Shown piece by piece: positions 1 through 24,920 of a stretch of 24,920 bases of DNA. The DNA is from a virus, in the IMG/VR virus record IMGVR_UViG_3300047557_002998, positions 1 through 24,920 of that record. The stretch is one strand, 5' to 3'. Made by a program: the position numbers and the translations under genes. Position 1 is the stretch's first letter, and each line of letters starts with the position of its first letter. The notes under the pieces were generated by a model. The model saw nothing but the letters and a program-made list of their open reading frames with translations. It did no database searches and was not told the origin of the DNA.

Positions 1-1609
1 CGCCGTCGGCAGTGAACCCGAGCCCGCCCGCCTCGCCGCGCGTCGCAATCTGCGGGATCCGCACGCGCAGCCCCTTGCCGGTGTAGAACACCGATTCGGA
101 GCGGTAGTTGGCGACGTTCGCGACGATCTGAGTCGTCGTCGTCCCGAGCGGATCGCCGGTGATGTAGATCCGTTGCGTGATCCCGCACTCCGCGGCGCGG
201 AGCACATTGGCGCGGCCCTCGCGAACCGTCGAGTCACTCCGGCGCGCACTCAGTAGGTAGTTGGCCTCCGACGCCGGGCCTGTGTCGTCGAGCGTCGCAG
301 CGAACGCCGCCGCGTAGGCGTTGTCCAACGCGTTCTCGTTGAGTGCCACAGTGAGCGCCGCGGGGTTGCTGACGGACAGAGCGACCCACGCCACGGGATC
401 CACCAGGGTCTGCACCGTGTTCGCCGTCGCGCCAACTGCCGTGCCGTCGTCGAGCGCCGGACGGACCTTGGCCAGGTACGGACCAGCAGCAGCCGCTGGG
501 ACAACCAGCGTCTGCATCGTCACCCACTCCGCGCCACCCGATGTCCGCACTCGGGTGCCAGCCGGGATCGTACCGCCGTTGTGGCTGGTCGTCCCCACAG
601 TCGTTCCGATCGTGAAACCAGCCTTACCACCGATGGGGCCGCCGCTGTTGATCAGCAGCGTGGACGTCGTCGCCGTGGCGCTGTTGTAAACCCGCAGCTG
701 CCCGCCTGCTGTCTTGCTCGCTCTGGCGTTGATCGAGGAAAGGCCCACCGTGCCGTTGATCAGCGCCACGAGCTCGTCGCTCGTTACCGCATTGACGTCC
801 GCGACGTTGCCGGTTCCTGCGGTCGTGCCCGCCGTGAGCCCGAGTTTTGCGAGCAGGCCGCTCGTGATCGAGGACAGAACCAGCGAACCGCCTGTGCCCG
901 GACGAATACCGCTCAGCGCGATCTGCGTCGTTGACGTCGCCGCAGCCGTGTAACCCAGCGCCGCATTGATCCGAGCAATCACCGCGGCCTGCGTCGTGTC
1001 GCCGCCGGCAAACGTCACCGTCACCTGTTGCCCGCCGTCGACACGCACCCCGAACGACTCACCAGGGAGCACGCTGCCAAACGAGGCCCCGCTGCCCGTG
1101 ACCGTCGCTACGGCTGCCGAGATCGCCGCCGAGCTGCCAGTGCCTGCGTCCGTCGTCACGGACAGAGTGTCGCCCGTCGTGAGCTGAAACGGACCCACGC
1201 CACCGACCAGCGCCGCCAACGCAGAGAACGCCACCGCGCCCACCGACGTATCCACGCGCGAAATGAACAGCCGCTGAGCTCGGAGCTTGAAACTCTTCAG
1301 CCAGCCGTTGCCGTTCCAGAGCTCGGCCAAATGGCGCCGCGCGCTCGGGTTGTTCGCCACCACGCCGCCGTAGGTGTAGCCGAAACCTCCGAACTTGGAC
1401 TCGTAGTCCGCGCTGCCATACACCTCCAGCGCGCCCTTGACCTCCCCCGCGAACGGGCCGTCCTCGAACTCGCCGACCAACAGCACCGCACCAGATCCAA
1501 CGCCAGTGGCGGGATCGGGGGGAGCCTGGTCCACAACCACCACACCCTCGATCTGTCGAATTACTTCAATCGACGGGAGCGAGGTGTATCGCCGCAAAAA
1601 TCCTGACAT
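1..1609 (-). CDS. Phage tail sheath protein, 3' end outside the window
   Basis: The sheath surrounds the tail tube and contracts to drive infection. The visible 536 residues begin at an ATG preceded by AGAAAGGA. The N-terminus fits sheath family architecture: a short beta lead (residues 8-27), then VGEFEDGPF at 45-53, a FGGFG segment near 73-77, and a LWNGNGWLKSFKLRAQRLFISRV stretch split over 97-119. From about residue 130 to 330 there is a long Gly/Thr/Ser-rich insertion of beta type, with PGESFGVRVDGG near 182-193. The core resumes with an ALDDGT/ANTVQTLVDPVAWVAL region and reaches the window edge before the conserved C-terminal domain. A related module occurs in the protein at 8125-8838. 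The gene is the last one visible of the connector-to-tail series, as expected. Family call is from motif pattern only; the insertion's role (exposed decoration) is inference. Confidence 0.85.
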   Translation of the reverse strand, partial: MSGFLRRYTSLPSIEVIRQIEGVVVVDQAPPDPATGVGSGAVLLVGEFEDGPFAGEVKGALEVYGSADYESKFGGFGYTYGGVVANNPSARRHLAELWNGNGWLKSFKLRAQRLFISRVDTSVGAVAFSALAALVGGVGPFQLTTGDTLSVTTDAGTGSSAAISAAVATVTGSGASFGSVLPGESFGVRVDGGQQVTVTFAGGDTTQAAVIARINAALGYTAAATSTTQIALSGIRPGTGGSLVLSSITSGLLAKLGLTAGTTAGTGNVADVNAVTSDELVALINGTVGLSSINARASKTAGGQLRVYNSATATTSTLLINSGGPIGGKAGFTIGTTVGTTSHNGGTIPAGTRVRTSGGAEWVTMQTLVVPAAAAGPYLAKVRPALDDGTAVGATANTVQTLVDPVAWVALSVSNPAALTVALNENALDNAYAAAFAATLDDTGPASEANYLLSARRSDSTVREGRANVLRAAECGITQRIYITGDPLGTTTTQIVANVANYRSESVFYTGKGLRVRIPQIATRGEAGGLGFTADG

Positions 1610-1642
1610 TGGTTCCCAGTTCCTTTCTTGGCCAAAAGCCTA

Positions 1643-2293
1643 TCACGCCGATTCCAGCACTTCTAGTCGGGTCAACGGCTGCAGCTCCACCGCGCGCCGT
1701 AGATGGACCACAGGCACTTCCGCCAGCACCTTGGCGCGGTACTCCCGATCCCGATTGAATGCCGCCGCCGAATTGTCGACGCGGTCCCCGCCACGGTACG
1801 AATAGCGGATCGGCAGGCAGAAATACTCTGGAGGAGCCTGCAGCAGCAGGCCGCTCCGGGTCTCGGTGGGCGAAAACACATCGTCGAGCCGCGCGATCAC
1901 CGCTTGGCGCTCAGGCTTGGTCGTGAGCCAGCAGTCCACCTGGAACTCGACCGCCAGATCGTCTGTTTGCCACAGCACCGAATTGGGCGCGTACTCGTTC
2001 CACGACCACTCCAGCGCCACCGGCGTGAGAGCGTGAGGGGTTCGGGGCTCGCTCGCCGACGTGATCGCCGCGCTGGGGTACTTGAGTTGCTCGAACGACT
2101 CGGGCCACTCCCGCAACACCTGCGCGAAGTGAAACTGATGGCCCCCTGCCACAGAAAACACCACCTTCTCCAGGTACACCGCCAGCGCCTGCGCCGCCGC
2201 GCCGCGCGGATCCATCGTGTTTTGGCGCACCAGCTCGAACCGATCCTCGCCGATCTCTGCCTGCAACCGTCCCGCGCTATCAGTAGTGTCCAC
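1643..2293 (-). CDS. Probable tail terminator or tail completion protein
   Basis: This 216-residue protein lies between a gp10-type gene and the tail sheath, where myoviruses usually encode the protein that caps the tail tube or joins it to the neck. I do not recognise a diagnostic motif. The centre (about 105-175) is beta-rich and contains LAVEFQVDCWLTTKPERQAV, followed by a long loop and RYSYRGGDRVDN; this layout suits the compact alpha/beta fold of terminators. I chose the GTG at 2293, which overlaps the upstream stop by 14 bases and has GGAAGG upstream. An in-frame ATG at 2329 would add 12 residues but overlap the neighbour by 50 bases. Function is inferred from position. Confidence 0.6.
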   Translation of the reverse strand: MDTTDSAGRLQAEIGEDRFELVRQNTMDPRGAAAQALAVYLEKVVFSVAGGHQFHFAQVLREWPESFEQLKYPSAAITSASEPRTPHALTPVALEWSWNEYAPNSVLWQTDDLAVEFQVDCWLTTKPERQAVIARLDDVFSPTETRSGLLLQAPPEYFCLPIRYSYRGGDRVDNSAAAFNRDREYRAKVLAEVPVVHLRRAVELQPLTRLEVLESA

Positions 2294-2768
2294 GCTCTGC
2301 CAGCCTTCCCAGTTCGGCGCGCACCTCAACCGGCACGAGCTGATCTTGAACCGTCGTCATAGCCTTTTCCCAGAAGTGTCGCGGCGCGATCCCCTCCGCC
2401 GCAATCTTGTTCTGGATGGCTCGCGCCACCACATAGGCCTCGTCCTCGTCGTCGGCCAAGCCCTTGCGAACCACCCACGTCAACAACGGTGCCAGCGGCG
2501 GACGAAACGGCCGAGTCCCGTAGTTGATCGGCGCCGCGTGAGGCGCATCGACCCAGAGCTCTCGGGTGAACCCGTTCGCCTTGACGCTGTTCCTCAGGCG
2601 CCCGGTGTCCACCGCGGGGTAAGGGACCGAGCGGTCGATCTCCTTTACCACCTCGGACTTGCCGCGCACCGTCGCCGAGCTCAACCCCCGCAGAACAGCC
2701 TGCGCCACCTCAGGCTCCAGCTTCGAGATCATCGCCGGCAGCTCCTCCAGCGTTATCCGCTTTCTCAC
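2280..2768 (-). CDS. HK97 gp10-like head-tail/tail completion protein
   Basis: The 162-residue product has the pattern of the gp10 (tail-component) family: an N-terminal helix (LEPEVAQAVLRGL), a DTGRLRNSVKA segment near 72-82 that matches the family's typical DTGxLRxS turn, then an APINYGTRPFRPP stretch near 98-112 and a C-terminal helical region rich in charged residues. Members of this family sit at the neck and help attach or complete the tail. Its stop overlaps the next gene and its start overlaps the previous gene by four bases (ATGA type), so it is translationally coupled to both. The DTGRLRNS and NYGTRPF combination makes the family call fairly firm; the exact structural role is not visible. 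Confidence 0.75.
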   Translation of the reverse strand: MRKRITLEELPAMISKLEPEVAQAVLRGLSSATVRGKSEVVKEIDRSVPYPAVDTGRLRNSVKANGFTRELWVDAPHAAPINYGTRPFRPPLAPLLTWVVRKGLADDEDEAYVVARAIQNKIAAEGIAPRHFWEKAMTTVQDQLVPVEVRAELGRLAERGHY

Positions 2769-3361
2769 ACGGCCCCGCGCTCGGGATACAGCTGCGCCTG
2801 CTCCAGCTGCCCGCTAGGCGAGCGCGCCTGCTGCTCGGTGCTCATGTTGACGACCCACTGAAAACGCTCTGCGTCGCGCCACGGCTGCCCACGGACCACG
2901 TAGCGCCGCCGCTGTGTCTCGCCGTCGCGAGAGTCCACGCGCTGCTCCACGAACACCTGCTGGCCCTGGTCGGCGCGGAACACACCCCAGATCTCCGCCT
3001 CGGTGTAGCGCGGACTGATCTCGCGGAGCCGCAGCATCCCCTGGTCAACGGTACCGCCGCTCCTGGACTCAGTGTAAATCGGTCGGGTGTCAACCAACGG
3101 CGTAGGGAGCAGCTCGCGCTCAGCGACAACCCGCGACTCGCCGCGCCCAATCTCCCCACCCTCCCACTGCACCGTCACGATCCAAACGCGATAGGGGCGC
3201 ATCCCCATGTCCGCCATCAACTGACGGGCCCCATCAACCGTTGCGCCCAACGACTCGGCCAACGACAGCTCTGGAGCCTCCAGAGGATGCTGGGTATCGT
3301 TGGGCGTCGATGTGCGAGGGTTTGGCTCGGTCACCGTGGAACGGTACACCAGCCGCCCCAC
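2765..3361 (-). CDS. Probable head closure / neck protein
   Basis: This roughly 198-residue protein is dominated by beta strands after residue 50 (YRVWIVTVQWEGGEIGRGES, then IWGVFRADQGQQVFVEQRVD, then RRRYVVRGQPWRD), which fits the beta-barrel head-closure (stopper) proteins found between connector and tail genes. No signature motif proves this. The start is uncertain: the reading frame stays open far upstream, overlapping the preceding gene completely, and no ATG occurs near its stop. I chose the GTG at 3361, just after the upstream TAG at 3367; later GTG codons are possible. The C-terminal tail is Gln/Ser-rich. Confidence 0.6.
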   Translation of the reverse strand: MGRLVYRSTVTEPNPRTSTPNDTQHPLEAPELSLAESLGATVDGARQLMADMGMRPYRVWIVTVQWEGGEIGRGESRVVAERELLPTPLVDTRPIYTESRSGGTVDQGMLRLREISPRYTEAEIWGVFRADQGQQVFVEQRVDSRDGETQRRRYVVRGQPWRDAERFQWVVNMSTEQQARSPSGQLEQAQLYPERGAV

Positions 3362-3366
3362 TCGCG

Positions 3367-3774
3367 CTACCCAATCACCGTAGCGTTGCGGCCTCCGCCG
3401 CCACCCAAGTGCTCGTACTGGCTGTACGGGTTGCTTACCACCCCGAGCGTGCTCGCCAGACGCAAGGCCCAGAACTTCAGCTGCCCTTGAAGCGCCTCGA
3501 ACTCGCCCGCATTGAGCTTGACGTTGCCGACCTCCGCCGCCTCCAGGCGCTTGCGCGATGTCGAGATCTGACGCTCCACAGCCTCGCACTCGCAAAGCAC
3601 GTGACGCACCTGGACCTCGCCACTTGGCGTGAGCCGGTGGAACGCATCGTCGACAAGGAATGCCGGCTGGCTCGCCGCAGGGTACCCGAGCTGAATCGAC
3701 TGCGCCGTCGAGCTCCAATCCGGGTAGCTCAGGAAATACTTGATCCGCGCCTTCTCCGAATCGCTGAAGCTCAT
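3367..3774 (-). CDS. Probable head-tail connector (adaptor) protein
   Basis: The 135-residue product is mostly helical. It opens with SFSDSEKARIKYFLSYPDW, a pattern common in small adaptor proteins that bind below the portal ring, and continues with an amphipathic helix around 65-110 (VLCECEAVERQISTSRKRLE). It ends with a Gly5 stretch and a short beta tail. Its ATG overlaps the stop of the 55-residue gene upstream (ATGA). Position between capsid and neck genes supports the adaptor role, but this is inference from context and helical character rather than a recognised motif. Confidence 0.6.
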   Translation of the reverse strand: MSFSDSEKARIKYFLSYPDWSSTAQSIQLGYPAASQPAFLVDDAFHRLTPSGEVQVRHVLCECEAVERQISTSRKRLEAAEVGNVKLNAGEFEALQGQLKFWALRLASTLGVVSNPYSQYEHLGGGGGRNATVIG

Positions 3775-3938
3775 AGCCCTTTGACCTTTCCGACCAACCG
3801 CGACGCCGGGATCGGTTTGCCCTTCTTCGGTACCGACGATTTGGGTTTTACCTTTGGCGTCTGGTCGTCGCCAAGGTCTTTGCTATCCGGCTTGTCGTCG
3901 CGTCCCTGGTTGGTGTTGCCGATCCCGCTCTGCTTCAT
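3771..3938 (-). CDS. Small basic protein of unknown function (55 aa)
   Basis: This short gene fills the space between two connector-region genes with ATGA overlaps at both ends (start at 3936-3938, stop at 3771-3773), the normal junction style in this operon. The product is hydrophilic and disordered-looking: an acidic middle (GRDDKPDSKDLGDDQ) followed by a Lys/Pro-rich tail (PKVKPKSSVPKKGKPIPAS). It has ACGAGGG upstream of its ATG. I do not recognise it; a small virion linker or nucleic-acid-binding peptide would fit, but there is no direct evidence. Confidence 0.6.
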   Translation of the reverse strand: MKQSGIGNTNQGRDDKPDSKDLGDDQTPKVKPKSSVPKKGKPIPASRLVGKVKGL

Positions 3939-4669
3939 ACAACCCTCGTAACCTGGTTCCCCAGTTGATCGCGCGACACGACCACGGCTTCAGCCGGAGT
4001 GAACCGGATCCCCTGCTGGTAGACGTGGGCCAGATCGTGCGTTTTCTCGGTGATAAAGGAGTTCACCGGGAGTTCTGTCATGTAGCCGCCACGCGTGACG
4101 TAGCGTCCACCAACCGTGATTCGGTAGCGAGCGATCTTGGTACTCGTTTGCTGGCGCTGCGCCTCGTCCTTCTCGTACTGCTCGCGCTCCCGCAGCTCAG
4201 CAGTAATCAGCGTGCGCAGATGGTCGGGCAAGTCCTTGTCCTCCAGCTTCGCCTGTAGCCGGGACGTGGGGTTTGCGCGAATTCTCCGGGTCTGCTCCGC
4301 CAGCGTCGAATCAGGGAACAACGGGTCCTTCGGAGGCTTGTTCACCTCGGGATCATCCGGGTTCGGCTGCGCCAAAGACCCGGTAGCTCCCGTTGCGCCA
4401 GCCGGATCGACTGTCGCAGCTGCGCCGCTAGCGCCGTTCGGTGCCGTCGCGCCGGTCGCCCCAGGGGCTGGGGGTATCTCGTTAACTGGGTTGGTCGGAG
4501 TCTCGCCCTGTAGCTGCCCCTTGTCGTGAGCCACCAAAGCGTCGACCAACTCCGGCTTGGTGCTCTTGCTCAGCCCCTTGATCCCGCGCTCCTTCGCGAC
4601 CTCGTAAAGGAAGTCGCGGTCAAACGTCTCGTACTCTGCCCGTGCCTGCTTCTCGCTGTATTCCGCCAT
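3935..4669 (-). CDS. Neck-region protein with SAP/Rho-N-like start and collagen-like linker
   Basis: The 244-residue protein has three visible parts. Residues 17-48 (FDRDFLYEVAKERGIKGL and KSTKPELVDALVAHD) read as a two-helix SAP or Rho-N-like unit, a small fold that often binds nucleic acid. Residues 68-98 are a low-complexity GATGATG-type linker resembling collagen repeats. The C-terminal part (from about 130) is helical, then ends in beta strands (KIARYRITVGGRYVTRGGY and later TPAEAVVVSRDQLG). I chose the ATG at 4669 because GGAAAGGACCACC lies directly before it; the in-frame ATG at 4684 would swallow this ribosome binding site. It follows the capsid block and precedes the adaptor. Its exact role is unknown. 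Confidence 0.65.
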   Translation of the reverse strand: MAEYSEKQARAEYETFDRDFLYEVAKERGIKGLSKSTKPELVDALVAHDKGQLQGETPTNPVNEIPPAPGATGATAPNGASGAAATVDPAGATGATGSLAQPNPDDPEVNKPPKDPLFPDSTLAEQTRRIRANPTSRLQAKLEDKDLPDHLRTLITAELREREQYEKDEAQRQQTSTKIARYRITVGGRYVTRGGYMTELPVNSFITEKTHDLAHVYQQGIRFTPAEAVVVSRDQLGNQVTRVV

Positions 4670-4696
4670 GGTGGTCCTTTCCACGGCAGGATATCG

Positions 4697-4897
4697 CTAC
4701 TTCGATCGCTTTGCACGTTCAGCCAGCTCCGTCTTTCGGCTGGCGTAGTTCCGCGCCGCACCCGCGGTCTGCTCTTGGCGCTGGTTCAAAAGTTCGGCCT
4801 CCGAAAGGCTCCGCTCTTTCGCCCAAAGCCCTCGGAGCGCCCCCAGAAACTTGGCCCCCGCACTCAAGGCTGCGGCCAGTCCCGCTAGATCGATCAC
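4697..4897 (-). CDS. Small protein with hydrophobic N-terminus, unknown function
   Basis: This 66-residue protein starts at a GTG that overlaps the stop of the 28-residue membrane peptide (GTGA). Residues 1-25 are hydrophobic (IDLAGLAAALSAGAKFLGAL) and could be a membrane or amphipathic helix; the rest is highly charged and helical (KERSLSEAELLNQRQEQ onward to a basic tail). A small-membrane-protein/charged-tail layout resembles some holins or spanin-like proteins, but nothing proves lysis function and no endolysin is next to it. An alternative frame at 4719-4931 is Arg/Gly-rich and looks like a shadow. Confidence 0.5.
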   Translation of the reverse strand: MIDLAGLAAALSAGAKFLGALRGLWAKERSLSEAELLNQRQEQTAGAARNYASRKTELAERAKRSK

Positions 4898-4980
4898 CTA
4901 CCCACCGCCATGGCCAAAGGCGCCAACGCAAAAGCTATCGCTCCAACCACGACCAACCAGAAAGCAACGCGCCGAATCAT
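4894..4980 (-). CDS. Putative 28-residue single-pass membrane peptide
   Basis: The ATG at 4978-4980 opens a short frame whose product is basic at the N-terminus (MIRR) followed by about 20 hydrophobic residues (VAFWLVVVGAIAFALAPLAM), a clear transmembrane segment, ending GR. GGGAGC lies just before the ATG, and the stop overlaps the GTG of the next gene by four bases. It is the first gene after the terminator that follows the capsid gene, so its expression may need readthrough or its own promoter. It may work with the neighbouring hydrophobic protein; function unknown. Confidence 0.4.
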   Translation of the reverse strand: MIRRVAFWLVVVGAIAFALAPLAMAVGR

Positions 4981-4993
4981 GCTCCCAGAATAG

Positions 4994-5027
4994 CAAAAAC
5001 CCGGCAGCCCCACAGGACCACCGGGTT
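4994..5027 (-). terminator. Rho-independent terminator after the major capsid gene
   Basis: On the minus strand the sequence forms a stem AACCCGG / CCGGGTT (5027-5021 with 5004-4998) around a 16-base loop, followed directly by a TTTTT tract (4999-4995, partly shared with the stem). It lies 33 bases past the capsid stop codon. Such a site lets the highly expressed capsid transcript end while a fraction continues into connector and tail genes. Confidence 0.65.
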
Positions 5028-5059
5028 CAAACACCGCCGAGCTTCAACCCGGAAGTTCG

Positions 5060-6448
5060 TCAGCCGTGCTCGATCACGACCGCGCGCTTGTGGCGAGCCG
5101 TGTCGCCCGAGAGCGCATCGCTCGGCGTGGCGAAGTCGCCCGACCAGCTCCACGACTGGGTCACAGTCTGTTGGAGAGCGTCTTGGGGCGCGCGGAGAAT
5201 GTAGCGAATGCGCTGAGTCATCACCGCGACGCCACCGTTCACGATCGAGAACTCACCGATCTTACCCATCACACCGGCCTCGGTGATGAACTTGGACTCG
5301 TCCAAGTACTTCTCGGACATCACGCCGCCACCGGTGATGATGCAACGACGAATGTCGTAGCCGTTCTCGTTGGTGACCTCGGCGCCGATCTCCTTTGCCA
5401 AGCGAGCGCCACCGTCGCCACCGGGCGAGACCTCCAAGCCGCCATAGCAGTTGGCTTGACTCGGGTTTTCCGTGTTGCGGTAGAACCGGCCACCCACCGC
5501 GTCGCCGAGCGCCAAGTCCCGATACGCGATCGAATCCGGAAGCGACTGGTGCAAGCGCTGCCAGTGATTGTCGGCGAACAATTGCTGTTCACCGGTCGGG
5601 GTGACGTGCACGTGATAGCGGCCATCAGCGTGGGGCGGGATGTTCTGGTCCCGAAGACGAGTGATGCCCGCGATCACGTCGTTGAGCGTCAGAATGTTCG
5701 TCGAGCTGAGGGCGTCGACCGTCGCGCCACCGCCAACGCGCAACCGGCGCGCGCGGGTGGCGGCATACACCGCATCACGGGCAGCCAAACCAACCGTGAG
5801 CGCCGCCGAGAGCGTGAGCACACCCGAACCCAGCGGCTCTGCCGGGTCGTTGGGCGTGTAACCCACCACGGTGTTTGCCGGCTCGCCCGCGACGCTGAAC
5901 GTCACCGGGAGCGGGTTTCCCGGGCTGACCGGCAGCAGCTTGCCGTTCAACAGTCGCTCGGTGAAGCCGTTGAGGGTGGTCACCTGGACCTGGAACGCAC
6001 TGGCGCTAGCCGTAGCCCGAACCATCGCCTCGCCCGCGAGGTACGACGCAAACAGACGGTTGCGCGTTAGAGTGTTCATGGTCAGCGCCGCGCCCAGGCC
6101 CAGCTGCTGGGTGTTGCTGAGGAACGTCGACGCGAGCGTGACGTAGGACGTCGGCATGTGAGTGACGTTGCTGTCGCCGTACTGAGCGGCGGTCACGTCC
6201 CATTGCTCCATTTCGTACTGACGCGGGACCGGATCTTGGCCCGGGATCAGCGGCTTGATCGACGGCAACGGACGACCGCGCCGGGTGAAGATCATGCGCT
6301 CGCCGAGGTTGGCTTCCCAGCGATCGGGTACCGCTTCGCCGCGGAAGAGCAGCTTGGGCATCGTTGCATCGTGGAACACGCGCTCCAGCGTGCCGTCCTG
6401 GACGATCGCGCTCAGCGAACTCGGTATACCTTGCAAAATTAGCGACAC
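5060..6448 (-). CDS. Major capsid protein, HK97 fold
   Basis: The 462-residue protein would build the icosahedral head shell. It is encoded directly after a probable scaffold gene, in a transcription block ended by a terminator. The sequence resembles N4-gp56-type capsids: an N-terminal arm, MIFTRRGRPLPSIKPL near 53-68, a helical core (ALTMNTLTRNRLFASYLAGE), a beta-rich insertion at about 180-215 and the section LRDQNIPPHADGRYHVHVTP near 268-287 followed by QQLFADNHWQRLHQ. The C-terminal region contains KIGEFSIVNGGVAVMTQR and closes with an arm ending in HG. The start is GTG with AAAGGGA upstream; the preceding ATG in another frame lies inside the ribosome binding site. Subfamily name is less certain than the capsid role. 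Confidence 0.85.
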   Translation of the reverse strand: MSLILQGIPSSLSAIVQDGTLERVFHDATMPKLLFRGEAVPDRWEANLGERMIFTRRGRPLPSIKPLIPGQDPVPRQYEMEQWDVTAAQYGDSNVTHMPTSYVTLASTFLSNTQQLGLGAALTMNTLTRNRLFASYLAGEAMVRATASASAFQVQVTTLNGFTERLLNGKLLPVSPGNPLPVTFSVAGEPANTVVGYTPNDPAEPLGSGVLTLSAALTVGLAARDAVYAATRARRLRVGGGATVDALSSTNILTLNDVIAGITRLRDQNIPPHADGRYHVHVTPTGEQQLFADNHWQRLHQSLPDSIAYRDLALGDAVGGRFYRNTENPSQANCYGGLEVSPGGDGGARLAKEIGAEVTNENGYDIRRCIITGGGVMSEKYLDESKFITEAGVMGKIGEFSIVNGGVAVMTQRIRYILRAPQDALQQTVTQSWSWSGDFATPSDALSGDTARHKRAVVIEHG

Positions 6449-6549
6449 AGAAAATCCCTTTCATGGTTTTCCCGTGACGACCTCCCGCTTTATCCCGACC
6501 GTTTCCGCCGTCGTCCGCGTTCGCGTTTGCGCGTCTTGGGTTCCCAGAA

Positions 6550-6578
6550 ACCCTAACAGCGGTTTTTCCTAGCGTCAA
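6550..6578 (-). promoter_or_regulatory. Possible sigma-70-like promoter before the capsid gene
   Basis: On the minus strand TTGACG (6578-6573) and TAGGGT (6555-6550) are separated by 17 bases. The -35 box matches five of six consensus bases but the -10 only three, so support is weak. Its position in the only sizeable intergenic gap before the capsid gene makes a separate capsid promoter plausible. Confidence 0.3.
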
Positions 6579-6584
6579 ACGGCA

Positions 6585-6635
6585 ACGGGCCCAGGAGGCG
6601 CCGAAACGTCTCGATGGGCCCGTGTTGGCGCCTCC
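6585..6635. repeat. Two interleaved perfect inverted repeats
   Basis: An 8-base arm ACGGGCCC at 6585-6592 pairs with GGGCCCGT at 6616-6623, while a 9-base arm GGAGGCGCC at 6594-6602 pairs with GGCGCCTCC at 6627-6635. The arms cross each other, so in RNA they form either alternative hairpins or a pseudoknot. No T tract follows on either strand, so this is not a standard terminator. It lies between the stop of the scaffold gene and the capsid gene. Confidence 0.6.
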
Positions 6636-6639
6636 GCGG

Positions 6640-7341
6640 TTACTTCAATGAGGCCAAGTGCGCTTGGAACTCGGATTGGGTCATGTCCTTGACGGCCTTT
6701 CCGCCCGCCGGCACCCCACCTGCTGGCGGGGGAGGAGCCGGAGGCTTCCCCCCTGCGGGGCTGGTGTCCACGGGCTTATCGATCACCTTCACCGGCGCCG
6801 ACAGCCCGAGCGCGGCTTTCACCTGGGGGTCGTCGAGCTGCTCCTTCAGGAACTGCTCCACATCGAGCTGTTGCCCTTCCGGCAAGGCGTCCGCCCTGGA
6901 TGCCGCCAAATACTTGGCGTAGTTCAGATTCGTGATCCCGAGTTTGGCGCAATTGTCGCTCACGATCCCAGCAAACCGGACCTCTGCCAGCTGCTCTTCA
7001 GCTGCCGCCTGAGCTGCTTTCGCTGCTGCAGCGTCGGCCTTGTGGCGCTCGATCTCGGTCATCTGAGCGCGTTTGGTCGCCTCCTCTTGGTCCTCCAGCT
7101 CCTTCAGCCGCGTCTGCTTCGCCCTGATCTCGTCGACGTTGTCCGTCCCCCAGACTTCTTTGAGCGCGCTACTGCGGGAGCGCTCCAGCCGAGCATTGAG
7201 CTGTTTGGTGGTGAGCTTGATCTCTGGGTCGTCCTGCTGCTGCGGAGCTGGGTCCGGGACTGGGGCGGGTCCACCTCCGCCGCCGCCAGCGCCTGGCTCA
7301 CCGCTCATCAACAACACCCCGAGCATTCTGTAAAACAACAT
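6640..7341 (-). CDS. Probable capsid scaffolding protein
   Basis: Scaffold proteins guide assembly of capsid subunits and are normally encoded directly before the capsid gene, as here. The 233-residue product has the expected make-up: a Gly/Pro-rich disordered start (about 13-40), a long charged and Ala-rich coiled coil (about 45-125, for example KQTRLKELEDQEEATKRAQM), a short region with NLNYAKYLAASR, a Pro/Gly linker near 195-215 and a C-terminal helix (DMTQSEFQAHLASLK) like those that contact the capsid protein. The start at 7341 is supported by AAAAGGACCAGG upstream; an in-frame ATG at 7308 lacks a comparable site. No protease domain is visible. Confidence 0.75.
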   Translation of the reverse strand: MLFYRMLGVLLMSGEPGAGGGGGGPAPVPDPAPQQQDDPEIKLTTKQLNARLERSRSSALKEVWGTDNVDEIRAKQTRLKELEDQEEATKRAQMTEIERHKADAAAAKAAQAAAEEQLAEVRFAGIVSDNCAKLGITNLNYAKYLAASRADALPEGQQLDVEQFLKEQLDDPQVKAALGLSAPVKVIDKPVDTSPAGGKPPAPPPPAGGVPAGGKAVKDMTQSEFQAHLASLK

Positions 7342-7450
7342 CCTGGTCCTTTTCGCCGGCCGTTACCGTGGCCGTACACGTAGCGCCCAAATGCGGAGCG
7401 CCCCGCCAGGGTATCCCAGCGAGGCGCCACACACAACCCAACGGCGTGGG

Positions 7451-8095
7451 TCAGAACGCGTATCCGGTGTCCTGATCCCAGTTGGTCCCGATCGCCGGTT
7501 TGGCCGTGCCCACACCGGGCGTCGCAATGTATTTGATCCGTGCCAGCGTCACCGCGTCCGCGCTCGCGAACGTCACGCCGGTTCCGAGCAGGTTGATGCC
7601 CGCTTCGCCGGTCGTGATCGAGGCGGCACGAAAGTCGATGGTCTTGCTACCCGTAACCGAGCCAGTCTTGGCTTCTGCCTCCAAGAGCAAGCTCAGACCG
7701 CGCGCCCCCGAAGGCGTTGCCACGTTGGACACCACCGGGACGATCTCCTCGATGATCTCACCATCGTGCGTCAGGTAGACGACCTCGGCCGCGGTCACGG
7801 CGTCCGCCGTTGCAAAGATGATATTGCCGACCGCCGTCACGCCAACCTGGCCCGTGGTGGGAGCGCCGCCGGGGATCGGCGTCATGTTGCCTGTAACGGA
7901 GCCGGCCGTCACGAACGCGGCAATCACAGTCCGGGCGCGCGCCGTCGCCGGCAACGTCATGATGTGAGAGGCAACGGCCCCCTTGTACGTGCGCGGAATC
8001 AGCGCCACCGCCGAGCCCAAGCGACCGGCTTGCGCCGCAAATCCCAGTCGGTTGGTGTCGCCACCGTTTGCAATCTCTTTGAGAGTTCGTCCCAT
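7451..8095 (-). CDS. Probable virion (decoration-type) protein with internal duplication
   Basis: The 214-residue product starts at an ATG with AGGGAAATC upstream; longer in-frame starts overlap the neighbouring gene. Residues 64-108 and 143-190 are two copies of one unit: TAGSVTGNMT...TTGQVGVTAVG..VTFATADAVT type in the first and KTGSVTGSKTIDF...TTGEAGINLLGTGVTFASADAVT in the second. The unit is beta-rich and Gly/Thr/Val-rich, as in capsid decoration or fibre proteins. Location just before the scaffold and capsid genes supports a virion role, but no family motif is recognised. Confidence 0.6.
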   Translation of the reverse strand: MGRTLKEIANGGDTNRLGFAAQAGRLGSAVALIPRTYKGAVASHIMTLPATARARTVIAAFVTAGSVTGNMTPIPGGAPTTGQVGVTAVGNIIFATADAVTAAEVVYLTHDGEIIEEIVPVVSNVATPSGARGLSLLLEAEAKTGSVTGSKTIDFRAASITTGEAGINLLGTGVTFASADAVTLARIKYIATPGVGTAKPAIGTNWDQDTGYAF

Positions 8096-8124
8096 GATTT
8101 CCCTGCTTTCCTTGTTCCCAGTTG

Positions 8125-8838
8125 CTAAATTGCGGCTCCTGCCGCGAGAAACTCCACCCAACCCACGCCGCTCACTTGAATCCGTGTCGGCGCCGTCTGC
8201 TCCTCGAACTGCAACAGGCACAGCCCGTTGACGTCCAGATCTGTACCGGCGCCAACGTCACGCGCCGCCGTCGAAGCGAACCCAATCGCCGCCAGCGCCG
8301 TCGTCACCGTCAAGAGCCCCTGCTCACCCGTCGCCGACCCGGTCAACCGAAGCTGCCCAGTCGCATCCACCGATGCCGGCAAGGCCATGAGCCCAGCGCC
8401 GACCGCAGCCTGGTTGATCAGCGTCGCTACCTGCTGCGCCGAACGACTGCCCGCGGTGAACGTCACCGGCACAGCAACTCCGTCCACCACTGGTGTGAAC
8501 GTCTCGCCGCCGGCAAACAACACCGGCCACGACGCGCCCGAGCCGAGTAGCGTCGCCGGCGCCGCGCCGATCCGCAGCCGCATCGGGACCATTCGGCTCC
8601 TGAAGTAGAGCAGCTGGAAGTTCTTCAGCTGCCCCGGGACAAGCTCTGTCCAATGCGTCCCCAAGACGCCAGCTGTCTGAACCATCACCGGGCAGTCAGA
8701 GCTCACCACCGCGCTGTAAGAGCGCCCGCTGCAGTCGAACGACAGCGGGGCTTGTTTGCTGGGCGCGCTGCTACCCGAGCAGCCGCAGCCTTCACCACCC
8801 ACCACCAATTTCCCAGAGAGTTGGACCTGACAAGCCAA
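8125..8838 (-). CDS. Virion-region protein sharing a beta module with the tail sheath
   Basis: The 237-residue protein starts with TTG, preceded by AGGGGGCTACC. The N-terminal third contains a Cys/Gly-rich loop (CGCSGSS near 18-24) and a strand-rich part including KNFQLLYFRSRMVPMRLRIG. From about 108 to 200 it carries GGETFTPVVDG, VPVTFTAG, an INQAA helix and a GQLRLTGSATGEQG segment, which closely follow the pattern of the insertion in the tail sheath at this window's left end. It may be an exposed head or tail protein. I know no family name for it; position between accessory island and capsid genes suggests a structural role. Confidence 0.6.
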   Translation of the reverse strand: MACQVQLSGKLVVGGEGCGCSGSSAPSKQAPLSFDCSGRSYSAVVSSDCPVMVQTAGVLGTHWTELVPGQLKNFQLLYFRSRMVPMRLRIGAAPATLLGSGASWPVLFAGGETFTPVVDGVAVPVTFTAGSRSAQQVATLINQAAVGAGLMALPASVDATGQLRLTGSATGEQGLLTVTTALAAIGFASTAARDVGAGTDLDVNGLCLLQFEEQTAPTRIQVSGVGWVEFLAAGAAI

Positions 8839-8851
8839 GGTAGCCCCCTAC

Positions 8852-9142
8852 TCAGCGACGCAAGCCGCTCGGTGCCGTGCCTACGCCGAAGCCCGAAGGA
8901 TCGTCCACGGTCGAGCTCTGTGGGGTGCGTGACGGGTCGGGGGTGTAGCCGTTGAAGGTTGCGGGCGGTCCACCCACGACAGCGACGGACGGCAATTCAG
9001 CCTCCGAAAAGAACTTCCCGGCAGGTGCGCCGCCTTGCGTGAAGTCGGGGTTCTCCTGAGGGTTGGGCACTGGCGACGGGCTCCCGACCCCTGCGCCAGT
9101 GCTGCCAGACATTGCGATTGATCGAGGATTGCGTTCGGCCAT
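8852..9142 (-). CDS. Small Pro/Gly/Ser-rich protein, unknown function
   Basis: A 96-residue low-complexity protein rich in Pro, Gly and Ser (GSTGAGVGSPSPVPNPQENP near the start, TPDPSRTPQSSTVDDPSG later) with a short hydrophobic turn SVAVVGGPPATFNGY. The ATG at 9142 has ATGGGGACC immediately upstream; another in-frame ATG lies nine bases earlier. It sits 13 bases before the next gene and appears to belong to the structural block. A disordered virion linker is possible; nothing diagnostic is seen. Confidence 0.5.
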   Translation of the reverse strand: MAERNPRSIAMSGSTGAGVGSPSPVPNPQENPDFTQGGAPAGKFFSEAELPSVAVVGGPPATFNGYTPDPSRTPQSSTVDDPSGFGVGTAPSGLRR

Positions 9143-9244
9143 GGTCCCCATCCTGACACAACGGCCGGAACGCGTCTACCGGTTCCCAAGATGCCAGCAA
9201 TGGCAGGCTTTGCAGCGAAACATGTTCAGGTTGACGGCGCCCCA

Positions 9245-9724
9245 TCAGCCCAGCCCGCTCACGATCGCCAGGAGCCGTGCACCCCAGGCGCCTTGGACAC
9301 CGCGGCCCAGTCGCCCGAGCTCCGGCATTGCAGCCTTGTTTGCCGTGTAGCGGCCGTAGGCCTTACGCAAGAAATGCTGGACATCAGGCAGATCCCGGTC
9401 TGGCCCAAGTTGAAGCCGAGCAACCCCAGCTCTCACGTCGTCAATTGTGAGCCTCTCCCCACTGGAACCCAACGGGACCCCCACCGAACCCAACGTGAAC
9501 GTCGAGTCGTCAAGGTCCGTAACGATGAGGTTCGGGCCAAGCGTCACATGGACGGGCTCTTCGGCGCCGTTTTGGACCAGCTGCTTGACTCCCTCGTGGA
9601 CCGCCTCTCGAACCACGGAGGACGGCACGGACAGCGCTTCACCGTCCTTGCTCCAATATTGGATTGTCCAGTCGCCGAGAGCTTCGGCCACGCCCACTGC
9701 CAACTCGTTGTTTTTCATAGTCAC
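9245..9724 (-). CDS. Unknown 159-residue phage protein
   Basis: The product is a mixed alpha/beta protein. It has WTIQYWSKDGEAL near 19-31, a helix with VVREAVHEGVKQLVQ, then VHVTLGPNLIVTDLDDSTF and a C-terminal helical part (HFLRKAYGRYTANKAAM). The GTG at 9724 overlaps the previous stop (GTGA); the in-frame ATG six bases later has AGGTGACT and could be the true start. In the same frame after its TGA there is a short Cys/His-rich reading segment (see findings). I do not recognise the family. Confidence 0.55.
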   Translation of the reverse strand: MTMKNNELAVGVAEALGDWTIQYWSKDGEALSVPSSVVREAVHEGVKQLVQNGAEEPVHVTLGPNLIVTDLDDSTFTLGSVGVPLGSSGERLTIDDVRAGVARLQLGPDRDLPDVQHFLRKAYGRYTANKAAMPELGRLGRGVQGAWGARLLAIVSGLG

Positions 9725-10131
9725 CTAAACCTAACTGGTGAGCCCCCAACCACTGCGATCGCCTCACCTGGGGAATCCGGAAGCCCGTAGCGCAGCTCGC
9801 GCTCAGCGGCCTGATAGTCTTCTTCTCGTTGCGACTCTCGGGGCGAGAGCGCGCCATCCGTGGGGCGGCACCAGGGGTCCTGAGCTAGGGTTCCGCTCGA
9901 CCGACGCCGGAGCAGCTCCTCACGCTCGCCGCGAGCAAACTCGAACGTCTGGCTCGGGTGCTGCTCGATCATCTCCTCGCGGTATTGCTCATCACGCTTC
10001 GCAAGCAAGCGCCCGCGCTGTGACGATCCTCCGGGAGGTGCGGAGGGGCCGGCGAACGCGCTCGCCGTAGGGAGGGGAGAGAGGGACCCCGGAACCGGCG
10101 CCCGATCCTGCCGTGGCTTCCACCTTCGCAA
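9721..10131 (-). CDS. Unknown protein; 5' end unresolved, possible +1 frameshift product
   Basis: From about base 10060 downward this frame looks coding: a Pro/Ala linker (SAFAGPSAPPGG) leads into a charged helical part (RDEQYREEMIEQHPS, GEREELLRRR) and a C-terminal REEDYQAAERELRYGLP segment. Upstream of base 10070 the frame becomes Arg/Pro-rich and unlike a protein, while another frame looks better. There is no convincing ATG or ribosome binding site; the 10131 limit is a TTG. It may be the downstream half of a gene that begins in the frame of 9992-10198. Function unknown. Confidence 0.45.
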   Translation of the reverse strand: MRRWKPRQDRAPVPGSLSPLPTASAFAGPSAPPGGSSQRGRLLAKRDEQYREEMIEQHPSQTFEFARGEREELLRRRSSGTLAQDPWCRPTDGALSPRESQREEDYQAAERELRYGLPDSPGEAIAVVGGSPVRFR

Positions 10132-10198
10132 CGATCTCCGCGAACGTTTCGGTGGGCTTGGGGTAGTCGCCCTTGGTAGAGCTCGACCCGATCGCCAA
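9992..10198 (-). CDS. Short open frame, probable upstream part of a frameshifted gene
   Basis: Opening at a TTG, this frame reads KGDYPKPTETFAEIVAKVEA, which looks like genuine protein, then enters a Gly/Ser and Pro linker and becomes Arg-rich. It is in frame with the gene ending at 10232, separated from it by a TGA. A third frame starting at GTG 10235 (GTGA overlap, ending at 9969) reads RPEQRHAVALGDRVELYQG and may hold the real start. The three frames follow each other by +1 steps. I cannot decide between small overlapping genes, programmed shifting and sequence error. Confidence 0.35.
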   Translation of the reverse strand: MAIGSSSTKGDYPKPTETFAEIVAKVEATAGSGAGSGVPLSPPYGERVRRPLRTSRRIVTARALACEA

Positions 10199-10231
10199 GC
10201 GCCACCGCGTGCCGTTGCTCCGGCCGCAGGC

Positions 10232-10690
10232 TCACCCGTTGAACCATCGGTCCAGCTCCAGCTCGCACTTCGGCGAACAGACGTAGTCCCGTTGGCCCCC
10301 GTGCTCGTCCAACGACTGAACGGCTCTGTGGATGTCGTCGCCGCAGTTCATGCAACGACCCGTCCGCACGCGGTCCCCAGGCTGCCAAGGTACGTAGCGA
10401 AACACGGCCTCGGGGAAGAACTGGAGCACGGTCGGATCGTAGATCTTCCCCGTCGAGTCCACGCACCAGACGTGCTCGGCGCGGTGAGCTGGTTCCCCTG
10501 GTTCCGGTCGCTCATCGTTCGCAGACAAGCACACCCAACCCGGAACCACCGTCAGACCGAACACCTTGGCGAGCTCTCGCGAAGCCACGCCACAGTGTCC
10601 GACTAGCGCCCTGTGCGACAGCGCGCCCATCGACGTCACCCGCTGGACGTAGCCCGTGATCCAGGCCTCGATCATCGCATCATGGCTCAC
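10232..10690 (-). CDS. Transglutaminase-like cysteine protein with C-terminal zinc ribbon
   Basis: The 152-residue product combines two parts. Residues 30-90 have the layout of transglutaminase/papain-like enzymes: GHCGVASRELAKVFGL puts a Cys (33) at the start of a helix, EHVWCVD supplies His 73, and GKIYDPT supplies Asp 85, matching the common HAW...DPT pattern. Residues 110-145 hold CMNC (113, 116) and CSPKC (138, 142), a probable zinc ribbon. Transglutaminase-like folds can hydrolyse or cross-link amide bonds; which applies here is unknown. It starts at a GTG inside a GTGA overlap with GGAGGT six bases upstream. It is encoded in an accessory island between minor-head and structural genes, next to the ASCH-like and macro-domain genes. 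Confidence 0.6.
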   Translation of the reverse strand: MSHDAMIEAWITGYVQRVTSMGALSHRALVGHCGVASRELAKVFGLTVVPGWVCLSANDERPEPGEPAHRAEHVWCVDSTGKIYDPTVLQFFPEAVFRYVPWQPGDRVRTGRCMNCGDDIHRAVQSLDEHGGQRDYVCSPKCELELDRWFNG

Positions 10691-11412
10691 TTGCCTACCT
10701 CCAGCTTCTTGAAAGATAACATCACCCATCCAGGCGCCAGGCCTCGGAAACCTCTCAACACATGAGTGACCACCACCGCTATTTCGCCGCCTGGGTATTC
10801 TGAGCCAGTGAACTCTCGGAGTACTAACTGGTCACCAACCGAAAACGTTCGGTCGTCAACTCGCAGCTCGGCCGTCTTTGCTCCTGAAGCAACCTCTCCA
10901 AAGAACGGTTGAATTGTCTTGAGCTCGTGAATCTGCCCACCCCCATTGCGACGAACGCCCGCCTGGTGTTCCGGTACCACTGGGAGCGACTCGATCCACT
11001 CTGCGAAAGCTGCCCGCGCCGCCGCGCAAATCTCACACTCAGTTTCGCGCGGCTTCCCCCAGCAAGCCGGCACCAAAGCCCCACTAACGATCCCAGACTG
11101 CCGCTCCCACCACGGGATCTCCAAATGCTCGACCGGGGTCCAGGCCCACGCCCCAATCATCGACTTCACCCGACCGAACCCCGGGATGGTCATTCCCCCA
11201 AGCTCCGCTACCCTTCCTTCACTCGCTTTGACGTCGTACATTTTTTCCTCCTTCATCCACTCACGCTGGCGTCCCATCATGATGTCCCGGACCGCAGCGC
11301 AGACTCGCTCCCGCGACTCGCTCCACGCGAACGGGACCCCAAGGAAAGCCGCTAGCCTACGAAACCCGTTCTCGTTTTTTTTAGACCAGGCGTCCCAGTT
11401 GAACCGGCTCAC
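10687..11412 (-). CDS. DUF3850 (ASCH/PUA-like) domain protein with unknown N-terminal region
   Basis: Residues 160-236 match DUF3850, a small PUA-like domain of the ASCH group thought to bind RNA or modified nucleotides. The visible pattern is IHELKTIQPFFGEVASG, then AELRVDDRTFSVGDQLVLRE, then a YPGGEIAVVVTHVL strand and a final PGWVMLSF. This domain often occurs as a stand-alone phage protein of about 80 residues; here it sits behind 160 residues of unrecognised sequence containing CWGKPRETECEIC (Cys 117, 126, 129) and Trp-rich segments (IGAWAWTPVEHLEIPWWERQ). I chose the GTG at 11412 because of the GTGA overlap with the macro-domain gene. No catalytic assignment can be made. Confidence 0.7.
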   Translation of the reverse strand: MSRFNWDAWSKKNENGFRRLAAFLGVPFAWSESRERVCAAVRDIMMGRQREWMKEEKMYDVKASEGRVAELGGMTIPGFGRVKSMIGAWAWTPVEHLEIPWWERQSGIVSGALVPACWGKPRETECEICAAARAAFAEWIESLPVVPEHQAGVRRNGGGQIHELKTIQPFFGEVASGAKTAELRVDDRTFSVGDQLVLREFTGSEYPGGEIAVVVTHVLRGFRGLAPGWVMLSFKKLEVGK

Positions 11413-12050
11413 GGTCGCGCGCACCCGTGACAGCGACTCTCATGGTCGAGTTCATCCGCCAAACGATCGCCGCCACAGCTCACACAAGAGCCCCACTCAG
11501 GGGACAGTCGCTGGGAATGCTCCCAAGCCGCTCGGGCAACGTCCAACTGTCGATCGACCAACGCCACATCCAGGTCGTCCAGGCACTCCCGAACAAGCCC
11601 GTAGACCATCCCGCGCTCCAATCCGCCGTTACCAGCGCCAGGCAGCGTCAGAGCCAGCTGGAGCGCCATCCCACGCTTTCTCTCAGCCAGAAACCAGCTC
11701 CTGAGCTGCTCCAACCCAGACCGAATCAGCGGCACCGACGCCAACTGATCCCAGCTGGCCGCCGGGTTCCGTCGGTTCAGCGGCTTCACTGGCAGAAACA
11801 CTACCCGTAAGTCATCGCGCTTGAGCACCGGCATGCTGCCTAGCTGGCTAGCCGCAAACTGACAACAGCGACGCCCGTACCAGGCCGGAAGCCACGGCCA
11901 CCGCCGAGCTGCCGCCTGCACAGAGCCGGCCCCCATGTTGTTGTAAACAGCCGTTGGGCTCCTCAGCTCGCCCCACCCCAGATTGGTGGTCACGACCACG
12001 TGGTACCCCTCCTCGTGGAAAGCCCACAGGTCCCCGTTGAACTCTTTCAT
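11409..12050 (-). CDS. Macro-domain protein with C-terminal zinc ribbon
   Basis: The 213-residue product reads as a macro domain (residues 1-170), a fold that binds ADP-ribose and in several families removes it from proteins or nucleic acids. Visible marks are FNGDLWAF at 4-11, a VVVTTN strand at 18-23, YNNMGAGSVQAAARRWPWLP at 36-55 (the usual N-x-MGxG...A...P loop), VVFLPVK at 83-89, a helix with LIRSGLEQL, and LPGAGNGGL at 136-144, the second substrate loop. After a charged helix the tail has CVSC (189, 192) and CHGC (207, 210), a probable zinc ribbon. The ATG overlaps the previous stop and has AAGGTGGGCTC upstream. It is two small genes downstream of the MuF-ART gene, which suggests a joint ADP-ribose function. 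Confidence 0.7.
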   Translation of the reverse strand: MKEFNGDLWAFHEEGYHVVVTTNLGWGELRSPTAVYNNMGAGSVQAAARRWPWLPAWYGRRCCQFAASQLGSMPVLKRDDLRVVFLPVKPLNRRNPAASWDQLASVPLIRSGLEQLRSWFLAERKRGMALQLALTLPGAGNGGLERGMVYGLVRECLDDLDVALVDRQLDVARAAWEHSQRLSPEWGSCVSCGGDRLADELDHESRCHGCARP

Positions 12051-12319
12051 GAGCCCACCTTGCGAGAAAACCACCAACGCCCCCAGCGCCCCAAGCCCAG
12101 GCAAGTCCAACCTTCGTCGCGGAGCTGGCACAAGAGAGCCCCATGAATCTCTGGGACCCCGTGCTCGGGCACCGATAGCGTGGCCCCTTCGCCACAAACG
12201 ACCAGCTGCGCCGTCACAGGGCACAATCTCTCGCCAACCTCGCCCGTCGCTGGCGCGGCATCCGAGCCGGCGCCACGCGGGACAGTGACCTCCAGGGTCA
12301 CCTCCTGATAACTAGCCAT
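12047..12319 (-). CDS. Unknown 90-residue protein before the macro-domain gene
   Basis: The product has a beta-type start (YQEVTLEVTVPRGAG), a middle with LCPVTAQLVVCGEG and ALLCQLRDEGWTCLGL, and a Trp/Arg-rich end (GRWGRWWFSRKVGS). It contains four Cys residues but not in clear CxxC pairs. The ATG at 12319 is preceded by CGAAAGGACAAC, shared exactly with the gene starting at 21918. Its stop overlaps the macro-domain ATG, so the two are translated together. The regular strands suggest a small beta protein; function not recognised. Confidence 0.6.
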   Translation of the reverse strand: MASYQEVTLEVTVPRGAGSDAAPATGEVGERLCPVTAQLVVCGEGATLSVPEHGVPEIHGALLCQLRDEGWTCLGLGRWGRWWFSRKVGS

Positions 12320-12335
12320 GTTGTCCTTTCGTTGG
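12317..12335 (-). promoter_or_regulatory. Strong ribosome binding site, copy 1 of an identical 19-base leader
   Basis: The minus-strand leader CCAACGAAAGGACAACATG (start codon included) is repeated base for base at 21916-21934. It marks a gene that starts without overlapping its upstream neighbour. A short GGGCC/GGCCC hairpin and a T8 tract lie just upstream. Confidence 0.55.
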
Positions 12336-12359
12336 GCCCTTGTTGGCCCGAAAAAAAAC

Positions 12360-12614
12360 CTAGCTCGGAAAAAACTCCGCGGCAATCAGTTTCGCGTTTT
12401 CTTCGTCGGACGCCGGCACGTTTCCACCATCCCTAACGTAATGCCCAAAGGCCGCAACAGCGATCGCCAGCTCTCGACGCGGGACACCGTCGAGCCCGTA
12501 GGCTGATACCCGGTCAAACGGGAAGGCTTCCGGTTGGTACGGCGGCTCGGTCCCCCGCACGTAATGTCTCGCCATAAGGTACCCTGTCGCAACTAGTCGC
12601 TGTACTCTGGTCAT
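12360..12614 (-). CDS. Unknown 84-residue protein following the MuF-ART gene
   Basis: The start is a TGATG junction with the MuF-ART gene, with GGAGG before it, so it is translated with the toxin-like protein. The product is mostly helical: RVQRLVATGYLMARHYVRG, then a Pro-containing turn and ELAIAVAAFGHYVRDGG, ending in EENAKLIAAEFFPS. Position directly after an ART-bearing protein makes an immunity or chaperone role possible, but no motif supports this. A longer in-frame reading to 12728 lies entirely within the upstream gene and is not needed. Confidence 0.6.
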   Translation of the reverse strand: MTRVQRLVATGYLMARHYVRGTEPPYQPEAFPFDRVSAYGLDGVPRRELAIAVAAFGHYVRDGGNVPASDEENAKLIAAEFFPS

Positions 12615-14713
12615 CAGTCCTCCAACCCGTCGGCCTCCACCACATAGCAGTGGGGGGCAATCTGATAGATCTTCGTCGCCACGAACCGTGCGTCGCGAGG
12701 CTGCACCAATTCGCGCTCCGTCGACCACGGCGCAAACTCCTCAATAGCCACACCGCGAGCGTTTCGAAGGCGGAACAACACACGGTTCCTGTGTGGGCCC
12801 TCGCCACCACCTGCGCCCCATTGGGCTTTGCGGTGGTCCAACCCAGCGAAGCTGGACGCTGAGACTCCCTGATTCCAGGACGTGGAACTAGTGCCCGCCC
12901 CCCCGTTCTCGCCCAGCATGAACGGCTTGCCCGCGAGCCACGAATCGAACGCCTGTAGCGGGATATTCCTGATCCCTCGCCAGACAATGAGCCCCTTTTC
13001 CGGCGTGCCCTGCTTGAGCGCCTCGTGGATCAGATCGCTGGCTGCAGACGGGGCCCCAGCGGCTTCCGATTGCCGGATGGCAGTGTATAGCGCGCCGCCG
13101 AACGACTGGATCGCGCGACGTTGCTCGTCTGGTAGCGACTTGCCAAATGCGGCCGACCGCGAGGCGATCCCCGCCGGATCAACCAATCCACCATCATGCG
13201 TTCGGGCCTTCAGGTCTACCGCCAGAGCCTCTCGCGGCACGTCCGCCAAGATCTTGGCCTTGTCGCCCAGCGTCTTGGCTTGAGCCCAGGCCCGTTCGGC
13301 CCGTTTCAGGGCATCATCAGCCTGTGACAGCGACTGTTTCTGCCGCGCCGCGCGCCGCGCCTCGACCTTTGCAGCCTGAGCTGCCGCCTTTTGCGCCTTG
13401 AGCCTCTCGATGGCAGCCGCTTTCGCCGCTTTCGCCGCGGCCTTTGCTTGTTCCTTCTCGGCTTTGGCTTTCGCTTGCTCTGCCTGCTTCTGCAGCTTGA
13501 GCTGCTCAGCAGCTGCCGCCTTTTGCGCCGCCTTCAGCGCCTTCGCCCGCGCAATGGACGCCGCTTTCTGCGCCGCGATGGCTTCTTTCAGCTTGGCTTT
13601 CGCCGCCGCATCCAAGGCCGCCGTCGCTGCGCTCGCGTTGGACGCCTTCGTTTCGGCCTCAGCTTTTGCCGCCTTCTGAGCCTTCACCTTCTCGTTCGTG
13701 CTCAGGATGTCGCCCCACAACGTGTTAGGGCTCGCCTCGGGGCCCTTGGGCGGGACCGGCGCTTGCGGCTTCGTCTCTTTCGGGTCCTGGCTCGCGGTGT
13801 TCGGGAGCTCCTTCCACGAGAGCCGCCACGGCACGATCGTCTCGCGATCGTTGGGGCGCCCTGGCGGGTGGAGGTACTGCCGCCCGGCACCGTCCATGAA
13901 ATATTCGTCAACCTTGCGCACCTGCCCGTGCACAGCAACCGAGTCCGGCGCGGTCCGGTTGTCGAAGTGCGCCAAGATCTTCTTCGCCATGTCGGGGAAC
14001 TGGGTCACCCGGAGCTCGTTGATCGAGCTGAGCGCGGCCGCGTTGTGCGCGAACGCCACCTCGGTGCGGACGATCCGCTCCGCCCAGTACCGGCGCTTGA
14101 CGTAGCTCGTGGGCTTCGGGAAGTGCCCCGGCGTTGCCTCGTGGAGCTTGCCCGCGTTGATCCCGCCGTGCTTGCCAGCCTCTACGAGCCGGCTCACCAG
14201 CTCCGAATTGCTCAACCCGAGCATGAGCCCCACCCGGAGCTGCTTTTCAAAATCCGCGATCATCCGCTGCCCGTAGCGGTCCACGCTCGTCTGGTGCTGT
14301 CGCAGCAGGCTGGCGCCCGTTCCTCGAACGTTGGCGTCGAGCCAGCCCTGGACGTCAATGGCCAACGGAATGGCCACGCCGGTGAAGCGCTTCTCCAGGC
14401 TCTTGGTCAGGGCGATCGTGTCCTTCGTCCCAATCGCGATCGCTTCCTTGGCCTTCTCGTGGGTGAGCCCGAGCAGCCGCTTGTTGACGTACTGCTGGAC
14501 CAGCTTGATCTGACTACGGAACAAGAGCGCGCTAGCGTCGCTGAACCGCACGTCCGCGCCCTGCTTGTCGACGACCTTGCCGAGCTTCGCCGCCAGCTGC
14601 TTGTCTGCCTCCAACAAGATAACGGGCAGGGAGCCCGTCGCAACGTAGGCCTTCCCTGCCCGCCGCAGTGTCTCCTCGATCACCGCCTCGAACTCGTCGT
14701 CGGTCGCTGCCAC
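12614..14713 (-). CDS. MuF minor head protein fused to an ADP-ribosyltransferase domain
   Basis: The 699-residue protein has three parts. Residues 140-300 resemble the MuF/SPP1 gp7 minor head family: RYWAERIVRTEVAFAHNAA near 208-226, AHFDNRTAPDSVAVHGQ near 248-264 and HPPGRPNDRETIVPW at 282-296, where the usual PPxHPNCR Cys is absent. Residues 340-490 are a long Ala/Lys/Gln coiled coil. Residues 530-690 fit an R-S-E ADP-ribosyltransferase: Arg 579 in VWRG, Ser-Thr-Ser at 610-612, and Glu 666 / Glu 668 in STERELV. MuF proteins bind the portal, are packaged in few copies and may be ejected with DNA; MuF-ART fusions are a known phage toxin class. It is encoded right after the portal, starting at GTG with AAGGAATAGGG upstream. 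The target is unknown. Confidence 0.82.
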   Translation of the reverse strand: MAATDDEFEAVIEETLRRAGKAYVATGSLPVILLEADKQLAAKLGKVVDKQGADVRFSDASALLFRSQIKLVQQYVNKRLLGLTHEKAKEAIAIGTKDTIALTKSLEKRFTGVAIPLAIDVQGWLDANVRGTGASLLRQHQTSVDRYGQRMIADFEKQLRVGLMLGLSNSELVSRLVEAGKHGGINAGKLHEATPGHFPKPTSYVKRRYWAERIVRTEVAFAHNAAALSSINELRVTQFPDMAKKILAHFDNRTAPDSVAVHGQVRKVDEYFMDGAGRQYLHPPGRPNDRETIVPWRLSWKELPNTASQDPKETKPQAPVPPKGPEASPNTLWGDILSTNEKVKAQKAAKAEAETKASNASAATAALDAAAKAKLKEAIAAQKAASIARAKALKAAQKAAAAEQLKLQKQAEQAKAKAEKEQAKAAAKAAKAAAIERLKAQKAAAQAAKVEARRAARQKQSLSQADDALKRAERAWAQAKTLGDKAKILADVPREALAVDLKARTHDGGLVDPAGIASRSAAFGKSLPDEQRRAIQSFGGALYTAIRQSEAAGAPSAASDLIHEALKQGTPEKGLIVWRGIRNIPLQAFDSWLAGKPFMLGENGGAGTSSTSWNQGVSASSFAGLDHRKAQWGAGGGEGPHRNRVLFRLRNARGVAIEEFAPWSTERELVQPRDARFVATKIYQIAPHCYVVEADGLED

Positions 14714-14715
14714 CC

Positions 14716-16332
14716 CTATTCCTTATCATCGAGCGCGCCCGGTTTGGGCATCGCCGAATCCTGCGCCTGCCGGATCATCTCATTTACTTCCGACTCGCGC
14801 TCCACCTCGATCTCCGCCAGCTCGCGGTCCACGTCCGTCACGCCGAAGTGTCGCGCTGTGAACTGCACCGCCGTACGAGCCGAGATCGTCACACCCTTTG
14901 CGGTCTTGGCACTATTGACGTCGGCCGCCACATCCTCAGCCGTCGCAGCGAAATAGGGCGGCCACGCCAGCGAGATGTTCTCCGACGTGCCCGGCTCGCG
15001 CTTTGTCTCGACCGTCTCGCCGTCGACCCGCTCGAACCTCGACGGCAACCGAAGCGCGGCCTTCTCCTGGACTGGGCCAGCTGGGGTGTCCACCACAGGG
15101 CCCGCAGGCGATGCCAGCACGAGCCTTGCGGCGCGCAGCATCGCCAAGAGCAGGCGTCGAATCAAGCCGCCGTACTGCGAGCGGAGCACGTCGCAAACCG
15201 CGATCTGCGGCTGAAACAAGATCTTGAGCCCCGCGGCGCTCTGAGCCTTGCTCGCCAAGTCCTTCGGATCGGCGACCACCACACCCGCCAGGTCCAGGCA
15301 CATCTGCGCAATGCGGTCCACGACCTTCAGACCCGACTCCACCGCAGTCCCCTCCAATTCGAGGTACTCCGCGCCGCCCTTGCTGTAGATCGCCGTCCCC
15401 GAGCCCTTACGAATCACCCCAGGGTTGGCGCCAGGGTCGTCGTTGATCACCAGCGTGGGATCGACGTTCGCGACGGTGCCCTTGAGCGTCGCAGACAGCG
15501 TTTCGTTCACTCGGTCGAACTGGTCGAGCAAGCCTTCAAAGTCGCTCTGGCCGTCCTCCTGCTCTGAATCCGGCAGGTTTTGACACCAGTGCACCGGGCA
15601 CTCCCCGAAATTGTGCGCCACCGCCTGGCTCGGGACGGTCGTCACCCAATCCCCACGGCGCGCCAGGTACTCCGGGATCGGGTCCCAAATCCGCTCCTCG
15701 GTCTCGTCCCAGTAGCGCGCGTAGTAGAGCGTAACCGTCTTGGGCTTGCCCGTTGCTTCGTCGTACACCGTACGCTGGTACGAGTACGCCTTCAGGACGG
15801 CCCCAACCACAAGCTCATCGCGGTCCGCCCAGCGGAGGATGTGCATGTGCCTGGCGTCGTGGACGAGCAGGCGCGGCAACCCCCCGGCGAACTTGAACGA
15901 CACCACGGCCGTACCGCAGGCGCCGCCCTTCTGCCGAGCCTCCAGAATTTTGGCCGGCATGTCGCAGGCCTCCGCCAGCGCCTTGACGAAGTCCTCCGCG
16001 GCCTCGTCGCCGGCCACCTTGATCTCGGGCCAGCGCTCCGAGCCCACCGCGAACGCACTCAGCCGGCTGTTGATCAGCTTGGGCAGATCGAGTCGCGCCG
16101 CCGGCTGGCGGTGCTTGAGTGGCACATACCAGCCTGGGCTGATGTCCGCCTGCTCGCCGTAGCCAAGCATCCGTCCATCCCAGTCGTACCGGCGCGCGTT
16201 GTATTGGGTACTGCGGCCGTAGGCGTCGTACTGCGCGAGCAACGCAGACCGGGGCCCGTTGACCAGGTCAACCAAGCTCACTCGCCCCAGCGTCGGGTTG
16301 AGGAGCAGCGTGGGCAAGATCCCGTCAGCCAT
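14716..16332 (-). CDS. Portal protein
   Basis: The 538-residue product has the size and place of a portal, the dodecameric ring through which DNA is packaged and ejected. It is encoded between large terminase and MuF genes. Visible portal features are an N-terminal PLKHRQPAARLDLPKLINSRLSAF region (near 70-95), a wing with beta strands (TVTLYYARYWDETEERIW), the FGECPVHWC loop, then SDFEGLLDQFDRVNETLSATLKG and a helical stem and crown (EYLELEGTAVESGLKVVDRIAQMC, DLASKAQSAAGLKIL, RSQYGGLIRRLLLAML). It looks closest to the SPP1 gp6-like type, but subfamily is uncertain. The ATG forms a TGATG junction with the preceding gene. Confidence 0.85.
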   Translation of the reverse strand: MADGILPTLLLNPTLGRVSLVDLVNGPRSALLAQYDAYGRSTQYNARRYDWDGRMLGYGEQADISPGWYVPLKHRQPAARLDLPKLINSRLSAFAVGSERWPEIKVAGDEAAEDFVKALAEACDMPAKILEARQKGGACGTAVVSFKFAGGLPRLLVHDARHMHILRWADRDELVVGAVLKAYSYQRTVYDEATGKPKTVTLYYARYWDETEERIWDPIPEYLARRGDWVTTVPSQAVAHNFGECPVHWCQNLPDSEQEDGQSDFEGLLDQFDRVNETLSATLKGTVANVDPTLVINDDPGANPGVIRKGSGTAIYSKGGAEYLELEGTAVESGLKVVDRIAQMCLDLAGVVVADPKDLASKAQSAAGLKILFQPQIAVCDVLRSQYGGLIRRLLLAMLRAARLVLASPAGPVVDTPAGPVQEKAALRLPSRFERVDGETVETKREPGTSENISLAWPPYFAATAEDVAADVNSAKTAKGVTISARTAVQFTARHFGVTDVDRELAEIEVERESEVNEMIRQAQDSAMPKPGALDDKE

Positions 16333-16775
16333 CAGGCGCCCAGCCAGCCCACCTTGAGATCAGCAGCTGCCGCCGGCCCGGTCGTCACCTGCAGGTAAAC
16401 ACGGCCTTTGGGCGCGGGGAGCGGCACCGTCGTCGACGCGCCCGCCGTGCCAACCAGCAGCTGAGCGACTCCCACCGTCAGGGTAACAGCCGTGCCGTAC
16501 TGGTAGTACTTCCGGTTCGCCTTTTCGGTGACGAACTCTTCCGCAAACTGCAGATTCTTGGGATTGACGGTATCGTCGACGATCCAAGGCTGAACCACAG
16601 CCGTGTTGGCCGCCGTCCCTTCCAACACCAACACTAGCGACTTGGGCGATTCATCAGTCCCCGTCTCGACGTCGGGGATCAAGATCAGGTTCTTCTCCGG
16701 GACCGTCGTCGGAGAGCTACGAGGGTTGGGATTGGTTTCGGCGGCACCGAGCGGGATTCGAAAGGGCAGTCGCAT
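16332..16775 (-). CDS. Unknown 147-residue beta-rich protein between terminase and portal
   Basis: The product has a short basic start, a disordered Asn/Pro/Ser part (ETNPNPRSSPTTVPEKN), then mainly beta-type sequence: LILIPDVETG, KSLVLVLEG, TAVTLTVGVAQLLVGTAG and PAPKGRVYLQVTTG. Such small beta proteins could decorate the head, and an Ig-like or jelly-roll fold is possible. It overlaps the portal gene by three bases. GCGGG lies directly before the ATG, so the ribosome binding site is poor. No family recognised. Confidence 0.55.
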   Translation of the reverse strand: MRLPFRIPLGAAETNPNPRSSPTTVPEKNLILIPDVETGTDESPKSLVLVLEGTAANTAVVQPWIVDDTVNPKNLQFAEEFVTEKANRKYYQYGTAVTLTVGVAQLLVGTAGASTTVPLPAPKGRVYLQVTTGPAAAADLKVGWLGA

Positions 16776-16787
16776 CCCGCCAAGCTA

Positions 16788-16916
16788 TCACCGCGCCGCG
16801 CGCCTGGCGAGTACTGCCGCTTGCGCAACCATCGACAGCGCCACCGCCTCCAGCGCCGTCAGCTTGCCGCGCTGCAACCGGTGAAGAGCGACGAGGGAGA
16901 GCAGCCTACTCCCCAT
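16788..16916 (-). CDS. Possible 42-residue helical peptide
   Basis: An ATG at 16916 overlaps the end of the previous gene by 11 bases and opens a frame reading LLSLVALHRLQRGKLTALEA followed by a hydrophobic Ala/Val-rich helix and a basic end (ARRAAR). It fills the 130-base gap between two genes with only 12 bases left before the next start. The composition fits a small amphipathic or membrane-associated peptide. Upstream GGGGCAAAG is a mediocre binding site, so the gene is tentative. Confidence 0.35.
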   Translation of the reverse strand: MGSRLLSLVALHRLQRGKLTALEAVALSMVAQAAVLARRAAR

Positions 16917-17157
16917 CTTTGCCCCGCGTGCTTCCCTGGAGCTGGTAGAACGAACGAGCGACCCCACCAGCTATCGCCCGTTGTTCAAGCTCAGTTTTTG
17001 AAACAGGGATCTCGTTCTCGTGGTTTTTGCCAGCCAACCAAAACCACTTGATCTCAGCCCCTTGGTCTTTGGCGTCCACCAACAGCTGCTCCAAAACCTC
17101 CACAACCTCAGGGACCGGCTCTGGATCAACAGGGCGTAAGCGCGATACGTCGCTCAT
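16906..17157 (-). CDS. Unknown 83-residue protein after the large terminase
   Basis: The ATG overlaps the terminase stop (ATGA). The product begins with an acidic, Pro-rich segment (DPEPVPEVVEVLEQLLVDAK), then IKWFWLAGKNHENEIPVSK and a helix ending in RSFYQLQGSTRGKDGE. The KTELEQRAIAGGVARSFYQL part could be a small helical binding unit. Genes in this place sometimes encode head or packaging accessory proteins; I see no motif that says which. Confidence 0.55.
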   Translation of the reverse strand: MSDVSRLRPVDPEPVPEVVEVLEQLLVDAKDQGAEIKWFWLAGKNHENEIPVSKTELEQRAIAGGVARSFYQLQGSTRGKDGE

Positions 17158-18527
17158 CGCTGTTGTGTATCAAGCCGCCCAGCCCGTGGCGAGCTGAACT
17201 TGCGGAGCGCTTCCCGCGCGATCCACGCGGCCATCAAACGGTCTCCAGTGTGCTCGGTCGGGTTGAAGTGCAGACACTCCGAAATGAACGCCTTGCCCTC
17301 GTCGGGTACGCTCTCCCCCGAGAGCCCCGACGGCATGATCCACTGTCCGTTTCGGATCTCGACCGCGAGCGACTCCACGCCAAACTCCGCGGACCACTTG
17401 TTTTGCCCGGTATGGTGCGCCGTCACCGGCACCTGGCCGTTGGCGATCTGGACCAGGAACTTCTGCGCCGCGTTGCTCTCCACGTGAATCTCGCCCTTGT
17501 AGCGCCGGTGTGCCGAGTAAATCCGGTCCAGGATCTCCGGCGCCTGCCAGCGCCCTGACTCGATATCAACCACCAGCCGCCGTCCATCGGGCATGAGCGC
17601 GAGCGTGAACAGGCACGTCTGAGCTGAGTCGTCCGTGTCGCCGATCGCCAAGTCCACACCGGTGAAGCACAGCAGCGGCGGGCCGCGATGGTAGGCGCGG
17701 GGTTGCTCGGCGTAGAAGGTTCGCCCCACGCCGAGCTGGCACATCCGATCGAGCCACAGCTTGCGAAAGCGCGACGTCGAGTCGAGCCGCACCCGGCAGA
17801 GGTATTTCCGGATGAACGTCCCCTCGGGCATGTTGTCCCGACGGTTTTGGAGGCGCGGCAGGTCCCACTGCTCTGGCCACATCGTGACCCAGCGGCTGGC
17901 GGGGTCGTCTGGGTTGCGCACGGCCGAGTAGCGCTTCGACGCGAAGCCTGGGCGCTTGGAGAGCTCGTGGAGCAGGTCCTCAGGGTGCCACGGCGTTCCG
18001 ATCACCCAGATCACGCCACCTGGCAGGAGGCGCGTAAACACCGTGGTATCGAACCACTCGATCAGCTTCTTGCGCTGCTCGCTCGTCCGCGTGTTCTCGA
18101 ACGTGAGCACGTCGTCCAGGACAATGTCCGAAAGGCGCGAGCCGACGATATCCCCGAACACGCCGCGCGCCTGAATGGACGGGTCCTTGGCGAACGTCGC
18201 GCGCTCAACCGTGATCTGGCTCTGCGTCCACGGATCGCCTCGGACTGGGCTGCGCTTTAGGTCGGGAAACACCTCCTGAACCCGCGGGTTGCGCTCGATC
18301 AGCGCTCGGATCTGCCCGAGCGTTTTCTGCGCCATCTTCTCCGTGCCCTGAATCAGGGCGATCGTCCGAGTCGGGTCGGTCCCGAGGCGCCAGAGCACAC
18401 GCCCCACGCTGATCTGCTGGGTCTTGGCGTGCTCGACTGGCGCGATCAGGACGCCGTATGGGTTGGCGTCAAAGTGCGCGTGCCACTCACGGTGAAACGC
18501 CGTGTTGACCAGCCGCGAGCCGTCCAC
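17154..18527 (-). CDS. terL: Large terminase subunit (ATPase/nuclease); true start probably upstream
   Basis: The terminase motor pumps DNA into the head and cuts it. Counting from the GTG at 18527 the protein has 457 residues: a Walker-A-like APVEHAKT at 29-36, Walker B DIVLDD at 134-139, a GTPWHPEDL motif for ATP coupling near 174-182, and an RNase-H-like nuclease with VDLAIG, VESNAA and a GDRLMAAW Asp. The frame stays open and protein-like for 57 more codons, including APAFIEYALRNEV, a segment expected in the terminase N-terminus, but this part has no ATG, GTG or TTG. A CTG at 18698, after an in-frame TAG, could start a 514-residue form. No small terminase is recognisable next to it. Confidence 0.87.
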   Translation of the reverse strand: MDGSRLVNTAFHREWHAHFDANPYGVLIAPVEHAKTQQISVGRVLWRLGTDPTRTIALIQGTEKMAQKTLGQIRALIERNPRVQEVFPDLKRSPVRGDPWTQSQITVERATFAKDPSIQARGVFGDIVGSRLSDIVLDDVLTFENTRTSEQRKKLIEWFDTTVFTRLLPGGVIWVIGTPWHPEDLLHELSKRPGFASKRYSAVRNPDDPASRWVTMWPEQWDLPRLQNRRDNMPEGTFIRKYLCRVRLDSTSRFRKLWLDRMCQLGVGRTFYAEQPRAYHRGPPLLCFTGVDLAIGDTDDSAQTCLFTLALMPDGRRLVVDIESGRWQAPEILDRIYSAHRRYKGEIHVESNAAQKFLVQIANGQVPVTAHHTGQNKWSAEFGVESLAVEIRNGQWIMPSGLSGESVPDEGKAFISECLHFNPTEHTGDRLMAAWIAREALRKFSSPRAGRLDTQQR

Positions 18528-18769
18528 CTCGTTGCGAAGCGCGTACTCGATAAACGCTGGCGCCGAGTGCCGAGCCTCCTCCAGTAGCTCGGCCCGCTTC
18601 GCCTCTGCCTCTGCCCGGAGGCGCTCCGCCTTCGGAGCGCGCTTGTTGCGCGGCCCATGCGATACCCGCAGGGCCTCAGTGGAGGTTCGGTTGATCAGGC
18701 CTAGACCCTACCGCCACGACCTCGCCTCAGCAAGAACGAGGAGAGTCGCCGTCGCGGCTGCCCGAGTTT

Positions 18770-18955
18770 TCATAGCCCCAAAAGGCCAGGAAACAGCGGC
18801 TCACCCAGCCCCAACTCCAACACAGCCGGAGAATCAACGAGAGCGGAGAAGAGCTGGGCGATCTCTGCACGCCGGACCTTTTGGCGCAAAAGCCACAACA
18901 GCCGCGAGCGCTCGAAGTCCAGAGTCCCAGGGGGTGGGCTCTTGAATCGTCGCAA
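18770..18955 (-). CDS. Downstream frame of a possibly frameshifted gene before terL
   Basis: The frame opens at a TTG and reads like a real protein from GTLDFERSRLLWLLRQK through RRAEIAQLFSALVDSPAVLE to a hydrophobic end (GEPLFPGLLGL). It overlaps the GTG-started frame 18834-19091 for 122 bases. In the shared stretch this frame looks coding and the other does not. Either it is a separate helical 61-residue protein or the C-terminal half of one protein of about 105 residues made by a +1 shift. A small-terminase role is conceivable from its position, but no HTH is visible. Confidence 0.45.
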   Translation of the reverse strand: MRRFKSPPPGTLDFERSRLLWLLRQKVRRAEIAQLFSALVDSPAVLELGLGEPLFPGLLGL

Positions 18956-19091
18956 CGACCGAGGGACGCGAACGCTTGCTCAAGAGCCATGTCAGCTGCG
19001 ATTGGTGAACGTGGACGTGGTAGCGGCCCACTGGGCGCGCCACGGTCTGAAGCCTATCCGTGAGCGCCCGGATCTCTGCCGTTGTTGTCAC
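18834..19091 (-). CDS. Upstream frame of a possibly frameshifted gene before terL
   Basis: Starting at a GTG that overlaps the previous stop (GTGA), the first 45 codons look coding: TTTAEIRALTDRLQTVARPV and GRYHVHVHQSQLTWLLSKRS. After about EPTPWDSG the frame becomes Arg/Ala-rich and shadow-like, while the +1 frame takes over. CCC-T at 18932-18929 is a candidate slip site. Without RNA or protein data I cannot say whether this is two genes, one shifted gene or a base insertion. Function unknown. Confidence 0.45.
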   Translation of the reverse strand: MTTTAEIRALTDRLQTVARPVGRYHVHVHQSQLTWLLSKRSRPSVVATIQEPTPWDSGLRALAAVVAFAPKGPACRDRPALLRSR

Positions 19092-19453
19092 TCTGTGCCG
19101 CCGTTCTCGCACTTGTAGCAAAGCTGCGTCGCCTCGTTGGTCGTGACCGCGCCGTAGGCCATCCAAGCCCCACACCCTAGACACTGGACTGGGCCATCTT
19201 GCACAGGAATCCTGAAAGGCCGATGGGTCTGCGGATGCTGCCGCTCCCATTCAGCACCGTACACCATGGCCAAGGTCATGAGCTCAAGCACGCTCGGCCC
19301 AGCCATCACTCCGCGCTCGATTTGGCCAAGCCGAACGGCTGAGATTCGATCAGGACCTGAAGACCTCAACAGCGCCACTGCGCTGTTGAAGCTCAAACCA
19401 ACGGCCAGCCGCAAGGCTCGCCACCCTGGGTTCATAGCCCCGCCTCGCTTCAT
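19088..19453 (-). CDS. HTH (XRE-like) protein with C-terminal zinc ribbon
   Basis: The 121-residue protein shows a helix pattern like Cro/CI-type DNA-binding domains at 11-66 (WRALRLAVGLSFNSAVALLR then SAVRLGQIERGVMAGPSVLE), with RLGQIERG at the place where XRE proteins have their helix-3/4 turn. Residues 91-94 (CLGC) and 112-115 (CYKC) form a probable four-Cys zinc ribbon. It could be a regulator of late genes, since it lies in the leader region of the terminase operon. ATGA coupling to its upstream neighbour supports the start. The HTH call is moderate; the zinc site is clearer. Confidence 0.55.
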   Translation of the reverse strand: MKRGGAMNPGWRALRLAVGLSFNSAVALLRSSGPDRISAVRLGQIERGVMAGPSVLELMTLAMVYGAEWERQHPQTHRPFRIPVQDGPVQCLGCGAWMAYGAVTTNEATQLCYKCENGGTE

Positions 19454-19698
19454 GACCCCTCTTCATCTGCTGGCTGAGCGGCCAACCATTCACGTGCGCA
19501 CATGGCTGACAACAACCGAATCTGTTCCGCAGACAGGCTCAGATCGCCTGATGCCTTTTTTAGGCCAACTGCTGGATCCCACCACCCTTTATAGAGGGGA
19601 GCATCGGTCCCTTTTGCGGTTACCTCAACCGCCCCTGCGCCCATCGCAAAAAACAACGTGAATTCAACCGGTCGGACAGAAATTAGAACATTTCTCAT
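19450..19698 (-). CDS. Unknown 82-residue protein
   Basis: The gene is coupled at both ends by ATGA overlaps. The product starts with strands (RNVLISVRPVEFTLFFAMGAG, AVEVTAKG), has a GWWDPAVGLKKAS turn and a C-terminal helix (SAEQIRLLSAMCAREWLAAQ). The hydrophobic FTLFFAMGAGAV stretch is too short for a sure membrane span. I do not recognise it. Confidence 0.55.
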   Translation of the reverse strand: MRNVLISVRPVEFTLFFAMGAGAVEVTAKGTDAPLYKGWWDPAVGLKKASGDLSLSAEQIRLLSAMCAREWLAAQPADEEGS

Positions 19699-20534
19699 GA
19701 CTTGCTCCTCGCATCCCTCAACATCTGCGGAAGCGTCCGCAAAGCCTCCTCAGACACACCAGTTGATCGGATCGGCGCGCTCTCGAACTCTCCGAGCAAC
19801 ATCCTTGTGAACACCGAACGAGCGGAAGCCAGAGCCAGCTCCTTCGCGCACGAGCCCGGCTTTTGACGGCAGACCATTCGGAGCTCGCTCTCGTAGAAAA
19901 TCCCGCAAAGCGTCCCGTGCTCAAACCAGAGCCCCTCGCTTCGCCCAGCGACGATCGCCGCGCGCGCCTCGTCCAGCTCTTCGTCACCGATAAACGCAAT
20001 GTCGTAGTTCTCTGCCGTCAACATCTTGCCGTCCTTTCCAACCAAATGCGCCGCCGCGTCGAGCGACTTGGACCGTGGCGGCAAAACACCAGGCATCACG
20101 CCAAAATGCTGCCATATCGTGTCTGGCTTTTTGGGAATCGCCTGGGGCGTCGTGTCCAGCCGGATCTGCGCGAGCGCATTGCCCACACGGTAGGCCTCGT
20201 CTGTGACCAGTAGCTTGTCCCAGTCGACGCGGACGCGGTGACCGTTGTGCACGCTGAAGACGAGGCCGTCGCCCGTCGCGTCCTCTGCCACCTCGACGCT
20301 GGAGCCCTCCGACGTCACCGCGCCGCCAAAGGCGATGAACTTCAGTCGACCCTGATGGATCCCAGGGCGCCACCCATCCACGAACGGATCGTACACCTCA
20401 CCAGTCGGCGAGTGCACGAACCCCAAGAGTTGATAGACGTCGAGCGCAAAACTCGTCCTGGTCTCAACCAGGAGCACCTCCGCAGGCACGCTCACAACAC
20501 TTGGGGTTCCAGCCCAATCCGGCGTCGTCGTCAC
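19695..20534 (-). CDS. Unknown accessory protein (about 280 aa)
   Basis: I chose the GTG at 20534 because its GTGA overlaps the methyltransferase stop in the usual style; an ATG at 20546 would add four residues. The protein is alpha/beta: an N-terminal strand region (SVVSVPAEVLLVETRTSFAL), VYDPFVDGWRPGIHQGRLKFIAFGG near 45-75, a regular middle, YDIAFIGDEELDEARAAIV and a C-terminal helical part containing RMVCRQKPGSC. Inside it, GGAAAGGACGGCAAG precedes an in-frame ATG at 20024, a possible internal start for a 109-residue C-terminal form. No domain recognised. Confidence 0.55.
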   Translation of the reverse strand: MTTTPDWAGTPSVVSVPAEVLLVETRTSFALDVYQLLGFVHSPTGEVYDPFVDGWRPGIHQGRLKFIAFGGAVTSEGSSVEVAEDATGDGLVFSVHNGHRVRVDWDKLLVTDEAYRVGNALAQIRLDTTPQAIPKKPDTIWQHFGVMPGVLPPRSKSLDAAAHLVGKDGKMLTAENYDIAFIGDEELDEARAAIVAGRSEGLWFEHGTLCGIFYESELRMVCRQKPGSCAKELALASARSVFTRMLLGEFESAPIRSTGVSEEALRTLPQMLRDARSKS

Positions 20535-21145
20535 GACGTCCACCATTCCGTTTCGACGGGGTCCGAGCTCGGATCTTCGATTCGGTCACGGTCGCGCCGC
20601 ATCAACTCCAACACCACGTAGTCGTGGCGTGCCGTGTGGCCCTTGCAGGCCGGGCCGTAGAACTCGGGGCGTCCCACCAGGATTGCGCGCCGCGTGACCG
20701 TGGCCCAGCGGAACAGTTGGTTGTATCGCCCCTTGCCGTATTCAAAGTTGGTCCGCACCAGGCAGATCACTCGATTGGCGAACCGCAGCGCGTGAGCAGC
20801 GTGAGAGCCGTCCGCGCCGTTGGCGTAGGGCGAGTTCATGATCGCGACGTCGAACGCGTCACGCCTGGGCTTCCACGCCAGGAAGTCGCCCTCGTGCACC
20901 TCTAGCGCCGGGTGACGAATCTCCCGGAGCCGCGCGCACATTGCCGGGTCCCGCTCCACAGCCGTCACCCGCACGTTCATTGGGAACGCTCGGACCAGGC
21001 CACCGTCCCCCGCACTCGGCTCCAACACGCTCTGCCCGCGCGAGAGCTCCGCCCAGTCCGCAATCCGCCGAGCCAAGTCTCTGCTCGTGAAATACTGGTC
21101 CTGGGCCTCGCCCTGCTCGCTGTACTCGTACTCCAGTTCGCTCAT
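20531..21145 (-). CDS. DNA adenine methyltransferase-like protein with NSPY motif
   Basis: The 204-residue protein carries the marks of an N6-adenine DNA methyltransferase. QYFTSRDLARRIADWA near 17-32 resembles the motif-X/SAM pocket entry, LEPSAGDGGLV at 41-51 is motif I, VERDP near 63-67 is the acidic motif II, EGDFLAW near 85-91 is motif III and NSPY at 104-107 is the catalytic motif IV, with Ser in place of the usual Pro in NPPY. It is short and lacks an obvious target recognition domain, so specificity may be loose or it may act with another protein. Phages use such enzymes to mask DNA from restriction. It is ATGA-coupled to the gene upstream; no restriction partner is present. Confidence 0.72.
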   Translation of the reverse strand: MSELEYEYSEQGEAQDQYFTSRDLARRIADWAELSRGQSVLEPSAGDGGLVRAFPMNVRVTAVERDPAMCARLREIRHPALEVHEGDFLAWKPRRDAFDVAIMNSPYANGADGSHAAHALRFANRVICLVRTNFEYGKGRYNQLFRWATVTRRAILVGRPEFYGPACKGHTARHDYVVLELMRRDRDRIEDPSSDPVETEWWTS

Positions 21146-21918
21146 GCCTGCCCTCTAGCACCTGGAGCAGTGACGAACACCATGTCCGAGCGCATCGCCT
21201 CGATCGTGAGTACTCCCTTGAACCGCCGCACCAACGTGGCGTTGGCGGCCGTCGAAAGCGCCTCAAAAAGAGGGACGTCGTCGACCTTGTCGGCCGGCAT
21301 CTTACTGAACGAGAGCGCTGCATGCGTGTCTCGCGCCACACCGACCACCCGATCGATATTCAACATCCCGTCATGCGCCCAATCCGAGATCAACGATCCT
21401 ACGCCCACAAGAGAGCGCAGCGCGAGATAGACGGCACGCTTGTCGCACGGCAAAGAGATTGCGCCGCCCCACCAAGCCATCTCCTCCGGCAGTCCGGACA
21501 TTGCCGCCGTGATAATCGACAGGCCCATCTCGTGGCGACTGCAACCGTGGGATCCCAACAGAGCGTCGACCGCGCCGAGCAGCGAAATCTTGACCGCTGG
21601 CGCTGGCGCCGGGGCATCGCCCAAAACCTGGGACCGGTAGCACTCCACTAGTGTGGCCATGCCTGGGGCGATTGGTGCGATCTCCTCCAAAAGCTCGCAA
21701 GCGCCGAGCAGCCACAGTCGTGGACTCACCACCAAATCTGAGACCAGCAATGCAATCGCCAGCTGCGTCACGTTCGCCCAGTCCTCTTCCGGCGTCCCAT
21801 GCCGGAAGTCAGCATCCTGCACGATGCCCGTCGCCTTGATCACCGGCGCAAACCCCTCAACCAGAAAGCGGGCTCGCAATTCGACGCGAGCGGCTTTTGC
21901 CTCTTCTATCGTTGTCAT
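21142..21918 (-). CDS. Unknown 258-residue helical protein
   Basis: The ATG follows the strong CGAAAGGACAAC leader. The product is largely helical with regular hydrophobic spacing: TTIEEAKAARVELRARFLVE at the start, then LAIALLVSDLVVSPRLWLLG, LLEEIAPIAPGMATLVECYR, an Ala/Pro linker and KISLLGAVDALLGSHGCSRH. The C-terminal half has a GMLNIDRVVGVARDTHAALS segment and a final VLTIEAMRSDMVFVTAPG. The regularity suggests a repeat or bundle fold. It heads the sub-operon with the methyltransferase. No family recognised. Confidence 0.55.
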   Translation of the reverse strand: MTTIEEAKAARVELRARFLVEGFAPVIKATGIVQDADFRHGTPEEDWANVTQLAIALLVSDLVVSPRLWLLGACELLEEIAPIAPGMATLVECYRSQVLGDAPAPAPAVKISLLGAVDALLGSHGCSRHEMGLSIITAAMSGLPEEMAWWGGAISLPCDKRAVYLALRSLVGVGSLISDWAHDGMLNIDRVVGVARDTHAALSFSKMPADKVDDVPLFEALSTAANATLVRRFKGVLTIEAMRSDMVFVTAPGARGQA

Positions 21919-21934
21919 GTTGTCCTTTCGTTGG
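21916..21934 (-). promoter_or_regulatory. Strong ribosome binding site, copy 2 of an identical 19-base leader
   Basis: The leader CCAACGAAAGGACAACATG is identical to the one at 12317-12335. A short GGAGC/GCTCC hairpin lies immediately upstream, and the previous gene ends about 30 bases before the repeat. CGAAAGGA also precedes the starts at 23081 and 23507. Confidence 0.55.
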
Positions 21935-21962
21935 AGCCAAAGCGCTCCGAGTCGTCAAGCTA

Positions 21963-22328
21963 TCATCGCCGATCAGCCGCGGCAAGCAACTCGCGCACTC
22001 CAGCGGCGCGCCACCGCGGCAAGAGCCTGCGAGATAGCACCAGCAGGCGCTGAAGCCTATGGGGCCACTCATTGGGCGGCCGCTGGCACGTCGGGCAGTC
22101 AACCTGCGCGAACCCGTCGTCACCGTGCGATGTGGCGCACTTGCAGTAACGCGCCTGGAACTTTTCCAAGATCTCGGCTGGGTGAATGGTGCAGTTCGTT
22201 GCGTTCAAGCGAGCCAAGCCGCGGGGAGCCGAAGCGCCAGCACCCCATCGCCGGCTATTACACCCGCAGACCGCCCCTTGAGCCAATGGGAGTCCGCAAG
22301 ACGGGCACCGTCGCTGTGGCTCGCTCAC
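21963..22328 (-). CDS. Zinc-binding protein with two Cys clusters
   Basis: The 121-residue product starts at a GTG in a GTGA overlap. It has CPSC and CGC (Cys 8, 11, 21, 23), a compact zinc ribbon, then a second set at Cys 46, 62, 64, 78 and 81 (NCTIHPAEILEKFQARYCKC and VDCPTCQRPP). The C-terminus is a basic helix (HRLQRLLVLSRRLLPRWRAAG) that could contact nucleic acid. Such small phage proteins are often DNA- or RNA-binding; the specific role is unknown. Confidence 0.6.
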   Translation of the reverse strand: MSEPQRRCPSCGLPLAQGAVCGCNSRRWGAGASAPRGLARLNATNCTIHPAEILEKFQARYCKCATSHGDDGFAQVDCPTCQRPPNEWPHRLQRLLVLSRRLLPRWRAAGVRELLAAADRR

Positions 22329-22555
22329 GGCAAGCTCCGATAGGCCAGCTTGGCTAGGTTAGCCGCTACCTGCTCCGCCACGGCAGAGACCGAAGCCCCC
22401 CCACGAATCGCCGCAGCATCGACGCGGTCCCCACTAGTGAACTTGCCTCGCATCCCGTTTTCGTAGACCCCAACAGCGGTCCCCTTGATCCGGACGTCGC
22501 CCTTGGTTTCGTTGACCTCAATCGAGACTTCCAGGGTGAACTTCTTGGCGCTCAT
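22325..22555 (-). CDS. Small protein, paralogue of its upstream neighbour
   Basis: The 76-residue product has KKFTLEVSIEVNETKGDVRI followed by KGTAVGVYENGMRGKFT and a C-terminal helix (VSAVAEQVAANLAKLAYRSLP). The neighbour at 22552-22809 has the same order: KRFTLAVLV, KGEALLRYGDGGARRFT and a helix. The shared layout of two strands, a turn and a helix suggests a small alpha/beta fold, duplicated in tandem. It is linked to both neighbours by ATGA or GTGA overlaps. Function unknown. Confidence 0.6.
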   Translation of the reverse strand: MSAKKFTLEVSIEVNETKGDVRIKGTAVGVYENGMRGKFTSGDRVDAAAIRGGASVSAVAEQVAANLAKLAYRSLP

Positions 22556-22809
22556 GCTTTCACCGCCGGTTCTGGCTCCACTACTGGCGCTTCTTCACAA
22601 GCCATTGTGGCCAATTCCCCCACCACCATCGCCTCAACAGAAGGCACGTCTATCCGCTCCAGAACGTCGAACGTTCTCTCGACGGTAAATCGACGGGCGC
22701 CGCCGTCGCCATATCGCAGAAGCGCTTCGCCTTTCACAGCTAGCCCACGGTGAACGGACTCACTTGTGACCAAAACCGCCAATGTGAACCTCTTGGATCT
22801 CACGCTCAC
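22552..22809 (-). CDS. Small protein, paralogue of its downstream neighbour
   Basis: I chose the GTG at 22809, whose GTGA overlaps the stop of the gene upstream; the much longer open frame to 23187 is Arg/Gly-rich and overlaps that gene completely. The 85-residue product begins SVRSKRFTLAVLVTSESVHR, continues with VKGEALLRYGDGGARRFTVE and has a helix with EAMVVGELATMACEEAP, ending in an acidic Pro/Glu tail. It aligns by pattern with the next gene, indicating tandem duplication. No known function. Confidence 0.6.
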   Translation of the reverse strand: MSVRSKRFTLAVLVTSESVHRGLAVKGEALLRYGDGGARRFTVERTFDVLERIDVPSVEAMVVGELATMACEEAPVVEPEPAVKA

Positions 22810-23081
22810 ACCCCACCGCCTTCCTCTGACGTGCGTTTGCCCAGGCCGGGATCTCGCATGTCTCCGTGTGCCACTAGGCTCGTCAGTAGAGCGTCGGCCA
22901 AAACCCACATGTCGTAAGCGGCCGCATGCTGGCCCTCCCCGTAACCCCCGCTGTCTGCAGTGACCACGATCTCCAGCGCGCGTCGCTCGACCAATGACAG
23001 TGCCAGAACCGCTTTTGCGGCTTGGTAAAGCCGCGTCCCTGGCTCGACCGCCGCCCGCGTCTTCTCGGTTGTTTCGTCCAT
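22806..23081 (-). CDS. Unknown 91-residue helical protein
   Basis: Start is an ATG with CGAAAGGAGAGCAAG upstream. The product is mostly helical: TTEKTRAAVEPGTRLYQAAK, AVLALSLVERRALEIVV, then a GGYGEGQHAAAYDMWVLADALL segment and a charged end. The hydrophobic/charged pattern resembles a small bundle protein. It follows a 78-base gap that holds a CCCCC/GGGGG hairpin but no convincing promoter. Unrecognised. Confidence 0.55.
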   Translation of the reverse strand: MDETTEKTRAAVEPGTRLYQAAKAVLALSLVERRALEIVVTADSGGYGEGQHAAAYDMWVLADALLTSLVAHGDMRDPGLGKRTSEEGGGV

Positions 23082-23159
23082 GACTTGCTCTCCTTTCGTC
23101 CCCCAGAGTTTGGCCCAGAGGGGGGAACCCTATAGGCCGAAACTCCACCCCAATATAGC

Positions 23160-23507
23160 TCACGGCCGCGCCCAGACCTCGCAGCAAGCTCGGGCCAAGA
23201 TGGCGACTTCATCGGGGTACAGCCTATCGGCCAAGAACTCCCGCCTGCTCAGTTCGAACCCCCCCATAGGGCTCCAGCACGCAACCGGTGTCAGGTGCCT
23301 GTTTCCCACGCTGTCCTCGTCGTACTCCTCACCCAAGATCTCGATCCCAGTCTCGCCCTTGCTCAACTGGTAAGAGCGCGTGAACGTCACCCCGGCCATG
23401 GGCATCCCATCCGTTGAGGGCGGGGGTGGGCTGGGCGTGTCCTCTACGGTTTGGCGGGCTCGTCCACTCGGTCTCCGCGCCGAGCGCGTTGCTTGTCTTC
23501 CACTCAT
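23160..23507 (-). CDS. Unknown 115-residue protein
   Basis: The ATG at 23507 has CGAAAGGAAAGAGAACC upstream, which decides it against the longer frame to 23657. The first 40 residues are basic and then Pro-rich (RQATRSARRPSGRARQ and PSPPPPSTDG), likely disordered. The rest is a mixed fold with TFTRSYQLSKGETGIEILGE, PVACWSPMGGFELSRREFLA and a helix (YPDEVAILARACCEVWARP). Function not recognised. Confidence 0.55.
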   Translation of the reverse strand: MSGRQATRSARRPSGRARQTVEDTPSPPPPSTDGMPMAGVTFTRSYQLSKGETGIEILGEEYDEDSVGNRHLTPVACWSPMGGFELSRREFLADRLYPDEVAILARACCEVWARP

Positions 23508-23565
23508 TGGTTCTCTTTCCTTTCGTTGCCGCCTTTGCGGCTTTCTGCTCCCGACTTTCGGGAGG

Positions 23566-23958
23566 CTAGAGTTTGGTTTCGGCTCGGTTGTCGAACGAGT
23601 CGGCCCCTCCATGGAGCCGAACTTGGTCCTTACAGGGATTGGGGTAGCCGGACTCATCGCGAAACCACCGTTGGTTCATGTCGCGAACACATGAGCGCAT
23701 TGTCTTCGGTCCTCGATCGCACGTCGGGGTCGCTTGCGCTGTCCTCCAGCACCCACCATTGCCATGTGGCCAGCAGCTGGCTGGCGCCACTTCAGGCTCA
23801 GTCCTCCCAAAAAGCGAATCCCACCAAAGATCAAACGCTGCCCGCGTCACCTTCTCCACGTGAGTAAGCGGCAACTCCTGGGCCCAAACCTGCCAGGTCA
23901 AAAAACCAGTGTCGCTGGCCTGAGTCAGTAAGATCGAATTCTTGGCCCGGCTTCGCAT
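23566..23958 (-). CDS. Unknown 130-residue Cys-containing protein
   Basis: The frame from the ATG at 23958 reads TWQVWAQELPLTHVEKVTRA and AAFDLWWDSLFGRTEPEVAP, then a Cys-rich part (SCWPHGNGGCWRTAQATPTC and SCVRDMNQRWF, NPCKD). The five Cys could bind metal. The start is not firm: an ATG at 23980, in a -1 relative frame and ATGA-coupled to the gene upstream, opens a 49-residue frame that also looks coding at first; a T6 run at 23905-23900 lies where the two would join. Role unknown. Confidence 0.5.
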   Translation of the reverse strand: MRSRAKNSILLTQASDTGFLTWQVWAQELPLTHVEKVTRAAFDLWWDSLFGRTEPEVAPASCWPHGNGGCWRTAQATPTCDRGPKTMRSCVRDMNQRWFRDESGYPNPCKDQVRLHGGADSFDNRAETKL

Positions 23959-23976
23959 TCGTTGCTCTGCACGAAC

Positions 23977-24267
23977 TCATGATTCGTCTCCAGGAAACGC
24001 GAGCCTGCACAGGACACCCACGCCAAAGGCATTTGCCCGCTCCTCGTTAGCGAGTCGAACGCGGAGGGCCTCGCGGCCTGCTCGCTCGGAGGCGAGGCAT
24101 CGGCGCGCCCGACGCAGATCGCGCTCCAGTGCGGCGACCAGCTCACGCAACCTGGAAACCTCGTCTTTGCGGGCCTGCCTGTCCGCATGGGACAAAGCCG
24201 CCGGCATGCGCTTATCTGCCTCGCTGGACAAGAGGCGCGAGCCTCGTCTGTACGCCGCCGCGCTCAC
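23977..24267 (-). CDS. Coiled-coil protein, 96 residues
   Basis: The GTG at 24267 overlaps the previous stop (GTGA). Most of the chain is a charged coiled coil: KDEVSRLRELVAALERDLRR, CLASERAGREALRVRLANEE, with a basic start and a short GVGVLCRLAFPGDES tail. A homodimer or a partner for the next coiled-coil protein upstream is plausible, since both share this character and are coupled. No specific family. Confidence 0.55.
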   Translation of the reverse strand: MSAAAYRRGSRLLSSEADKRMPAALSHADRQARKDEVSRLRELVAALERDLRRARRCLASERAGREALRVRLANEERANAFGVGVLCRLAFPGDES

Positions 24268-24833
24268 GACTTCTCCTCTTGGTCGTAGAACCAGATTGCA
24301 GTGCTCAGCTCTCTCGAATCGTGCTTCGCGGCGTCGCTGACCTCGCAGTCTTCCAGGCGATCCTCCCAGCTGTAGGCTGTCAACTGACGGGCCAGCATCA
24401 CGACCTCTTCGGCCTTTTTGAGTCTCCGTTCGGCAGCGCCGGCCCGACCGATCCACTCGTCCATCTCGTCGAGCAAATGCCTGACGCGCGCCCCTAGGTC
24501 GTCGAAGATGACCGCGCGCCCGTCCAGCGCGTCGAGCACCTCGCGGAGCCTCACATCCTCAGGCTTCGCCAGCTCCTCGGCGAGACTCTCGATGCGCAAC
24601 GCCATCGACTCGACCTGGCTGGCCAGCGAGGCGTTCTCGGAGCTGAGGTGGTCGCTGTTGGAACGCAGGACCTCGTTCTCGCGTCGGAGCGGGGCAACCG
24701 CTTGCGCGACGGCTCGGCACTCCATACCACCGGGAGCGGGGCACCGGGCGAGGTTCACGGGCGGTTCAAACCGCTCCTCGTCGCCAAAGCCGATGAGGCG
24801 CGAGCAGACCGAGCAGACACTTTCGTCGGTCAC
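24264..24833 (-). CDS. Zinc-ribbon and coiled-coil protein, 189 residues
   Basis: I chose the GTG at 24833, which overlaps the TGA of the frame entering from the right (GTGA) and has GGAGGT six bases upstream; a TTG at 24893 would overlap that frame for 60 bases. Cys 7, 10, 31 and 39 (CSVC, then RCPAPGGMEC) form a probable zinc site. From 40 to 150 the chain is coiled coil (RRENEVLRSNSDHLSSENAS, QVESMALRIESLAEELAK, VRHLLDEMDEWIG). Such proteins may be regulators or structural adaptors. Unrecognised. Confidence 0.55.
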   Translation of the reverse strand: MTDESVCSVCSRLIGFGDEERFEPPVNLARCPAPGGMECRAVAQAVAPLRRENEVLRSNSDHLSSENASLASQVESMALRIESLAEELAKPEDVRLREVLDALDGRAVIFDDLGARVRHLLDEMDEWIGRAGAAERRLKKAEEVVMLARQLTAYSWEDRLEDCEVSDAAKHDSRELSTAIWFYDQEEKS

Positions 24834-24920
24834 AGCGCACCTCCGACATCGGGGCCACCCATGCCGCCGGCCGTTCGCTGTGGGGGGCAGCAAAAGAGAT
24901 CACATGCACGAGTCAGGTCA
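24830..24920 (-). CDS. C-terminal end of a gene entering from the right edge
   Basis: The frame that ends with the TGA at 24830-24832 stays open to the window edge and reads DLTRACDLFCCPPQRTAGG before MGGPDVGGAL. The GTGA overlap and GGAGGT at its end, serving the next gene, support it as real. Too little is visible for any call. Confidence 0.35.
   Translation of the reverse strand, partial: DLTRACDLFCCPPQRTAGGMGGPDVGGAL

Follow-up and report, generated by a model that had tools for sequence, protein, structure and literature searches.

The analysed window, a virus record of 24,920 bases, has a GC content of ~64%, and the gene under study is read from its minus strand (Table 1). Translation from the GTG codon at 10690 gives 152 residues, VSHDAMIEAWITGYVQRVTSMGALSHRALVGHCGVASRELAKVFGLTVVPGWVCLSANDERPEPGEPAHRAEHVWCVDSTGKIYDPTVLQFFPEAVFRYVPWQPGDRVRTGRCMNCGDDIHRAVQSLDEHGGQRDYVCSPKCELELDRWFNG, and the frame contains GHCGVAS, EHVWC and IYDPT; the plus strand of 10232-10690 is broken by a stop. 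The translation confirmed the motifs of the initial annotation, which named no strand, and its placement of Cys33, His73 and Asp85, and the tail CMNC...CSPKC supplies Cys113, Cys116, Cys138 and Cys142. The GTG start is well supported by the upstream GGAGGT and by the GTGA overlap with the preceding gene. An alternative ATG 39 nt farther upstream is in frame but would overlap that gene. The third-position GC content (GC3) of the gene, 0.80, is similar to that of the structural genes of the window.

Table 1 Features of the locus, with coordinates in the window
Feature	Coordinates	Strand	Basis
Whole gene, 152-aa transglutaminase-like protein with C-terminal zinc finger (predicted)	10232..10690	-	GTG start 10690, stop 10232-10234
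Transglutaminase-like domain (predicted), residues 1-103	10382..10690	-	AlphaFold2 model and VIA-align range 1-102
FCS/TRASH-type treble-clef zinc finger (predicted), residues 109-152; Cys113, Cys116, Cys138, Cys142	10235..10366	-	Model and alignment
Cys33, putative nucleophile, opening helix 33-44	10592..10594	-	Invariant in 63/63 aligned sequences
His73, putative general base, within strand 70-77	10472..10474	-	Invariant in BLAST-found homologues
Asp85 (DPT motif), putative orienting residue for His73	10436..10438	-	Invariant in BLAST-found homologues
Shine-Dalgarno GGAGGT	10697..10702	-	6 nt before the GTG start; sequence read directly
Upstream gene with C-terminal DUF3850 (ASCH-like) domain	10687..11424	-	Stop overlaps the start of the 152-aa gene as GTGA
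Variable accessory interval holding the 152-aa gene, flanked by the MuF-like gene on one side and capsid-side genes on the other	8839..12613	-	Other genes there in syntenic phage L141

Because the DUF3850/ASCH gene upstream ends in a TGA that shares the GTGA overlap with the GTG start, the two genes are probably co-translated. Such an arrangement would suit an addiction or superinfection-exclusion module formed jointly by the 152-aa protein and the DUF3850/ASCH protein. We regard that reading as highly improbable, since the DUF3850 pairing was seen only in the window and no neighbour family was found to recur across the other loci of the family.

The putative catalytic triad held up in the homologue alignment that had been proposed as its check. 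In six sequences gathered by plain BLAST without regard to the triad, with identities down to 29%, Cys33, His73 and Asp85 were invariant (6 of 6), together with Trp75, Pro86, Thr87, Gln90, Phe91 and Tyr99. A wider scan of viral contigs with the pattern H-x-W-x5-G-x3-D-[PL]-T-x2-Q-F returned at least 119 matching stretches. The pattern itself fixes H, W, G, D, P or L, T, Q and F, and evidence therefore comes only from other positions. Among the matches listed, 113 of the 119 stretches had a plausibly spaced upstream Cys, and 59 of the 104 remaining after removal of near-copies carried a CxxC...Cx(1-4)[C/H] finger as recognized by a simple expression. Among the 99 non-redundant matches listed that had sufficient upstream frame, 96 had a Cys at -26 to -45, whereas shuffled sets averaged 62 and never exceeded 74; [GAS]-x-C was present in the same range in 85, compared with 15 (maximum 28) after shuffling. 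In a 63-sequence alignment, where H and D are set by the pattern, Cys33 was invariant in the 62 further viral-metagenome members, and Gly31, Leu46, Gly51 and Tyr99 were nearly or fully invariant. Three relatives (L030, L120 and L126) apparently lack the triad Cys. Pairs of relatives gave dN/dS values of 0.08-0.41, which places the family under purifying selection.

An AlphaFold2 model of the 152-aa protein, computed with a 63-row alignment as input, reached a pLDDT of 90.2 and a pTM of 0.80. Secondary structure assigned with DSSP runs from a helix at 33-44 that opens with Cys33, through a strand at 47-54 and a strand at 70-77 carrying His73, to a short strand and Asp85. The best VIA-align match of the model was Streptococcus pyogenes TglA (Z 6.6, 3.1 Å, 87 residues), with further matches to PeiW (Z 5.7), the transglutaminase 4xz7 (Z 5.2, 2.5 Å) and PeiP (Z 4.8), all at Z < 8, a level that by the tool's own caution can reflect a common arrangement. 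The other rows included arylamine N-acetyltransferases (Z up to 4.9), GdmF (4.5), SseI (4.1) and TgpA (4.0), and nearly all top rows were enzymes of the transglutaminase-like superfamily. Foldseek with the model against the PDB returned nothing below E 0.83, and BFVD gave two clear viral structure matches, both without a name in the tables. Since the Z scores are modest and the Foldseek result is not significant, the fold is assigned from motif, topology and rank order, which agree with one another. A model of L070, a finger-less YunG-family relative (pLDDT 82), has the same element order and ranks PeiW, PeiP, protein-glutaminase, SseI and LapG high. The term 'transglutaminase-like', used from the outset for this protein, is supported by triad conservation, by the helix(Cys)-strand-strand(His)-strand-Asp order and by best matches drawn nearly all from the superfamily, albeit at Z no higher than 6.6, and the 152-aa protein is predicted to adopt a transglutaminase-like fold.

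The presence of arylamine N-acetyltransferases and the GdmF amide synthase among the structural matches (Z ~3-5), likewise with a Cys-His-Asp triad, also fits a small-molecule acyltransferase or amidase of the arylamine N-acetyltransferase or amide-synthase kind that does not modify proteins. Arylamine N-acetyltransferases have ~270 residues, and their extra domains form the CoA and acceptor sites. The domain described here, by contrast, spans ~100 residues without such additions, and the finger suggests a macromolecular target, which makes a small-molecule enzyme unlikely.

The initial annotation described the tail as a four-Cys zinc ribbon. The module of four Cys is genuine and conserved, with Cys113, Cys116, Cys138 and Cys142 present in 63, 63, 60 and 61 of 63 alignment rows (most of which were selected for possessing the finger), but its ligand spacing, its Pfam and PDB resemblances and its modelled structure point to an FCS/TRASH-type treble clef, as which the tail is better read. 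The spacing CxxC...[FY]CSxxC is present, as YVCSPKC at its second half in the window protein, and residues 109-152 form a hairpin and then a terminal helix in the AlphaFold2 model. Relatives gave weak Pfam matches to TRASH, VATC, FLZ, DUF2116 ('probable treble clef') and FCS/MYM; the best PDB match of the profile was the Polyhomeotic FCS finger (E 0.0034), and VIA-align placed YacG over residues 109-152 at Z 2.5. Such a tail would be expected to bind zinc.

Similarity of the finger to DNA-, RNA- and protein-binding treble clefs, and the use of Cys, His and Asp as metal ligands elsewhere, would also suit a transglutaminase-like fold that serves for binding only, its three residues holding a metal or the fold and the protein acting as an adaptor or as a nucleic-acid binder through the finger. 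Order, spacing and secondary-structure position of the three residues, however, match what is expected of the superfamily's catalytic triad, and many relatives without a finger still keep the triad. We consider a binding-only protein improbable.

The 152-aa protein has no good match in Pfam, NCBIfam or PHROGs, and the Pfam transglutaminase models (Transglut_core PF01841, PF13471) do not match it; one finger-less relative matches Transglut_core3 PF13471 at 1.5e-4. Using tblastn against cultured phages, we found ten related Rhizobium phage records; those opened belong to Cuauhnahuacvirus and encode a 163-aa hypothetical protein in which triad and finger are both retained (QIG77689.1 and kin). 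Both the enzyme-like part and the finger also occur in the viral metagenome relatives L001 and L013, Myxococcus phage Mx1 has an 80-aa version without finger, and a 264-kb Tsukamurella plasmid replicon encodes a relative 42% identical to member L048. Matches to Herelleviridae and to Vibrio phage terminases (E 0.02-10) were dismissed as chance, lying only in a generic zinc-binding stretch or in a region without one. On a tree built from 77 columns the finger was clustered (10 changes versus 32 when shuffled), a pattern that does not establish a single origin, and some sequences labelled finger-less end with their contig or carry an unsure label (L023, L035 and L080). Comparison of the finger and finger-less sets with hhalign gave a Prob of 99, a value inflated because the same motif selected both sets. 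The window protein belongs to a large, apparently undescribed phage family, whose two-part proteins are encoded by dozens of uncultured phages.

The closest named relative of the window protein is the uncharacterised YunG family. Among the matches listed, PF24585 was matched weakly by 15 of the 63 relatives (best 2.3e-4), and 20 of 34 finger-less relatives also matched it. RHph_TM61 carries a finger protein and a separate YunG-type paralogue of 89 aa (L016), which scored 29.3 bits against the YunG Pfam cut-off of 27 bits; the two proteins align with each other at 33% over 63 residues. The YunG string H-x-W-x5-G-x3-D-[LP]-T-x2-Q-F with upstream G-x-C is present in the window protein, which gave no match to the PF24585 model at the 27-bit curated cut-off and is therefore not classed as a YunG member.

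Several related arrangements were observed on other contigs. Typical YunG proteins (HYWNRLPDG-x-ELDLTR-x-QF) are encoded at L070:12261-12653 and L093:2459-2815, on contigs classed as viral. At L017:1396-3177, Myxococcus phage Mx1 has the beginning of a large frame (1480 codons) in which a YunG/transglutaminase-like domain comes first and a GNAT acetyltransferase next, and similar GHCYVASEALYHLLGG domains are present in L022, L039 and L127. Just upstream of the finger protein in L013, positions 4820-5299 (L013:4820-5299) encode a second small protein (CFENC ... EHAWL ... RDITL) that has no Pfam match and may be a diverged transglutaminase-like protein.

The gene is flanked in the window by the MuF-like and portal genes on one side and the capsid-side genes on the other, on the same strand, a position that would suit a virion-assembly enzyme cross-linking or trimming head proteins in morphogenesis. 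The sole syntenic relative found, L141, is a single fragment with identities to the window of 44% for terminase, 39% for portal, 39% for MuF and 30-33% for capsid-side genes; its corresponding interval is filled by unrelated genes and holds no copy of the 152-aa gene. At the other loci of the family, the named families among 121 neighbours scanned were mostly DNA/RNA enzymes (helicases, RNA ligase, RecA, AAA_24, DUF669, methylase and HNH), with a single tail chaperone, and the Rhizobium phage copies sit amid small hypothetical genes. The earlier suggestion that the protein cross-links or cleaves proteins during assembly is not supported by these settings, and we judge it distinctly unlikely. 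With the L141 comparison limited to one fragment, gene content and synteny speak for accessory cargo over an assembly gene. It had also been remarked that the combination of enzyme and finger was not known from morphogenesis modules; this agrees with the exchange in L141 and with the DNA-metabolism and accessory neighbours, although the combination itself proved widespread in phages.

Other genes of the window also stood out. Toward its C terminus, the MuF-like protein (12614-13420, minus strand; VWRGI ... STSWNQ ... STERELVQPRDARF) resembles by eye an R-S-E ADP-ribosyltransferase, with no Pfam match. Near this candidate, the gene at 11409-12224 (minus strand) matches the PHROG 335 'phosphatase' at 9.2e-15 with no Pfam match, and its product is possibly an ADP-ribose phosphatase or a macrodomain-like protein. 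A methyltransferase-like gene at 20534-21145 (minus strand) matches domains that occur within phage proteins of very large size (PHROG 9133 and 6263).

Enzymes of the transglutaminase-like superfamily use their triad to form a thioester with an amide carbonyl, which is then passed to water or to an amine. We favour, with a probability of roughly 0.6, the reading of the 152-aa protein as a small Cys enzyme of transglutaminase-like (papain-like) fold whose substrate is recruited by the finger and which acts as accessory cargo aimed at a host protein. The gene, the conservation of triad and finger, the purifying selection and the variable genomic setting come directly from sequence and the fold from prediction; catalysis, chemistry, zinc binding and substrate are here what we infer. 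In a protein that is probably cytoplasmic (an assumed location), Cys33 would be the nucleophile, His73 the base and Asp85 the residue that holds His73. Cys33 would attack a side-chain or peptide amide of a protein to give a thioester, and resolution by water would make the enzyme a protease, an isopeptidase or a glutamine deamidase; transfer to an amine acceptor, that is, true cross-linking, would be less likely. The treble-clef finger would most likely recruit substrate or partner without taking part in catalysis. As the gene appears to be accessory cargo and not structural, the substrate is more likely to be found among host proteins or defence components than among virion proteins. Of the two roles suggested in the initial annotation, action on host targets would thus be the better one. 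Most likely, the product would be an accessory thiol hydrolase or deamidase directed to a host protein by its finger. A bolder proposal, which we put forward tentatively and consider doubtful, is that the large undescribed phage family, distributed across uncultured phages, consists of finger-guided thiol enzymes that modify or cleave specific host proteins of translation, nucleoid or defence and so provide a general tool of take-over or counter-defence.

We found no description of a finger-bearing transglutaminase-like protein from phages in the literature searched, where name searches were swamped by YunG as a surname; YunG is not named in the papain-like classification paper. A survey of phage polyvalent proteins lists four peptidase superfamilies, and its text has no mention of transglutaminase (PMC5512222). 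At least ~60 distinct phage proteins share the enzyme-plus-finger architecture, with no entry in the family libraries or literature searched. For many phage 'hypothetical proteins', the pairing of a short domain that has a full triad with a targeting finger that can be detached offers a concrete and easily testable prediction, and the family connects the uncharacterised bacterial YunG with transglutaminase-like enzymes.

The window protein resembles several known systems in part. With YunG (PF24585; Bacillus subtilis YunG, function unknown) it has in common G-x-C ... H-x-W-x5-G-x3-D-[LP]-T-x2-Q-F, with equal spacing from the His onward; unlike the YunG-family relatives examined, it has a C-terminal zinc finger, and it reads DPT where typical YunG reads DLT. 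With the transglutaminase-like superfamily (PF01841/PF13471; TglA, PeiW, PeiP and TgpA) it shares the Cys-His-Asp order, the Cys at the start of a helix, HxW and DPT, and the predicted fold, whereas its core is much smaller and without a Pfam match, Q-F is conserved after the Asp motif and a finger follows at the C terminus. The peptidases of polyvalent proteins (PMC5512222) are likewise phage-encoded, predicted and found in variable accessory settings, but the domain in the window is a stand-alone small protein. The tail, finally, shares the CxxC and [FY]CSxxC spacing, the hairpin and the C-terminal helix with FCS/TRASH/MYM fingers and related treble clefs (Polyhomeotic FCS, YacG and L24e), from which it differs in its weak sequence match to FCS/TRASH/MYM fingers and in its fusion to an enzyme-like domain.
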